Assembly: GCA_002256245.1 (NCBI GenBank)
Contig: NKIU01000014.1
Coordinates: forward strand, 1 to 64,000
Length of the DNA: 64,000 nt
Reading direction: 5' to 3'
From: Pseudorhodobacter sp. PARRP1
Lineage (GTDB): Bacteria; Pseudomonadota; Alphaproteobacteria; Rhodobacterales; Rhodobacteraceae
The notes beneath the pieces were generated by a model. It saw nothing but the letters and a program-made list of their open reading frames with translations. It did no database searches and had not been told where the DNA came from. This document shows, in pieces, positions 1-64,000 of the stretch. The position numbers and the translations under genes were made by a program. The stretch's first letter is position 1. The number at the start of each line of letters is the position of its first letter.

Positions 1-2
1 GT

Positions 3-1436
3 TTCGATGCGACGGCGACAACCAGCGGGCTTTATATCGGCGCGGGCGCGGGTGACGACAGTATTTTCATGGGGTCCGGTAATGATACCGTCTATGGCGG
101 GACCGGGGCCGATACGATCAGGGGCGGGGCCGGCAATGACGTGCTGTTCGGCGATGCCGGCAATGACACGCTGGACGGCGGCGCGGGCAATGACGCGCTG
201 AATGGCGGCAATGATGCCGATACCTTCCTGCTGACCGGCACAAACTTTGGGGCCGATACCATCACCGGCGGCGAAGGCGGCACGGATGCGGACACCATCG
301 ACACCAGCGGCGTCACCGGCAACATCAACGTCACCTTCAGCGGAGCCGAGGCGGGCGGGCTGACGTCGTCAACCGGCGGCACCGCGTCGTTCACCCAGAT
401 CGAAGCCATTGTCACCGGCACTGGCGACGACACCATCAATGCCGCGGCGAACACCGCGAACGCCAGCTATGCCACCGGCGCGGGCAATGACACGATCACG
501 GGCGGATCGGGGAATGAGACGCTGGACGGCGGTTCGGGCAATGACATGCTGTCCGGCGGTGGCGGCAATGACAGCATTCTTGGCGGCGCAGGCAATGACA
601 CGCTGATCGGTGGTGACGGGGCCGACAGCCTGTATGGCGGCGATGATCGCGACACGTTCTTCGTTGGTGCAAGCGACAGCGTTGACGGCGGCGAGGGCGG
701 TGACGACTACGATGTGCTTGACCTGACCAGCTATGGTTTTGCCGCCACCAACATCATCTACGACCCGCTGAACCATGAAAACGGCACGGTCGAGTTTCTG
801 GATGCGCAGGGCAATGTCATCGGCAAGATGACATTCCATAACATCGAGAAGGTCATCGCCTGTTTCACCCCCGGCACCATGATCCTGACCTCCGAAGGCA
901 AGGTTGCGATCGAAACCCTGGCCGAGGGCGATCTGGTGCTGACGCGCGACAACGGCTTCCAGCCCATTCGCTGGATCGGTCGGCGGCAACTGTCGGCGGC
1001 TGATCTGGTGGCGGCTCCGCAGTTCAATCCGGTGCAGATCGCGGTCGGAGCACTGGGCGCAGGGCTGCCCGAGCGGACGATGCAGGTCAGCCCGCAGCAC
1101 CGCATGTTGATCAACACGCCACGCGCCGAATTGCTGTTTGGCGAGGCCGAGGTGCTGGCCGCGGCGGTGCATCTGGTCGGCAAGGCGGGGATCACCCGCA
1201 TCACCCCGCGCGAGGTTTGCTATATCCATCTGCTGTTTGACGAACATCAGCTGATCTGTGCCGATGGTGCGTGGAGCGAAAGCTTCCAGCCAGGCCAACA
1301 CACGCTGGCCGGGATGGACGCAGCGCAACGCCAAGAGGTTTTCGCGCTGTTCCCCGCGTTGCAGACGGGTGCAAGCTATCCAGCGGCCCGCATGATGCTT
1401 AAGTCGAGAGAGGCGCATATCTTGCTGCACGCATAA
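3..1436 (+). CDS. RTX calcium-binding protein with C-terminal Hint domain (5' partial)
   Basis: The frame is open to the left edge, so the start lies outside the window; 477 residues are visible. Glycine/aspartate-rich RTX nonapeptides (GGxGxDxLx type, e.g. [10 protein letters not shown]) fill roughly the first 240 visible residues and would form calcium-bound beta-rolls. The last ~200 residues are a Hint (hedgehog/intein) module of the Hint_2 type, starting at the Cys of ACFTPGTMI, with RDNGFQPIRWIG and SPQHRML further on. RTX proteins of this kind are normally exported by type I secretion. The Hint domain may mediate autoprocessing; that is family inference. The downstream gene is a clear paralog: both share YDPLNHENGTVEF, PQHRML and SYPAARM blocks at the C terminus. 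No secretion genes are in the window. Confidence 0.9.
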   Translation, partial: FDATATTSGLYIGAGAGDDSIFMGSGNDTVYGGTGADTIRGGAGNDVLFGDAGNDTLDGGAGNDALNGGNDADTFLLTGTNFGADTITGGEGGTDADTIDTSGVTGNINVTFSGAEAGGLTSSTGGTASFTQIEAIVTGTGDDTINAAANTANASYATGAGNDTITGGSGNETLDGGSGNDMLSGGGGNDSILGGAGNDTLIGGDGADSLYGGDDRDTFFVGASDSVDGGEGGDDYDVLDLTSYGFAATNIIYDPLNHENGTVEFLDAQGNVIGKMTFHNIEKVIACFTPGTMILTSEGKVAIETLAEGDLVLTRDNGFQPIRWIGRRQLSAADLVAAPQFNPVQIAVGALGAGLPERTMQVSPQHRMLINTPRAELLFGEAEVLAAAVHLVGKAGITRITPREVCYIHLLFDEHQLICADGAWSESFQPGQHTLAGMDAAQRQEVFALFPALQTGASYPAARMMLKSREAHILLHA

Positions 1437-1529
1437 GCAGGCGCACCTGCGCGGCCGACCTCCCGTGTCTGATCTGACGCGGGCATTGTTGCCAAGACAG
1501 AAACTTACCCCGCTTCAGCCACATTTAGA

Positions 1530-1566
1530 CCATGCGGCATGGCTATTTTCAGATTGACTTAATCTG
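1530..1566. other. Two small inverted repeats between the RTX-Hint genes
   Basis: The 224-bp gap between the two RTX genes holds a 13-nt palindrome CCATGCGGCATGG (1530-1542) and, 7 bp later, CAGATT-5 nt-AATCTG (1550-1566). They sit about 95-130 bp before the start of the second gene, where an operator or promoter element would be expected. No convincing -35/-10 pair was seen. Function unknown. Confidence 0.3.
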
Positions 1567-1660
1567 GAATGGCCCCGCCCGTGTGTTTTTCTGATGCCAA
1601 AAACCTCTTCACAGCCGTCGCGCGCAGCCTTGCGTCGCGGCCCTGTAAGGAGCATTGAGC

Positions 1661-4600
1661 ATGGCGGTGCTGAATTCTGGCCTTGGCGGCACCTCTGGTT
1701 ATGGCGAGCAATCGTTCAAGACCACGGGCGGCTATACCGGATCGCTGGATGATGGCTCGCGGGTTGTCGATGTCAGCGGCGTGTTCGGCTCGGGCGGGAT
1801 GGATGTCTATGGCACCCGCTTTACCTCGATCTATGTCAACACCAACGGTCTGATCACCTTCAACTCGGCCCAACCCAGCTATACCCCGGCGGCGCTGACC
1901 ACGCTTGGCCAGCCCAGCCTTGCGCCGTTCTGGACCGATATCGACATCTCTAAGGGCGGCGATATCTATTGGGATATCGACGCCACCACCGGCCGGGTCA
2001 CCATCACCTGGCTGAACGTCGCGCCCTATACCGGCACCGGCACCAACAGCTTTCAGGTGGTGATCACCAATCTGGGTGGCGGCGATTTCGGTGTCGATTA
2101 CCTGTATAACTCGGTGGGCTTCACCAACGGTTACGCCGGGCAGGCCACGGTTGGCATTTCCAACGGCACCACCTCGCAGACCTTGCTGGAAGGCTCGGGC
2201 GATCCGGCGTTTCTGGTCACCTACGCAGGCAACGACTTTGACACCAACGATCCCGCTGGCGTCTATTCGATGCAGTTCGAGGCAGGCCAGGTCTTCTTGG
2301 GCGATGGCGTGGTCGATGGCACTGCGGGCAGCGATCTGATCGACACATCCTATGTCGGAGACCCCGACGGCGACCGCATTGATGCCAATGATGCCACCGG
2401 CTATGCGGGCACCACGGGCCAAGCCGATTACGTGCTGGCGGGTGCGGGCAACGATACCGTCAATTCCGGCCTCGGCAATGACATCGTCTATGGCGGCAGC
2501 GGCAATGATGTCGTCAACGCTGGCAGCGGCAATGACACCGTCTTTGGCGATGATGACAACGACAGTCTTGATGGCTCCAGCGGCAACGACGTGATCTATG
2601 GCGGCGCGGGCGATGACACGCTGTCGGGCGGCAGCGCCACCACCGGCACCACCTACACCCCCAGCTACACCGAAGTCACCACCGCGCTGCAATCGGTTGC
2701 GGGCACCAACGGGCGGGCGAACTTTACCGTCAACACCGTGTCCAGCGACAACCAGCTTTCCACCGGCACCTCGGGCACGCTGACCGGGTTTTTCTTGGGC
2801 AACACCGATGCGGTGGAAACCCACACCCACACCGCCAGCTCGCAACTGGCGGGCGGTCAGATCCTGTTCAACGCCATCAACGGCAATGAGACCCTGACCA
2901 TCGTCATCGACGGCGTCACCATCAACCTCAACACCGCAATTTCATCGGGGCTGGTGACGTTCAACGGCAACGGCGTTTATGCGATCAATGCCGCGGGGCA
3001 GGTGATCCGCATCGGCTCGGGCGCAAGTTCCACCACCAACGGCACGCTGACCATCAATGTGCCCTTCACCACGCTGTCGCTGACCTCGGGCGGCACCACC
3101 ACCGGCACGGCGGCGGGGCTTTATTACGAATTCTACGCCAACACCAACCCGCTGAACATCGCGGCCGAAGCTGCGGGCGACGACTATCTGTCGGGCGGTT
3201 TGGGCAATGACAGCCTGCTGGGCTATGATGGCACCGACACTCTGTTTGGCGATGAAGGCAACGATACGCTGGATGGCGGCAACGGTAATGACAGCCTGAG
3301 CGGCGGCATCGGGGATGACAGTGTTCTGGGCTCGGCGGGCAACGATACCCTGACCGGTGGCGACGGCCGCGACAGCCTTTACGGCGGCGCGGATGCCGAC
3401 AGCCTGACAGGCGATGCGGGCAACGATCTGCTTTACGGCGGTGACGGCAACGACAGCCTTGATGGCGGTGCCGACAATGACACGCTTTACGGCGATGCGG
3501 GCAATGACAGTCTGCTGGGCGGGGCGGGCGATGATCTGCTTTACGGTGGCGCAGGCAATGACACGCTTTTCGGCGGCGACGGCAACGACAGTCTCGACGG
3601 CGGTGCCGATGCCGACAGCCTGACAGGCGACGCTGGCAATGACACGCTGAACGGCGGCGCGGGGGCGGATGCGCTTTTCGGCGGCGCGGGCATGGATTAC
3701 GCCGACTACTCGGGTTCGGGCGCGGGGGTGACGGTTGATCTTGCGGCAGGCACCGGCCTTGGTGGTGATGCACAAGGCGATGTGCTGAACGGTATCGACG
3801 GCATCTTTGGCTCGGCCTTCGATGATACTTTGCTGGGCTACGATCCCGAAAGCACCGTGCCCGGCGATGTCTGGACCAACGTGCTGTATGGTGCGGCAGG
3901 CAACGACAGCATCGACGGGCGCGCAGGCTCGGACAGCCTTTACGGCGGCACCGGCAATGACACCGTGATCGGGGGCGCGGGCAATGATCTGGTCGATGGT
4001 GGCGACGGCAATGACAGCCTGACCGGCGATGCGGGCAATGACACGCTGCTCGGCGGCTTGGGTGACGACCGCCTGTATGGCGGCGCTGACAATGACACCC
4101 TGTCGGGCGATGCGGGCAATGATCTGCTTTATGGCGGGCTTGGCCTCGACTATCTGTCGGGCGGGGCCGACAACGACACGCTTTATGGCGATGATGGCGC
4201 TGATACGCTGGACGGCGGCGCAGGCGCTGATCTGCTGTTTGGCGGCGCTGGCAACGACAGCCTGCTGGGCGGCAGCGAAAACGATACGCTGAACGGCGAT
4301 GACGGCGATGACACCCTGCTGGGTGGCGCGGGCAACGACAGCCTCAGCGGCGGCTTGGGCAATGACAGCCTGCTGGGTGAGGCGGGCAATGATACCCTGC
4401 TTGGTGGCGACGGCAACGACACGCTCGACGGCGGCACCGAGGCCGATCTGCTTTATGGTGGCAACGGCAATGACACGCTGCTGGGCGGCAGCGAAAACGA
4501 CACGCTTTACGGCGACGCAGGCGAAGACAGCCTGTCGGGCGGCACCGGCCTTGATCAGTTGTTCGGCGGCGACGGCAACGACACCCTGCTGGGCGACGAC

Positions 4601-6253
4601 GGCAACGACACCCTCTCGGGTGATCTGGGCAATGACAGCCTGTTCGGCGGCCTTGGCAACGACCAGCTTTATGGCGGAGACGGCGCCGACACCCTGTTCG
4701 GCGATGCGGGCGATGACCCGCTGGACGGCGGGCAGGGCGCTGACAGTCTTGAGGGCGGTGACGGCAACGACTCGATCGTGGGCGGCGCGGGTGTGTGGAA
4801 TGACACGCTGGTGGGCGGCCTTGGCGACGACACCATCTGGGGCGGCGACGGCACCGATCTGGCCTATGGCGGCGACGGCAACGATTCAATCTCAACCGGG
4901 CTTGGCAATGACACCGTCTATGGCGGCGCGGGCAATGACACGCTTTCGGGCGCAGACGGCAACGATCTGCTTTACGGCGGCAGCGGAGACGACTCGCTGC
5001 GCGGCGGTATCGGCGACGATCTGCTGGATGGTGGCGATGGCAATGACATCTTGGACGGCGGCTCGGGCAACGACACCGTTCTGGGCGGCTTGGGCAACGA
5101 TACCATTCTGGCAGGCTCGGGCGACGACCAGCTGACCGGCGGCGACGGCGACGATTCCCTCAACGCCTCGCTCGGCAATGACACCGTGGACGCAGGTGCC
5201 GGCGACGACAGCATTGACGCAGCGTCCGGCAATGACCTTGTCTATGGCGGTGACGGGCAGGACAGCATCTTTGGCGGCGCCGATGCCGACACGCTTTACG
5301 GTGACGCGGGCAACGACCTTTTGTCGGGCGGTGACGGCGATGACCTGCTGTTCGGCGGGTTGGGGCGCGATGTGGTCGCGGGCGACGCAGGCAATGACAC
5401 CCTGCACGGCGGCGCGGGGGCCGACACGCTTTACGGTGGCACCGGCAATGATCTGTTCGTCGCCGAGGCGAATTCTGACATCTTTGGCGATGTGGTCGAT
5501 GGGGGCGAGAACACCGCTGACAACGATGTGCTTGACCTGACCTCTTGGGGCTGGGCGCGCACCAACATCCTTTACGATCCGCTGAACCACGAAAACGGCA
5601 CCGTCGAGTTTGTCGACTCGACCGGCCACGTGATCGGCACCATGACCTTTTCCAATATCGAAAAGGTCATTCCCTGCTTTACCCCCGGCGTGATGATCAC
5701 CACCCAGCGCGGCCCGGTCGCCGTGGAGGATCTGGCCGTGGGCGATCTGCTGGTGACACGCGACAATGGCCTGCAACCGATCCGCTGGATCGGCAGCCGC
5801 AGCCTTGGCCTTGGCGATCTGATTGCGCAGCCGCGCCTGCAACCGGTCAAGATCGGCCAAGGCGCGCTGGGCGGTGGTCTGCCGTTGCGCGACACGCTGG
5901 TGTCACCACAGCACCGGATGCTGATCGAAGGCGCGCTGCCCGAGATGCTGTTTGGCGAGGCCGAGGTGCTGGTGGCCGCCACCCACCTGACGACCCTGCC
6001 GGGCATAGCGCAGGTGCTGCCGCCGCGCGTCACCTATATTCACCTGCTGCTGGATCACCACGAAATCATCTGCGCCAACGGGGCATGGACCGAAAGCTTT
6101 CAACCCGCCGAACGGATGCTGAACGCGCTGGAAGACGGCCCGCGCGCCGAAATTGCGGCGCTGTTTCCCGAACTGGCACTGGACCACGCAAGCTATCCCG
6201 CAGCCCGCATGACGCTGAAAGCGCATGAAGCCAAGGTGCTGCTGTTGGCCTAG
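1661..6253 (+). CDS. Giant RTX adhesin-like protein: nidogen-like domain, RTX array, Hint domain
   Basis: A 1530-residue acidic protein. ATG 1661 is preceded by AAGGAG 8 bp upstream; the TTG at 1655 is less likely. Residues ~15-210 look like a nidogen-like (NIDO) extracellular domain (VNTNGLITF, APFWTDID, FQVVITN). RTX nonapeptides begin near residue 260, are interrupted at ~330-500 by a Thr/Ser-rich non-repeat segment (nt ~2640-3170), then run on as several dozen repeats to about residue 1290. The last ~200 residues are a Hint domain (PCFTPGVMI, RDNGLQPIRWIG, SPQHRMLI) paralogous to that of the preceding gene. Expected to be exported by type I secretion and to bind calcium outside the cell. 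Role in adhesion or biofilm is inferred from architecture only. Confidence 0.9.
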   Translation: MAVLNSGLGGTSGYGEQSFKTTGGYTGSLDDGSRVVDVSGVFGSGGMDVYGTRFTSIYVNTNGLITFNSAQPSYTPAALTTLGQPSLAPFWTDIDISKGGDIYWDIDATTGRVTITWLNVAPYTGTGTNSFQVVITNLGGGDFGVDYLYNSVGFTNGYAGQATVGISNGTTSQTLLEGSGDPAFLVTYAGNDFDTNDPAGVYSMQFEAGQVFLGDGVVDGTAGSDLIDTSYVGDPDGDRIDANDATGYAGTTGQADYVLAGAGNDTVNSGLGNDIVYGGSGNDVVNAGSGNDTVFGDDDNDSLDGSSGNDVIYGGAGDDTLSGGSATTGTTYTPSYTEVTTALQSVAGTNGRANFTVNTVSSDNQLSTGTSGTLTGFFLGNTDAVETHTHTASSQLAGGQILFNAINGNETLTIVIDGVTINLNTAISSGLVTFNGNGVYAINAAGQVIRIGSGASSTTNGTLTINVPFTTLSLTSGGTTTGTAAGLYYEFYANTNPLNIAAEAAGDDYLSGGLGNDSLLGYDGTDTLFGDEGNDTLDGGNGNDSLSGGIGDDSVLGSAGNDTLTGGDGRDSLYGGADADSLTGDAGNDLLYGGDGNDSLDGGADNDTLYGDAGNDSLLGGAGDDLLYGGAGNDTLFGGDGNDSLDGGADADSLTGDAGNDTLNGGAGADALFGGAGMDYADYSGSGAGVTVDLAAGTGLGGDAQGDVLNGIDGIFGSAFDDTLLGYDPESTVPGDVWTNVLYGAAGNDSIDGRAGSDSLYGGTGNDTVIGGAGNDLVDGGDGNDSLTGDAGNDTLLGGLGDDRLYGGADNDTLSGDAGNDLLYGGLGLDYLSGGADNDTLYGDDGADTLDGGAGADLLFGGAGNDSLLGGSENDTLNGDDGDDTLLGGAGNDSLSGGLGNDSLLGEAGNDTLLGGDGNDTLDGGTEADLLYGGNGNDTLLGGSENDTLYGDAGEDSLSGGTGLDQLFGGDGNDTLLGDDGNDTLSGDLGNDSLFGGLGNDQLYGGDGADTLFGDAGDDPLDGGQGADSLEGGDGNDSIVGGAGVWNDTLVGGLGDDTIWGGDGTDLAYGGDGNDSISTGLGNDTVYGGAGNDTLSGADGNDLLYGGSGDDSLRGGIGDDLLDGGDGNDILDGGSGNDTVLGGLGNDTILAGSGDDQLTGGDGDDSLNASLGNDTVDAGAGDDSIDAASGNDLVYGGDGQDSIFGGADADTLYGDAGNDLLSGGDGDDLLFGGLGRDVVAGDAGNDTLHGGAGADTLYGGTGNDLFVAEANSDIFGDVVDGGENTADNDVLDLTSWGWARTNILYDPLNHENGTVEFVDSTGHVIGTMTFSNIEKVIPCFTPGVMITTQRGPVAVEDLAVGDLLVTRDNGLQPIRWIGSRSLGLGDLIAQPRLQPVKIGQGALGGGLPLRDTLVSPQHRMLIEGALPEMLFGEAEVLVAATHLTTLPGIAQVLPPRVTYIHLLLDHHEIICANGAWTESFQPAERMLNALEDGPRAEIAALFPELALDHASYPAARMTLKAHEAKVLLLA
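2430..5460 (+). repeat. Long coding array of 27-bp RTX units
   Basis: About 3 kb of imperfect 27-bp units, each coding a GGxGNDxLx nonapeptide, with short recurring words such as ggcaatgacac and ggcggcgacggcaac. A non-repetitive block of ~530 bp (about 2640-3170) splits it. The repeats stay in frame and vary mostly at third positions and at the two variable residues, so this is a selected protein repeat rather than a satellite. It is a likely site of slippage, recombination and short-read misassembly. Confidence 0.85.
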
Positions 6254-6257
6254 CACC

Positions 6258-6302
6258 CGATTTCCGCCACGGAAATCGTGCCGGAATTTGAGACAAATTC
6301 CG
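6258..6302. repeat. Twin-hairpin intergenic element, copy 1
   Basis: Two adjacent hairpins: CGATTTCC/GGAAATCG (6258-6278) and CGGAATTT/AAATTCCG (6282-6302), separated by TGC. It begins 5 bp after the stop of the second RTX gene. The same layout recurs at 23227-23268 and 26730-26770, with a conserved joint CGTGYCGGAWTT. It could act as a transcription terminator or 3'-end stabiliser, but there is no T-tract. Confidence 0.6.
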
Positions 6303-6315
6303 CCCGCGCCTGCCA

Positions 6316-6909
6316 TCAACCTTCGGTCAAACGCCCGGCCCGCCATGCCGCCCAAGCCTCGGGCGTGTCCAGATCGGTCAGCGCGTGCTGATCGGGCAGG
6401 GCGATCAACCGGACCCGTGCGGCCTTGTGCTGCAAAATGCCCCGCGCCCCGGCGTCGCCGCGCAGGCCCTGTAAGTCTGCGCGCAAGTCTGCCGGAAAGA
6501 TCACCGGATGCCCCGGTCTGCCATCCGCAGTTGCACCGCGCCAAATGGCATCCGAGGCCTGATCGAAGGCGACGATCAGCAAGCGCAGATCATCCGTGGT
6601 AAGTTCCGGCATATCGGCAGGCAGGATCATCACGGCACCGGGCGCCGCCCGCGCCCCGGCGCGGATGGACGCGGCCATGCCCTCTTCTGCGTCCACCACG
6701 GTGAGCACGCCCACATCAAGGCCCGCCAAAACCTGCCGCCGCGCCGTATCCGATGACCGCAGGGCCACAATCACATGTCTGCATACCGCCCGCGCCATCT
6801 GCGCTTGCCTGCGCAGCATCGGCGTGCCGTCCACATCCTGCAACAACTTGTCGCCGCCGCGCATACGGCTGCTGGCTCCGGCGGCGGGGATCAGGATGGT
6901 CAGGGTCAT
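6316..6909 (-). CDS. MocA-like nucleotidyltransferase (NTP_transf_3)
   Basis: A 197-residue member of the MobA-like NTP transferase family. The N-terminal ILIPAAGASSRMRGGDKLL is the nucleotide-binding loop (LxxGxSxRMGxxK type), and ILPADMPELT supplies the metal-binding Asp. The segment RPGHPVIFP resembles the GHP motif of molybdenum cofactor cytidylyltransferases (MocA), which convert Mo-molybdopterin to the cytosine dinucleotide form for xanthine-oxidase-type enzymes. ATG at 6909 gives the canonical N terminus; the frame stays open further upstream but without family similarity. No Mo-enzyme genes adjoin it here, so the substrate is uncertain. One copy of a dispersed palindrome pair lies ~90 bp upstream of the start. 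Confidence 0.75.
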   Translation of the reverse strand: MTLTILIPAAGASSRMRGGDKLLQDVDGTPMLRRQAQMARAVCRHVIVALRSSDTARRQVLAGLDVGVLTVVDAEEGMAASIRAGARAAPGAVMILPADMPELTTDDLRLLIVAFDQASDAIWRGATADGRPGHPVIFPADLRADLQGLRGDAGARGILQHKAARVRLIALPDQHALTDLDTPEAWAAWRAGRLTEG

Positions 6910-6998
6910 CGGCAAAGGTTGGCGCAAAGCCAAACCCCGGTCAAGCGACCGGCGGGACCAAACCTTGCCGCGCGAAAACCGGGCCAACAGTGCAAAAA

Positions 6999-7073
6999 CC
7001 ACAACATGTTGTGGAAATCAGGCCGGGATAGCGTTGAAAAACACAAGTCTGTCCCCGCGGGGACAGATTTGTG
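6999..7073. repeat. Composite palindrome-pair repeat, copy 1
   Basis: Perfect 16-nt palindrome CCACAACATGTTGTGG (6999-7014), then 34 nt, then perfect 18-nt palindrome CTGTCCCCGCGGGGACAG (7049-7066). The second palindrome extends with one mismatch to a 32-nt inverted repeat (7042-7073). The centres are 51 bp apart. It lies between the start of the MocA-like gene and the stop of the dehydrogenase gene. An inverted copy with the same 51-bp geometry is at 58651-58720. Function unknown: paired protein-binding sites or RNA hairpins are both possible. Confidence 0.7.
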
Positions 7074-7102
7074 CGTCAAAAACTGCGGCGGAAGGGCTTG
7101 GA

Positions 7103-9520
7103 TCAGCCCCGCATCCGCGCGCCATCGGCGTCAAACAGCGGCGCCAGTTGAACGACGGCGCGGCGACGCTCGCCCAGGATCTCGATCTCACATTCCAGAC
7201 CGTCCTGCACCTTGTCTGCGGGCAGGAACCCCATCGCCACCGACGTGCCGGTGAAGTGGCTGAAGCCACCACTGGTGCAGAAGCCCACGACCGCACCGTC
7301 CAGCCAGATCGGCTCCCATGCCACCACATCGGCATCCTTGGCATCGACGATGAACGACACCAGCTTGCGCGCGGGCCCTGCGGCCTTTTCGGCGGTGGCT
7401 TTCGCCTTGCCGATCCAGTCGGCATCCTTGTTCCAGCGGATGAAGCGATCCAACCCGGTTTCGCAGGGCGTATAGTCGGGCGAAAACTCGCGCCCCCAAG
7501 AGCCGAACCACTTGTCCAACCGCAGGCTCATCATCGCGCGCATCCCGAACGGGCGCAGGCCCAGATCGCTGCCCGCTGCGTTCAAGGTCTCCCACAAGTG
7601 CCGCACCGACATGTGGTCGCAGAAAATCTCATAGCCCAGATCGGCGGTGTAGCTGACGCGCTGCACGATGCACTTGGCCATGCCCACGGTGATTTGCTTG
7701 ACGTCCATAAACTTGAACGCCTCGCCCGACACATCGGTGCGGGTAACGCGGGCAAGCAATTCGCGCGCATTCGGCCCGGCAATCTGGAAGCCCGAGCGCG
7801 CGTCCGAGACGTTTTCCACCGTCACGCCGTCCATCGCGTTCTGCTCGAACCAGCGGTAATGCCAGCCCTGCGCGCCATAGCTGGCGGTCAGTTGGAATTC
7901 GGTTTCCGACAGGCAAGACACCGTGAAATCGCCGATGATCTTGCCGGAATGCGCCAGCATCGGGGTCAGGCTCAGGCGGCCCACCTTCGGGATATTCCCC
8001 GCCATGATCCGGTCCAGCCAGGCCCGCGCGTTCGGCCCCTTGACGATATACTTGCCAAAGTTCTGCAACTCGTTGATGCCAACACCTTCCCGCACCGCCA
8101 TGACTTCCTGACGGGTCGCTTCCCACGCGTTCGAGCGTTTGAAGGTCGGCTCCTCATAGGTCGGCTCGCCGGGGAGGGCGTAGTAGTTCACCACTTCCAG
8201 CCCGTATTGCTGGCCCCAGACCGCGTTCAATGCGGTGTTGGTGTCATACATCGGCGTGGTGCGGAACGGGCGGGCTGCCGGGCGTTCCTCGTTCGGATAG
8301 CCGACCGAGAAGCGCATCTGATAGTTCTCGATTACCTTCGGCACGGTGTAACCCGGCGTGGTCCAGGTGCCAAACCGCGACACATCAAAGCCGCGCGGGT
8401 CACGCTCGACCTCGCCCTCGATCATCCACTGCGCCAGCGCCAGCCCCATGCCGCCGCCTTGGCTGAAGCCTGCCATCACCGCGCAGGCCGACCAGTAATT
8501 CTTCAACCCCTGCACCGGGCCGATCAGCGGGTTGCCATCGGGGGCAAAGGTGAAGGGGCCGTGGATCACCCGCTTGACGCCCGCTTTTTGCAGGGCGGGG
8601 AAGCGGCGATAGGAAAACTCGATGCTGTCGGCGATCTTGTCATACTGATCTGCCAGAAGCTCCTGACCCCATGTCCAGGGCGTGCCGTCAATGCTCCACG
8701 CTTCGCAGGGTTTTTCGTAAAAGCCGATGCAGAAGCCGCGGCCTTCCTGACGCAGATAGCTTTCGCCGCCGGGGTCCATCACATGCGGAAACTCGCGCCC
8801 ACCCCGGGCGACGATTTCGGGGATGTCGTCGGTCACCAGATACTGGTGCGCCATCGGCAACAGCGGCAGGTAAACCCCGGCCATCGCACCCACTTCGCGC
8901 GCCCAAAGGCCGGCTGCGTTGACCAGATGCTCACAGGTGATGGTGCCTTTGTCGGTGACCACTTCCCAACCGTCGCGGGTGGGGTTGGTGGCAATGACCT
9001 TGGTGTGCAGCATAATCTCGGCCCCGCCCATCTTGGCGGCTTTGGCATAGGCGTGGGTGGTGCCGTAGGGGTCAAGGTGGCCATCAAGCGGATCGTAAAG
9101 CGCGCCGATGATGCCTTCCAGATTGACCATGCCATCGGTCAGCTTGGCGATCTCTTCTGGCCCAAGGATTTCGGTATCCAGCCCCATATAGCGGTGCTTG
9201 GCGCGCTCGGCCTTCAACTGATCAAACCGCGCCTGATTGTCGGCCAGCGTGATGCCGCCGACATGGTGCAGCCCGCAGGACATGCCGGTGATCGCCTCAA
9301 GCTCCTTGTAAAGCCGGATGGTGTAGCCTTGCAGCGCCGCCATGTTGGTGTCGCCGTTCAGCGTGTGAAACCCGCCCGCCGCGTGCCAGGTCGAGCCAGC
9401 GGTCAGTTCTGCCCGCTCGATCAGCGTCACATCCGACCAACCAAGTTTGGTCAGGTGATACAGCACCGAGCAGCCAACAACGCCGCCGCCAATCACAACT
9501 ACGCGGGTATGGGTTTTCAT
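7103..9520 (-). CDS. FAD-dependent dimethylglycine/sarcosine dehydrogenase-family protein with GcvT domain
   Basis: An 805-residue two-module enzyme. Residues 1-~400 are a DAO-type FAD oxidoreductase: VVIGGGVVG dinucleotide-binding loop near the start and the STWHAAGG motif, whose His46 is the residue that links FAD covalently in dimethylglycine and sarcosine dehydrogenases. Residues ~430-800 are an aminomethyltransferase (GcvT-like, tetrahydrofolate-binding) half with a C-terminal barrel. The family oxidatively demethylates N-methylated glycines and passes the C1 unit to tetrahydrofolate. ATG 9520 is preceded by AAGGATT; an in-frame ATG 18 nt upstream lacks this. Exact substrate cannot be told from sequence. 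The MTHFR/methyltransferase block at 49-51 kb could use the C1 units, but the two loci are far apart. Confidence 0.85.
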   Translation of the reverse strand: MKTHTRVVVIGGGVVGCSVLYHLTKLGWSDVTLIERAELTAGSTWHAAGGFHTLNGDTNMAALQGYTIRLYKELEAITGMSCGLHHVGGITLADNQARFDQLKAERAKHRYMGLDTEILGPEEIAKLTDGMVNLEGIIGALYDPLDGHLDPYGTTHAYAKAAKMGGAEIMLHTKVIATNPTRDGWEVVTDKGTITCEHLVNAAGLWAREVGAMAGVYLPLLPMAHQYLVTDDIPEIVARGGREFPHVMDPGGESYLRQEGRGFCIGFYEKPCEAWSIDGTPWTWGQELLADQYDKIADSIEFSYRRFPALQKAGVKRVIHGPFTFAPDGNPLIGPVQGLKNYWSACAVMAGFSQGGGMGLALAQWMIEGEVERDPRGFDVSRFGTWTTPGYTVPKVIENYQMRFSVGYPNEERPAARPFRTTPMYDTNTALNAVWGQQYGLEVVNYYALPGEPTYEEPTFKRSNAWEATRQEVMAVREGVGINELQNFGKYIVKGPNARAWLDRIMAGNIPKVGRLSLTPMLAHSGKIIGDFTVSCLSETEFQLTASYGAQGWHYRWFEQNAMDGVTVENVSDARSGFQIAGPNARELLARVTRTDVSGEAFKFMDVKQITVGMAKCIVQRVSYTADLGYEIFCDHMSVRHLWETLNAAGSDLGLRPFGMRAMMSLRLDKWFGSWGREFSPDYTPCETGLDRFIRWNKDADWIGKAKATAEKAAGPARKLVSFIVDAKDADVVAWEPIWLDGAVVGFCTSGGFSHFTGTSVAMGFLPADKVQDGLECEIEILGERRRAVVQLAPLFDADGARMRG

Positions 9521-9690
9521 CTGGGAATCCTTTTGCAAGCGCAGAGCCGCAGCCCTTTTGCGCCAAAATAGGCGCTCCGGCGCAAATCACCGCCCCGTCC
9601 GCGACAAAATGCGTCGCAAATGACACCCTTGCGTGGTGATGGACCGCAAACGCCGATCATAGTAGCAAGGGCGCAGCAATGGAGGCGCGG

Positions 9691-11214
9691 ATGCTGGGTA
9701 AACTTTGGCCAATCCTGATCGGTGTGGCGGTGGTGCTTGCAGCCTTGGTGGCGATGCGCCCGCTGCTGCCGATTGATGAGACCCGCTATCTCTCGGTCGC
9801 ATGGGAGATGTGGCTGTCGGGCGACCCGGTGCATCTGACCAAGAATGGCGAGATGTACACCCACAAGACGCCTTTGCTGTTCGTGCTGATCAACCTTGTC
9901 TGGCTGATCACTGGTGTGTCGGAATTCGCCGCCCGCCTTGTCGGCCCCGCCTGTGCGGTGGCGATGGTGGCAGGCACCGCGCTGCTGGCGCGCCGCCTGT
10001 GGCCCGCTGAAAACCTCGGGCTGCGTGCCGCGTTGATCCTGTGTGGCTTTCCGGTGTTCCTGATCTACGGCTCTGCCACGATGTTTGACGCGCTGCTGGC
10101 ACTTGGCGTGCTGGGCGGCATCGCAAGTCTGTGGCGGATCGGACAGGGCAGGGGCGGTTGGGCGATGTTTGGCCTCGCGCTGGCGTTTGGCGTCTATGCC
10201 AAGGGCCCGGTGATCCTGGTGCATCTGATGCCCGTGCTGCTGAGCATGCCCTATTGGGCCCCAAACCCGCCCAAGGCGGCGCAAATCGCCAAGGGCTTTG
10301 GCGCAGCACTGCTGATCGCGCTGGCGCTGATCGCACTTTGGCTGGTGCCGACGCTGATCACCGCGACGCCCGAATTCCGCACCGAACTGCTGTGGACCCA
10401 ATCCGCCGCCCGCGTGGCTGGCGGGATGGCGCATGACCGCCCGTTCTGGTTCCTTGCAGCGCTTTTGCCGCTGTTGCTGTTCCCATGGGGCTGGTCAATC
10501 CGCCTGTGGCGCGGGCTGGGCGGCGGATGGAGCGACCCTGCCGTGAAACTTTGCACGATCTGGGCCGCTTCGACCCTGATCCTGTTCTCGCTGATTTCCG
10601 GCAAACAAGCCCACTACCTTTTGCCCGCATACCCCGCGATGGCGCTGCTGTTCGCCTATGCCTCGACCCGTGCGAAATCGGGCAGCATGGCTTGGGTCGC
10701 GCTTTTGCTGGTCGCCGCCGGGGCAGGGGCGGTGGGCGCGGGGCTGGTGCCTGCAAAGGGCGATCTTGCACAACTTGCGCCCTACTGGCCGCTGACCGCC
10801 TTCGCCGCGCTGTGCATCATCCTAGCCCTATTGATCTGGCGCTTGCCGCGCATCCCGGGCCATGTGCTTGCAGGCGCGGGCGTGGCGCTTGGCCTGCATG
10901 GCATCATTGCAACCACCGGGCTTTACGCGGCCTATGACGGCCAAGCCCTTGCCAACACCCTTGCGGGCCACGAAGCCGATGGCCTTGCCGTGATCAACGC
11001 CGAATACAATGCCGAGATCAATTTCCTCGCCCGCCTGACCACAAATGTCGCCCTGACCCCAGACCCAGAAAGCCTGACCGCCTGGGCGCAGGCGCATCCA
11101 AATGGCGTGTTTTTCGGCCGGGTAAAAGAAAACCCGCTGACGCCGCGGCCGCAGCAGGTTTTCCATTTCTTCGCGCAGGATTGGGGCCTGTGGCCGGCCA
11201 ATCTGGTGAAGTGA
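9691..11214 (+). CDS. Integral-membrane glycosyltransferase, GT39/ArnT-like
   Basis: A 507-residue polytopic membrane protein with about 11-12 hydrophobic segments. The first loop carries PIDETRYLSVAWEM, the Asp-Glu-Thr-Arg-Tyr motif typical of the PMT_2/ArnT family, which transfers sugars from polyprenyl phosphate to lipid A, proteins or polysaccharides on the periplasmic side. GGAGG at 9681-9685 is 5 bp before ATG 9691; the in-frame ATG at 9679 is possible but has no such site. It is divergent from the dehydrogenase gene and ends 3 bp before the convergent livM stop. The acceptor is unknown; lipid A modification is only one possibility. Confidence 0.8.
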   Translation: MLGKLWPILIGVAVVLAALVAMRPLLPIDETRYLSVAWEMWLSGDPVHLTKNGEMYTHKTPLLFVLINLVWLITGVSEFAARLVGPACAVAMVAGTALLARRLWPAENLGLRAALILCGFPVFLIYGSATMFDALLALGVLGGIASLWRIGQGRGGWAMFGLALAFGVYAKGPVILVHLMPVLLSMPYWAPNPPKAAQIAKGFGAALLIALALIALWLVPTLITATPEFRTELLWTQSAARVAGGMAHDRPFWFLAALLPLLLFPWGWSIRLWRGLGGGWSDPAVKLCTIWAASTLILFSLISGKQAHYLLPAYPAMALLFAYASTRAKSGSMAWVALLLVAAGAGAVGAGLVPAKGDLAQLAPYWPLTAFAALCIILALLIWRLPRIPGHVLAGAGVALGLHGIIATTGLYAAYDGQALANTLAGHEADGLAVINAEYNAEINFLARLTTNVALTPDPESLTAWAQAHPNGVFFGRVKENPLTPRPQQVFHFFAQDWGLWPANLVK

Positions 11215-11217
11215 CGG

Positions 11218-12513
11218 CTACTTCTCGGGGATCAGCCCCTTCGGGCTGAACCGCAGCACCAGCAGCAACACCGCGCCCAGCGTCACCAGACGCAGATGCG
11301 GGGCCACGTCGATCAGATGGGTTTTCAGCGCGCCCGCCGGCAGCGGCATGGTCAGATAGCCCATGAACGTCGGCCCCGCATCTTCCACGATCAACCACAG
11401 CCAGCCAAGCAACAGGCCGCCCAAAACCGCGCCCCAGTTGTTGCCCGACCCGCCCACGATCACCATCACCCAGATCAGAAAGGTGAACTGCAACGGCGTG
11501 TAGTTGCCCGGCACCATCGCCCCAAGACTGGACACCAACATCGCCCCCGCCATCCCCACCACAGCCGAGCCGATGATGAAAATCTGCAAATGCCGCGATG
11601 TCACGTTCTTGCCCATCGCCGAGGCCGCAACCTCGTTATCGCGGATCGCGCGCATCATCCGGCCCCAAGGGCTGTTCAGCATCCGCTCGGACAGCCAGAT
11701 CAGCGCCAGCAGAACGATGCCGAAAATCAAGATATACAGCGACTTCACCAGCAGCGTTGAGGTGGTGATCGGGTCGAGGCCATAGCTTTGCGTGAAGCCC
11801 AGAAAATCGGCGCTCTTTTGCAGATCAACCTCATAGGGCACCGGCCATGGCCGCGGCAGGCCGATCAGGTTCTTCACGCCGCGCGCCAGCCAGTCTTCGT
11901 TCTTCATCACCGACAGGATGATCTCGGCAATCCCCAGCGTCGCAATCGCAAGGTAATCCGAGCGCAAGCCCAACGCCACCTTGCCAATCGCCCAAGCCGC
12001 AATGCCCGCAAACAGCGCGCCCACCGGCCAAGCCAGCAGCGACGGCAAACCAAAGCCGCCGATATTGCCATAGACCGCCGGATTGAACGCCTCAATCGCC
12101 GTCACCGCCGGATCGTAAATCGCGCGATAGCCAAAAAACCCGCCGATCAGGATCGCCGCAACCGTCCAGTTGCGCGCGCGCCCGGTCATCCGTTTATAGG
12201 CCGCCACAGCCGCCGCGATCACCGCAATGCCGAAGGCAAAGCTCAGCAGCAAGCGCGGCCCGCCCGCAGCCCAAGCCTCTGGCACCGGCTGGGCCGAAAC
12301 CACCACCACCGCCAGACCACCCAACGCGACCGAGCCGACGATGCCGGTCGAAAACAGCCCGGCATAGCCCCATTGCATGTTCACACCCAGCGCCATGATG
12401 GCAGACAGGATGCCATACATCAAAATCCGCAGGCTCAGGTCCCAGCTATAGCCGAAGCCCGTCAGCACAAACAGCAGACCGACCCCGGCGAAAAGCATCA
12501 GATTCCGGTTCAT
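11218..12513 (-). CDS. livM: Branched-chain amino acid ABC transporter permease LivM
   Basis: A 431-residue permease with ~10 membrane segments, including the family core NMQWGYAGLFSTG near the N terminus and the EAA-like coupling loop (MMRAIRDNEVAASAMGKN) at about residues 285-305. Partners are LivH, LivG, LivF and the periplasmic binding protein encoded just upstream on the same strand. It is the last gene of the operon: its ATG comes 1 nt after the livH stop, so translation is probably coupled. It is longer than a typical LivM (~320-420) because of extra N-terminal hydrophobic segments, as usual in alphaproteobacteria. Substrate assignment (Leu/Ile/Val or another amino acid or amide) rests on family only. 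Confidence 0.9.
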   Translation of the reverse strand: MNRNLMLFAGVGLLFVLTGFGYSWDLSLRILMYGILSAIMALGVNMQWGYAGLFSTGIVGSVALGGLAVVVVSAQPVPEAWAAGGPRLLLSFAFGIAVIAAAVAAYKRMTGRARNWTVAAILIGGFFGYRAIYDPAVTAIEAFNPAVYGNIGGFGLPSLLAWPVGALFAGIAAWAIGKVALGLRSDYLAIATLGIAEIILSVMKNEDWLARGVKNLIGLPRPWPVPYEVDLQKSADFLGFTQSYGLDPITTSTLLVKSLYILIFGIVLLALIWLSERMLNSPWGRMMRAIRDNEVAASAMGKNVTSRHLQIFIIGSAVVGMAGAMLVSSLGAMVPGNYTPLQFTFLIWVMVIVGGSGNNWGAVLGGLLLGWLWLIVEDAGPTFMGYLTMPLPAGALKTHLIDVAPHLRLVTLGAVLLLVLRFSPKGLIPEK

Positions 12514-12514
12514 G

Positions 12515-13519
12515 TCATTTCCCCTTGAAGATGCCGGTGGGCATGAACAGCAGCACGATGATCAGGATCGAGAAGCTGACCGCGAATTTGTAATCGGTGG
12601 ACAAAAGTTGCAGCAGTTGCGTCGGTGCCAGATCAACCTGCACCAGATAGAGCACCACCTTTTTCCACGCATAGGTCACGAACACTTCCGAAAACGCGAT
12701 GATGAAGCCGCCCGCAATAGCCCCCAGCGGGTTGCCAAGGCCCCCCACCACCGCCGCCGCCGCAATCGGCAACAGCAGTTGGAAATAGAGGAACGGTCGG
12801 AAGCTTTTATCCAGCCCGTAAAGCGTGCCCGCGATCACCGCCAGCGCCGTGGCGATGATCCACGTCACCATCACCACGCGCTCGGGGTTGATGCCCGACA
12901 ACAGCGCCAGATCCTCGTTATCCGAAAACGCCCGCATCGACTTGCCGGTGCGGGTTTTCTGCAAGAACCAGAACAGCAAGCCGACGCAGACCGCCGCCAT
13001 CACCACGGTGATCGCCGTAGTGGCCTTGATCGCAAGGCCTTCCTGCAGGCCTGTCATGTCCTTGAATTGCTGCGCCGTCATCACAAAGCGCCCGCCGTCG
13101 GCAAAGCTTTGCTCCTCTGGGCCAATGATCATCCGGGTCAGCCCGTTCATGATGAACATCACACCGGTCGAGACGATCACCAGAATGATCGAAGCCGCCT
13201 TTTTCTTGCGGTAGAACCGATACACCATCCGGTCGGTGCCCAAGACGAAGGCGCAAGTGATGGCGATGCCGAAGGGCAGGGCCAGCAGCGCGGTCGGCAA
13301 CGGTCCGGCGCTGATGCCCATGCTTTGCAGCCACCACGTGATCAAAATCACCCACATCGTGCCAAACGCCATGGTATCGCCATGGGCAAAGTTCGAAAAC
13401 CGCAGGATGCCAAACACCAGCGTCAGCCCCAAAGCCCCCAAGGCAAGCTGGCTGCCATAAGAAAACCCCGGCACCACGACAAAGTTCAGAAACGCCACAA
13501 TGGCGTTGAGAATATCCAT
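12515..13519 (-). CDS. livH: Branched-chain amino acid ABC transporter permease LivH
   Basis: A 334-residue inner-membrane permease starting MDILNAIVAFLNF. It has the LivH signature GLTLVFGILRFSNFAHGDTMAFG near residues 30-55 and a cytoplasmic coupling loop (GKSMRAFSDNEDLALLSGIN). It forms a heteromeric channel with LivM. ATG 13519 lies 4 bp after the livF stop codon (13524-13526), and its own stop is 1 nt before the livM ATG, which places it firmly in the liv operon. In-frame codons upstream of 13519 are livF sequence read in another frame and not part of this gene. Confidence 0.9.
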   Translation of the reverse strand: MDILNAIVAFLNFVVVPGFSYGSQLALGALGLTLVFGILRFSNFAHGDTMAFGTMWVILITWWLQSMGISAGPLPTALLALPFGIAITCAFVLGTDRMVYRFYRKKKAASIILVIVSTGVMFIMNGLTRMIIGPEEQSFADGGRFVMTAQQFKDMTGLQEGLAIKATTAITVVMAAVCVGLLFWFLQKTRTGKSMRAFSDNEDLALLSGINPERVVMVTWIIATALAVIAGTLYGLDKSFRPFLYFQLLLPIAAAAVVGGLGNPLGAIAGGFIIAFSEVFVTYAWKKVVLYLVQVDLAPTQLLQLLSTDYKFAVSFSILIIVLLFMPTGIFKGK

Positions 13520-13523
13520 AACC

Positions 13524-14234
13524 TCAGCCCCCCAGGAACGAACGACGGACTTCGGGATCAGCAAGCAAAGCGGCCCCCGTGTCGGTAAAGCGGTTGGCAC
13601 CTTGCACCAGAACATAACCTTTGTCGGCGATATCAAGCGCTTGGCGGGCGTTCTGTTCCACCATCAGAATGGAGATTCCGGTGCGGGCGACCTCGATGAT
13701 GCGGTCAAACAACTCGTCCATCACGATGGGCGACACGCCAGCGGTCGGCTCGTCCAGCATCAGCACCTTCGGCTGCGTCATCAGCGCGCGCCCGACAGCG
13801 ACTTGCTGGCGCTGCCCGCCCGACAACTCCCCCGCCGCCTGATAGCGCTTTTGCTTCAGGATCGGGAACAGATCATAGATCTGCGCCATGGTGTCCTTGA
13901 TATCATCGGTGCGGATGAACGCGCCCATTTCCAGGTTTTCTTCCACCGTCATGCTGGTGAAGATGTTGCTGGTCTGCGGCACAAAGCCCATGCCCTTGCG
14001 CACGCGGGCCTGCGGGGAAAGCTTGGTGATATCCTCACCATCCAGCATCACCCGGCCACCGCGTAAGGACAGCATCCCGAACACCGCCTTCATCGCGGTG
14101 GATTTGCCGGCACCATTCGGCCCGACGATCACCGCGATCTGGCCGCGCTCGACCGCAATCGTGCAGTTGTGCAGAATATCGACAGCGCCGTAACCGCCCG
14201 TCATACTTTCGCCAATCAGGAAGGGGTCAGCCAT
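13524..14234 (-). CDS. livF: Branched-chain amino acid ABC transporter ATPase LivF
   Basis: A 236-residue ABC ATPase with Walker A GPNGAGKST (about residues 36-44), signature LSGGQRQQ, Walker B VLMLDEPTAG and a switch His-region typical of LivF (LMVEQNARQAL). It powers import through LivHM at the cytoplasmic face. Its ATG overlaps the 3' end of livG by 8 nt, and livH follows after 4 bp, so the ATPases and permeases are translationally coupled. Length is standard for LivF (~233-240). Confidence 0.93.
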   Translation of the reverse strand: MADPFLIGESMTGGYGAVDILHNCTIAVERGQIAVIVGPNGAGKSTAMKAVFGMLSLRGGRVMLDGEDITKLSPQARVRKGMGFVPQTSNIFTSMTVEENLEMGAFIRTDDIKDTMAQIYDLFPILKQKRYQAAGELSGGQRQQVAVGRALMTQPKVLMLDEPTAGVSPIVMDELFDRIIEVARTGISILMVEQNARQALDIADKGYVLVQGANRFTDTGAALLADPEVRRSFLGG

Positions 14235-15015
14235 GCGCCGCCTCCTTCACCTTGTTCTTCAGCCCGGTGCCGAGATAAGCCTCGATGACCTTTTCGTTGT
14301 TTTTCACTTCCTCAACCGTCCCCTGCGCCAGCACTTTTCCCTCGGCCATGCAGATCACCGGGTTGCAGATGCGGGCGATGAAATCCATGTCATGTTCGAT
14401 GACGCAGAACGTATAGCCGCGCTCTTTGTTCAGCCGCACGATGGCATCGCCGATGGTGTTCAAAAGCGTGCGGTTCACGCCCGCGCCGACTTCATCAAGG
14501 AACACCATCTTGGCGTCGACCATCATGGTGCGGCCCAGTTCCAGCAGCTTTTTCTGCCCGCCCGAGATGTTGGCGGCACGCTGATCGGCCAGATGCGTGA
14601 TGGTCAGAAACTCCAGCACCTCATCGGCCTTCTCGCGGATGCGGCGTTCTTCGGCGGCGACAGCACCCCGGCGGAAACAGGCGTTCCACAGGCTTTCGCC
14701 CGACTGGTTCGCGGGCACCATCATCAGGTTTTCGCGCACCGTCATGCTGCCGAATTCATGCGCAATCTGGAAGGTGCGCAGCAGACCCTTGCCGAACAAT
14801 TCATGCGGCGGCAGGCCCGTGATATCCTCGCCCGCCATTTTCACCCGTCCGCTGGTGGGCGCCAGCCTTCCCGCGATCACGTTGAACAGCGTGGTTTTCC
14901 CAGCACCATTTGGCCCGATCAATCCGGTGATAGAGCCGGATTTGATTTCCAGCGATGCGCCGTCAACAGCCCTAAAGCCGCCGAAATGCCTGTGAAGGTC
15001 TTCGACAACGATCAT
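14227..15015 (-). CDS. livG: Branched-chain amino acid ABC transporter ATPase LivG
   Basis: A 262-residue ABC ATPase: Walker A GPNGAGKTT near residue 36, signature ISGGQKKLLELGR, Walker B MVFLDEVGAGV, and the LivG-type C-terminal segment ending in EAYLG. Walker B has Glu-Val instead of the usual Glu-Pro, a common LivG variant. ATG 15015 is preceded by AGGGGAAAC; the longer upstream frame has no RBS. A strong hairpin at 15108-15132 separates it from livJ, so its mRNA level is probably lower than that of the binding protein. Confidence 0.92.
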   Translation of the reverse strand: MIVVEDLHRHFGGFRAVDGASLEIKSGSITGLIGPNGAGKTTLFNVIAGRLAPTSGRVKMAGEDITGLPPHELFGKGLLRTFQIAHEFGSMTVRENLMMVPANQSGESLWNACFRRGAVAAEERRIREKADEVLEFLTITHLADQRAANISGGQKKLLELGRTMMVDAKMVFLDEVGAGVNRTLLNTIGDAIVRLNKERGYTFCVIEHDMDFIARICNPVICMAEGKVLAQGTVEEVKNNEKVIEAYLGTGLKNKVKEAAHG

Positions 15016-15107
15016 GTTTCCCCCTGTCCGCTGCCTCTTGTCATGGCGTGCCATGCGGGCGTGTTGATTTTCGTGCCTTACCGCGCGGGCCTGCGTATTT
15101 ACAGCAA

Positions 15108-15132
15108 CGGCCCGAGGAAAAACCTCGGGCCG
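15108..15132 (-). promoter_or_regulatory. Hairpin between livJ and livG (attenuator-like)
   Basis: Perfect 10-bp inverted repeat CGGCCCGAGG/CCTCGGGCCG with a 5-nt loop, located 24 bp after the livJ stop and before livG. On the minus strand no T-tract follows, so full termination is unlikely. Such hairpins in binding-protein operons usually stabilise the upstream mRNA or reduce read-through, giving excess binding protein over transporter. Confidence 0.6.
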
Positions 15133-15156
15133 TGCTAAAGTCAAATCAAAGCAAGA

Positions 15157-16347
15157 TCAACGGAACTTGACCGTTTCATACTTGCCGTCCTTGATTTCGA
15201 ACTCGCGGTAACGGCCCGCGGACTCGCCCGGCCCGATCAGCTCCACACCCGACGCGCCATCATAGTCGATGTCTTTGCCAGCTGCGATCAGCTCAAGCGC
15301 CTTGCCGATTTCGCCGGGCAGGATTTTCTCGCCCGGTGCGTTGGCAACTTCCATGACCTTGTCTTTATAGACCTTGGAGTCGGTCGAGTTGGCCGCCTGC
15401 ATCGCCAGCATGATCAGCGCAGCCGCGTCATAGGATTCCATCGAGTAGGGCGAGGTCGCATCAAACGGCGCGGCCGAGGTTTTGCCCATTTCGGTCAGGA
15501 TAGCTGCACCGGGGCTGTCCGACTGCGCAACCTGGCCATACGATCCGTCAAGTGCCGGACCGATGGCTTTCGGCAGGTTGTCACCCACCATACCGCCCGG
15601 CAGACCGAACTTGGTGAAAGCGCCTGCGTCGAGCGAGGCTTGGATGATGCCCTTGCCGCCCTGGTCGAGATAACCTGCCACAACCAGCAGATCGCCACCA
15701 GCCGCCGCCAGCGAAGCAACCTCAGCCGAATAGTCAGCCTTGCCGTCTTCATGCGGGATGTTGATGGTCACAGTGCCGCCTTTGGCGGTGAAGGCTGCCG
15801 AGATGGCCTCTGCCAGACCCTTGCCGTAATCGGTGTTGGAATAGGTCAGCGCGATGGATTTCACGCCATGCTCGCCCAGAATTTCCGCCATGATCTCGCC
15901 TTCACGCGCATCCGAAGGTGCGGTGCGGAAGAACAGGCCGTCATCCTCTGCGGTCGAAAGCGCAGGCGAGGTGGCCGAGGGCGACACCATCACGATGCCG
16001 TTCGGACGTGCCACGTTCTGCAACACAGCGCCGGTCACACCCGAGCAATCGCCGCCCATGATGCCTTTGACGCCGTCAGCGGTGACAATCCGCTCTGCCG
16101 CAGCCGTGCCCGCTGCCGAGTCGCCGCAGGTGTCATCGGCGCGCACCGAGACAAAGTTCCAGCCGTTCAAAGCCTTGCCCGAAGCGTTTGCTTCCGACAT
16201 CGCCAGTTCGGCTGCGTTGGCCATATGGCCGGTCAACGATTCGATTGGCCCAGTAAAGCCGATCAGCACGCCGATTTTCACATCTTCCGCCGAAGCAGCA
16301 CCAGCCATCAGGGCGGTTGCCGCGGTGGCCAAAAGCAGTTTTTTCAT
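15157..16347 (-). CDS. livJ: Periplasmic branched-chain amino acid-binding protein
   Basis: A 396-residue type I periplasmic binding protein. It starts with a clear Sec signal peptide (MKKLLLATAATALMAGAASA, cleavage before EDVKIG), followed by the Leu/Ile/Val-binding-protein fold (IGVLIGFTGPIESLTG, GIMGGDCSGVT, FRTAPSDA). Two Cys residues (DDTCGD and GGDCSG) could form a disulfide. GGGAGA lies just before the ATG. It is the first gene of the liv operon and would deliver substrate to LivHMGF. Family members bind branched-chain amino acids, amides or other amino acids; specificity is not readable here. Confidence 0.9.
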   Translation of the reverse strand: MKKLLLATAATALMAGAASAEDVKIGVLIGFTGPIESLTGHMANAAELAMSEANASGKALNGWNFVSVRADDTCGDSAAGTAAAERIVTADGVKGIMGGDCSGVTGAVLQNVARPNGIVMVSPSATSPALSTAEDDGLFFRTAPSDAREGEIMAEILGEHGVKSIALTYSNTDYGKGLAEAISAAFTAKGGTVTINIPHEDGKADYSAEVASLAAAGGDLLVVAGYLDQGGKGIIQASLDAGAFTKFGLPGGMVGDNLPKAIGPALDGSYGQVAQSDSPGAAILTEMGKTSAAPFDATSPYSMESYDAAALIMLAMQAANSTDSKVYKDKVMEVANAPGEKILPGEIGKALELIAAGKDIDYDGASGVELIGPGESAGRYREFEIKDGKYETVKFR

Positions 16348-16888
16348 TGTTATCTCCCATGTTGGATCGCAATCCTGCCGTCGAGCCTAGAGTGAGGTTT
16401 CCGAAAAGAAAAGCGTCTAAAACGACAACAATTTCTTCGGATACATCAGCTTTACCTGCGGCAGGTTGCAGACAGGCTAAAGCGGAAAGCATTTTATTTC
16501 CAGCTTAAAGTAGTTTGCAGGCGGACTGCCTTGGCTTTCGGTTCTCAAACCCCGCTGCACGGGTCGCATCACGCGCCTTGAGCCTATGGTCTGGACAGCG
16601 CAGCGGGGCGGGTGCAACAGTGGCGTAGAGCAGGCAGACAAGGGCAATCCGTGAATTTTCTGAACGTCGCGCGCGGCCTGTGCCGCTTGCCCCCGCTGTT
16701 TCAGACCCGGTCAGCGGGTCGGCGTGGCTTGGCAGGTCCAAGGCAAGCGCTGCCAACCGCCTTGGGTATCATCCGCTGGAAAGTGCACAAACCCGTGCCC
16801 GAAATTCCGGCCCAATACTTCCGTTTTCCCTATGCCGCATGACACCTGAAGATCATCACCAACACAAACACCTGAACGGAGAGACGCG
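16348..16888. other. 541-bp gap upstream of livJ; no gene supported
   Basis: This stretch separates divergent livJ (minus) and the DUF4189 gene (plus), so it should contain the promoter of at least livJ. Short open frames exist (minus 16505-16756; plus 16612-16842), but neither has an RBS, a recognisable domain or convincing composition. No tRNA, repeat or terminator was recognised. Confidence 0.4.
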
Positions 16889-17269
16889 TTGCCACGCCTG
16901 ATGACCAAACCCCTTTTGCCCTTGTTCGCAAGCACTTGCCTACTGCTTGCCGTGACCAGCACCGCCCAAGCCGAAGGGCTTTACGCGGCCATCGCGATCT
17001 CGCCGTCAACCGGCATCGCGGGAACCGCCACCAATTTCGAAACCGAAACTCTGGCCGAAACCGAAGCCTATCAGCAATGTGGGTCTGAAGATTGCGACAC
17101 CGCCCTGATTTTCCAGCAATGCGGCGCGATTGCCGTGGGGCAGGGCCATGGCTGGGGCGCGGCCTCTGATCTGTCCTCGGCCACCGCGATTGACAACGCA
17201 TTGGATATTTGCAGCGAAAACGACAGCGGCTGTGAGATCACCGCCGCCTTCTGCAATGAAGGCTATTAA
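16889..17269 (+). CDS. Secreted DUF4189-domain protein
   Basis: A 126-residue protein with a signal peptide (hydrophobic [14 protein letters not shown], cleavage near TAQA-EG) and a small domain of the DUF4189 type: LYAAIAIS, then Cys-containing repeats ([23 protein letters not shown]) and [21 protein letters not shown]. Six mature-part cysteines suggest disulfides in the periplasm or outside. Start choice: TTG 16889 has GGAG 7 bp upstream; the ATG at 16901 would give a shorter signal peptide with poor RBS spacing. Function of the family is unknown. Its TAA stop shares the palindrome TTAA with the stop of the convergent regulator gene. Confidence 0.75.
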
Positions 17270-18291
17270 ATCGACAACCGCACGCCAATGCCGGGGCTGG
17301 GCATCCCTTGGGTGCCCCGCTCGCGGTAAGGCGTGGTGTTGTAGTGGCTGCGGTAGCATTTCGAGAAATGCGACGGGCTGGCAAAGCCGCAGGCCAGTGC
17401 CACGTTGATCACGCTCATATCCGTCTGCATCAGCAGGTTGCGCGCCTTTTGCAGCCGCAACTCCATATAATACCGCTTGGGAGAGCGGTTCAGATAGCGG
17501 CGGAACAACCGCTCCAACTGCCGCGTGCTCATGCCGACATCTTCGGCCAGATCGGCAGGGCTCAGCGGGTCTTCGATGGCGTTTTCCATCATCTGGATAA
17601 CCTGAGACAGCTTCGGATGCCGCACCCCGATCCGCGTCGGGATCGACAGCCGCTGCGTGTCCTGATCGGTGCGGATGGTGGAATAGATCATCAGATCTGC
17701 GACGTTATTCGCCAGATCCTCGCCGTGATCCGACGCAATGATCCGCAGCATCAGGTCAATCGAGGAAATCCCCCCCGCGGTGGACCAGCGGTTGCCATCC
17801 ATCACGAACACCGATTTGGTCAGCTTGACCTCCTCAAACTCCTCGGCGAACCCGTCCTGATTTTCCCAATGGATCGTCGCTTTCTTGCCATCCAGCAACC
17901 CGGCCTTGGCCAAAGCATAGGCCCCGGTGCAAAGCCCCCCAATCGCCACCCCCCGCCGCGCCTCGCGCCGCAGCCAGCCGATCACCGGCTTGGACGTGGT
18001 CTTCTGAATCTCCAGCCCACCGCACACAAGGATGGTGTCTTCGCGGTCCACCTCGTCCAGCCCGAAATCCAGCTTGAAGGTCGCGCCATTCGAACAGGTC
18101 TTCTCAACCCCGCCCTCGCCGCAGAACGCCCAGGTGTAAACCGGGAAGCCCATCACATGATTGGCCAGTCGCAACGGCTCGATCGCCCCCGCGAAGTTGA
18201 TCATGGTGAACTTGTCCAGCAGCAGAAAGACAAACCGCCGCGGCGCGTCTTCTTTTTCTACCTGGGTGGCTTTGCGCGAAGGGGCGGGCAT
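17266..18291 (-). CDS. GlxA/GbdR-type AraC-family transcriptional regulator
   Basis: A 341-residue regulator. The N-terminal ~200 residues form a DJ-1/PfpI-like (GATase1) domain with the nucleophile-elbow-like [14 protein letters not shown]. The C-terminal ~100 residues form an AraC HTH pair ([20 protein letters not shown], then [23 protein letters not shown]). Related proteins such as GbdR sense glycine betaine or dimethylglycine; a similar ligand here is inference. ATG 18291 is chosen because the MPAPSRK start fits the family; the GTG at 18360 would add 23 unrelated residues. It is divergent from aroG with ~150 bp between starts and overlaps the convergent DUF4189 gene by 4 bp. Confidence 0.82.
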
Positions 18292-18444
18292 GATGCGACC
18301 TGTTTGTGTCGGTTTCGACGCAAGGAAACAGGAAAAACGCACATCCGCAAGGGCGATCACGCCAGTTTCACCGCCTTTCGCTCTTTGCTTTCCGCCATAA
18401 TTTTCCTATACCGCCCCGGTATCGCTAACGGAGGGGGAACTCCC

Positions 18445-19815
18445 ATGACCAAAGGATGGACGAAATCGGATTGGCGCGCAAAACCGCGTGTGCAAATGCC
18501 TGATTATCCGGACACCGCAGCCCTCAACGCGGTTGAGGCGCAACTGGCCAAATATCCCCCGCTGGTTTTTGCAGGCGAAGCACGCAAGCTGAAAAAGCAA
18601 CTGGCTTTGGCGGGTGAGGGTAAGGCGTTCCTGCTGCAAGGCGGTGACTGCGCCGAAAGTTTCGCGGAATTTTCCGCCGACAACATCCGCGACACCTTCC
18701 GCGTCATGCTGCAAATGGCGGTCGTGCTGACCTATGGCGCGAAAGTCCCCGTCATCAAGGTGGGTCGGATGGCCGGCCAATTCGCCAAGCCGCGCTCGGC
18801 CAACACCGAGATGATCGGCGGCGTCGAATACCCGTCCTACCGCGGCGACATCATCAACGGCTTTGACGCCACGGTTGAGGCCCGCCGCCCAGACCCTGCG
18901 CGGATGCTGCAAGCCTACACCCAAGCCGCTGCCAGCCTGAACCTGCTGCGCGCGTTTTCGACGGGCGGTTTTGCCGACATCCACCGCGTCCATTCCTGGA
19001 CACTTGGCTTCGCTGAACATGACAAGGCCGAACGCTACCGCGAGTTGTCGAACCGCATCTCTGACGCGCTCGACTTCATGAACGCGGCTGGCATCACCTC
19101 GGAAACAGCACCTTCGCTGGCTTCGGTCGATTTCTACACCAGCCACGAATCTCTGCTGCTGGAATACGAAGAAGCCCTGTGCCGGGTGGATAGCATCACC
19201 GGCCAGAACGTTGCAGGCTCGGGTCACATGATCTGGATCGGCGACCGCACCCGTCAGCCCGACGGTGCGCATGTCGAATTTGCGCGCGGCGTGCTGAACC
19301 CGATCGGGTTGAAATGCGGCCCGACCACCACGGCAGACGATCTGAAAGTGCTGATGGCCAAGCTGAACCCGCAGAATGAGGCGGGCCGTCTGACCCTGAT
19401 CGCGCGCTTTGGCGCGGGCAAAGTCGGTGAAAACCTGCCGCGCCTGATCAAAGCCGTGCAGGAAGAAGGCGCATCGGTGGTCTGGTCCTGCGATCCGATG
19501 CACGGCAACACCATCAAAGCGGCCTCGGGCTATAAAACCCGGCCGTTCGAGTCGGTGCTGCGCGAGGTGCGCGAATTCTTCCAGATCCACAAAGCCGAAG
19601 GCACCATCCCCGGCGGCGTGCATTTTGAGATGACCGGCCAAGACGTGACCGAATGCACTGGCGGTTTGCGCGCTGTGTCGGATGAGAATTTGGCCGACCG
19701 CTACCACACCGCTTGCGATCCGCGCCTGAACGCCAGCCAGTCACTGGAACTGGCCTTCCTTGTGTCGGAAGAATTGTCGGCCCAACGCGAATCCGCCCGC
19801 CGCGTGGCGTTGTAA
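18445..19815 (+). CDS. aroG: Class II 3-deoxy-7-phosphoheptulonate (DAHP) synthase
   Basis: A 456-residue plant-type (class II) DAHP synthase, the first enzyme of the shikimate pathway, condensing phosphoenolpyruvate with erythrose 4-phosphate. Diagnostic motifs are [11 protein letters not shown] (~residues 60-70), [34 protein letters not shown], and CDPMHGNT with the metal-binding Cys/His. Length matches the family (~455-475). ATG 18445 is preceded by GGAGGGGG; the same frame is open far upstream, but that part is antisense to the regulator gene. A classic terminator follows at 19851. Erythrose 4-phosphate supply links it to tkt elsewhere in the window. Confidence 0.95.
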
Positions 19816-19850
19816 GGCAGCGGCTGTAAGGCACTGACAAGGTAAAGCAA

Positions 19851-19876
19851 AAGGCGGGGGCAATCCCCGCCTTTTC
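19851..19876 (+). terminator. Rho-independent terminator of aroG
   Basis: GGCGGGG/CCCCGCC stem (19853-19859 with 19865-19871) flanked by AAAA and TTTT, 36 bp after the aroG stop. The A/T flanks are symmetrical, so it may also stop the convergent PAS-protein transcript coming from the minus strand. Confidence 0.85.
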
Positions 19877-19966
19877 ATATCCAGCCTTTTCGTTTTCCCA
19901 GCCTGTCAAACAGCTTTGGGGGTGAGGCGAAGCCGAGGGGGCGGGAACGCCCCCTGCGCTCTGCCC

Positions 19967-20614
19967 TCAGTCGCGCGAATGCACCAGCCGCAGGTCGGGC
20001 CGCCCCGAACTGCGCGGTGGCGCGGGTTGCATCTGTGGCACTTCCGGCACCACCTGCAACCCTGTCCCTGCCAGCACTTCCCGCACCATACCCGAAATGG
20101 CAAAGCGCCGCGGATGCCGGCCCACCTCGCCCTCAGTGACCAGGCAGCCCAACACCAGCCTTGGCTCGTTTGCCACGGGTGCCAGCGGCAGCAACAGCAT
20201 CCGTCCCGACAGCGCCGGACGGCCCGCCGAACGCTCGGCCTCCAGCCAAACCTCAAGGCTGGCTGCGGCTGAAAACACCTGATCCAGTTCCTCGCCGATC
20301 CGCGCCCGCGCCACGGGTTCAAACAGCGCCGACAGCGGCATCCCCCGCACATCCATGCCCAAAAGATCGTTCAGCGCCATGCCCGCCAGCCGAAACCGCG
20401 CCAAACCCGGCGCGATCTGTTCGATCAGAAACACCTTGTCCAGACAATCGGCCATGCCGCGCGGATCAATCTGGCCGCGCCTTGGCAAACCGCCCCCCGC
20501 CCGCAAAGCTTCCCAGTAGCCGCGCACAAGCTGTAACGGTGCGAGCATATCGGCAGAAGACACAGTGCGATCACCGCCCTTGCCATCGCGGCCTTTACCA
20601 AAGAAAGTGAGCAT
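19967..20614 (-). CDS. PAS domain-containing protein (PAS_5 family)
   Basis: A 215-residue cytoplasmic protein. Residues ~20-160 resemble the alphaproteobacterial PAS_5 (DUF1457-like) domain: LVRGYWEALR, LPRRGQIDPRGMADCLDKVFLIEQIAPG, FRLAGMALNDLLGMDVRGMPLSALF. The C-terminal tail is proline/arginine-rich and probably disordered. PAS_5 proteins lack a fused output domain, so it presumably acts through a partner; role unknown. ATG 20614 has GGAGG at 9 bp. The gene is divergent from yicC across ~170 bp that must hold both promoters. Confidence 0.75.
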   Translation of the reverse strand: MLTFFGKGRDGKGGDRTVSSADMLAPLQLVRGYWEALRAGGGLPRRGQIDPRGMADCLDKVFLIEQIAPGLARFRLAGMALNDLLGMDVRGMPLSALFEPVARARIGEELDQVFSAAASLEVWLEAERSAGRPALSGRMLLLPLAPVANEPRLVLGCLVTEGEVGRHPRRFAISGMVREVLAGTGLQVVPEVPQMQPAPPRSSGRPDLRLVHSRD

Positions 20615-20782
20615 CGTAGGCCTCCAGAACAGGGCGAAGAACAACAATCCAGACGTGCAAGCGCGCAACTCAAGATTGCTTACTAAGATATTAACATACA
20701 CCAGTTGCCACAGATTGCGCGGGTAATTTCACCAAATGGTAAACACGGCGCACCGCACAGGCCAAGGCAGAAGGATCGCAGG

Positions 20783-21682
20783 ATGACCGTTTCAATGACA
20801 GGCTTTGCCGCGCGCAAGGGGCAGGGGCTGGGCTATGCCTGGGCTTGGGACATCCGCTCGGTCAACGGCAAGGGGCTTGATCTGCGGCTGCGGCTGCCCG
20901 ACTGGATTGACGGGTTGGAACTGGCCCTGCGGGCCGAGATCGCGAAAGCCCTTCATCGCGGCAATGTCAGCCTGTCGCTGAAATTGACACGCGACGGCGG
21001 CGACGGTGCGGCTGACGCTTTGCGGTTGAACCCCGCCACGCTCTCGGCGGTGCTGACAGCCTTGGTGCAGATCGAAGATGCCGCGATGGCGGCGGGCGTG
21101 ACCTTGGGGCAACCGACCTCGGCCGATGTGCTGGGCGTGCGCGGCGTGCAGGACGCCAGCAGCGCCGATGCCGACACCACCGCCCTGCGCGCGGCCCTTC
21201 TGGCCGATCTGCCAGCTTTACTGCATGATTTCAAAGCCATGCGCGCCGCCGAAGGCGAGGCGCTGCACAGTGTCATCGCAGCCCAACTGAGCAAAATCGC
21301 GAGCCTTACCGCGCAAGCCGATACCGAGGCCGCCGCCCGCCGCAACGCCGCCCCCGCCAGTTTGCGCGACGCACTTGCCCGCGTGCTGGCCAACGCCGAA
21401 GGCGTGGACGAGGCCCGCCTTGCGCAAGAACTCGCCCTGATCGCGGTGAAAAACGATGTCACCGAAGAACTCGACCGCCTGCGCGCCCATGTCGAAGCGG
21501 CCCGCAGCCTGCTGTCAGAGCCCGGCCAGATCGGGCGCAAGTTTGATTTCCTGATGCAGGAATTCATGCGCGAGGCCAACACCCTGTGCGCCAAATCGCA
21601 AAGCCTTGGGCTGACCCGCATCGGGCTTGACCTGAAGACCGTGATAGACCAAATGCGCGAGCAGGTTCAAAACGTGGAATAG
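20783..21682 (+). CDS. yicC: YicC family endoribonuclease
   Basis: A 299-residue YicC/YloC-family protein. The N-terminal MTVSMTGFAARKG and SVNGKGLDLRLRLP are family hallmarks; the C-terminal DUF1732 part ends in GRKFDFLMQEFMREANTLCAKS and VIDQMREQVQNVE. Members are ring-shaped endoribonucleases acting on small RNAs. AAGGATCGCAGG precedes the ATG. The guanylate kinase gene follows after 3 bp, the usual yicC-gmk order. The frame is open to 20705, but that part lies in the promoter region. Confidence 0.93.
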   Translation: MTVSMTGFAARKGQGLGYAWAWDIRSVNGKGLDLRLRLPDWIDGLELALRAEIAKALHRGNVSLSLKLTRDGGDGAADALRLNPATLSAVLTALVQIEDAAMAAGVTLGQPTSADVLGVRGVQDASSADADTTALRAALLADLPALLHDFKAMRAAEGEALHSVIAAQLSKIASLTAQADTEAAARRNAAPASLRDALARVLANAEGVDEARLAQELALIAVKNDVTEELDRLRAHVEAARSLLSEPGQIGRKFDFLMQEFMREANTLCAKSQSLGLTRIGLDLKTVIDQMREQVQNVE

Positions 21683-21685
21683 AAT

Positions 21686-22321
21686 ATGGCGCGGCGCGGT
21701 CTTTTGCTTATCCTGTCATCGCCCTCGGGCGCGGGCAAATCCACACTGGCGCGCCGGTTGATGCAATGGGACCCAAGCTTGCGGTTTTCAGTTTCCGCCA
21801 CCACCCGCCAACCCCGCCCGGGCGAGGTGGATGGCCGCGAATACTATTTCCACAGCCGTGCCGAATTTGAGGCGATGGTTCAAGCCTCGGAAATGCTGGA
21901 ACATGCCGAAGTCTTTGGCAATTTCTACGGCAGCCCGAAAGGCCCGGTGGAAATAGCGATGCGCGAGGGGCGCGACACGCTATTTGATATTGATTGGCAG
22001 GGCGGCCAACAAATCCGCAATTCCTCGCTGGGGCGCGATGTGGTGTCGATCTTCATCCTGCCGCCCTCGATTGCCGAATTGGAAAGCCGCCTGCGGGGGC
22101 GCGCGCAGGATTCAGATGACATCATCGCGGGTCGGATGGCGAAATCCCGCGATGAAATCAGCCATTGGGCCGAATATGACTACGTTATCGTCAATCACGA
22201 TATTGATAACGCTTTCAATGACTTGATAGCCATTCTTCAAGCGGAGCGTCTAAAGCGCGACCGCCAGCCAGACCTTTCGGATTTCGTCCGGGGCCTTAAC
22301 AAGGAGTTTGACGCGCGATGA
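21686..22321 (+). CDS. gmk: Guanylate kinase
   Basis: A 211-residue guanylate kinase phosphorylating GMP to GDP. P-loop [15 protein letters not shown] lies at ~10-24, followed by the GMP-binding segment [21 protein letters not shown] and the lid region [13 protein letters not shown]. Length is normal. It is translated downstream of yicC (3-bp gap) and its TGA overlaps the next ATG as ATGA, so all three genes probably form one operon. Confidence 0.96.
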
Positions 22322-22839
22322 TCTACGCCCTTGATGGAAAAGCTCCCGACATCGGCCCCGACGCTTGGGTGGCCGATACCGCCGTGCTGATCGGCAAGAT
22401 CGTGCTGGAACAGGCGGCGAATATCTGGTTCGGCGCGGTGCTGCGCGGTGATAACGAAGAAATCCGCGTCGGGCGCGGCAGCAATGTGCAGGAAAACGCG
22501 GTTCTGCACACCGATATGGGCTATCCGTTGGTGATCGGGGCCGATTGCACCATTGGCCACAAAGCCATGTTGCACGGCTGCACGATTGGCGACGGCAGCC
22601 TGATCGGCATGGGGGCCACCATTCTGAACGGCGCGAAGATCGGCAAGGGCTGTCTGATTGGGGCAGGGGCTTTGATCACCGAAGGCAAAGAGATTCCCGA
22701 TGGTTCTCTGGTGATGGGCGCGCCCGGCAAGGTGGTGCGCCAGCTTGATAGTGATGCCCAAGCGCGGTTGATAAAATCCGCCGAAGGCTACCGCGCCAAC
22801 GCGCGGCGTTTCGCGAGCGGACTGGTTTTGCTGAAATAA
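22318..22839 (+). CDS. Gamma-carbonic anhydrase family protein
   Basis: A 173-residue left-handed beta-helix (hexapeptide-repeat) protein of the YrdA/PaaY gamma-carbonic-anhydrase-like family. Seen in sequence: [28 protein letters not shown] with zinc-ligand His, [15 protein letters not shown] with two further His, then [15 protein letters not shown]. The three His positions expected to bind metal are present. Enzymatic activity is proven for few members, so the reaction is uncertain. Its start overlaps the gmk stop (ATGA), implying co-translation. Confidence 0.88.
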
Positions 22840-22860
22840 AAAGGGGGCCGTCAGGCCCCC
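22836..22860 (-). terminator. Intrinsic terminator of the DUF1127 gene
   Basis: GGGGGCC/GGCCCCC stem with GTCA loop (22843-22860). On the minus strand it is followed by TTTTTAT, so it terminates the DUF1127 transcript (stop at 22885). On the plus strand there is no T-tract, but the hairpin may still mark the 3' end of the gamma-carbonic anhydrase mRNA. Confidence 0.75.
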
Positions 22861-22884
22861 GCATGGTCGTAACTGTCGCGGGGT

Positions 22885-23046
22885 TCAGCCCCAGACAGCC
22901 TTGCGGGCGATGCGTTCTGCATCTTCCGGGAAGATCCCCAGATCCAGCGCAACCCGACGCGGCATCCCGGCGATTTCGTCACGGGTGCGGCGATACAAAG
23001 CGTGTTTTTCCACAGCGCTGCGCAGTTGAGCGATAAGCGATTTCAT
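22885..23046 (-). CDS. DUF1127 small arginine-rich protein
   Basis: A 53-residue basic protein (MKSLIAQLRSAVEKHALYRRTRDEIAGMPRR.., split here) fitting DUF1127: helical start, Arg-rich middle, then LDLGIFPEDAERIARKAVWG. Small DUF1127 proteins in related bacteria act in RNA turnover, phosphate or carbon responses (CcaF1 of Rhodobacter sphaeroides is one RNA-binding case). ATG 23046 is preceded by AGGAAAAGGAAAG. A LacI-type operator-like sequence lies ~76 bp upstream (23122-23135), suggesting shared control with the gap genes. Confidence 0.8.
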   Translation of the reverse strand: MKSLIAQLRSAVEKHALYRRTRDEIAGMPRRVALDLGIFPEDAERIARKAVWG

Positions 23047-23121
23047 AGTCTTTCCTTTTCCTCTGCGATGATTTGGCCCGGATGGCCTCATCCCCTTCGC
23101 ATGGACAAAATATAGGAACAC

Positions 23122-23135
23122 CGTTAGCGCCAACA
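23122..23135. promoter_or_regulatory. LacI-type operator-like site upstream of the DUF1127 gene
   Basis: CGTTAGCGCCAACA matches the palindrome TGTTAGCGCTAACA with two differences. It resembles the sites found next to both gap genes in this window. It is weaker than those three and therefore tentative. Confidence 0.35.
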
Positions 23136-23196
23136 ACCGCCAGTGCTGCGGTGCGGCATTGCGTTGGGTGCATAGCTGCCGCATTTTCGCCGTAAC

Positions 23197-23222
23197 AAAA
23201 GGGGGCGCCCAAAGGCACCCCC
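23197..23222 (-). terminator. Intrinsic terminator of gap
   Basis: On the minus strand GGGGGTGCC pairs with GGGCGCCCCC (one G-T wobble, 23201-23222) and is followed by TTTT (23197-23200). It lies ~60 bp after the gap stop, beyond the twin-hairpin element, and upstream of the DUF1127 gene region. Confidence 0.65.
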
Positions 23223-23226
23223 AAAC

Positions 23227-23268
23227 CGATTTCTATCAGAAATCGTGTCGGAATTCGCGCGAATTCCG
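23227..23268. repeat. Twin-hairpin intergenic element, copy 2
   Basis: Hairpin CGATTTCT/AGAAATCG (23227-23245), TGT, then perfect palindrome-like CGGAATTC GCGC GAATTCCG (23249-23268). It lies 13 bp after the stop codon of gap (minus strand). Layout and joint sequence match copies at 6258 and 26730. Confidence 0.6.
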
Positions 23269-23281
23269 CTCTGCGGCAGCG

Positions 23282-24286
23282 TCAGATCAGCTTGCCCATC
23301 GCCACAGCGGTATCCGCCATGCGGTTCGAGAAGCCCCATTCGTTGTCATACCACGACAGGATCGAGCAGAACGTGCCGTCCATCACCTTGGTCTGGTCCA
23401 TGTGGAACACCGAGGAATGCGGGTCGTGGTTGAAGTCGGACGAGACATTCTTGAACTCGGTATAGCCCAGAATCCCCTTCAGCGGGCCAGAGGTTGCAGC
23501 CTCTTTGATCGCGGCGTTGATTTCCTCAACGCTGGTTGCGCGCTTGGCGAAGAACTTCAGATCAACGACCGAGACATTCGGGGTCGGCACGCGAATGGCG
23601 AAACCGTCCAGCTTGCCCTTCAACTCGGGCAACACCAGACCCACCGCCTTGGCAGCCCCGGTCGAGGTCGGGATCATGCTCAAAGCCGCAGCGCGACCGC
23701 GGTAGAGGTCTTTGTGCATGGTATCCAGCGTCGGCTGATCGCCGGTATAGCTGTGGATCGTGGTCATCATGCCTTTTTCGATGCCGATCAGCTTGTTCAG
23801 CACATAGGCCACCGGCGACAGGCAGTTGGTGGTGCACGAGGCATTCGACACCACCAGATCACCTGCGGTCAGCGTGTCATGGTTCACGCCGTAAACGATG
23901 GTCTTGTCGGCATCTTCGCCGGGGGCCGAGATCAGCACGCGTTTCGCGCCATTCTCCAGATGTGCCTTGCACTTTTCTTTGCTGGTGAAAATACCGGTGC
24001 ATTCCATCACGATATCCACATCACCCCACGGCAGATCTGCCGGGTTGCGCATGGCCGTCACCCGCATCGGGCCACGGCCCACGTCGATGGTGTCGGCGGT
24101 GGTGGTGACGGTGTGCGGGAAGCGGCCATGCACGGAATCAAACCGCAGCAGATGCGCGTTGGTTTCCACCGGGCCCAGATCGTTGATCGCGATCACTTCG
24201 ATATCGGTGCGGCCCGATTCGATGATCGCGCGCAGCACGTTGCGGCCAATCCGGCCGAATCCGTTAATGGCGACTTTGACGGCCAT
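23282..24286 (-). CDS. gap: Glyceraldehyde-3-phosphate dehydrogenase, type I
   Basis: A 334-residue GAPDH with NAD-binding [14 protein letters not shown], catalytic Cys151 in [12 protein letters not shown] and the His of [10 protein letters not shown]. Asp36 (AINDLG), which contacts the adenosine ribose of NAD, is present, so an NAD-dependent glycolytic role is expected. A LacI-type operator TGCTAGCGCTAACA sits 62-75 bp upstream of the ATG. Encoded downstream of a 47-residue membrane protein and a second GAPDH on the same strand. Confidence 0.95.
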
Positions 24287-24347
24287 AAAAACCTCCTGAA
24301 ATAGCGCGGCGGGCGCGCGGTGGAACGGGCGCGACTCGCGCGCTCTG

Positions 24348-24361
24348 TGCTAGCGCTAACA
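24348..24361. promoter_or_regulatory. LacI-type operator upstream of gap
   Basis: TGCTAGCGCTAACA, a 14-nt near-palindrome with the central CG of LacI-family sites. It lies between the 47-aa gene and gap, so gap probably has its own promoter. CceR of R. sphaeroides, a regulator of central carbon genes including gap, uses a very similar palindrome (from memory). Confidence 0.6.
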
Positions 24362-24400
24362 TCACGAAAATGGTGTGACAATCAACGGCAAGTTTGACCC

Positions 24401-24544
24401 TTACCGCCAGATCATCACATATTGAACAAGATCGAGCATTTTGCGAAGCAAAAACACCGAGGCCGCGCCACTGTTCAACACAACATCCGCACCAATCGCA
24501 GCCGCGATCAGCAGGGCCAGCACCAAGGCAATCCGGTCGGTCAC
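24401..24544 (-). CDS. Small single-pass membrane protein between the two gap genes
   Basis: A 47-residue frame too short for usual cut-offs, starting GTG at 24544 with GGAG 7 bp upstream and ending TAA at 24401. The product begins MTDRIALVLALLIAAAIGAD, one strong membrane helix, and ends FLLRKMLDLVQYVMIWR, an amphipathic/aromatic tail. The start lies 12 bp after the gapB stop, an operon-like spacing. I believe similar ~45-50-residue proteins sit between gap paralogs in other Rhodobacteraceae, but this is from memory. Function unknown; a membrane anchor or regulator is speculation. Confidence 0.65.
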   Translation of the reverse strand: MTDRIALVLALLIAAAIGADVVLNSGAASVFLLRKMLDLVQYVMIWR

Positions 24545-24556
24545 GGCATCTCCGCT

Positions 24557-25555
24557 TTATTGCAGCAGCCGTCCCATCACCCCGGCCACATCGGCCATAC
24601 GGCAGGAAAAGCCCCATTCGTTGTCATACCAGGCCAGCACGCGCACCGATCGGCCCACCACTTTGGTCTGGTCTGGGGCGAAGATAGACGAATGTGGCGT
24701 GTGATTGAAGTCGATTGATACTTTCGGTTCCGGATCATAGGCCAGCACCATGCCCATATAGCCAGCGGCCGCCTCGCGCACGATTTCATTCACCTCGGCC
24801 ACCGTCACCGATTTGCGGGCGATGAAGGTCAGATCCACCGCCGAGACGTTGGGCGTCGGCACCCGGATCGAACTGCCATCTAAGCGCCCCGCCAATTCCG
24901 GCAGCACCTCGCCAATCGCCTTGCCTGCGCCGGTCGAGGTCGGGATCATCGCCATCGACGCCGAGCGCGCGCGGTAAAGGTCCTTGTGGCGACGGTCCAG
25001 CGTCGGCTGATCGCCGGTATAGCTGTGGATCGTCGTCATAATCCCGCTCTCAATCCCGATGGAATCGTTCAAAACCTTCGCCAAAGGCGCGAGGCAATTC
25101 GTCGTGCAAGACGCGTTCGAGACCACATGATGATCCGCCGTCAGCCCACGATGGTTGACGCCGTAAACCACCGTCATATCCGCCCGCTTGGCCGGGGCCG
25201 AGACCAGAACCCGCTTGGCGCCACGCCCCAGATGCACCGCCGCCTTCTCGCGCTCATTAAACTGCCCGGTGCACTCCAGCACCACATCCACGCCGTCCCA
25301 ATCCAACTCTGCCGGATTATAGGTGCTCATCACCCGCATCGGACCACGGCCCAAGTCCAGCTCATTGCCGGACACTTTCACCACGCCCGGAAAGCGGCCA
25401 TGCACCGAATCGTATTTCAGCAGATGCGCGTTGGTTTCAATCGGCCCGGTCGCATTGATCGCCACCACCTGCACATCATTGCGCGCAGACTCGGCGATAT
25501 GGGCCAAAGTGCAGCGGCCAATCCGGCCAAATCCGTTGATTCCGACGGTAATCAT
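24557..25555 (-). CDS. Second glyceraldehyde-3-phosphate dehydrogenase, type I
   Basis: A 332-residue GAPDH paralog with [12 protein letters not shown], catalytic Cys150 in [12 protein letters not shown] and [17 protein letters not shown]. It differs from the neighbouring GAPDH at the cofactor-specificity site: AINATG replaces AINDLG, losing the Asp that excludes NADP and placing a Thr next to it, as in NADP-tolerant enzymes. An anabolic (gluconeogenic or Calvin-type) NADP-using role is inferred. ATG 25555 has CAGGAG 8 bp upstream. Two LacI-type operators lie ~90-125 bp upstream. Confidence 0.92.
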   Translation of the reverse strand: MITVGINGFGRIGRCTLAHIAESARNDVQVVAINATGPIETNAHLLKYDSVHGRFPGVVKVSGNELDLGRGPMRVMSTYNPAELDWDGVDVVLECTGQFNEREKAAVHLGRGAKRVLVSAPAKRADMTVVYGVNHRGLTADHHVVSNASCTTNCLAPLAKVLNDSIGIESGIMTTIHSYTGDQPTLDRRHKDLYRARSASMAMIPTSTGAGKAIGEVLPELAGRLDGSSIRVPTPNVSAVDLTFIARKSVTVAEVNEIVREAAAGYMGMVLAYDPEPKVSIDFNHTPHSSIFAPDQTKVVGRSVRVLAWYDNEWGFSCRMADVAGVMGRLLQ

Positions 25556-25646
25556 GCGCGCATCTCCTGGCTTCAAGCAGTTGTCTGCGTTTTCTATAGG
25601 CAAGCGCGGCACAGTCGAAAAGTCTGAAAATCACGTAAATTCAATA

Positions 25647-25679
25647 TGTTAACGCAAACATTCCTTGTTCGCGCTAACA
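25647..25679. promoter_or_regulatory. Pair of LacI-type operators between gapB-like gene and DUF808 gene
   Basis: TGTTAACGCAAACA (25647-25660) and TGTTCGCGCTAACA (25666-25679), centres 19 bp apart, in the divergent promoter region. Both match TGTTAGCGCTAACA closely. They could control the second gap gene (start 25555), the DUF808 gene (start 25746), or both. Confidence 0.6.
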
Positions 25680-25745
25680 AGCTGCACGCTTTGCATTTTG
25701 CAGCTGCAGCACCTACATCTGACTTTGAACAGCAATGAGGCGGGC

Positions 25746-26717
25746 ATGAGCGGACTACTGGCACTTCTGGATGACGTGGCGGCGATTGCCAAAGTGGCTG
25801 CGGCCTCGATCGACGATATCGCGGGCGCTGCCGCCAAAGCCGGGGCGAAAGCTGCCGGGGTGGTGATCGACGATGCCGCCGTGACGCCGAAATATGTGCA
25901 CGGGTTTGAGGCCAAGCGCGAACTGCCCATCATCTACCGCATCGCCAAAGGCTCGTTGAAAAACAAGCTTGTCCTGCTGCTGCCCGGCCTGCTGGCGCTG
26001 GATGCCTTCCTGCCGCAGGTGATCACGCCCCTGCTGATGGTGGGCGGCGCGTATCTGTGTTTTGAGGGGGCCGAGAAGGTCTATCACGCGCTGGTGCCGC
26101 ACAAGGATGCCACGGTCGAGGCTGACCTTGACACCAAAGACCCCGCGCGGCTGGAAGAAGAAAAGGTCGCAGGCGCGATCAAGACCGATTTCATCCTGTC
26201 GGCCGAGATCATGACGATCTCGCTTGCCGCAATTCCCGCAAACGGCTTCTGGATGGATGCCATAACCCTTGCCATCGTCGGCACCCTGATCACCATCGCC
26301 GTCTATGGCGCGGTGGCCTTGATCGTGAAAATGGACGACATCGGCCTGCACATGGCCGCCACCCGCAAGACCGCCGCCGCGCGCGCGTTTGGCCGGGGGC
26401 TTGTCAGCGCCATGCCGAAATTGATGAGCTTTCTGTCCACCGTCGGCACGCTGGCGATGTTGTGGGTGGGCGGCAATATCATCACCCATGGCCTTGATGT
26501 GCTGGGCCTGCACGAGCCCTACGCCACCATCCACCACTGGGCGGTGGCGGCAGGGCAGGCGATCCCGCAAGCCACGGGTCTGGTCGAATGGGCGGTGACG
26601 GCGGCCTGTGATGGCGTGCTGGGGTTGGCCCTTGGTCTTTTGTTGATCCCGATTGCCACCCGCATCATCATCCCCGCATATTCCGCGATCACCGGTGCGA
26701 AAAAGGCCGCGCATTAA
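25746..26717 (+). CDS. DUF808 family (YedI-like) membrane protein
   Basis: A 323-residue inner-membrane protein of the DUF808/YedI family. The N terminus MSGLLALLDDVAAIAKVAAASIDDIAGAAAK (split) is diagnostic: a helical cytoplasmic region with conserved Asp. It continues with VVIDDAAVTPKYVHGF, several membrane segments (LLLPGLLALDAF; ALTLAIVGTLITIAVYGAVAL region) and a KMDDIGLHMA loop. Function is unknown. ATG 25746 follows TGAGG; an upstream in-frame extension is AT-rich promoter sequence. It stands alone on the plus strand, divergent from the second gap gene. Confidence 0.85.
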   Translation: MSGLLALLDDVAAIAKVAAASIDDIAGAAAKAGAKAAGVVIDDAAVTPKYVHGFEAKRELPIIYRIAKGSLKNKLVLLLPGLLALDAFLPQVITPLLMVGGAYLCFEGAEKVYHALVPHKDATVEADLDTKDPARLEEEKVAGAIKTDFILSAEIMTISLAAIPANGFWMDAITLAIVGTLITIAVYGAVALIVKMDDIGLHMAATRKTAAARAFGRGLVSAMPKLMSFLSTVGTLAMLWVGGNIITHGLDVLGLHEPYATIHHWAVAAGQAIPQATGLVEWAVTAACDGVLGLALGLLLIPIATRIIIPAYSAITGAKKAAH

Positions 26718-26729
26718 GCGCGGCCCCCT

Positions 26730-26770
26730 CGAAATTTGAGAAATTTCGTGCCGGATTTTGAGAAAATCCG
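26730..26770. repeat. Twin-hairpin intergenic element, copy 3
   Basis: Hairpin CGAAATTT/AAATTTCG (26730-26748), then CGGATTTT/AAAATCCG (26752-26770), joined by TGC. It begins 12 bp after the DUF808 stop and lies between convergent genes. The joint sequence CGTGCCGGA is identical to copy 1. Confidence 0.6.
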
Positions 26771-26787
26771 CGGTGACCGTAGGGTAG

Positions 26788-26806
26788 GGTGGGGTTTCAC
26801 CCCACC
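26788..26806. terminator. Strong hairpin between DUF808 gene and tkt
   Basis: Perfect 8-bp stem GGTGGGGT/ACCCCACC with a 3-nt loop, 14 bp beyond the tkt stop (minus strand). No T-tract on either side, so it may protect mRNA ends rather than terminate efficiently. A related hairpin (GCGGGGGT/ACCCCCGC) follows grxD at 30362. Confidence 0.5.
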
Positions 26807-26820
26807 GCCCCGGTTTCACA

Positions 26821-28836
26821 TCACAGTAGCGCCTTGACCTTCGCCACAGCATTCTCGGCTGTGATACCGAACTCTTTGTAGAGCCGCTCCATCGGTGCCG
26901 ACGCGCCAAAGCTCGACATGCCCACGAAATTCGCCTTGCCATCGCGGCCACGCTCGCCCAGCAGCCAGCGATCCCAGCCCTGACGCACCCCGGCTTCAAT
27001 CGCCACCCGCACCGGACCCGCAGGCAGCACTTTGCGGCGATAGGCTTCGTCCTGCGCTGCAAACAGCTCCATCGACGGCACCGACACCACGCGGGTGCCA
27101 ATGCCTTCGGCTTGCAGCAGATCGCGGGCTTTCAGCGCGATTTCCACTTCCGAACCCGTCGCCATCAGAATGACCTGACGCTTGCCCTCGGCCTCGGCCA
27201 GCACATAAGCGCCCTTGGCGGTCATGTTGGTGTTGGTATGGGTCTTGCGCACCGTCGGCAGGTTCTGACGGCTGAGTGCCAGCACCGAAGGCGTGGTTTT
27301 CGAGGTAAACGCAATCTCCCAAGCCTCGGCGGTTTCCACCAGATCGGCCGGGCGGAAGACGTAAGTGTTGGGCGTTGCACGGCTGATCGCCAGATGCTCG
27401 ACCGGCTGGTGCGTCGGGCCATCTTCGCCCAAGCCGATGGAATCGTGGGTCATCACATACACCACCGGAATCCCCATCAGCGCTGACAGGCGCATCGCAG
27501 GGCGCGCATAATCGGTGAAGCACATGAAGGTGCCCGAATAGGGCCGCACGCCGCCATGCAGCGCCATGCCGTTCATTGCGGACGCCATGCCATGTTCGCG
27601 GATGCCGTAATAGACATAACGGCCCTTGCGATCCTCAACCCCGAACACGCCCAGATCGGCGGTCTTGGTGTTGTTCGATCCGGTCAGATCGGCCGAGCCG
27701 CCAATGGTTTCCGGCAAGATCGGGTTCACTGCCTGCAAAACCTTTTCCGACGCCGAACGGGTTGCCAACTTGGCCCCTGCTTCCGAAGCCGCCTTCTTCA
27801 CCCCACGAATGATCGCAGGCAGCTTTGCCGGCACATCACCCGCAAAAATCCGCGCGAATTCAGCCTGCTTGGCCGGCGACAGCGCCGCCAGACGTGCATC
27901 CCACGCCGCATGTGCCTCAGCGCCGCGCCGCCCGAACGCCTCCCACTGCGCCTTGATCGCGGCGGGGATCACGAACGGCTCGGACGTCCAGCCATAGGCT
28001 TCCTTGGCCGCCTTCATCTGCGCCGGATCGGTCAAAGCGCCGTGGCCCTTCGATGTGTCCTGCGCCGCATGGCCCAAGGCGATATGGGTCTTGCAATCAA
28101 TCAGCGTCGGCTTGTCGGATTTCTTCGCCGCCGTCAGCGCGCGGTCGATATCCACCGGATCATGGCCATCGCAATGCAGCACGTTCCAACCAGAGGCCGC
28201 AAACCGCGCCCGCTGGTCGGTGATATCCGACATCGACACTTTGCCATCAATCGTGATGCCGTTGTTGTCCCACATCACGATCAGGCGGCTTAGCTGCAAT
28301 TTGCCAGCCAGACCAATGGCTTCCTGGCTCACACCCTCCATCAGACAGCCGTCGCCCGCGATCACATAAGTGTAGTGGTCGCAAATCTTCGCCCCCCACC
28401 GCGCGCGCAGGTTTTCCTCGGCAATCGCAAAGCCCACCGAATTGGCAATGCCCTGACCCAGCGGCCCGGTGGTGGTTTCCACCCCCGCCACATGGCCATA
28501 TTCCGGATGCCCCGCCGTGATCGCGCCCCACTGGCGGAAGTTCTTGATCTGCGCCAGCGTCATATCGGCGTAGCCTGTCAGATACAGCAGGCTATAGATC
28601 AGCATCGAGCCATGGCCCGCCGACAGGATGAACCGGTCACGATCCGCCCAACGCGGCGCTTTGGGATCAAACTTCAGGTGCTTTTCGAACAACACGGTGG
28701 CCACATCCGCCATACCCATCGGCATCCCGGAATGGCCCGAGTTGGCGGCGGCAACGGCGTCCAAAGTCAGCGTGCGAATGGCGGCGGCGCGCATCCAATG
28801 GTCAGGGTGAGCGGTGCGAAGCGTCTGGATATCCAA
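26821..28836 (-). CDS. tkt: Transketolase
   Basis: A 671-residue transketolase, the thiamine-diphosphate enzyme moving two-carbon units in the pentose phosphate (and, if present, Calvin) pathway. Motifs are [15 protein letters not shown], the ThDP-binding [13 protein letters not shown]...[23 protein letters not shown] with the catalytic Glu, and [13 protein letters not shown]. The start is probably TTG 28836 (AGGAC upstream, product begins [14 protein letters not shown]), giving the usual family length; upstream frame contains no family sequence. It is the only gene of its transcription unit visible here. Confidence 0.93.
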
Positions 28837-29047
28837 GGCTGATGTCCTGTCAATGAAATTGGGGTGGGCTGAAAGCTGCATAACAGCCCGTGCGGCAAGA
28901 TCAAGCGCGCCCCGCAAGGCCTTGGACGCAAAAGACAAGACGGCCCCGCGCCAAGCCGCTAAGATCAACCCAAACGCTGGCTTTGCCGATTCGCAAGATG
29001 CATATGGGTAGGCACAGCCCGCAAGAAACAGAAAGGGCATAAGACCC

Positions 29048-29557
29048 ATGCAGGATATCGCAGAGCTGGAGCGGCGCATCACCGCAGCCATGGACCGCAT
29101 CGGGCGCGGGGTCGAAAGCCTTGCCGCCGCCGTGCCGATGCCATCGGACAATCCCACCGCCATGCTGCCCGAAAGCGATTTCGCGGCCCTGAACGAACAG
29201 CTTGACGAAGAACGCATGCTCAACGCGCAACTGCAAGAACGCCTGCGCGCGGTGCATCAGAAGGATGAGGCTGCAAAAACCGCCCTCACCGATCAGATTT
29301 CCGCGCTGAACGCGCAAGTCGCAGCACAAGCTGACGAGTTGGAGCTTTTGCGCGCCAGCACCGCGGCCCTCAACGCAGAACTCGCAGCCCTGCGCGATGT
29401 GGCAGAATTGGGTGTGACCGAACCCGAACACATCAACCACGCCATGCTGACCGAACTGGACGCCCTGCGCGCCGCCCGCGCCGCCGAGGCCGAGGAGTTG
29501 TCCGAAATCATCGCAGCCCTGAACCCGCTGATCGAGGAGGCCGCCGCCAATGCCTGA
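29048..29557 (+). CDS. Coiled-coil protein encoded before ZapA (ZauP-like candidate)
   Basis: A 169-residue acidic, almost wholly helical protein. It starts with [26 protein letters not shown], has a short Pro-containing linker, then a continuous heptad-rich coiled coil (residues ~40-165, e.g. [20 protein letters not shown]). Its 3' end overlaps zapA by 8 nt, so the two are translationally coupled. In Caulobacter a ZapA partner with a coiled coil (ZauP) is encoded with zapA and tightens the FtsZ ring; position and shape suggest this is the equivalent. Sequence homology was not tested. Confidence 0.65.
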
Positions 29558-29921
29558 TATCGAAATCGCCATCGGTGGGCGCAACTTCACCGTCTCCTGC
29601 CAACCCGGCGAGGAGCATTTCCTGCGCGGTGCCGCCGCTATGCTCGATGCCGAAGCAGCCCCTTTGGTGGCACAAATGGGCCGCCTGCCAGAATCGCGGA
29701 TGCTGTTGATGGCGGGCCTGATGCTTGCCGACAAGACCGCCGCGATCGAGGATGAAAACCGCCAGCTGAAACTGAAACTGGCCGAAATCGAATCCCGCCC
29801 ACAGCCCGAGCGCGAGAAAATTGAGGTCGCCGTGGTCCCGCCCGGCCTGCGCGAAACCCTCGCCGAAATCGCCGCCCGCGCCGAAGCCATGGCCGCTTCC
29901 GTCGAGGATCGTCTGCAATGA
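29550..29921 (+). CDS. zapA: Cell division protein ZapA
   Basis: A 123-residue ZapA-like FtsZ-ring-associated protein. IEIAIGGRNFTVSCQPGEEHFL is the beta-rich N-terminal domain, MLLMAGLMLADKTAAIEDENRQLKLKLAEIE the long dimerising helix. It would crosslink FtsZ filaments in the cytoplasm. It overlaps the preceding coiled-coil gene by 8 nt and the following lipoprotein gene by 4 nt (ATGA), making a tight three-gene operon. Confidence 0.88.
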   Translation: MPDIEIAIGGRNFTVSCQPGEEHFLRGAAAMLDAEAAPLVAQMGRLPESRMLLMAGLMLADKTAAIEDENRQLKLKLAEIESRPQPEREKIEVAVVPPGLRETLAEIAARAEAMAASVEDRLQ

Positions 29922-30292
29922 TGCGTAAATCCGCCCCGCGCCCGACCAAGATCCTGGCCGCCGTCACCATCGCCGCGCTGACACTGACCGCCTGCACCCC
30001 CGAGCAGGCGCCGCTCCCCGTGGCCTCTGATGGCACCACGCAATACCTCTGCGCCGATGGCACCGTCATTCCCGTGCTGCAAGGCACCGATGGCAACATC
30101 CGGGTCACGGTTCAGGGTGAAAACTACAACCTGCTCGCCGAAGAAGCTGCCTCCGGTGCCCGCTATGGCTGGCCGTCCGATGGCTCCAACTACGTCTGGT
30201 GGACCAAGGGCGACACTGGCACGCTCTACTGGAAAGACGGCACCAAGGGCGGCAAGGAAACCGTGCTGCACGCCGATTGCAAAGCAAAATAG
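29918..30292 (+). CDS. MliC-family lipoprotein (C-type lysozyme inhibitor-like)
   Basis: A 124-residue lipoprotein: signal segment ILAAVTIAALTLTAC with lipobox LTAC, then a small beta domain with YLCADGTVIPV, GENYNLL, SGARYGWPSDGSNYVWWTKGD and a C-terminal Cys (HADCKAK). This matches MliC/PliC-type membrane-bound lysozyme inhibitors, including the paired cysteines and the SGARY motif. It presumably faces the periplasm on an outer- or inner-membrane anchor. Coupled to zapA by ATGA overlap; the link to cell division, if any, is unknown. Confidence 0.8.
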   Translation: MMRKSAPRPTKILAAVTIAALTLTACTPEQAPLPVASDGTTQYLCADGTVIPVLQGTDGNIRVTVQGENYNLLAEEAASGARYGWPSDGSNYVWWTKGDTGTLYWKDGTKGGKETVLHADCKAK

Positions 30293-30361
30293 TCAAACGC
30301 CAAACTGCACGGCATTTGATTAAAATTTGCTTTCATCTGTTCATAAATATCCCACGGGGGT

Positions 30362-30382
30362 GCGGGGGTGTGAAACCCCCGC
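30362..30382. terminator. Hairpin downstream of grxD
   Basis: GCGGGGGT/ACCCCCGC stem with 5-nt loop, 26 bp beyond the grxD stop (minus strand) and 70 bp beyond the MliC stop (plus strand). No clear T-tract, so 3'-end protection or weak termination is likely. Confidence 0.5.
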
Positions 30383-30407
30383 TCCGACAGCTCAACCCGC
30401 GCCGTCC

Positions 30408-30773
30408 TCAGCCAGCGTTGGCTTCGCGGATCTTGTCCGCCGCCGCCTTGTCAAACGCCACGCCATTGGCCTCCAGCAGTGCATCCAACTCGCCCGAAAG
30501 CGTCATCTCGATGGCAATATCGCAGCCGCCAACAAACTCGCCCTTGACGTAAAGCTGCGGAATCGTTGGCCAATCCGAGAATTCCTTGATCCCCTGCCGG
30601 ATTTCCGCATCCGCCAGCACGTTCACATCGGCATAGTCCACGCCAAGGTAATTCAAAATCCCCGCCACTTTCGACGAGAACCCGCACTGCGGCATCAACT
30701 TGTTGCCCTTCATGAACAACACCACATCATTCTTCGTCACAGTGTCTTTGATCGTTTCAAGAGCGTTTGACAT
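30408..30773 (-). CDS. grxD: Monothiol glutaredoxin Grx4/GrxD
   Basis: A 121-residue monothiol glutaredoxin with active site CGFS (Cys30), glutathione-binding [19 protein letters not shown] and a typical length of ~110-120. Such proteins bind [2Fe-2S] with glutathione and work with BolA in iron-sulfur trafficking. bolA is encoded just upstream on the same strand, with a 58-residue overlapping frame between them. ATG 30773 has GGGAAACGCT upstream; the longer frame to 30878 is not part of the family. Confidence 0.93.
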
Positions 30774-30933
30774 AGCGTTTCCCTTTCCTCGCGCGCGCTT
30801 TGGCGCGGGTTTTAGTCTGTTTTGCTTTCGCGGTTTCGCTGCTTCCAGAAGACCCGCTAAAAATCGACGACAACACATCGGTGATCAGATCACCCACCCA
30901 GTCCACCGCCCCATGACAGGCCGCTGAAATCAC
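30757..30933 (-). CDS. Small basic protein candidate between bolA and grxD
   Basis: A 58-residue frame: GTG 30933 overlaps the bolA stop as GTGA, and its TGA lies 17 nt inside the grxD start region, so it bridges the two genes without a gap. The product begins [20 protein letters not shown] (one amphipathic or membrane-proximal helix), has a Ser/Gly linker, then a strongly basic tail ([18 protein letters not shown]). Overlaps at both ends are what coupled genes show; chance is still possible because no homolog was checked. A nucleic-acid-binding or ribosome-associated role would fit the basic tail. Confidence 0.45.
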
Positions 30934-31166
30934 TCCGGCGCCTTGGTCGTCAACGCCAGCGCGTGCAGCGCGCCCGCAGGCCCGTCCATCTTGCCCTTCA
31001 AACTGGCGTAAACCGCGCGCTGTTGCTGCACCCGGTTCATGCCCTTGAAGCTGGCGTCAATCACCTCGGCCGAAAAATGCGCGCCGTCGTCGCCCTGCAC
31101 GGTGATCTTGGCGGCAGGAAACGCCGCGCGGATCAAGGCTTCAATTTCATGGGCTTCGATCGCCAT
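30930..31166 (-). CDS. bolA: BolA family protein
   Basis: A 78-residue BolA/IbaG-type protein: IEALIRAAFPAAKITVQGDDGAHFSAEVI, then FKGMNRVQQQRAVYASL and a C-terminal [11 protein letters not shown]. The RVxxHR-like segment is RVQQQR here, and the conserved C-terminal His is present in LHAL. It should partner with the monothiol glutaredoxin encoded downstream to handle [2Fe-2S] clusters. ATG 31166 is preceded by CAGGAG. Confidence 0.9.
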   Translation of the reverse strand: MAIEAHEIEALIRAAFPAAKITVQGDDGAHFSAEVIDASFKGMNRVQQQRAVYASLKGKMDGPAGALHALALTTKAPE

Positions 31167-31229
31167 TGCGCACTCCTGATTATCTCGCGCCAAATGTAAG
31201 CCCGCCACCGATGCGCTGCAAGGGGCCAA

Positions 31230-31709
31230 TCAGCCCGCCCATTCATCCCGCATCATGCCATACAGCATCAAATCCACCACCCGCCCCAACGCAGGCCGAT
31301 ACCAATGCCCGCGCAAGCGTCCCTCCAAGGTGAACCCGGCGCGCACATAAGCCGCCTGCGCCCGCAAATTCTCGCCCGAAGCATCCAGCCACAACCGCTG
31401 CGCCCCCAGATCGGAAAAGGCAAAATCAATCATCGCGCGCAAAAACGCCTGACCCTCACCGCGCCCGGCCTGATCCAGCGCCAACCTGCGCAACTCCACC
31501 ACACCCGCACCATCCTGCGGCACGGCGTAAAGCGCAAAACCACGCGGGCCGTGATCGTCTTGCCAGATCAACAACCGCGCCGCCGGATCGGTCAGATAGC
31601 CCGCAAGCTTGGCCTCATCGTCATCGGTGATGAATGGCGCATACTCTGCGCGGCCCGCAAGACTGCGGATAAAGCCGAAATCGGCAGGCAGGGCAGGGCG
31701 CAGCCTCAT
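31230..31709 (-). CDS. GNAT-family N-acetyltransferase
   Basis: A 159-residue GNAT protein starting MRLRPALPADFGFIRSL. Acetyl-CoA-binding motif A is at GRGEGQAFLRAMIDFAF (Q/RxxGxG/A-like), and motif B at LWLDASGENLRAQAAYVRAGFTLEGRLRG. It may acetylate a small molecule, an antibiotic-like amine or a protein N terminus; substrate unreadable. ATG 31709 overlaps the stop of the upstream GNAT gene as ATGA, so both GNATs and purL form one operon. Confidence 0.82.
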   Translation of the reverse strand: MRLRPALPADFGFIRSLAGRAEYAPFITDDDEAKLAGYLTDPAARLLIWQDDHGPRGFALYAVPQDGAGVVELRRLALDQAGRGEGQAFLRAMIDFAFSDLGAQRLWLDASGENLRAQAAYVRAGFTLEGRLRGHWYRPALGRVVDLMLYGMMRDEWAG

Positions 31710-32155
31710 GGCCGCCAATCCCGCGCAAGGATGGCCATAAAAATGCAATCCGCCCATTCACCATCGGGGCGCTGCCAGCATTCCCGCATCACACCTTCGC
31801 GGACAAAACCTGTGGATTCAAACAGATGCAGCGCCCTTGCGTTGTCATAGGTCGTGTCCAACCCCAGCCGATGGCCGCCAAGCACCGTGAACACCTGCGC
31901 CTGCACCGCCCGCACCAAGGCGCGCCCTTGGCCGGGCTTCGTCGAGACAACCGCCGCCAGACTGAACACCCCCGGATGCCAGCGCTTCAGCGCCGCAAAG
32001 CCTGCAACCGCGCCCTGCAACTGCCACACAAACAGCAGCCCCGCCTGCGCCGCCGCTGCGATTTGCAGCGGCTCTGGCGGGTCAATGTCGCGTTCTTCTG
32101 CCAGCCAAAGCGCCTCGATCCCTGCCAGGTCTTCTGCCGTGGCTGGCCGCAGCAT
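31706..32155 (-). CDS. Second GNAT-family N-acetyltransferase
   Basis: A 149-residue GNAT protein: [17 protein letters not shown], central VVSTKPGQGRALVRAVQAQVF (acetyl-CoA loop) and NARALHLFESTGFVREGVMREC (motif B). Start: ATG 32155 overlaps the purL stop by one base (TGATG); GTG 32158 would also overlap it. Substrate unknown. It is only distantly similar to the following GNAT, so a recent duplication is unlikely. Confidence 0.82.
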   Translation of the reverse strand: MLRPATAEDLAGIEALWLAEERDIDPPEPLQIAAAAQAGLLFVWQLQGAVAGFAALKRWHPGVFSLAAVVSTKPGQGRALVRAVQAQVFTVLGGHRLGLDTTYDNARALHLFESTGFVREGVMRECWQRPDGEWADCIFMAILARDWRP

Positions 32156-34314
32156 CACCCGACCGCCTTCTCGAACGCCCCACGGTAGAGGTTCGACAAT
32201 TCCGCCAGGCTGGCCCGGTCAGCACCGAAATCGACGACATCGCCGCCAAACACCCCGACGCGCGCCACCGGGGCACCTGCCGCTTTGCCCGCCGCTTCCA
32301 GTGCTGCCACATCTGCGGCGGCCACCGCCACCAGATAGCGCGCCTGATCCTCGCCAAACAGCGCGGCCACATCGCCCGCATTCAGCGTCACACCCAAACC
32401 GGCACCCTCGGCCATCTCAAACGCCGCCAGCGCCAGCCCGCCATCGGCGAGATCGGTGCAGGCCCGCAGCACCTTGCGGTTTGCCAGAATGAAATCGCCG
32501 CTCGCGCGCTCGGCCGCGAGGTCCACCCGCGGCGCATCGCCCGCCTCAATCCCGAACGCCTCCGCGAGCAAAGCCGACTGCCCCAGATGCCCAAACGTCT
32601 CGCCAACCACCAGCGCAATGTCACCCGCAACCGGACGCCCTGCGATCAAATCATCGACCGAGGCCAAAATCCCCACCGCCCCAATCGTCGGCGTCGGCAG
32701 AATGCCCGAACCATCCGTCTCATTATACAAAGACACATTGCCCGACACGATCGGCATATCCAGCGCCGCCACAGCCGCGCCGATGCCCTTGATCGCCCCC
32801 ACCATCTGCCCCATGATCTCGGGCTTTTCCGGGTTACCGAAGTTCAGATTGTCTGTCGTGGCCAAAGGCTTGGCCCCGACAGCGATCAAATTCCGATACG
32901 CCTCCGCCACCGCCTGCTTGCCACCCTCAAACGGGTTCGCCTTGACATAGCGCGGCGTCACATCGGACGTGAACGCCAGCGCCTTGCCCGTGCCATGCAC
33001 CCGCACCACGCCCGCACCAGCCCCCGGCGCCACCACCGTATCGGCGCCAACCATGCTGTCATATTGCTCGTAAACCCAAGCCTTCTGCGCATAGTTCGGG
33101 CTGCCAATCAGCGCCCGCAGCCCCGCAATCGCGCCAATCACAGGCACCTCGCCCAAGGCCGCTGCCGCAGGCGTTTCCACCCAAGGCCGATCATATTCCG
33201 GGGCCGACGACGAAAGCTTCGACAAAGGCAGATCGGCCTTCACCTCATTGCCATGCAGGATCAAAAACCGATCTTCCGGGATCGTCTCGCCGACAATCGC
33301 GAAATCCAGATCCCACTTCACGAAAATCGCCCGCGCTACGTCTTCCAGTTCCGGCTTCAGAACCATCAGCATCCGTTCCTGAGACTCCGACAGCATCATC
33401 TCATACGCCGTCATATTGGTCTCACGCTGCGGCACGTCATCCAGTTGCAGCTTGATCCCCAAACCGCCCTTGTCGCCCATCTCGACCGCCGAACATGTCA
33501 GCCCCGCAGCCCCCATATCCTGAATCGAAATCACGGCACCCGAGGCCATCAACTCCAGACACGCCTCCAACAGCCGCTTTTCGGTGAAGGGGTCGCCAAC
33601 CTGCACGGTGGGGCGCTTTTCCTCAATCGTGTCGTCGAACTCGGCGCTCGCCATCGTCGCCCCGCCAACGCCATCGCGGCCCGTCTTGGCACCCAGATAC
33701 ACCACCGGCATCCCCACGCCCGACGCCACCGAGTAGAAAATCTTGTCGGCATCGGCCAAGCCCGCCGCAAACGCATTCACCAGACAGTTGCCGTTATAAG
33801 ACTTATGGAAGCGCACCTCGCCGCCCACAGTCGGCACGCCAAACGCGTTGCCATAAGACCCGACGCCTTCCACCACGCCCTTCACCAGATACGCAGTCTT
33901 CGGATGGCTCGGCACCCCAAACGACAGCGAGTTCATCGCCGCAATCGGCCGCGCGCCCATGGTGAACACGTCGCGCAAAATCCCGCCCACGCCGGTCGCA
34001 GCGCCCTGATGCGGCTCGATATAGCTGGGGTGGTTATGCGACTCCATCTTGAAGATCACCGCTTGCCCGTCGCCAATATCCACGACGCCCGCATTCTCGC
34101 CCGGCCCGCAAATCACCTGCGGCCCCGTCGTCGGCAGGGTGCGCAGCCAGCGCTTTGACGACTTATACGAACAATGCTCGTTCCACATCGCAGAGAAAAT
34201 CCCCAACTCGGTGAACGTAGGCTCGCGGCCGATGATCTCCAGCAGCCGCGCATACTCGTCCGGCTTCATGCCATGCTTTGCGATCAGATCAGGCGTGATG
34301 GCTGGCTCGGTCAT
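32155..34314 (-). CDS. purL: Phosphoribosylformylglycinamidine synthase subunit PurL
   Basis: A 719-residue small-type PurL (ATP-binding subunit used with PurS and PurQ) of de novo purine synthesis. N-terminal [32 protein letters not shown] is diagnostic; [29 protein letters not shown] holds catalytic and Mg-ATP residues, and LSESQERML and NVSLYNET appear later. PurS and PurQ are not in the window. ATG 34314 has CGGGGAA upstream. Downstream GNAT genes overlap it, an association without obvious metabolic logic. Confidence 0.95.
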
Positions 34315-34570
34315 GCTATTCCCCGGATATATGGAAGTTGCGGGCGTCATAGGCCAAGCGGGCCAACAGGGGAAGGCCCGGGGCCAGTTTCGCGCAATTA
34401 TTTCGCGCTGTTCCGGCACATCGGCCATCCGCGCACCGAAGCTTTCCCGAATCGCCGGGCCTCTGCCCTGCACGCTGCCCGCCGCAAATCTGCGCGCCGC
34501 AGCATTCTTCGCCAAACCCGCCGAAAAACTGCTTGAAGCGCGGGCAGTTGACAAAAACCGCGCCGAATCC

Positions 34571-34598
34571 AAAAAAAAGGCCGAGCTTTCGCTCGGCC
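34571..34598 (-). terminator. Strong intrinsic terminator, minus strand
   Basis: GGCCGAGC/GCTCGGCC stem (34579-34598) followed on the minus strand by eight T. It is far from any minus-strand gene stop, so it must end a separate short transcript that starts upstream (higher coordinates). Confidence 0.85.
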
Positions 34599-34748
34599 AA
34601 GTCCAACAGGGAGGTATGAAGCAACAAGAGCGAACTCAACCGCTGCTTCAAGGCGGTATGTATACCTATGGCCGAATTGCCTCAATAAAGAACAGGCTGC
34701 AACCGCAGCATTGCCGCCATGCGCGAAACGCATAGCTTTGACCGGGCG
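34571..34748 (-). ncRNA. Candidate structured small RNA ending at an orphan terminator
   Basis: About 175 nt on the minus strand ending in the terminator at 34571-34598. Within it I see serial hairpins: ATGCG-TTTCG-CGCAT, GCTGC-GGTT-GCAGC, GGTAT-AC-ATACC, and a longer one with arms GAAGCA/TGCTTC and inner GAG-TTCG-CTC. A possible promoter is TCGACC-18 bp-TACAAA just upstream. The family could not be identified (not tRNA, not SRP, not RNase P by the motifs I know; 6S-like only in size). The 5' end is a guess. Confidence 0.45.
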
Positions 34749-34754
34749 GTCAAA
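34737..34754. promoter_or_regulatory. Inverted repeat at the putative small-RNA promoter
   Basis: TTTGACCG-GG-CGGTCAAA, perfect 8-bp arms with a 2-nt centre. It would overlap the transcription start of the candidate RNA and could be an operator for a dimeric (TetR/GntR-like) repressor or a 5' hairpin. Confidence 0.4.
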
Positions 34755-34994
34755 TTTTGTAGCGCGGCGATTTGGGTTGGGTCGATTGCGGCTATACCCG
34801 TGGCGCACAAGCGTCTGGCATCTGGGCTTTGCCGCCCATGACCGCCCCACCTCAACAAGCGCGACATAATTTTGCCCTGCCGTGGCGTTATCCCGGCGGC
34901 GCGGTCTTAATCGGCGATCCGTCGAACCGGGCCAGTTAATGAAATGGGCCAGTCAATGAAATGGGCAAACCCGCGCGGTTGGGCTGAACGTAGA

Positions 34995-35528
34995 ATGGAT
35001 ACAAACCTGTTGCGCAGCCTCGCGGCCTACCTTTGCGGCGGTTTGCTCTGCCTGTGGCCTTTGCCCGTTCTTGCCCAACAACAGCCGCCGACCGTGCCGC
35101 CCCATGCGGCAAACAACACGCTATCGGGCAAGACTGCGCGCTTCGTATCAGATAAATTTGGCAAGGGTGTGCTGTATTTCGCCGCGGATGGTCGCGCTTG
35201 GCTCTGGTATCCCGGCCAACCGGATATCACCTTGGGTCAGTGGCAGGTCCAAAACATCCACGGCACCATGGGGGCCAAGGCCGAAGCTTTCAGCTACGAT
35301 ATCATCGCCCTCAATTTCCCCAACGCCGAGGATATCCACCGCATCGAGGCCGCGCGCACCCGCATTGGCCGTTACATCAGCCTTGATGCCACCCAGTTAG
35401 AGCAGGATTTGGCGGTCGCAGAAGCCGCTGAAGGCGACATTCTGCGTTTGGCGTCGGGCAAGCCACCCTGTCGGCTATGCCGCGCCGAAATGACCTTTGC
35501 GCAGATGCTAACCGGGCGCGGCCCCTGA
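34995..35528 (+). CDS. Secreted hypothetical protein
   Basis: A 177-residue protein with signal peptide (LLRSLAAYLCGGLLCLWPLPVLAQ, split; cleavage after LAQ). The mature part has VSDKFGKGVLYFAADGRAWLWYPGQ, GQWQVQ and a C-terminal CxxC (PPCRLCRAEM). This pattern of a short aromatic-rich domain plus CxxC is not a family I can name. Start: ATG 34995 places the signal peptide at the N terminus; the earlier in-frame ATG 34944 would add 17 polar residues. RBS is weak for both. No operon partners. Confidence 0.6.
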   Translation: MDTNLLRSLAAYLCGGLLCLWPLPVLAQQQPPTVPPHAANNTLSGKTARFVSDKFGKGVLYFAADGRAWLWYPGQPDITLGQWQVQNIHGTMGAKAEAFSYDIIALNFPNAEDIHRIEAARTRIGRYISLDATQLEQDLAVAEAAEGDILRLASGKPPCRLCRAEMTFAQMLTGRGP

Positions 35529-35670
35529 CGCCGCCAAGCCCGCCGCCACATCAGACGCGCTGCACGTTGGGTCAAGCCAGGCGCAAAGCTTAACAAGGCA
35601 TGAACGGCGGATGATAACCATTTGATTTATATGTGATACCAAGCCGGTCCACGCGTGGACCCGCCCCAGC

Positions 35671-36564
35671 CTACAACTGCTGCCGCTTGCGGAAGGCAAA
35701 GATTTCTTCCTGCACAAAGTCCCGGAACGCCGACACCCGTTTGGAATGCCGCAACTCCTCAGGGTAGGCGAGGAACACCGGCACTTCCGTCGATTCCGTC
35801 TCGGGCAGCACCCGCACCAGATGCGGGAAATCCTCGGTCAGATAATCCGGCAACACCCCGATGCCCAGATGGTTCAACACCCCCTGCAACACCCCGAAAT
35901 AGTTGTTCACCGTCAGGGTCGAGGGGATGTCATGGCTCATCAGATCGGCCACCAGATTGGCCCCCGCCGCCACCTGTGCGGTGCCCGCATGCTGGCAGAT
36001 CAGCCGGTGCTGGGTGAAATCATCCATCGTCAGCGGCGTGCCATGTTCGGCCAGATATTCCGGCGTCGCATAAAGCCGCATCCGGATGTTCATCAACCGC
36101 TTGCGGATCAGATCGGCCTGGCTTGGCTCCTTCATCCGGATCGCCACATCCGCCTCACGCATCGGCAAATCCAGCACGCGTTCTTCCAGCATCAGATCAA
36201 TCTTCAGGCTGGGGTATTTCTTGTAAAGTGCGGGCAGACGCGGAGCCAACCACAACGTCCCGAACCCGGTCGTCGTCGTCACCCGCAACTCGCCAAACAC
36301 CTCGTCTTCGCTATCCCTGATACGCGCCGCCGTAGCATCCAGCCGTTTGACCATCGCCTGCGTAGCATCATACAGCAACTCACCCTGTTCCGTCAGGATC
36401 AACCCGCGCGCATGGCGGTGGAACAGCGTCACCGACAGGCTCTCCTCCAGCGCGCGGATCTGCCGACTAACCGCCGATTGCGACAGATGCAGAACATCGC
36501 CCGCATGGGTGAGGCTGCCCTTTTCGGCAACCGCATGAAAAATGCGCAGCTTGTCCCAGTCCAT
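35671..36564 (-). CDS. LysR-family transcriptional regulator
   Basis: A 297-residue LysR protein: HTH at ~15-40 (FHAVAEKGSLTHAGDVLHLSQSAVSRQIRALEE, split) followed by the periplasmic-binding-like effector domain (GELRVTTTTGFGTLWLAPRLPALYKKYP, split; LIRKRLMNIRMRLYATPEYL). ATG 36564 is preceded by GAGGGA; the frame continues 11 codons upstream to 36597. Divergent from the acyltransferase gene, which is the natural candidate target by position. The effector is unknown. Confidence 0.9.
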   Translation of the reverse strand: MDWDKLRIFHAVAEKGSLTHAGDVLHLSQSAVSRQIRALEESLSVTLFHRHARGLILTEQGELLYDATQAMVKRLDATAARIRDSEDEVFGELRVTTTTGFGTLWLAPRLPALYKKYPSLKIDLMLEERVLDLPMREADVAIRMKEPSQADLIRKRLMNIRMRLYATPEYLAEHGTPLTMDDFTQHRLICQHAGTAQVAAGANLVADLMSHDIPSTLTVNNYFGVLQGVLNHLGIGVLPDYLTEDFPHLVRVLPETESTEVPVFLAYPEELRHSKRVSAFRDFVQEEIFAFRKRQQL

Positions 36565-36753
36565 CGGTCCCTCGGTTTGTTTTGGCAGTGATACCATAAG
36601 CCTGCTTATCTATGCACAATATCTGCCCTGTAAACCGGGTATTTCGGCAAATATTCCCCCCAACAGCCCGCCGCACTGTCATCGCAGCGTCATGCACAGC
36701 CATTACCCTGCCGCACATCTGCCATTCCGCCCATGCAACGCCCGAGGCTTTTC

Positions 36754-37632
36754 ATGCTGCAAACCAACATCACCCGTGACATCTCTTACGCCACTTCGGC
36801 CCAAACCCGCCCCGGTCGTGCGCTGATCCGCGTGCTGGAAAACGTCTCGGGCCGCCGCCAGCTGATCAACCGCGCCACCGGGTATGAGCATGAAATCGCC
36901 CAAGGCCGCTCGTTCTGGCAAGTCATCCCCGAGCGCTACGGCCTATCGCTCGACATCACCGCAGGCAGCCTTGCCAATATCCCCGCCACCGGCCCCTTGG
37001 TGCTGATCGCCAACCACCCCTACGGCATCCTTGACGGGCTGATGATGGGCCACATCCTCGATGCTGTCCGCGGCGATTTCCGCATCCTGTCGAACGCCGT
37101 CTTCCGCCGGGCCGAGGCGTTGAACAAAGTCCTGCTGCCGATTTCCTTTGATGAAACCAAGGAAGCCACCCGCATCAACCTGCAAACCCGCGCCACCGCC
37201 CTGCAATACCTCGGCCAAGGCGGCGCGATCGGCATCTTCCCCGGCGGCACCGTCTCGACCTCGCTCAAACCGTTCTCCCGCCCGATGGACCCATCTTGGC
37301 GCAACTTCACCGCCAAGATGATCGCCAAATCCAACGCCACCGTGGTGCCCATCTACTTCGAGGGCCACAACTCCCGCCTGTTCCAACTGGCCTCGCGCGT
37401 CCATTCCAACCTCCGCCTGGCACTCTTGCTCAAAGAGTTCAAATCGCGCACCGACACCCCCGTCCGCCTTGTGATCGGCAACCCGATCCCGGCCCAAACC
37501 ATCCAAGCGCTGAAATCCGACCCCACCGCGATGATGGAAACCCTGCGCCAGGCCACCTACGCCCTTTCGCCTGCGCCACTTCCCTCTTATGCTTTGGGCT
37601 ACGAGTTCGAGGCGAAATACAAATCCCGCTGA
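36754..37632 (+). CDS. Lysophospholipid acyltransferase-family protein
   Basis: A 292-residue PlsC-type acyltransferase. Motif I is NHPYGILDG (HX4D catalytic pair), and [13 protein letters not shown] resembles motif III (FPEGT with Glu replaced by Gly). The Glu-to-Gly change at the usual substrate-binding residue is notable and typical of an uncharacterised subgroup. It probably acylates a lysolipid or lyso-ornithine lipid at the inner membrane; substrate unknown. GAGG at 36743-36746 favours ATG 36754; ATG 36733 is the alternative. murI follows after 40 bp. Confidence 0.78.
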
Positions 37633-37672
37633 ACGCAGCCCCAAGCCTGCGAGCGCGGGGCAGGGGGCAAAC

Positions 37673-38485
37673 ATGGCGGTAGGCGTATTTGATTCTGGCA
37701 TCGGCGGGCTGACAGTGCTGGACGCGCTGCAAAAGCGCCTGCCCGACACCCCTTTCGTTTATTTCGGCGACAACGCCCATGCGCCCTACGGCGTGCGCAC
37801 CCATGACGATATCTTCAACCTGACCTGTGCCGCCACCGAACGCCTCTGGGCCGAAGGCTGCGATCTGGTGATCCTCGCCTGCAACACCGCCTCTGCCGCC
37901 GCCCTGAAGCGGATGCAGGAAACTTGGCTGCCTCCCGAAAAACGCGTCCTCGGCGTGTTCGTGCCCCTGATCGAGGCGCTGACCGAACGCCAATGGGGCG
38001 ACAACTCCCCGCCCCGCGAAGTCAGCGTCAAACACGTCGCCCTGTTCGCCACCCCCGCCACCGTGGCCTCCCGCGCCTTCCAGCGCGAACTCGCCTTCCG
38101 CGCCATTGGCGTCGATGTCGAAGCCCAGCCCTGCGGCGGCGTTGTTGATGCCATCGAACAAGGCGATGAAATCCTCGCCGAAGCCCTCGTGCGCAGCCAT
38201 GTCGAGGCGCTCAAACGCCGCATGCCCCACCCGCAAGCCGCCGTTCTGGGCTGCACCCACTACCCGCTGATGGAAAAAACCTTCGCCGAAGCGCTCGGCC
38301 CCGATGTCAAAGTCTATTCCCAAGCCAACCTCGTGGCAGAATCCCTCGCCGACTACCTCACTCGCCGCCCGGAAATGCTGGGGCAGGGCACCGAAAGCAA
38401 ATTCATCACCACGGGTGATGCGGCCTATGTCTCCAACAAAGCCACGCAGTTTTTGCGAAAGAAAGTGGTTTTCGAGGCAGCTTAG
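37673..38485 (+). CDS. murI: Glutamate racemase
   Basis: A 270-residue MurI making D-glutamate for peptidoglycan. Motifs: [15 protein letters not shown] at the N terminus, first catalytic Cys in [10 protein letters not shown], second in LGCTHYPLM. Length is typical. GCAGGGGGC precedes ATG 37673. It ends just before a sharp drop in GC content, at the left boundary of the island with the candidate HEPN gene. Confidence 0.94.
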
Positions 38486-38539
38486 TTTGCAGTTTTGCCG
38501 ATCATGTGGAGCAATAGTAAACATCAGTCAAAATAGTCT

Positions 38540-39547
38540 TTGGGTTACTTAGGGATTTATCTATTGAGTTATTCATTAGGCGAAAACCATATTGATGGCC
38601 AGTTGATCGAAATAGATCGGCAGAGATATGACAGTATAATTCGAGCTAAGAATCTTATATCGGCATGGCTAGATATTGAAAGATTATATGCTCTTTGCGC
38701 GAATTCTTACTTTGAATTTGAGAAGGTCATCATAATTGCGGGGCTCGAGTATTGCGTTGGAATGTTTTCCTATGACCAAATGGAAGATTACTTTGAGGAG
38801 TTTCACAGCCGTCTAAATATCAGAGTTGTCACCTTTCTCAACTCATACAAAGCATACTGTGATCAATCCCAGCGTCATTCTACAACTCTAGAAGTGGGTT
38901 TTCCGGGGATTTCCGAACGGGTTCAAATCGAATTTTCCAAATCGTTCGATTCATGCTTTGAGTGGAGAGTTTGTGATGCACTAAGAAATCATGCGCAACA
39001 TCACAACCTGCCAGTCGATGGATCTACTTTTGGCAGTCGCTTGCAGCAAGAAGGGGATGATCTTGAAACTGGAAAGCCTAGCAGATGGCGTATTTCTTCG
39101 AGTCCATATTTCAAAGTATCTTCTTTAACTCAGAATAAACACTTACGCTCGAAGACGCGCGCTGAACTGTCTGACATGCAGTTCGATAAAATTGACATAA
39201 AAATGCTGCTTCGCGGGTTTATAGCGGAACTTGCAAAATGCCACGCGAATCTAAGAGAGGCTTTTTCGCCGCACTTTGATGAAGCTGCCGCCGAGATAAC
39301 TGAGGTCTACGCTTTGGTGAGTAAGGCAAAAGGTTGTGACGTAAAGCATGTATCCGTTTTCGATGAGACAAACGCGGATGATCCGATTAGCACATATTTG
39401 AGGCTTAGCAACATTGAGCAGTGTAGTGCGTATAAAGTTCGGTGGCGCGGGTTGCAGACTGCGCAGCAACGTTTTGTTTCTTCGGAGCCTGTTCAACAAG
39501 ATGATACCTTCTTTCAAACTGGTGGCGATATTTGGATATCTAAGTGA
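38540..39547 (+). CDS. AT-rich orphan gene; candidate HEPN-motif protein
   Basis: A 335-residue, mostly helical, soluble protein of unrecognised family. It contains EWRVCDALRNHAQHHNLPV (split) with R149-N150-xxx-H154, the RNxxxH (Rx4H) signature of HEPN ribonuclease-type domains, in the expected helical context. Other visible parts are an N-terminal helical region with several Tyr/Phe and a C-terminal region with TYLRLSNIEQC. Base and codon use are unlike every neighbour: many ata, aga, agt, tta and aat codons. This points to recent transfer. Start is uncertain (TTG 38540 or a later TTG). No antitoxin partner, integrase or repeats flank it. A stand-alone defence or toxin role is inference. 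Confidence 0.55.
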   Translation: MGYLGIYLLSYSLGENHIDGQLIEIDRQRYDSIIRAKNLISAWLDIERLYALCANSYFEFEKVIIIAGLEYCVGMFSYDQMEDYFEEFHSRLNIRVVTFLNSYKAYCDQSQRHSTTLEVGFPGISERVQIEFSKSFDSCFEWRVCDALRNHAQHHNLPVDGSTFGSRLQQEGDDLETGKPSRWRISSSPYFKVSSLTQNKHLRSKTRAELSDMQFDKIDIKMLLRGFIAELAKCHANLREAFSPHFDEAAAEITEVYALVSKAKGCDVKHVSVFDETNADDPISTYLRLSNIEQCSAYKVRWRGLQTAQQRFVSSEPVQQDDTFFQTGGDIWISK

Positions 39548-39601
39548 CGATAGGCCTGTAGGATGCGTGATTTGACGCACCTTCCATAAACCGTGCAAAC
39601 C

Positions 39602-39616
39602 TTAACAAACCCTTAA
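39602..39616. promoter_or_regulatory. CtrA-type site upstream of the DUF1684 gene
   Basis: TTAACAAACCCTTAA is an exact TTAA-N7-TTAA, the full CtrA recognition pattern of alphaproteobacteria. It lies 78 bp before the DUF1684 start. Chance occurrence in this locally AT-rich stretch cannot be excluded. Confidence 0.45.
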
Positions 39617-39649
39617 ATCCACCACCCCATCCCATTGAATCCAAACAAC

Positions 39650-39673
39650 AAAAAAAGGTCCCGAGTTGGGACC
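39650..39673 (-). terminator. Orphan minus-strand terminator before the DUF1684 gene
   Basis: GGTCCC/GGGACC stem with 5-nt loop (39657-39673), followed on the minus strand by seven T. It sits in the 5' leader of a plus-strand gene, and no minus-strand gene ends here, so it either stops an antisense transcript or is a hairpin in the plus-strand leader. Confidence 0.6.
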
Positions 39674-39693
39674 ACACCCAAAGGCACCCCAAA

Positions 39694-40443
39694 ATGCTCC
39701 CCCTCGACCAACACCGCGCCGCCCGTCTGCAAGCCCTGCAAGCCGAGGACGGCTGGCTCAACCTCACCGACCGGGTAGACCTGAACCCCGGCCCACAATC
39801 CGCAGGCTCCGCCCCCGACAACCAAGTCCACCTCTCCACCGGCCCCGCCCATCTCGGCCTGATCGACCCCACCGCCCAAACCCTGACTCCCCCCAACGCA
39901 AGCCCCATCCCGTTTCAACCCGCCCCCGGCGGCTTCCCCCAACTGCGTGCCGCAACCCTTCTCCTCGAACTTCACACCGTCGATGATACCCCCGCCCTCC
40001 GCGTCCGCGACCTGACCCTGCCACGGCAAGCCACGCTCCACCACTTCCCCACCAACGAAGCCCTGATCATCCGCGCCCGCTGGCAAGCCCTCTCCACCCC
40101 GATCCAGCAACCCATCGACCAAAAGGGCGGCGCCCAAACCACCGTCAACCTCACCCACACCGCCCATTTCAGCCACGACGGCCACGCCATCACCCTGCTG
40201 GCCACCCACTGGAAGGACGGCAAGCCGATGTTCGTGATCCGCGACCAGACCAGCGGTGTGGAAACCTACCCCGCCTCGCGCTTCCTGATCGGCGAGGACG
40301 CGAGTGACACCGAAATCACCCTCGATTTCAACCGCGCCTTCACGCCCCCCTGCGGCTTCACCGATTTCGCGATCTGCCCGCTGCCGCCGCGCGAAAATAT
40401 CCTGCCGTTCCGCGTTGAGGCAGGCGAGCGCCTGACACCATAA
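39694..40443 (+). CDS. DUF1684-domain protein
   Basis: A 249-residue protein with the DUF1684 hallmark at its C terminus: DFNRAFTPPCGFTDFAICPLPPRENILPF (split), preceded by THWKDGKPMFVIRDQTSG and a YPASRFL block. The family is widespread, beta-rich and uncharacterised. Third positions are overwhelmingly C, in contrast with the AT-rich gene just upstream. No signal peptide. It starts 40 bp after the orphan hairpin; argC follows after 60 bp on the same strand. Confidence 0.85.
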   Translation: MLPLDQHRAARLQALQAEDGWLNLTDRVDLNPGPQSAGSAPDNQVHLSTGPAHLGLIDPTAQTLTPPNASPIPFQPAPGGFPQLRAATLLLELHTVDDTPALRVRDLTLPRQATLHHFPTNEALIIRARWQALSTPIQQPIDQKGGAQTTVNLTHTAHFSHDGHAITLLATHWKDGKPMFVIRDQTSGVETYPASRFLIGEDASDTEITLDFNRAFTPPCGFTDFAICPLPPRENILPFRVEAGERLTP

Positions 40444-40503
40444 TTTCACTTGCATCCAGCCCCCTCAGCCGCCACATCTGCGCCACCAAATTCGGAGGCC
40501 GCC

Positions 40504-41532
40504 ATGACCCATCGCATCGCCATTCTCGGAGCATCCGGCTACACCGGTGCCGAGCTTGTCCGCCTGATCGCCACGCATCCCGAGATGAAAATCGTGGCGC
40601 TTTCGGCTGACCGCAAGGCGGGCATGGCGATGGCCGAGGTGTTTCCCTTCCTGCGCCACCTTGATCTGCCGCGCCTGCAAAAGATTGATGAGATTGACTT
40701 TTCCGGTGTCGATCTGTGCTTCTGCGCGCTGCCCCATGCCACCACGCAGGTCGTGGTTTCCGCCCTGCCGCGCAATCTGAAGATCGTCGATCTGTCGGCG
40801 GATTTCCGGCTGCGCGATCCTGCGGAATATCTGAAGTGGTATGGCCAGCCCCACACCGCGACCGATCTGCAAAAGGAAGCGGTCTATGGCCTGACCGAGT
40901 TTTACCGCGACGACATCCGCAAGGGGCGTCTTGTGGCCGGCACGGGCTGCAATGCTGCCACGGGCCAATATGCCCTGCGGCCGCTGATTTCGGCGGGGGT
41001 GATTAACCTTGATACCATCCTGATCGACCTCAAGGCCGGCGTTTCCGGTGCAGGGCGCTCGCTGAAGGAAAATCTGCTGCATGCCGAGCTTTCGGGCGGC
41101 ACCCATACCTATTCGATGGGCGGCAAGCACCGGCATCTGGGCGAGTTTGATCAGGAATTCAGTAAACTTGCCGGGCGGCCTGTTCACATTCAGTTTTCTC
41201 CCCACTTGCTGCCGATGAATCGCGGGATTCTGGCGACGACCTATGTGCAGGGCGATGCCAAGGTGATCCACCAGACGCTGACCGATGCCTATGCCGCCGA
41301 GCCGTTCTTGCAGGTGCTACCCTTTGGCGCACTCCCCTCGACGCGCGACATCGCAGGGTCTAACTACTGCCATATCGGCGTGATCGCAGACCGGATTGCG
41401 GGCCGCGCTGTGGTGGTGGCTGTGTTGGACAATCTGACGAAAGGCTCGTCGGGGCAGGCCATCCAGAATGCTAATCTGATGCTGGGAATTGAGGAAACCT
41501 CGGGGCTTATGTTGGCGCCGATGTTCCCGTAA
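40504..41532 (+). CDS. argC: N-acetyl-gamma-glutamyl-phosphate reductase
   Basis: A 342-residue ArgC of arginine biosynthesis, reducing N-acetylglutamyl phosphate to the semialdehyde with [23 protein letters not shown] is the dinucleotide-binding loop; the catalytic Cys is in [16 protein letters not shown], and KAGVSGAGR and [10 protein letters not shown] follow. TTCGGAGG precedes ATG 40504. It is near argS, but the two serve different processes. Confidence 0.95.
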
Positions 41533-41541
41533 GGGGCTGAA

Positions 41542-41994
41542 ATGGCTGGATTAAAGGGTCTGAAAAAGCGGCGGCGCGTGCAGTTGATCCTGTTTGCTTT
41601 CGTGCTGCTTGCGGCATCGACCGCGCTGATCGGCTATGCCATGCGTGACGGCATCAATTTCTTCCGCTCGCCCAGTCAGGTCGTCACCGATCCGCCGCGT
41701 GTGGGCGAGGTGTTTCGCATCGGCGGTCTGGTGGAAAAAGGCACGCTGGTGCGTGGGCAGGGCGAAACCATCAGCTTTAGCGTGACAGATACCAACAAAA
41801 GCGTCCCGGTAAAGTTTACCGGCGTGCTGCCCGATCTTTTCGCCGAAGGCGCGGGCATGGTCGGCACCGGCGAGATGCAGGATGGCACGTTTGTGGCCAG
41901 TGAAATCCTTGCCAAGCATGACGAAAATTACATGCCCAAAGAAGTGGTCGATGCGCTGAAAGAGCAGGGCGTTTACGTGGCCCCGCAAAAGTAG
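41542..41994 (+). CDS. ccmE: Cytochrome c maturation heme chaperone CcmE
   Basis: A 150-residue CcmE: cytoplasmic Lys/Arg-rich start (LKGLKKRRRVQ), one membrane anchor (~14-33), then a periplasmic OB-fold with FRIGGLVEKGTLVRG and the heme-binding His126 in AKHDENYMP (HxxxY). It carries heme from CcmC to the CcmFH ligase. No other ccm gene is in the window, so the system is dispersed. It begins 9 bp after argC. Confidence 0.94.
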   Translation: MAGLKGLKKRRRVQLILFAFVLLAASTALIGYAMRDGINFFRSPSQVVTDPPRVGEVFRIGGLVEKGTLVRGQGETISFSVTDTNKSVPVKFTGVLPDLFAEGAGMVGTGEMQDGTFVASEILAKHDENYMPKEVVDALKEQGVYVAPQK

Positions 41995-42033
41995 CGCGCG
42001 CGCTGATGGGGCAAGGTTAACCCTTTCGCGCGA

Positions 42034-42062
42034 GCATCTCCCGACACAGCAAGGGGAGATGC
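42034..42062 (+). promoter_or_regulatory. Hairpin sequestering the endolysin ribosome binding site
   Basis: GCATCTCCC (42034-42042) pairs perfectly with GGGAGATGC (42054-42062) over an 11-nt loop. The second arm contains the Shine-Dalgarno GGGGAG and ends 1 nt before ATG 42064. A translation-repressing structure is the direct reading. A palindrome GGTTAACC (42015-42022) lies just upstream and could be part of the promoter. Confidence 0.65.
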
Positions 42063-42063
42063 C

Positions 42064-42675
42064 ATGCAATCGGTGCAGGAACTGGCAGCGGCGATCGTCG
42101 CGCGCGAGGGTGGCTTTGTGAACGATCCCGACGATCCGGGCGGGGCTACGAAATACGGCGTCACGCTGAATACGATGCGGCGGTTGGGCATTGACGTGAC
42201 CCGCGACAGCCGGATTGATCTGGCCGATGTGCGGGCGCTGACGATGGCGCAAGCGGTTGATATCTATGTGGAACATTACTACCGCCGCACCGGCGTTGCG
42301 GCCTTGCCCGAGGCCTTGCAGCCGTCGGTGTTTGATATGTATGTCAATGCTGGCGCCAATGCGGTGAAGGTGCTGCAACGCCTGCTGACAAGCATGGGCT
42401 TTCCCTGCGATGCAGATGGGCAGATCGGCCCGCAGACCATCCGCGCGGCGCAAATGGCGGCCGAGGCCGCCCCCAGCCATATCGCCGACGCTTATGGGAT
42501 TGCGCGCCGCAACTACTATTACGCCTTGGCCGATGCACGCCCCGCCAGCCGCAAGTTTGCGCGCAGGCGGGATGGTGGCAAGGGTGGCTGGATCACCCGG
42601 GCCGAGGAATTCATCGCGCCGAAATATCGGCTGACAGAGGCACAGCATCAGGCACGGGTGGCAGCATGGGGTTGA
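42064..42675 (+). CDS. GH108 muramidase/endolysin (gene transfer agent release type)
   Basis: A 203-residue peptidoglycan hydrolase of glycosyl hydrolase family 108. Catalytic Glu15 is in REGGFVNDPDDPGGATKYGVT (split), followed by DIYVEHYYRRTGVAALPEALQPSVFDMYVNAG (split) and a C-terminal peptidoglycan-binding-like segment (ADGQIGPQTIRAAQMA). No signal peptide, as in holin-dependent endolysins. A holin gene overlaps its 3' end by 10 nt. In Rhodobacter capsulatus an endolysin/holin pair outside the main cluster (rcc00555/00556) releases gene transfer agent particles; this pair fits that role. The RBS is buried in a hairpin. Confidence 0.88.
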   Translation: MQSVQELAAAIVAREGGFVNDPDDPGGATKYGVTLNTMRRLGIDVTRDSRIDLADVRALTMAQAVDIYVEHYYRRTGVAALPEALQPSVFDMYVNAGANAVKVLQRLLTSMGFPCDADGQIGPQTIRAAQMAAEAAPSHIADAYGIARRNYYYALADARPASRKFARRRDGGKGGWITRAEEFIAPKYRLTEAQHQARVAAWG

Positions 42676-43157
42676 TTGGCTCGGTCTTGAACGCCCCCGG
42701 CGCGGTGGCTGCCTTGGGCGATGCGGCGAAGGGTGTGGCAGAGGTGTTCGTGCCCTCGGCGACCAAGCGGATGGAATTGTCGGCGCAGGCGCAGGAAGCG
42801 GCTTTGGCGCAATTTGGCGACGAGTTTGTCAATGCCTCGACCAGTGGGTTTGACCGTTTGGTGAACGGATTGAACCGGTTGCCGCGCCCGCTTTTGGCAT
42901 TTGGCACCATCGGGTTGTTCGTCTATGCAATGATCGACCCCGCTGATTTTGCGCTGCGCATGGTGGGGCTGAATGCTGTGCCCGAGCCGTTGTGGTGGCT
43001 GCTGGGGGCGGTGGTGGCGTTCTATTTTGGCGCGCGCGAGACGCATTACTTTCGCAATCGCCCGGTAAGCCTGCCCGCCGCGGCAGGGGCTGCGGTGCCC
43101 GTGGCTGATGCAAATCCGGCCTTGGATGATTGGCGCGCAGACCAATCGGGCGGGTAA
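42666..43157 (+). CDS. 3TM-type holin
   Basis: A 163-residue protein of the holin_3TM type: an N-terminal amphipathic region (GSVLNAPGAVAALGDAAKGVAEVF, split), then membrane segments around LLAFGTIGLFVYAMI and WWLLGAVVAFYFGARE. The tail is Ala/Pro-rich. It should form the inner-membrane holes that let the upstream muramidase reach peptidoglycan. Overlap of 10 nt with the endolysin gene indicates co-translation. Confidence 0.85.
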   Translation: MGLIGSVLNAPGAVAALGDAAKGVAEVFVPSATKRMELSAQAQEAALAQFGDEFVNASTSGFDRLVNGLNRLPRPLLAFGTIGLFVYAMIDPADFALRMVGLNAVPEPLWWLLGAVVAFYFGARETHYFRNRPVSLPAAAGAAVPVADANPALDDWRADQSGG

Positions 43158-43239
43158 AACCGGCCCATGAAACCGGGCTGTCCTTGACCTGTCTTGCTGG
43201 CTCTGGCATTGCCAAGCCAACGAGACAGGAATTGATCAA

Positions 43240-44985
43240 ATGAACCTCTTTGCCGAAATCCGCACCTTGGTCACTGATAGCCTGACGGCTTTGGTGGCCG
43301 AGGGCGTTTTGCCATCTGGCCTGGACTTTGCGCAGGTGGCGGTCGAGCCGCCGCGCGATGCGGCGCATGGTGATATGGCGACCAATGCGGCGATGGTGCT
43401 GGCGAAACCGGCAGGGATGCCGCCGCGCGCGATTGCCGAGGCACTGGCGGCACGGCTTGCGGCAGATCCGCGCGTGACGGCGGCGGATGTGGCGGGGCCG
43501 GGGTTCTTGAACCTGCGGCTGGCGGCGCCGGTCTGGCAGGGCTTGGTGAAAGCGGCTTTGACCCAAGGCGCGCAATTCGGCAAATCCAACGCAGGGGCAG
43601 GGCGCAAGGTAAACGTCGAGTTCGTCTCGGCCAACCCGACCGGGCCGATGCACGTGGGCCATGTGCGCGGTGCGGTGGTGGGCGATGCGCTGGCACGCCT
43701 GCTGGCCTTTGCAGGCTGGGACGTGACGCGGGAATACTACATCAACGACGGCGGCGCGCAGGTCGATGTGCTGGCGCGCTCGGCCTATGAGCGTTACCGC
43801 GAGGCCAACGGGCTGGAGCCGGAAATCCGCGAGGGGCTGTATCCGGGCGATTATCTGATCCCGGTGGGCGAGGCGCTGAAGGCGCGCTTTGGCGACAGCC
43901 TGCTCGACAAGGGTGAGCAGTATTGGCTGGCCGAGATCCGCGAGATCGCCTCCGAGATGATGATGGAAGAAATTCGCGGTGATCTGGCGGCTTTGGGCGT
44001 CAAGATGGATGTGTATTCATCGGAAAAGGCGCTTTATGGCACGGGCCAGATTGAAGCGGCTATTCAAGCCCTGCGCGATATGGGCCTGATCTATGAAGGC
44101 ACGTTAGAGCCGCCAAAGGGCAAGACGCTGGAAGATTGGGAGCCGCGGGTGCAAACCCTGTTCCGCAGCACAGCGCATGGCGATGATGTCGATCGCCCGG
44201 TGATGAAATCGGATGGCTCCTGGACCTATTTCGCGCCCGATATTGCCTATCATTACAACAAGGTGCAGCGCGGCTTTGACGAGCTGATCGACATTTTCGG
44301 TGCCGATCATGGCGGCTATGTCAAGCGGATGAAGGCGGCGGTTTCGGCGCTGTCGGGCGGCAAAGTTCCATTGGATATCAAGCTGGTGCAGCTGGTAAAG
44401 CTGTATAAAAACGGCGAGCCGTTCAAGATGTCCAAGCGCGCGGGCACCTTTGTGACCCTGCGCGATGTGGTCGAGCAGGCGGGCGCGGATGTGACGCGCT
44501 TTATGATGCTGACCCGCAAGAACGATGTGACGCTGGATTTCGACTTTGCCAAGGTGCTGGAGCAGTCGAAAGACAACCCGGTGTTCTACGTGCAATACGC
44601 CAATGCCCGCATCAACTCGGTGCTGCGCAAATCGCGTGAGGCCGGGATTGATTGCAGCGATGCCGCCCTTGCCAACGCTGATCTGGCAATTCTTGGCCAT
44701 CCGGCCGAAATTGAAATGGCCAAGAAACTGGCCGAATGGCCGCGTCTGGTGGAAATTGCCGCCAAGGGCAACGAGCCGCACCGGATTGCGTTTTACCTCT
44801 ATGAATTGGCCTCGGAATTTCATTCGCTGTGGAACAAGGGCAACGACGATACCAGCCTGCGCTTCATTCAGGACGGCAATGCGGCAACATCTGCGGCAAA
44901 AATCGCGCTTGCACGCGCCACGGGCGTTGTGATTTCGGCGGGCCTTGGTATCCTTGGTGTCACTCCGGTTGAGGAAATGCGCTAA
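43240..44985 (+). CDS. argS: Arginyl-tRNA synthetase
   Basis: A 581-residue class I Arg[24 protein letters not shown] (split) holds the HIGH-type motif HVGH, and [15 protein letters not shown] the KMSKS-type loop. The C-terminal anticodon-binding region includes [18 protein letters not shown]. Length and domain order are canonical. It starts 82 bp after the holin. Transcription may continue into the SPOR-nagZ-scp operon ~85 bp downstream. Confidence 0.96.
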
Positions 44986-45070
44986 GGTGGCAACGCCAAG
45001 CCAGCCCGGCCGTAATGGGCAAAATAACAAGCAGGGGTGGCATGTATCGCCCTTGCACGCGAGGCAAGAC

Positions 45071-46177
45071 ATGGCGGACGTGGATTTCGATGAGTTCGAC
45101 GGCGGTTATGCCGAGCATGACCTTGGCTCGGGCGCCGCGCAGGGTCGCGCGCGTGCGCTGATCAATATGGCCGGAGCGGTGTGCTCGGTGGCCTTGGTGA
45201 TCGGCTTGGGGGTCTGGGGCTATCAACTGGCGGTGCGCGATGTGTCGGGTATCCCGGTGGTGCGCGCGCTGGAAGGCCCGTTGCGGATCGCGCCTGAAAA
45301 CCCCGGCGGCGACGTGGCGATGCATCAGGGCCTGTCTGTCAACGCCGTGGCCGCCGCTGGCACCGCGCTGCCCTTGCCCGACAAGTTGATCCTTGCCCCG
45401 AAAGAAGTTGCGCTTGCGCCGGAAGATCAGGCGGGGACTGCTGAATTGTCGCAACTGAGTGCCGTTGATCCGATGGCCGACAGCGCGCCAGCCGTGATTG
45501 AAGTTGCCCCACAAGCTGCGGCAAGCCTTGCACCGGTTGAGATTGCCCCGTCCTCCGAGATTGCCCCGTCCTCCCAGATGCCAGAGGCAGACGTCACCAC
45601 CAATACTGATGCGACCAGCCTTGCCGTCACGGCACCCTTGCCCGCCACGCAGGAAGACGCCGTGGCAGCCGCGCTTGCCGCCGCTTTGGCCGACGGCGAT
45701 GCCTCAGAAGGTGGCCTGAGTGCGACGGATGCCGCCCCAACCGCACAGGCCAAATCGCCGCGTCCGAAGCTGCGCCCATCAAGCCGCGCTGCGGCCCCCG
45801 TAGCTGACGCGCAAGCCGACGCTGCCGCGCCTGTCGCTGCGGTTTCGGAAGCTGATGCAGAAACTGCCGCACCCGCAGCAACCGCCGCGCCGGCCGCAGC
45901 CGAGATTGATCCGGCCACCATCCCCTCAGGCACGCGCCTTGTGCAACTGGGGGCCTTTGATGACGAGGCAAGTGCTCGCGCCGAATGGGCCAAACTGCAA
46001 GGTGATTTCCCCGATCTGCTGCCGGGCAAGGCGATGGTCGTGCAATCGGCGCAAAGTGGTGGCCGCACCTTCTACCGTTTGCGCGCGCATGGCTTTGACA
46101 ACGAAGACGCCGCGCGTCAGTTCTGTGCAACGATGCTGGCGCAGAACGCCTCGTGCATCCCGGTTGCGCAAAAATGA
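45071..46177 (+). CDS. SPOR-domain cell-envelope protein
   Basis: A 368-residue bitopic inner-membrane protein: cytoplasmic N-terminal ~30 residues, one membrane helix (~35-55, AVCSVALVIGLGVWGYQLAV), a long Ala/Pro-rich disordered periplasmic linker, then a C-terminal SPOR domain (~290-368; RLVQLGAFDDEASARAEWAKL, split, and FYRLRAHGFDNEDAARQFC). SPOR domains bind denuded glycan strands at the division site. GAGGCAAGAC precedes ATG 45071. Its TGA overlaps the nagZ ATG. Confidence 0.9.
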   Translation: MADVDFDEFDGGYAEHDLGSGAAQGRARALINMAGAVCSVALVIGLGVWGYQLAVRDVSGIPVVRALEGPLRIAPENPGGDVAMHQGLSVNAVAAAGTALPLPDKLILAPKEVALAPEDQAGTAELSQLSAVDPMADSAPAVIEVAPQAAASLAPVEIAPSSEIAPSSQMPEADVTTNTDATSLAVTAPLPATQEDAVAAALAAALADGDASEGGLSATDAAPTAQAKSPRPKLRPSSRAAAPVADAQADAAAPVAAVSEADAETAAPAATAAPAAAEIDPATIPSGTRLVQLGAFDDEASARAEWAKLQGDFPDLLPGKAMVVQSAQSGGRTFYRLRAHGFDNEDAARQFCATMLAQNASCIPVAQK

Positions 46178-47181
46178 TCGGCACCGGTGCCGCAATCTTT
46201 GGGTGCGCGGGCCTGAGCCTGACGGCAGGCGAGCGTGCGTTTTTCCGCGATTATGATCCGCTTGGTTTCATCGTTTTTGCCCGCAACGTTGATACTCCGG
46301 CTCAGATCACCCGCCTGACCGCTGAAATGCGCGAGGCTGTTGGTCGCGACGCACCTGTGCTGGTCGATCAGGAAGGCGGGCGGGTGCAACGCTTGCGCGC
46401 GCCGCACTGGCGCGAATGGCAGGCACCGCTGGATACCGTGCGACAGGCGGGGGCCAATGCGGCGCGGGTGATGGCGCTGCGCTTTAGCCTGATCGCGGCA
46501 GAGTTGCGCGCGGTGGGGATAGACGCCAACTGCGCCCCGGTGGCCGATATTGCGGGGCCGCAAACCCACCCGTTTCTGCGCAACCGCTGCTACGGCGAAG
46601 ACGTTGAAACGGTGACGGAAATTGCCCGTGCCGTGGCCGATGCGCATCTGGCGATGGGTGTGCTGCCGGTGGTCAAACACATGCCGGGGCATGGCCGATC
46701 GGTGAACGACACCCACCACGATCTGCCAACGGTGACAACCGATCGCGCCACGCTGAACGCCACCGATTTTGCGCCATTCCGCGCGCTGGCTGACCTGCCG
46801 ATGGCGATGACGGCGCATATCATTTTCGCGGCTTACGATGCCTTGCCCGCCACCCAATCGCCCGCGATGATCAAGGCGATCCGCGAGGAAATCGGCTTTC
46901 GCGGCTTGCTGCTGACCGATGATCTGAACATGCAGGCCTTGGCGGGCAGCTTGGGGCAACGCACGAAGCTTTCCATGGCCGCGGGCTGCGATATCGCGCT
47001 GCATTGCAAGGGCGACATGGCCGAGATGCTTGAGGTTGCCGCCGCCGCAGGTGCGATGACCGAGGCCACCCGCAGCCGCGCGGTGGCTGCCCTTGCGCAG
47101 CGCCACCCCGCGAAACCCGTTGACATCGCAGCCCTCGAGGCCGAACTTTCGGCTTTGCAGGGCGAAGGCGCGCATGGCTGA
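46174..47181 (+). CDS. nagZ: Beta-N-acetylhexosaminidase NagZ
   Basis: A 335-residue family 3 glycoside hydrolase of the NagZ type, removing N-acetylglucosamine from recycled muropeptides in the cytoplasm. Motifs: VLVDQEGGRVQRL, the active-site loop VKHMPGHGRSVNDTHHDLP (with catalytic His), and LLTDDLNMQAL with the nucleophile Asp. Coupled to the SPOR gene by ATGA overlap and overlapping scpA by 8 nt. Confidence 0.94.
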   Translation: MIGTGAAIFGCAGLSLTAGERAFFRDYDPLGFIVFARNVDTPAQITRLTAEMREAVGRDAPVLVDQEGGRVQRLRAPHWREWQAPLDTVRQAGANAARVMALRFSLIAAELRAVGIDANCAPVADIAGPQTHPFLRNRCYGEDVETVTEIARAVADAHLAMGVLPVVKHMPGHGRSVNDTHHDLPTVTTDRATLNATDFAPFRALADLPMAMTAHIIFAAYDALPATQSPAMIKAIREEIGFRGLLLTDDLNMQALAGSLGQRTKLSMAAGCDIALHCKGDMAEMLEVAAAAGAMTEATRSRAVAALAQRHPAKPVDIAALEAELSALQGEGAHG

Positions 47182-47971
47182 TACCGACCCCGATGATTGG
47201 AGCGCGGCAGAGCGTATCCCCGCCGCCGAACGGCTTGCCTCTGAAGCGCTGATCATTGATGTCGATGGCTTTGAGGGGCCGCTTGACCTGCTGTTGATGC
47301 TGTCGCGCACGCAAAAGGTTGATCTGCGCAAGATTTCCGTGCTGCAACTGGCCGAGCAATATCTGGTGTTCGTCCAGCGCGCGGCCGCGCTGCGGATCGA
47401 ACTCGCCGCCGATTATCTCGTGATGGCGGCGTGGCTGGCGTTTCTGAAATCGCGCCTGCTGCTTCCGCCTGAACCGGGTGAAGCGGGGCCGTCGGCCGAG
47501 GATCTGGCGGCGCATCTGGCGTTTCAGTTGGAGCGACTTTCCGCCATGCGCGAAGCCGCCGCCCGGCTGATGGGCCGCGATCAGTTGGGCCGCGATTTCT
47601 TTGCGCGGGGCGTGCCAGAGGATGTCACGCGCAAGGTCAATGTCAGTTATTCCGCGACCCTGCTGGATCTGATGCGCGCCTATGCCCGCATCCGCACCCG
47701 CGACGAATTCCGCCCCTATGCCTTTGATCGCAAAGATGTCTATACGATGGAAGACGCGCTGGAACGCATGCGCGGCTTGCTGGGCTATGCCGGCGAATGG
47801 TCTGACCTTACCAGCTTCATGCCCGAAGGGTGGGAGGCCTCGCCCGCCCGTCGCCGCTCGGCCACCGCCGCGCATTTTGCTGCGATCCTTGAGATGGCCA
47901 AGCGTGGGCAGGTGCAGATCAAACAGGGCGAGGTGTTTGCGCCGCTGATGATCCGCAGGACCACGCCATGA
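47174..47971 (+). CDS. scpA: Segregation and condensation protein A
   Basis: A 265-residue ScpA kleisin bridging the heads of SMC in chromosome condensation. FEGPLDLLLMLSRTQKVDLRKIS (split) is the N-terminal SMC-neck-binding segment; the C-terminal winged-helix part ends in VFAPLMIRR. ATG 47174 lies inside the nagZ 3' end and its TGA overlaps the scpB ATG, so expression is linked to peptidoglycan recycling genes, the common order in Rhodobacteraceae. Confidence 0.93.
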   Translation: MADTDPDDWSAAERIPAAERLASEALIIDVDGFEGPLDLLLMLSRTQKVDLRKISVLQLAEQYLVFVQRAAALRIELAADYLVMAAWLAFLKSRLLLPPEPGEAGPSAEDLAAHLAFQLERLSAMREAAARLMGRDQLGRDFFARGVPEDVTRKVNVSYSATLLDLMRAYARIRTRDEFRPYAFDRKDVYTMEDALERMRGLLGYAGEWSDLTSFMPEGWEASPARRRSATAAHFAAILEMAKRGQVQIKQGEVFAPLMIRRTTP

Positions 47972-48609
47972 GCGATCCGATCGAGAAAAGCCTGTTCGAA
48001 GCCCCGCCGATGGGCGAGCAAGAACGCATGGTCGAAGCCATCCTGTTCGCCTCGACCGAACCCGTCACGCTTGCCGAACTGATCAAACGGATGCCGCATG
48101 GCTGCGATCCTGCCGAAGCCCTGCTGACCCTGCGCCGCAGGTATGAGGGGCGGGGGGTGAATATGGTCAAGGTTGGTGATGCCTATGCCTTCCGCACCGC
48201 CGCCGCTCTGGGCCATCTGATGCAAAAGGAAAGCGCCGAGCAGCGCAAACTGTCGCGCGCGGCCATCGAGACGCTGGCGATTGTGGCCTACCATCAGCCT
48301 GTCACACGCGCCGAGATCGAGGAAATCCGGGGTGTTGCCGTCAGCCGTGGCACGGTGGATCAGCTTCTGGAACTCGACTGGATCAGGTTGGGACGGCGGC
48401 GGATGACACCGGGCAGGCCGGTGACATTCGTGGTAACGGATCATTTTCTTGACCATTTCGGGCTGGAATCTGCGCGAGATTTGCCGGGGCTGAAAGAGTT
48501 GCGCGCGGCAGGGCTTTTGGACAGCCGCCCCTTGCCCGGTGGGCTTTCAACCCCATCTGAAGACGAAGAATCGCCCACCACCGGGCAGAGCGAACTGTTT
48601 GAGGATTGA
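47968..48609 (+). CDS. scpB: Segregation and condensation protein B
   Basis: A 213-residue ScpB with two winged-helix domains: MVEAILFASTEPVTLAEL, then LSRAAIETLAIVAYHQPVTRAEIEEIRGV (split; the family signature), and GRPVTFVVTDHFLDHFGLES. It dimerises on ScpA in the SMC complex. Start overlaps scpA (ATGA). The acidic C-terminal tail is probably disordered. Confidence 0.94.
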   Translation: MSDPIEKSLFEAPPMGEQERMVEAILFASTEPVTLAELIKRMPHGCDPAEALLTLRRRYEGRGVNMVKVGDAYAFRTAAALGHLMQKESAEQRKLSRAAIETLAIVAYHQPVTRAEIEEIRGVAVSRGTVDQLLELDWIRLGRRRMTPGRPVTFVVTDHFLDHFGLESARDLPGLKELRAAGLLDSRPLPGGLSTPSEDEESPTTGQSELFED

Positions 48610-48613
48610 TGCG

Positions 48614-48817
48614 ATGGACCGAATTATTCAGATGATCCTGAACAAACTCTTGGGGCGGTTGGTCAACACCGCTGTCAACAAGGGAGTGGATTACGCGGCA
48701 CGTCGGGGCAAATCCCCCGATCAAATGACCCCGGCCGAGTTGCAGCAGGCGCAGGCCGGCAAGGATATGGCCAAGCGGGCGCGGCAGGCGGCCAAGCTGA
48801 CCCGGCGCATCCGCTAA
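48614..48817 (+). CDS. Small basic conserved-type protein after scpB
   Basis: A 67-residue protein starting MDRIIQMILNKLLGRLVNTAVNKGVDYAARR (split): an amphipathic N-terminal helix, then a polar stretch (MTPAELQQAQAGKD) and a basic end (AKRARQAAKLTRRIR). It starts 4 bp after the scpB stop, so it belongs to the nagZ-scp operon. Function unknown; the helix plus basic tail would suit a membrane- or DNA-associated peptide. Confidence 0.72.
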   Translation: MDRIIQMILNKLLGRLVNTAVNKGVDYAARRGKSPDQMTPAELQQAQAGKDMAKRARQAAKLTRRIR

Positions 48818-48820
48818 CGC

Positions 48821-48846
48821 AAAAGGCCCGCCACAGGCGGGCCCTT
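48821..48846. terminator. Bidirectional terminator between the scp operon and methyltransferase gene
   Basis: GGCCCGCC/GGCGGGCC stem (48825-48843) flanked by AAAA and TTT. It lies 8 bp after one stop and 22 bp before the convergent stop, so it can end both operons. Confidence 0.8.
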
Positions 48847-48864
48847 TGGGCATTGCTCAAGCGT

Positions 48865-49842
48865 TCAGCGCGCGCGACGACCGCCGCGACGGCCCGAAGT
48901 TGCAGCCGAGGCCGCTGCGGAGGCTTCGGCAAAGGTGGCCCCTGCCTCGACAGCCTCCAACACTTTGGCGAAACGAATCCACTCACCGCCGTTTGCGTCG
49001 TGGTTCATCAGGAAGTTGGCGGCGCGGATCGCCTCCATTTCCACTTGCCGGACCGGGTTCATAATCGCCGAAGTCATGCCTGCGCCAATCGCCATCGGCA
49101 GGAAGGCCGCGTTGATGCCGTGGCGGTGCGGCAAACCGAACGAGATGTTGGACGCGCCGCAGGTGGTGTTGACGCCCAATTCCTCGCGCAGACGGCGCAC
49201 CAAAGCGAACACTTGCTGGCCAGCCGAACCCATCGCGCCGACCGGCATCACCAGCGGATCGACCACGATGTCATGCGCCGGGATGCCGAAATCAGCGGCA
49301 CGCTCGACGATCTTTTTCGCCACCGCAAAGCGCACGTCGGGGTCTTGGCTGATGCCGGTGTCGTCGTTGGAAATCGCCACAACCGGCACGTTGTATTTCT
49401 TCACCAGCGGCAGAACCAGTTCCATGCGGTCTTCTTCGCCGGTGACCGAGTTCAGCAGCGGGCGGCCTTCGCAAGATTGCAAGCCAGCCTCCAACGCGCC
49501 CGGAACCGAGCTGTCAATGCACAACGGCACATCGACCACTGCTTGAATCCGCAGGATCATCTCGCGCATCAAGGGTGGTTCGACAAAGTTGTTGTCGGCA
49601 TAGCGCGGGTCTTCGGCCATTTTATTGGTGAACACGGCGCCCGAGTTCACATCCAGCACGGTCGCACCGCAGGCAACCTGCTCTAGCGCGTCTTTCAGAA
49701 CGGTTTCAAAATTGCCCGCTTCCAACTCGGCCGCCAGCTTTTTGCGGCCCGTCGGGTTGATGCGTTCGCCGATCACACAGAACGGTTCGTCAAAACCGAT
49801 GATCACAGTTTTCGTTTTGGATTCAATGACGGTACGGGTCAT
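48865..49842 (-). CDS. Methyltetrahydrofolate:corrinoid methyltransferase (pterin-binding)
   Basis: A 325-residue TIM-barrel pterin-binding protein of the MetH-pterin/AcsE class. GERINPTGRKKLAAEL is the pterin-domain signature; DVNSGAVF, PLCIDSSVPGALEAGL, NDDTGIS and GASNISFGLPHR carry folate-binding residues. The Ala/Arg-rich tail is unusual. It would move methyl groups between methyl-THF and a corrinoid protein. In Phaeobacter a split methionine synthase uses a separate pterin-binding subunit like this (from memory). It follows the MTHFR gene by 15 bp on the minus strand. Confidence 0.85.
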   Translation of the reverse strand: MTRTVIESKTKTVIIGFDEPFCVIGERINPTGRKKLAAELEAGNFETVLKDALEQVACGATVLDVNSGAVFTNKMAEDPRYADNNFVEPPLMREMILRIQAVVDVPLCIDSSVPGALEAGLQSCEGRPLLNSVTGEEDRMELVLPLVKKYNVPVVAISNDDTGISQDPDVRFAVAKKIVERAADFGIPAHDIVVDPLVMPVGAMGSAGQQVFALVRRLREELGVNTTCGASNISFGLPHRHGINAAFLPMAIGAGMTSAIMNPVRQVEMEAIRAANFLMNHDANGGEWIRFAKVLEAVEAGATFAEASAAASAATSGRRGGRRAR

Positions 49843-49857
49843 TCTTAAACCTTCTCT

Positions 49858-50772
49858 TTAAGCGTTTGCGGGCACGCCAGCGGCGCCGCCATTTTCAGTA
49901 ACCCAAGTGGCATTGGTCTTGATGCCACCCAGCGGGAAGAAGTGAACCTGCTCGATGCCAAATGCCGGGTTGGCGGCCTTTTGCGCGGCAAGGCCGGATA
50001 CAAACTCGGTCGGCTCGTAGGGCAGCAGCAGTTTGGTGACATCCATCGCGCGCTTTTGCAGCACGCGCAAGGATGCGCCGACGCCGCAGGAAATAGCGAA
50101 TTTGATCAGGGTTTGCAGCTTGGCGGGGCCCGCCACACCGATATGGATCGGCAAATGCACGCCTGCTTCGGCCAAACGGTTTGCCCATGCGATCACCGGA
50201 TCAGCCTCAAAGCAGAACTGGGTCGCAATCGCCATTTTCGCATCCGAGCGTTCGGAAAACGCCTGCTTCCACTTCAGCGCGGCCATGACGATGGCATCGC
50301 CGCCGTCTTTGTCGATGTCCTTGTTGCCCTCGGGGTGGCCTGCGACGTGCAGACGCTCGAACCCGTCAAACAGGCCAGTTTCGATCAGTTGCATCGAGCT
50401 GTCAAAATCGCCCGCAGGGGTGTTCACACCGCCGCCCAGCAGCAGCGCCTGCTTGACGCCCGCCTCGGCCTGATAGCGATTGATCCAATCGGCCAGGGTG
50501 GCCTTGTCATGGATGATCCGCGCCGGGAAGTGTGGCATCACATCAAAGCCTTCGCCCGCGATACGCTTGGCGGTGGCGACCATGTCTTCAATGGGCGTGC
50601 CCTCGATATGGGCGATATAGACGCGGGTGCCTTTCGGCAGCAAAGCGCGGAAGTCTTCCACCTTTTCGGCGGTGCGCGGCATCACCTCGATGGAATAGCC
50701 TTTCAGAAAGGCCTCATTCGCATCGGTGTTGGTGGCCTGTTTGGTTTCTTTACGGAAAAAGCTAAGTGCCAC
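49858..50772 (-). CDS. Methylenetetrahydrofolate reductase-family protein
   Basis: A 304-residue member of the MTHFR fold, which interconverts methylene- and methyl-THF. Visible parts are IEVMPRTAEKVEDFRALLPKGTRVYIAHIEG (split), ARIIHDKATLADWI, LLLGGGVNTPAGDFDSS, HVAGHPEGNKDI, and QFCFEADPVIAWANRL. Start GTG 50772 has AGGGAGG 7 bp upstream and gives MALSFFRKE; the ATG-proximal frame to 50820 lacks an RBS. Cotranscribed with the methyl-THF methyltransferase, it would supply or drain the methyl-THF pool. Confidence 0.85.
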   Translation of the reverse strand: MALSFFRKETKQATNTDANEAFLKGYSIEVMPRTAEKVEDFRALLPKGTRVYIAHIEGTPIEDMVATAKRIAGEGFDVMPHFPARIIHDKATLADWINRYQAEAGVKQALLLGGGVNTPAGDFDSSMQLIETGLFDGFERLHVAGHPEGNKDIDKDGGDAIVMAALKWKQAFSERSDAKMAIATQFCFEADPVIAWANRLAEAGVHLPIHIGVAGPAKLQTLIKFAISCGVGASLRVLQKRAMDVTKLLLPYEPTEFVSGLAAQKAANPAFGIEQVHFFPLGGIKTNATWVTENGGAAGVPANA

Positions 50773-50794
50773 GCGGGCCTCCCTTAGAATACAG

Positions 50795-51097
50795 TCAGGC
50801 TTGCGCCCAGCCCTCGGCATTGATCAGCGTCTTCAGACGCTCGGTGTCATAAGCGGTGTCCAGACGCGTGGCCTCGGCGGCGGCAACCTCAGCGGCATCG
50901 CCTTCAACCGGGTAGGGCTCGGCCTTGCGCCACTCGGCAAGATAGGCATCGGCATCCTTGGCCCCGATCTTCATCGCGCAGCGGTCAATCGCCTGCTCGA
51001 ACCGTTCGGGCAGTTGCACTTTCGAGGCAGAACGCCCCTTGCCCACGATCACCTGCGCGGGGATATCGCGCCAAAAAACCACCACTACATCCGGCAT
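50795..51097 (-). CDS. Small 'virulence factor' family protein (PF13769-like)
   Basis: A 100-residue protein starting MPDVVVVFWRDIPAQVIVGKG, with QLPERFEQAIDRCAMKIGAKDADAYLAEWRKAEP (split), matching the small family labelled virulence factor in alphaproteobacteria. The name has no experimental meaning here. It begins the three-gene minus-strand operon ahead of MTHFR (22-bp gap), a constant neighbourhood I recall from Rhodobacteraceae, so a link with C1/corrinoid metabolism is more plausible than virulence. Confidence 0.75.
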   Translation of the reverse strand: MPDVVVVFWRDIPAQVIVGKGRSASKVQLPERFEQAIDRCAMKIGAKDADAYLAEWRKAEPYPVEGDAAEVAAAEATRLDTAYDTERLKTLINAEGWAQA

Positions 51098-51357
51098 CGT
51101 TGATTCCCCTCACCACTTTGACGACTGTTCTATGCGGCCATCCGCGACAAGCAGGGTCGGTTTTCGACATAGAACATGCTGCCAGCGACCACGCCCGTTG
51201 CATAGCACAAACCGCATCGGCGCACAGAGGCCGTCGTGGGAGAATTCTTCATCATCTGCATGAGGCGCAGATCACGAATGCTGCGTCGAAGGGGAGGGTG
51301 CTTGCCTCTGGCCGCCAACGCGACTACCTTGAAGGCAACAACCAATGGAGGGCGATT

Positions 51358-52491
51358 ATGGCGCCCGAGCGTCCCCTGGGGGCGGACGCGATGCAAACAG
51401 CGGTCGAGGCACAGGGTGCTTTCCGCGAAACTGACCCGTCGGCCCCCCCCGGCCTGGGTTCCAAGGGGCTTTATGCCGCCGTGGATCTGGGCACAAATGC
51501 GTGCCGCATGTTGATTGCCCAACCACGGGGCAGTCAGTTTGTGGTTGTGGACAGCTTTTCCAAGACTGTCCAACTGGGCGCGGGGCTGGAAGCCTCGGGC
51601 AGGCTTGGTCGTGCCTCGATGGGGCGCACCATGCAGGCTTTGCGGATCTGTCAGAAAAAGATCGAACAGCACGGCGTCACCCGGATGCGGTTTGTGGCGA
51701 CCGAAGCGTGCCGTCGCGCGCGCAATTCCAAGGAATTCATGCGGCAGGTGCGGCGGGAAACCGGGCTGGTGGTCGAGATCATCCCGGCCGAGGAAGAAGC
51801 GCGTTTGGCGGTGATTTCCTGCGCGCCTTTGGTCAATCGGTCAACCGAGCAGTTGCTGGTCGTCGATATCGGCGGCGGTTCAACCGAACTGGTGTGGATT
51901 GATCTGTCCGCCGTGGCCCCCGAGGATCGCCCGCACGCAATCATGCGGCTGCATCGCGGTTTTCAGGCCGATCCTGCGGGCGCGCGGGTGGTGGATTGGA
52001 TTTCGGTGCCCTTGGGCGTGGCGACGCTGAAAGATCAGTTTCAGGATGTCGAGGACGATGCCGCGCGTTTCGCGCTGATGAGTTGGTTTTTTGAGGAAAA
52101 CCTCGCCTCGTTCAGCCCCTATGCGGCGGCGCAAAAGCGCGAGGGGTTTCAGATCATCGGCACCTCGGGCACCGTGACCACGGTCGCCGCCAGCTATCTG
52201 GGCCTGCGCCGCTATGACCGCACCAAGGTTGACGGGCTTCAGATGACCTCTGATCAGATTGACAGCGTGATCCGCGAATATCTGACACTGGGGCCGGAAG
52301 GGCGGCGCAATGATCCGCGCATTGGCCGCGACCGCCATACGCTGATCATGTCCGGCGCGGCTATCCTTCAGGCGCTGATGCGGATATGGCCTACAGATCG
52401 CCTCTCTGTTGCCGACCGTGGCCTGCGTGAAGGGCTGCTATATGCACAGATGAGTGCCGACGGCGTGTTAGAGGACGGACCTTTCGAATGA
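51358..52491 (+). CDS. Ppx/GppA phosphatase-family protein
   Basis: A 377-residue ASKHA-fold protein: [19 protein letters not shown] (phosphate-1 loop), [17 protein letters not shown] (phosphate-2 loop), and [13 protein letters not shown] (adenosine region). It should hydrolyse polyphosphate and/or pppGpp in the cytoplasm; the short length without an HD-like C-terminal domain is typical of the alphaproteobacterial form. ATG 51358 follows GGAGGG. rlmE overlaps its stop by 4 nt. Confidence 0.9.
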
Positions 52492-53240
52492 CGGAAAAGA
52501 ACACATCAGGCCGGGGCCAACGCGATCTGCGCGTGCGGGTGAAAACTGCCAAGGGGCGCAAGCTGTCCTCAACCCTGTGGCTAGAGCGGCAGTTGAACGA
52601 CCCCTACGTGATCCGCGCCAAGAAAGAAGGCTATCGCGGTCGGGCGGCCTACAAGATTCTGGAACTGGACGACAAGTATAACTTCCTGGTGCCGGGGGCG
52701 CGGGTGGTGGACCTTGGCTGCGCGCCGGGGGGCTGGTGTCAGGTTGCGGTCAAGCGGGTGAATGCGCAGGGCGACAATCCGAAAAAGCCGATTGGCACCG
52801 TTTTGGGCGTCGATCTGCAAGAGATCGAGGGCATCGCGGGCGCGCAGATTCACCAGTTGGATTTCCTGTCGGATGAAGCCGATGCGCTGGTCAAAGGCTG
52901 GCTGGGTGGCAAGGCTGACGTTGTGATGTCAGACATGGCGGCCTCGGCCTCGGGGCATAAGGGCACCGACCACTTGCGGATTATCGCGTTGATCGAGGCG
53001 GCTTTGGCCTTTGCCTTTGACGTGCTGGAAGAAGGCGGCACCTTTGTTGCCAAGGTTCTGGCCGGGGGCGCGGAAAATGAGATGCAGGTGCAGTTGAAAA
53101 AGTCGTTTGCCAAGGTGGCGAATGTAAAGCCGCCCGCAAGCCGCGCCGACAGTTCGGAAAAGTTTGTGGTGGCGCAGGGCTTCAAGGGGAAATCGACGCT
53201 GACGGGTTCGTTTGCGCCACGCTCCGAGGATGACATCTGA
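52488..53240 (+). CDS. rlmE: 23S rRNA 2'-O-methyltransferase RlmE (FtsJ/RrmJ)
   Basis: A 250-residue SAM-dependent methyltransferase acting on U2552 of 23S r[19 protein letters not shown] contains the first catalytic Lys, [15 protein letters not shown] the SAM loop, [20 protein letters not shown] the catalytic Asp, and VAKVLAGG the second Lys. The N-terminal ~35 residues are basic and absent from E. coli RlmE, as in other alphaproteobacteria. Start overlaps the Ppx/GppA stop (ATGA). Confidence 0.95.
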
Positions 53241-53290
53241 TCAGCTTGCTTGGTCAGGTGGTGGCATCACGTCTGACCGCTGCCAAAAAC

Positions 53291-53317
53291 AAAAGGCGCC
53301 TTCGCAGGCGCCTTTTT
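53291..53317. terminator. Bidirectional terminator between rlmE and the DUF882 gene
   Basis: AGGCGCC/GGCGCCT stem (53294-53313) with a 6-nt loop, followed by TTTTT on plus and TTTT on minus. It lies between convergent genes. Confidence 0.85.
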
Positions 53318-53352
53318 GCTTAAAGTTCTATTGAGCTGCGCGAAAGTCCGCC

Positions 53353-53922
53353 TCAGCCGCCCCAGGTGCGGACCGGGCCGCAATCCATATGCACAAAGTT
53401 AGAGCCATAGTAGTGGCCGACGCCACCCGCCGAACAGGCCTCTGCCGCTTTGGCCATCTGGCTGACCGAACGTGATTTCAAACGCAAGTCTGCTGCCATG
53501 CCCTTCATGTGCAGCGAGTGTTTGGCCACACCGCGCGAATGCGAGCGCAACATCGCGTTGGTCGCAGGGCTGCGATAGCCCGACAGCAGCATGTAGGGTT
53601 CGCGCACATCCAGCAAACGGTGTGCCGCTGCGATGATGTCATAGTTGCGGGGGTCCATCCCAACCACTTCGTCCGAGCGCCAGTCGCGCATGAAGTGATT
53701 GATCTCTTTGGTAACTTCCGGAATGTATTCGCCTTCGACCCAATAGATCGTGTCGATGCTTTCCCCGGTGCGCCCCGAATACATCCGGATGCGTCGAATA
53801 TCGCCTGCGCCTTTCAGAAGACCGAAGGCATTGGAGTAAGTCGGAGCTGCAACCACGGCTGTCGCCGCAAAAACGCCCAGCAGCCCACGCCGCGTGATAC
53901 CGTTCCAAGTCATATGTGCCAT
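53353..53922 (-). CDS. Tat-exported DUF882/YcbK-like peptidoglycan peptidase
   Basis: A 189-residue M15-type (D-Ala-D-Ala/murein endopeptidase-like) protein of the DUF882 family. The N terminus has a twin-arginine signal TRRGLLGVFAATAVVAAP. The core carries SGYRSPATNAML, KHSLHMKGMAADLRL with the zinc-ligand His and Asp, and VGHYYGSNFVHMDCGPVRTW with the third His. It would act on peptidoglycan in the periplasm after folding in the cytoplasm. Start ATG 53922 or 53913; neither has a strong RBS. Divergent from the L,D-transpeptidase gene, also a cell-wall enzyme. Confidence 0.87.
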   Translation of the reverse strand: MAHMTWNGITRRGLLGVFAATAVVAAPTYSNAFGLLKGAGDIRRIRMYSGRTGESIDTIYWVEGEYIPEVTKEINHFMRDWRSDEVVGMDPRNYDIIAAAHRLLDVREPYMLLSGYRSPATNAMLRSHSRGVAKHSLHMKGMAADLRLKSRSVSQMAKAAEACSAGGVGHYYGSNFVHMDCGPVRTWGG

Positions 53923-54270
53923 TCTTTGCGCCTGTCCGATCGCTGGTCTTTGACCGCCTGAAGCAGCGGTTCTGTTCGTCACTTCATCCCCAAGTGCCTG
54001 CACGTTATTGCACAGCTTGCGGTGAAGCCAAAGAGCAGATTGGCCGCCGAATCCCACTCTGACGGCAATAGGCAAAAAATTGCTGAATATGAGGGAACCA
54101 AGTGGGGATTTCCGTAGCTGACGCATTCGTGGCGAATATGCGACAATCGGGCAAGGAGTTACGACCGATGCGCGGCTTGACACCTTAACACGAGTTTACA
54201 CTTTCGACGATTTCACCCAAGCTTTTCAGGAAGAATTCACCATCCCAGACCATTGGGCCAAGCCCATCCC

Positions 54271-55917
54271 ATGAGAATCATCGTGCACAACAGTTTTTCC
54301 GCGAATCTTTTGCCTTTGCGTATTTCCGGGCGCGCCCGTGGCGCTCTGCGTCGTCTGGGTGTCAGCACGGCATTGGCCGTGGCTTTGGCTTATGCCTCGC
54401 CAGTCTTGGCGCAAAGTGATGCCTTCACCCGGTCTTTGGCCGAAGCGGCGGCGGCAGATGATGCGGTGGCTGCGTTCTACCGGGCCCACGGCTACCAGCC
54501 GCTGTGGACCGGCCCGCAAGATCAGGCACGCCGTCATGCGCTGATGATGGCGTTTGCAACAGCCCAAGGGCAGGGGCTGCCCACCCATCGCTACGACCCC
54601 GCTGCCCTGATGGCGCAGGCCAAAGCGGCGGTGACTGAAGGCGACCGGGGCCGTCTGGAAGTGGCGATGACCACGGCCTATCTGGCCTATGCGCGCGATG
54701 TCAGTTCCGGTGCGCTGACCCCGAAGAAAATCGACCCGACCATCCTGCGCGAAATCGCGCGCCCCGATCCGGCGACATTGCTGGCGGCCATCGCAGCGGC
54801 TCCGCTGCCCGAGGCCTATCTGGCATCCTTGCTGCCCACCGCGCCGGAATATGCCCGGCTGATGAAGGAAAAGCTGCGGCTGGAGCGTGAAGCGCCATCC
54901 GAGATTGGCATTTCGGCATCCAAACTTGTCCCCGGTGACAGCGGCGCTGCGGTTGTGGCGTTGCGGGATCGGCTGATCGAGTTGGGCTATATGGGGCGGT
55001 CCTCGACTGCTGTTTATGATGCGCAGATGCAGCGCGCCGTGCAGCGGTATCAGTTGGACCAGGGCTTGGCGGCGGATGGCGTGGCGGGCGGCTCGACGAT
55101 TGACGCCTTGAACACCACGCCTGCCGCGCGGCTGCAATCGGTGACCGTGGCGCTGGAGCGGATGCGCTGGATGGCGCATACCGATCTGGGTGCGCGGCAT
55201 ATCTGGGTCAATCAGGCCAACTTTACCGCCGAAATCGTCGATGACGGGCAGGTGACCTTCCAGACGCGGGTGGTGGTGGGCAAAGCCTCGCCCGAGATGC
55301 GCAGCCCGGAATTCTCGGATGAGATGGAATATATGGTGATCAACCCCAGCTGGGGAGTGCCGCGCTCGATCATCGTCAAGGAATATCTGCCGATGTTGCA
55401 GCGCAACCCGAATGCGGTCGGGCATTTGCAGGTGATTGATGGCCGCGGCCGGGTGGTGCCGCGCGGGGCGGTGAATTTCGCGGCCTATTCGGCGTCAAGC
55501 TTTCCGTTCGGGCTGCGTCAGCCGCCGTCGGATGGCAATGCCTTGGGCAAGGTGAAGTTCATGTTCCCCAACCCCTACAACATCTATCTGCACGACACGC
55601 CCGCGAAAGCCTTGTTTGCCAACGAAGTGCGCGCCTTCAGCCACGGCTGCATCCGCTTGGGCGACCCGTTTGATTTCGCCTATACCCTGCTTGCCAAACA
55701 AACCGCTGACCCCAAGGGGCTGTTTCAGGAACATCTGGACAGCAAGGGCGAAAGCTCTGTCTCGCTTGTGGTGCCGGTGCCGGTGCATCTGGTCTATTAC
55801 ACCGCTTGGCCGACCAAAACCGGCATGGCTTACCGCCGTGATGTCTATGGTCGCGACGGCAAGCTGTTTGAGGCGTTGCAAGAGGCTGGGGTGGCATTGC
55901 CCGAGGTGCAGGGCTGA
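54271..55917 (+). CDS. L,D-transpeptidase of the YcbB (LdtD) type
   Basis: A 548-residue periplasmic murein L,D-transpeptidase. Signal peptide is in the first ~45 residues (STALAVALAYASPVLAQS). A scaffold domain is followed by a PG_binding_1 motif (LVPGDSGAAVVALRDRLIELGYMG, split) at ~225-290 and the YkuD catalytic domain at ~330-510 with active-site FSHGCIRLGDP. It makes 3-3 crosslinks or attaches proteins to peptidoglycan. ATG 54271 is chosen over TTG 54253. It is divergent from the DUF882 peptidase gene; the ~350 bp between them holds both promoters. Confidence 0.9.
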   Translation: MRIIVHNSFSANLLPLRISGRARGALRRLGVSTALAVALAYASPVLAQSDAFTRSLAEAAAADDAVAAFYRAHGYQPLWTGPQDQARRHALMMAFATAQGQGLPTHRYDPAALMAQAKAAVTEGDRGRLEVAMTTAYLAYARDVSSGALTPKKIDPTILREIARPDPATLLAAIAAAPLPEAYLASLLPTAPEYARLMKEKLRLEREAPSEIGISASKLVPGDSGAAVVALRDRLIELGYMGRSSTAVYDAQMQRAVQRYQLDQGLAADGVAGGSTIDALNTTPAARLQSVTVALERMRWMAHTDLGARHIWVNQANFTAEIVDDGQVTFQTRVVVGKASPEMRSPEFSDEMEYMVINPSWGVPRSIIVKEYLPMLQRNPNAVGHLQVIDGRGRVVPRGAVNFAAYSASSFPFGLRQPPSDGNALGKVKFMFPNPYNIYLHDTPAKALFANEVRAFSHGCIRLGDPFDFAYTLLAKQTADPKGLFQEHLDSKGESSVSLVVPVPVHLVYYTAWPTKTGMAYRRDVYGRDGKLFEALQEAGVALPEVQG

Positions 55918-55980
55918 ACATTGCGGGTTCAAGCCCGCTGCAATCCGCGCTAAACCTTCCGCAAACCGCCGGAGGATGAA

Positions 55981-57072
55981 ATGGCCCATACGATCCGCGA
56001 CATAGCGCAAGCCTTGGGGGCCGAAGCCGAGGGCGATCTTGGCTTGACTGTGCTGCGCGCGTCCGAGCCTGCAAGTGCGGGGCCGCAGGATTTGGCGCTG
56101 GCGATGGACCCGCGCTATGGCGACGGCATTGCCAATGGTCAGGCGCAGGCGGCGATGCTGTGGCCGGGGGCGGATTGGCGCAGTTTGGGGCTGAAGGCCG
56201 CTATTTTCGCGCCGCGTGGTCGGCTGGCGATGGCGGGGCTGTCGGTGATGCTTGATCCGGGGCCTGCGATAGCGCCTGGTAGGCATCCGATGGCGCTGGT
56301 TGATCCATCCGCCCAGATCGGCGCAGGGGCGGCGATTGGGCCGTTTGTGGTGATCGGGGCCGATGTGGTGATCGGCGCGCGGGCGCGGATTGCAAGCCAT
56401 GTGTCGGTCGCCGAGGGGGCTGTGATTGGCGATGATGCGCTGATCCTGCAAGGCGCGCGGATTGGCGCGCGGGTGAAGATCGGGCATCGGTTTATCTGCC
56501 AGCCCGGCGCTGTGGTGGGCGCGGATGGCTTTTCCTTTGTCACACCCGAGAAATCGGGGGTTGAGGAAATTCGCGAAAGCCTTGGCAAGCGCGATGATAT
56601 CCGCGCGCAAAGCTGGACGCGTATTCATTCGCTGGGCGCCGTGACGATTGGCGATGATGTGGAACTGGGCGCGAATGTCGCGATTGATCGCGGCACGATC
56701 CGCGATACCGTGATCGGATCGGGCACCAAGCTGGATAACCTTGTCCATATCGGCCACAACGTGCAGGTCGGGCGCGATTGCCTTTTGTGCGGGCAGGTCG
56801 GCATCGCAGGCTCGGCCCGCATCGGCGACCGGGTGGTGCTGGGCGGGCAATGCGGCGTCAATGACAATATCTTCGTGGGCGATGATGTGATTGCGGGCGG
56901 GGCTACCAAAATCTTCACCAATGCCCCTGCGGGCCGGGTGCTTTTGGGCTATCCTGCGGTCAAGATGGAAACCCATATCGAGATGCAGAAGGCCCTGCGC
57001 CGTCTGCCACGGATGGCGGGGCGCATGGCGGCGCTTGAGAAAGCCATATCCCTGTTACCTGATGTTGATTAA
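55981..57072 (+). CDS. lpxD: UDP-3-O-acylglucosamine N-acyltransferase LpxD
   Basis: A 363-residue LpxD of lipid A synthesis. The N-terminal domain (1-~100) has the LpxD_N fold; the left-handed beta-helix follows with many I/V-G hexapeptides, the catalytic His in VHIGHNVQVG, and QPGAVVGADGFSFV. It transfers a 3-hydroxyacyl chain from ACP to UDP-3-acyl-glucosamine. The next genes encode an acyl carrier protein and a ketosynthase, implying a dedicated acyl supply. CCGGAGG precedes the ATG. Confidence 0.95.
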   Translation: MAHTIRDIAQALGAEAEGDLGLTVLRASEPASAGPQDLALAMDPRYGDGIANGQAQAAMLWPGADWRSLGLKAAIFAPRGRLAMAGLSVMLDPGPAIAPGRHPMALVDPSAQIGAGAAIGPFVVIGADVVIGARARIASHVSVAEGAVIGDDALILQGARIGARVKIGHRFICQPGAVVGADGFSFVTPEKSGVEEIRESLGKRDDIRAQSWTRIHSLGAVTIGDDVELGANVAIDRGTIRDTVIGSGTKLDNLVHIGHNVQVGRDCLLCGQVGIAGSARIGDRVVLGGQCGVNDNIFVGDDVIAGGATKIFTNAPAGRVLLGYPAVKMETHIEMQKALRRLPRMAGRMAALEKAISLLPDVD

Positions 57073-57102
57073 ACGCGGTGAACCGTGACGGAAGGAAATC
57101 CG

Positions 57103-57384
57103 ATGAACATGCAAGCCCAGGTTGTCAGTATCGAGGCGCAGGTGATTGCGATCATTGCCGAGCAGGCCGTGCTGGATGTGGCCGATGTCAGCGCCGCGCA
57201 GTCGCTGGAAAGTCTGGGCATTGATAGCCTTGGCTTGGTCGAGACGATCTTCGCCATCGAAGAGGCCTTCGATATCTCGGTGCCGTTCAATGCCAACGAG
57301 CCGTCGAAAAGCGGCTTTGATCTGACATCGGTTGCGTCGATTGTCGCGGCGGTCGAGGGTTTGATCGCCCAGAAAGCTGCATGA
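57103..57384 (+). CDS. Dedicated acyl carrier protein
   Basis: A 93-residue ACP with phosphopantetheine-attachment Ser42 in ESLGIDSLGLVETIFAIEEAF (split). It is longer and less acidic at the N terminus than housekeeping AcpP and has a Ser/Lys insertion (NEPSKSGFD) after helix II, recalling specialised ACPs such as AcpXL. GGAAGGAAAT precedes ATG 57103. It lies between lpxD (30 bp) and the ketosynthase (ATGA overlap), so it probably carries a special fatty acid for lipid A or a related lipid. Confidence 0.87.
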   Translation: MNMQAQVVSIEAQVIAIIAEQAVLDVADVSAAQSLESLGIDSLGLVETIFAIEEAFDISVPFNANEPSKSGFDLTSVASIVAAVEGLIAQKAA

Positions 57385-58592
57385 GGCGGGTCGTCATCAC
57401 CGGGGCGGGCACGGTCAACGCGCTGGCGCAGGATGTGGCGGGCACCTATGCGGCCTTTGCCGAGGGGCGCTGCGGCATTGCCGAGTTGGATCTCCGTGAC
57501 AAGGATCGCCTGAGCATCCAGATCGGCGGTCAGGTGAAGCATTGGGATGCCGAGGCGCGGTTCAGCCGTCAGCAGTTGACGCTTTATGACCGTTTCACCC
57601 AGTTCACGCTGGTGGCTGCAGCGCAGGCGGTTGCGCAGGCGGGGTTGGTGTTTGACGGCGATCTGGCCGACGACAGCGGCGTGGTGCTGGGCACGGCCGC
57701 AGGGGGCGTGACCACCTGGGATGAAAGCTACCGCGCGGTTTATGCCGAGGACAAGAACCGCGTGCATCCGTTCGTGGTGCCCAAACTGATGAACAGCGCG
57801 GCTGCCAGCCACGTGGCGATGCGATTCGGGCTGCGGGGCGCCAGTTTTTCGGTCTCGACCGCCTGTGCCAGTTCCAATCACGCGATGGGGCTGGCGTTTC
57901 AGGCGATCAGGGGCGGTGGGGCATCGGTGATGCTGACCGGCGGGTCGGAATCGATGCTGTGCTTTGGCGGCATCAAAGCGTGGGAGGGCTTGCGCGTGAT
58001 GTCGCAAACCGCTTGCCGCCCGTTCAGCGCCAATCGCAGCGGCATGGTGCAGGGCGAGGGGGCGGCGGTGTTCGTGTTCGAGGATTATGACCACGCCCGC
58101 GCGCGCGGGGCCGAGATTCTGGCCGAGGTGGCAGGCTTTGCGATGACCTCGGATGCCTCTGACATTGTGATGCCATCGCAGGAGGGGGCAGCGCGGACGA
58201 TCCGGCTGGCGCTGCGCGATGCCCGGGTCGCAGCCGAGGCTGTGGGCTATATCAACGCGCATGGCACCGGCACGGCGGCGAATGACAAGACCGAATGCGC
58301 CGCGATTGCGCAGGTGTTTGGGGCTGCGGCAGATGCGGTGATGGTGTCTTCGACCAAATCCATGCACGGGCATCTGATTGGGGGCACCGGGGCGGTGGAG
58401 CTGCTGGCTTGTCTTATGGCATTGCAGCAGGGCGTCATTGCGCCGACAATCGGCTATGAAGCGGCGGACCCCGAATGTGCGCTGGATGTGGTGCCGAACG
58501 TGGCGCGGCAGGCAAAGGTTGACGTGGTGATGTCCAACGCCTTTGCCTTTGGCGGCTTGAACGCGGTGCTGGTTCTGCGCAAGGTCTCTTAA
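57381..58592 (+). CDS. Beta-ketoacyl-ACP synthase, FabF-like
   Basis: A 403-residue KAS II-type condensing enzyme with full catalytic triad: Cys162 in VSTACASSNHA, His in NAHGTGTAANDKTE, His in KSMHGHLIGGTGAVE. It shares its start with the ACP stop (ATGA). Position after lpxD-acp suggests it elongates the acyl chain loaded on that ACP rather than serving bulk fatty acid synthesis. Divergence from housekeeping FabF cannot be measured here. Confidence 0.9.
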   Translation: MRRVVITGAGTVNALAQDVAGTYAAFAEGRCGIAELDLRDKDRLSIQIGGQVKHWDAEARFSRQQLTLYDRFTQFTLVAAAQAVAQAGLVFDGDLADDSGVVLGTAAGGVTTWDESYRAVYAEDKNRVHPFVVPKLMNSAAASHVAMRFGLRGASFSVSTACASSNHAMGLAFQAIRGGGASVMLTGGSESMLCFGGIKAWEGLRVMSQTACRPFSANRSGMVQGEGAAVFVFEDYDHARARGAEILAEVAGFAMTSDASDIVMPSQEGAARTIRLALRDARVAAEAVGYINAHGTGTAANDKTECAAIAQVFGAAADAVMVSSTKSMHGHLIGGTGAVELLACLMALQQGVIAPTIGYEAADPECALDVVPNVARQAKVDVVMSNAFAFGGLNAVLVLRKVS

Positions 58593-58650
58593 GGCTGTGT
58601 CACGCGGGGCTAAACTTCGGTGTTTTTTAGGTCTGTGGCGCGCGAAAAAT

Positions 58651-58720
58651 CTGTCCCCGCGGGGACAGACTTGTGTTTTCCGCAGCTTGAACGCGCCAAA
58701 AACCACAACATAATGTGGTT
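58651..58720. repeat. Composite palindrome-pair repeat, copy 2 (inverted)
   Basis: CTGTCCCCGCGGGGACAG (58651-58668), identical to copy 1, then 32 nt to an imperfect palindrome AACCACA-ACATAA-TGTGGTT (58701-58720). Centres are 51 bp apart, exactly as at 6999-7073, in opposite orientation. The segment adjoining the first palindrome (ACTTGTGTTTT) is also shared. It lies between the convergent ends of the ketosynthase and IalB-like genes. Confidence 0.7.
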
Positions 58721-58786
58721 TTCTGCGAAAATCCGCAAAACGCCGTTTTCTGTTTTTCCCTGTTGCGCAAGGCTGCTTGCGCCATG

Positions 58787-58817
58787 AAAAAGCCCGCCGA
58801 ACCTGCGGCGGGCTTTT
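58787..58817. terminator. Intrinsic terminator between ketosynthase and IalB-like gene
   Basis: AGCCCGCCG/CGGCGGGCT stem (58791-58799 with 58806-58814), flanked by AAAA and TTTT, 22 bp beyond the IalB-like stop. Works for the minus-strand gene and possibly for read-through from the ketosynthase. Confidence 0.85.
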
Positions 58818-58835
58818 GCAGATTGTGCGTTAAGC

Positions 58836-59504
58836 TTACTTCTTCGGCATGGTCGCTGCGACCGCTTCGTAGCCTGCGGTGAAGCCCTTCAGCGCGACGG
58901 CAAGCTCAACCTTCTGGTCAGGTGCAGCCGCCGGAACGATGGTGATCGTGGCTTTGGTGCCCTTTTTGAACTGCGCAACTTCCTCTGCGGTGAAGCCCAC
59001 GCGCGCGACGCAACCCAGTTGGGCGCAGAAGGTGAACGGATAGACCTTGGCCTTGCTGCCATCCACCGACACCGCCAGATTGGCGGTCAGCAGGGTTTCC
59101 AGCGGGGCGATGATGGTGGCGCCGGCTGCGGCTTTGCCGCCAGCGGGCAACGCGAACATGCTGATTTCAGCCACGTTGGTGCCGTCTTTGTCTTTCAGCA
59201 ACTGATACAACTCGCACGGGTCCGAGCCGTCTTTCATCTTGGTGCAACGCTGCGCCCAGGCATCAAAGGTGGCAAGCTGATAGATCTGGCCTTCTTCCGC
59301 GGTTTCTTGCGTCAGCGGCGCCGGAGGGGTGTTGCTGTCAACGCCCATGTTCAGATCGTCGGCTGCCGGGGCGTTGGTATCCACCGTAGCGGTCGGCGCG
59401 GCATCTGCTGGCGCTGCTTCTTGCGCGAACGCGGGCAGGCCTTGAGTGGCCAAGGCAAGGCCCAGAGTAAAGGCAAAGGCGCGGGGCAAAGTTGTCATCG
59501 ACAT
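58836..59504 (-). CDS. Invasion-associated locus B (IalB)-like periplasmic protein
   Basis: A 222-residue exported protein: signal peptide to about LPAFAQE, an acidic Ala/Pro/Thr-rich linker (~30-75), then an IalB-type beta-sandwich (YQLATFDAWAQRCTKMKDGSDPCELYQLL, split; ISMFALPAG; YPFTFCAQLGCVARVGFTAEEV, split). Four Cys in the domain probably form two disulfides. In Bartonella the name refers to erythrocyte invasion; in free-living Rhodobacteraceae the role is unknown. ATG 59504 or 59498. Confidence 0.82.
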   Translation of the reverse strand: MSMTTLPRAFAFTLGLALATQGLPAFAQEAAPADAAPTATVDTNAPAADDLNMGVDSNTPPAPLTQETAEEGQIYQLATFDAWAQRCTKMKDGSDPCELYQLLKDKDGTNVAEISMFALPAGGKAAAGATIIAPLETLLTANLAVSVDGSKAKVYPFTFCAQLGCVARVGFTAEEVAQFKKGTKATITIVPAAAPDQKVELAVALKGFTAGYEAVAATMPKK

Positions 59505-59657
59505 CACTGTCTCTTTCTTGATTGTTCGACGGGCCGCATAGCACGGCGGGCGCGGGAAGTCAGCCTGAAAACACATCACGACTTCGCGCGGTTGCGCGAA
59601 AAACTGCCCTTCAGATCACATCTGAACACACCGCGCTAAGCTGATGCTTGAAAAAGG

Positions 59658-59685
59658 AAAAAGGGCCGGACAGCCGACCCTTTTT
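59658..59685. terminator. Intrinsic terminator upstream of the IalB-like gene
   Basis: GGGcCGG/CCGaCCC stem (one mismatch, 59663-59680), flanked by AAAAA and TTTTT. It is symmetrical and could act on either strand. No annotated gene ends nearby. Confidence 0.65.
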
Positions 59686-59795
59686 CAACTTTTTTATTCT
59701 CCCTGCCGGACTGGCCGACTTATGGTGCAGACGCTACGGCGGTTTCAAATCCGCGTCAACAGGAATTGTAACCGATTGTGACAGGCTGCGGATGG

Positions 59796-59825
59796 AAAAA
59801 GGCCGCGCTGGTTGCACAGCGCGGC
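59796..59825 (-). terminator. Orphan minus-strand terminator
   Basis: GCCGCGCTG/CAGCGCGGC stem (59802-59825) with GTTGCA loop, followed by CTTTTT on the minus strand. Nothing annotated on the minus strand lies upstream of it in the ~140 bp before the HerA-like start, so it may end an unrecognised short transcript. Confidence 0.6.
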
Positions 59826-59965
59826 AGTCTGACAGGGAGGAGGTCATCGCCAGCCACGTCTTGACGTGTTCGGCAACAACAAGACTGGCACAGTCAGGTT
59901 AACAATGTATTTTGGCCCCGAACGGTTGCCATTCGGCAGCTTCATTTCGTGCAAAAGGTGGCGGC

Positions 59966-61522
<1,557 letters not shown>

Positions 61523-61595
61523 CATAATCGCGTCTCGGTTGTGCCTTATTCAGCGTGCAGGTCAGGGAAGTCTGTGTTGAATCTGGGAGGCCCTG

Positions 61596-62897
61596 ATGGC
61601 TTTGACCGCTGCCGAGCAATATTTGCTGGAATTGATCAATCGCGCCCGGCTTGATCCGGCGGGTGAGGCTGCGCGCTACGGCATTGACCTGAATGCAGGG
61701 CTTGCGGCGGGCACCGTTACGACGGCTTCAAAGCAGGTGCTGGCCCCCAACGCCATGCTGGAAAATGCAGCGATTGGTCATTCGCAGTGGATGCTGAATG
61801 CGGATGTGTTTTCACACACCGGCAGCGGCGGATCATCCGCTGCACAACGGGTGACAGCTGCGGGTTACGGCTGGAGCAACGTTGGGGAAAATCTGTCGTG
61901 GCGCGGCACTTCGGGCACGATTGACCTGAACGGCGCTATCGCCACGCATCAACAGGATCTGTTCCTGAGCGCCGGGCACCGGGCGAATATGCTGAACGAC
62001 GCCTATCAAGAGGTTGGTCTGGCGCAAGAACGCGGGTTGTTCACCTTGAACGGGCAGAACTACGACTCGTCCATGCTGACAGAGGTGTTCGGCAGGCCCG
62101 CTGCGGCGACGGTGTTCCTGACCGGGGTGGTCTATAGCGACACCAATCGCGACGCGTTTTACTCGATTGGTGAGGGTGTGGGCGGCGCGACATTCACAGC
62201 ACAGAGTCATTCGACCAGCAGCGCTGCGGCGGGTGGTTATGCGCTTGCCCTCACCCCAGCCGCGTCGGTAGCGGTGACGGGGCAGGTTGGCACGCTTTCC
62301 TACAGCTTCAGCGTTGGCATGGGCAGTGGCAATGTGAAGGTGGATATCGTCAATCAGAATACGGTGCTTTCGTCTGGCACCATCACGCTTGGACTTGGGC
62401 TTAACAATGTGACCTTGCTGGGCAATGCGGCGCTGAACGCCGGAGGCAACGGCAATGCGAATGTGCTGACTGGCAATGTCGGCAGCAATCGGCTGAGCGG
62501 CGGGGCAGGAAACGATGTGTTGTCGGGGATGAACGGCAATGATTATCTGGTCGGTGGCATCGGCCACGACACGCTTTCGGGTGGCAATGGCGCAGACCGG
62601 GTTGATGGTGGCGGCGGCAATGATCTTTTGTCAGGCGGCGCGGGCGGCGATGTGTTCATCTTTGCCGACAACTTCGGGCGCGACACGGTGTCGGGTTTTT
62701 CCCGCGCAGCCGGGGATCGGCTGGCCTTTGACGATGCAATCTGGGGCGGCACGGTGCTGACGGCGCAGCAGGTTGTGGCGCAGTTTGCGCATGTGGTGGC
62801 GGGTGGTGTGGCGTTTGAATTCAGCGCCAATGAAGTGATCACGCTGACCGGGCTGACCACAACGGTGGGGTTGGCTGACGCGCTGATGATCGTCTAG
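61596..62897 (+). CDS. CAP-domain protein with C-terminal RTX repeats (type I secretion substrate)
   Basis: A 433-residue protein. Residues ~5-160 are a CAP (SCP/PR-1) domain: [65 protein letters not shown] (split) with the conserved His/Glu pairs. Residues ~165-280 look like a carbohydrate-binding-like beta domain ([20 protein letters not shown]). RTX repeats follow ([20 protein letters not shown]) and a C-terminal hydrophobic tail suited to type I secretion. No N-terminal signal peptide, consistent with that route. GGGAGG precedes the ATG. Its stop shares CTAG with the convergent CorC-like gene. Confidence 0.9.
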
Positions 62898-64000
62898 GCG
62901 CGGTCGGTCAAGGCACGTGCTGCAACCGGGCGCAGTTTCAGCTTGGTGATGCGGTTTTCGCGGCGTTGTGCCACTTCGATGCGAAAGCCGTGGAAGTGGA
63001 ACACCTGACCTTCGGACGGGATCATCTGGGCTTCGTGGATCACAAGGCCCGCAATGGTGTTGGCTTCGGCATCGGGCAGTTGCCAATCGGTCGCCCGGTT
63101 CAGATCGCGGATGGTCATCGCACCGTCGATAAGATAATCGCCGCCCGCGTCGCGCTTCAGGCTGGAATCGCGGGTGACGACGTCAAATTCATCGGTGATG
63201 TCGCCGACGATTTCTTCCAGAATATCCTCCAGCGTGATCAGCCCCTGAAGCGCGCCATATTCATCGACCACCAGTGCAAAATGCGTGCGCCGCTTGAGAA
63301 ACTCGCGCATCTGTTCATCAAGGTTGGTGGTGTCGGGGATGAAGTAGGGCTTCTTGGCGACCTTCAGAATGTCAAGGTTTTCCAACCCCTCTGGGGCATC
63401 ACCGCGCAGCAGGCGATCCATCTCGCGCAGCAGGTCTTTGGTGTGCACCACGCCCAGAATGTTTTCGGCCTCATCCCGGAACACCGGCAGGCGAGAGTGC
63501 GGCGAGGCCAACATTTGCGCCACAATATCACCGGGCGGATCGTCGGCGTTCAGCATCTCGATCTGGCGGCGGTGGCGCATGATTTCCTCCACCGCGCGGT
63601 CGGACAGATCCAGCGCACCCAGCAGGCGGTCACGGTCTTCCTTTTGCATGGCACCACCGGAGTGGCCCAAAGCGATGGCCCCGGCGATGTCATCGCGCAA
63701 GGCGTCATGCTGGTCTGACAGATCGAAGGTCAGCCCAAACCCGCGCAGGGCGGCTTGTCGCACCACCCGCATCAGGGCGGCGAGCGGGGTAAACAGCCAT
63801 GCCGCGATCAGGCCAAAGCCGCCAAGGCGCGCCAGCGTCGCTTCGGCCGCCGCGGTGCCGACCGCCGAGGGGATCAGGCGGCCCAACACCGCAAGCGCTA
63901 TCCCTGCGGCAAAGGTCAGCCAGCCAAACGCGAATCCCGTCCAGTCGCGGGCTTGCCACAGCAGCCCCGACAGCGCGGCAAGGGCGGTCAGGCTGTGGGC
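62894..64000 (-). CDS. CorC/HlyC-type CBS-domain membrane protein (5' partial)
   Basis: The frame is open through the right edge, so the start is outside; ~368 residues are visible. The N-terminal visible part is hydrophobic (CNNM/DUF21 membrane domain). A CBS pair follows ([29 protein letters not shown], split; [28 protein letters not shown], split) and a C-terminal CorC_HlyC domain ([23 protein letters not shown], split; TIAGLV). Such proteins take part in Mg2+/Co2+ homeostasis; the older name hemolysin is misleading. Convergent 4-bp overlap with the CAP-RTX gene. Confidence 0.88.

Follow-up and report, generated by a model that had tools for sequence, protein, structure and literature searches.

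The 64,000-nucleotide stretch of Pseudorhodobacter sp. PARRP1 DNA analysed here (the window) carries two copies of a composite element that belongs to a family dispersed over the genome. The 16-bp core palindrome of the family, TGTCCCCGCGGGGACA ("B"), is very probably the site of an orphan ParB, a ParB-family protein encoded on a plasmid of the same genome. Comparison of sequences further suggests that the elements may be composite loading sites for a clamp formed by this protein, with a chromosomal role like that of Noc, a reading that we consider evenly poised between right and wrong.

In copy 1, palindrome A (CCACAA-N4-TTGTGG, positions 6999–7014, no strand assigned) has A-runs on its flanks, half-site C (CACAAGT, 7042–7048, plus strand) is fixed just outside B, where it is conserved in the elements called type 1 below, and an 18-mer (7049–7066) contains the B core (7050–7065), a parS-like site of the orphan ParB clade. 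Copy 2 is inverted relative to copy 1, with the 18-mer at 58651–58668, the B core at 58652–58667, C at 58669–58675 on the minus strand and A (CCACAACATAATGTGG) at 58703–58718. The preliminary description had located both copies exactly, and its measurements were reproduced: the centres of A and the 18-mer are 51.0 bp apart in copy 1 and likewise in copy 2, the 18-mer is the same in both, the neighbouring AAAACACAAGT is common to both and the remaining spacer is unrelated. When up to three mismatches are allowed, the window contains two occurrences of the 18-mer, where 0.04 would be expected and none of 100 shuffles contained two, while CCACA-N6-TGTGG alone, with one mismatch allowed, is not unusual (4 against 2.5 expected). 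Beside copy 2, outside the element, a terminator-like hairpin (GCCCGCCG...CGGCGGGC, then a T-run; 58792–58817, plus strand) was noticed by eye; it is missing from the terminator scan, which requires five T, and hairpins resembling it were found in relatives without the element.

The preliminary description had proposed a genome-wide search with tabulation of the distance between the palindromes, and had named independent occurrence or variable spacing of the two as what would speak against it. Such a search reveals a dispersed family. The genome carrying the window (G000; 4.35 Mb, 28 contigs) contains 62 exact copies of B and none of the reversed control. Type 1 elements have the order A, about 26 bp, C and B; type 2 elements have a CCACAA-like half-site and then CCTACAGAGAT, adjoining B. 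In G000 and two further species (G007 and G001), 81 type 1 rows were collected, or 77 after removal of three mirror-image rows (window 7050 minus, L016 minus and L043 plus) and one tandem row (L085). These four were excluded from the orthology and GC-skew counts, and the three mirror-image rows also from the orientation counts; all were kept in the spacing counts, where their A score fell below threshold. A clear A, defined as at least 9 of 12 matches (reached by 1.5% of shuffles), is present in 66 type 1 rows, and its centre lies 50 (35 rows), 51 (21), 40 (9) or 41 bp (1) from that of B. Elements spaced by 50/51 bp thus number 56 and those spaced by 40/41 bp number 10, the two classes differing by about one helical turn, and no A scoring at least 9/12 was found in type 1 rows at any other distance in the scanned range of 26 to 65 bp. 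At a distance of 49 bp, 17 of the 22 type 2 rows have at least 7/12 matches to A, and six have at least 9.

The exact A pattern CCACANNATNNTGTGG occurs 12 times in G000, 9 times in G007 and 13 times in G001, and zero or one time in six other genomes. On one strand, a C-like half-site comes after each of these 34 sites, at 26–27 bp (33 sites) or 16 bp (one site), and 32 of the 34 have a clear B; at L288 B is shifted and degenerate, and L289 is without B. B without A also occurs, in the form of extra tandem copies, of which up to six B-like ones follow B in G007 under relaxed matching. The claim of an invariant 51-bp spacing therefore fails genome-wide, and what survives of it is that the variation is quantised (50/51 and 40/41 bp) and not free; what had been named as speaking against the description was thus observed in part, since B is also found on its own and the spacing varies, though in steps. 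Together with the match of B to ParB-family sites, this quantisation points to a two-site protein complex on one helix face, one of the two possibilities originally put forward, and we think it likely that the orphan ParB assembles on the same face with a putative protein binding A and C. Unlike copies of a dispersed mobile repeat (MITE/REP-like), the elements show no whole-length similarity, and only A, C and B are common to them. The right half of A resembles a relaxed DnaA-box consensus; a DnaA-box reading was dropped. At L086 (G007:C2:140500–145500), six B-like copies are spaced by about 28 bp, with three near-identical repeats.

Elements at a common genomic position in two species form 36 pairs, and both flanks match in 35; these counts are lower bounds, because the G007 and G001 elements were fetched only in part. 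In the 19 usable orthologous type 1 pairs, the halves of A are 87–92% identical, C 97% and inner B 93–95%, whereas identity is 46–57% in the spacers and 36–59% in the outer flanks. Conservation of A, C and B against a diverged spacer supports the suggestion that both palindromes are under selection. At three orthologous positions, type 1 and type 2 are swapped. The places in G001 orthologous to the two window copies each hold a related element, that of copy 1 without a clear A, and no element is present at the corresponding places in G007 and seven other congeners.

Of the 62 exact sites in G000, 59 could be placed. They fall in 50 loci, and 45 of these loci lie on contigs other than C13; five located sites are on C13, which is probably a circular plasmid, and 54 on other contigs. 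By the gene calls of one simple in-house script, 61 of 63 sites (up to one mismatch) lie outside called genes. The gaps of at least 100 bp that host sites (n = 49) are convergent in 27 cases, co-directional in 20 and divergent in 2, compared to 26, 84 and 62 among the other gaps of that size at the same loci (n = 172), a convergent excess (Fisher p = 5.5e-8) and a divergent deficit (p = 2e-6). Where the neighbouring genes are co-directional, elements point either way relative to transcription about equally often (13 vs. 15). In each of the three species, one element separates the orphan parB from repA, and an exact B core is also seen within the orphan parB coding sequence in G000 and G007 (L049:3932 and L101:2518). 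Just upstream of a type 2 B site, L018:5000–5060 contains a strong hairpin (CCCCCGCAATGC...GCATTGCGGGGG-like, with a T-run) that is probably the terminator of the neighbouring gene. In an exploratory count, elements were oriented against versus with the local GC skew at 30:11 in G000, 22:6 in G007 and 17:13 in G001 (p = 0.008 for the 37 loci of the orientation count, likewise exploratory); such a bias, weak in G001, would fit a replication-linked role.

The orphan ParB (327 aa, G000:C13:3751–4731) is encoded divergently from a RepABC operon in G000, G007 and G001; the protein families at this locus were confirmed for G000. No ParA gene is present in the orphan parB operon in any of the three. 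This unrelated RepABC module carries a canonical parS of its own, GTTGACAGCTGTCAAC. Contig ends are identical over 127 bp in G000:C13 (70.9 kb) and over 54 bp in G007:C19 (64.1 kb), so both are probably circular plasmids; no overlapping ends were found for G001:C38. C13 also carries what we take to be photosynthesis genes, identified by recognising their sequences. The orphan ParB is without the N-terminal RRGPMAxAIxENA segment that is present in seven of seven aligned partnered relatives; it and its two orthologs instead have an MS[IL]TRPFxAxP tip and a variable linker. It scores below the Pfam ParB_N cut-off, and with the Noc model TIGR04285 it reaches 17.6 bits against a cut-off of 315. The stretches GWRR and VDENLVRK, presumably part of the nucleotide-binding fold, are kept, which makes clamp activity plausible. 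The loss of the usual partner gene hints that a centromere system of plasmid origin has been turned into one that binds the chromosome. The neighbouring RepABC operon encodes a ParA-family protein, RepA, that could be the partner of the orphan ParB, which counts against the proposed reading.

A comparison across Rhodobacteraceae, which had also been proposed, ties B to a clade of plasmid ParB proteins. The exact B core was found in 33 of 394 sampled family genomes, and in all 33 a ParB homolog adjoins GTCCCC...GGGGAC palindromes. A positional count gave adjacency in 27 of 27 contigs entered (from 25 other genomes, G000 and G007); it took in contigs with known positions, while the 33 genomes were covered by the survey of residues and sites. 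In other genera, the ParBs are ca. 41–49% identical to the G000 protein. ParA neighbourhoods were inspected at 13 loci, and the partnered loci among those inspected comprise nine parA-parB modules (L110, L196, L215–L219, L303 and L304), with ParA assigned by profile at L110, from annotated records at L303 and L304 and by likeness at the others. Several loci carry photosynthesis genes, and a small replicase-like gene of L217 and L304 matches DnaA_N near the cut-off; both features fit the DnaA-like I photosynthesis plasmids described in PMC6052148. Near parAB of Roseobacter litoralis pRLO149_94 lie three exact cores and three with one mismatch, and the Ruegeria pomeroyi megaplasmid (L304), which has a different ParB variant, has no core.

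Residues 179–180 of ParB, which open the presumed recognition helix, follow the palindrome, and residue 179 covaries with its outer base pair. Among 53 distinct ParBs compared, these residues are RQ in 35 of the 35 with GTCCCC...GGGGAC sites, which are not 35 independent events, because most of the genomes were selected on the strength of their sites and the ParBs share ancestry. They are PQ, PQ and YQ in three ParBs with TTCCCC...GGGGAA sites, while YT pairs with TTACCC palindromes and YS with TTATCC. Exceptions to the rule are four ParBs that have R followed by A or S and no GTCCCC site, three of them with TTTCGCGCGCGAAA. It is possible, judging by these pairings, that the two residues form a recognition code for the parS palindrome. 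In the Caulobacter ParB, the arginine R173 contacts the first guanine of parS (PMC7383237), and we infer that residue 179 is its equivalent.

Between congeners, B changes symmetrically with ParB. G001, whose orphan ParB is 66–67% identical, has 47 matches to CACAAGTNNTTCCCCGCGGGGAA with up to three mismatches, 18 of them perfect, the 18 perfect places having the form C-N2-TTCCCCGCGGGGAA; the GTCCCC core has one exact copy there. In G000, CACAAGTNNTTCCCCGCGGGGAA is without any match with fewer than two mismatches. A decayed composite in G000 (L195, G000:C24:771748), with a B resembling the TTCCCC type of G001, is possibly a fossil of the other specificity.

A second dispersal was found in G091, a genome of another genus with 79 exact cores. 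Gene calling over the 12 kb around its ParB (L214, G091:C17:6000–18000) gave no ParA; this ParB adjoins bchO/bchD-like genes and is without the N-terminal segment even when 80 upstream in-frame codons are included. A is absent from 15 of 15 G091 sites read (best score 7–8/12), and some sites lie within coding-looking sequence. Evidence against a strict link between dispersal and loss of ParA comes from G015, where ParA stands beside ParB, yet 7 of 10 exact cores are on other contigs, and from G108, with at least three cores on another contig. A further counter-case is G009, which has two C-B-like places and no ParB homolog above 33%.

Dispersed sites of a ParB-family protein are already known from Noc of Bacillus subtilis, with ca. 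70 dispersed NBSs. Noc (PMC4331003) resembles the present case in being a ParB-family protein without a ParA partner that has dispersed short palindromes, as well as in its altered N-terminus with a conserved tip and variable linker; here too a ParB paralog without a ParA partner, its adjacent RepABC RepA being divergent, accompanies dispersed palindromic sites. Unlike Noc, the gene is on a plasmid and belongs to a plasmid ParB clade, and the site is a composite with A and C. The parS of DnaA-like I plasmids such as pRLO149_94 is the same palindrome beside homologous ParBs; unlike their modules, in which parA and parB are adjacent and a few sites lie around them, the operon here is without ParA and the sites are genome-wide. 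B resembles RepABC parS in being a short, group-specific palindrome, reciprocal single-base changes of which separate compatibility groups (PMC5613091). A reading of B as a RepABC parS was rejected, since B misfits the consensus GTTNNNNGCNNNNAAC given in PMC9040568 and RepABC has its own site. A reading of A as a RepA operator was also set aside: the conserved region upstream of repA has another inverted repeat (TACGGTAT...ATGCCGTA, by eye).

In the mechanism that we propose, each element would be a composite protein-binding site. The orphan ParB would bind B and load there as a CTP-dependent clamp, and on the same face of the DNA a putative protein at A and C, possibly the orphan ParB itself, would fix, lock or block the clamp on one side. 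The complexes formed genome-wide would work like Noc and would anchor or organise the chromosome in a manner coordinated with replication, segregation or division.

Other explanations account for part of these observations. ParB might bridge plasmid and chromosome sites and let the plasmid travel with the nucleoid, no dedicated ParA being needed; indeed, the gene and five sites are on the plasmid, the other located sites are on other contigs and ParA is absent from the operon. We consider such a tether unlikely, since a RepABC with a parS is already present on the plasmid, selection of chromosomal sites requires a benefit to the host and the G091 genome, with its many cores, has its ParB on a contig without shown circularity. 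Somewhat less probable is long-range regulation of the KorB/KorA type, in which ParB slides from B, is stalled or locked by the A-binder and represses or relieves neighbouring genes. RK2 pairs a ParB-type clamp with a second DNA-binding protein at separate operators (PMC11790492), and the element between the orphan parB and repA would suit such a role; however, KorA operators are at promoters, while A is away from them, and the divergent, promoter-bearing gaps are avoided (2/49 host vs. 62/172 other gaps) and convergent ones favoured.

That the element is a selfish or neutral repeat, spread once and bound only incidentally, would agree with its scattered distribution (4 of 41 relatives have an exact core) and with copy 2, where the element lengthens a gap that in G007 and others is short, but its pieces are kept at orthologous positions while the spacer diverges, B changes symmetrically with ParB and the copies share no whole-length similarity, and we judge this improbable. 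The least probable reading is that of a pair of hairpins acting in RNA or as a bidirectional terminator; a two-hairpin RNA was the other possibility originally put forward. The palindromes fold with energies better than those of shuffles (z −3.6 to −5.1), which is to be expected of perfect palindromes in general; a T-run follows A on the B-to-A strand at copy 1, and sites are near gene ends. This reading was rejected on the free orientation between co-directional genes, the one-turn steps in spacing and the separate terminator-like hairpin at copy 2. An Rfam search of window positions 6000–8000 also gave no family at gathering score, its one match being far below. Viral contigs contain no match to one exact 24-mer. 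The interpretation in the preliminary description is thus partly supported.

No description of this element was found in the titles and abstracts of the open-access literature searched. Within that literature, it is new that such a gene lies on a plasmid, is of plasmid-type origin and has an alphaproteobacterial host, and the composite, helically phased site and the second, separate dispersal are new as well. We tentatively suggest, as a less than even possibility, that a leftover ParB of a photosynthesis plasmid has become a ParA-independent factor whose clamp loads beside a helically phased second DNA-binding protein at about 50 selected sites and couples plasmid and chromosome maintenance, with a similar conversion, lacking A, in G091. 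In Alphaproteobacteria, it seems, a plasmid ParB has taken on a new purpose, perhaps on two occasions, and the plasmid ParABS state persists in relatives. Selection apparently acts, elsewhere in the genome, on the candidate binding sites of a plasmid gene, and the switch of site and protein specificity between congeners, together with the surviving ParABS state, makes the step from centromere protein to chromosome factor directly testable.
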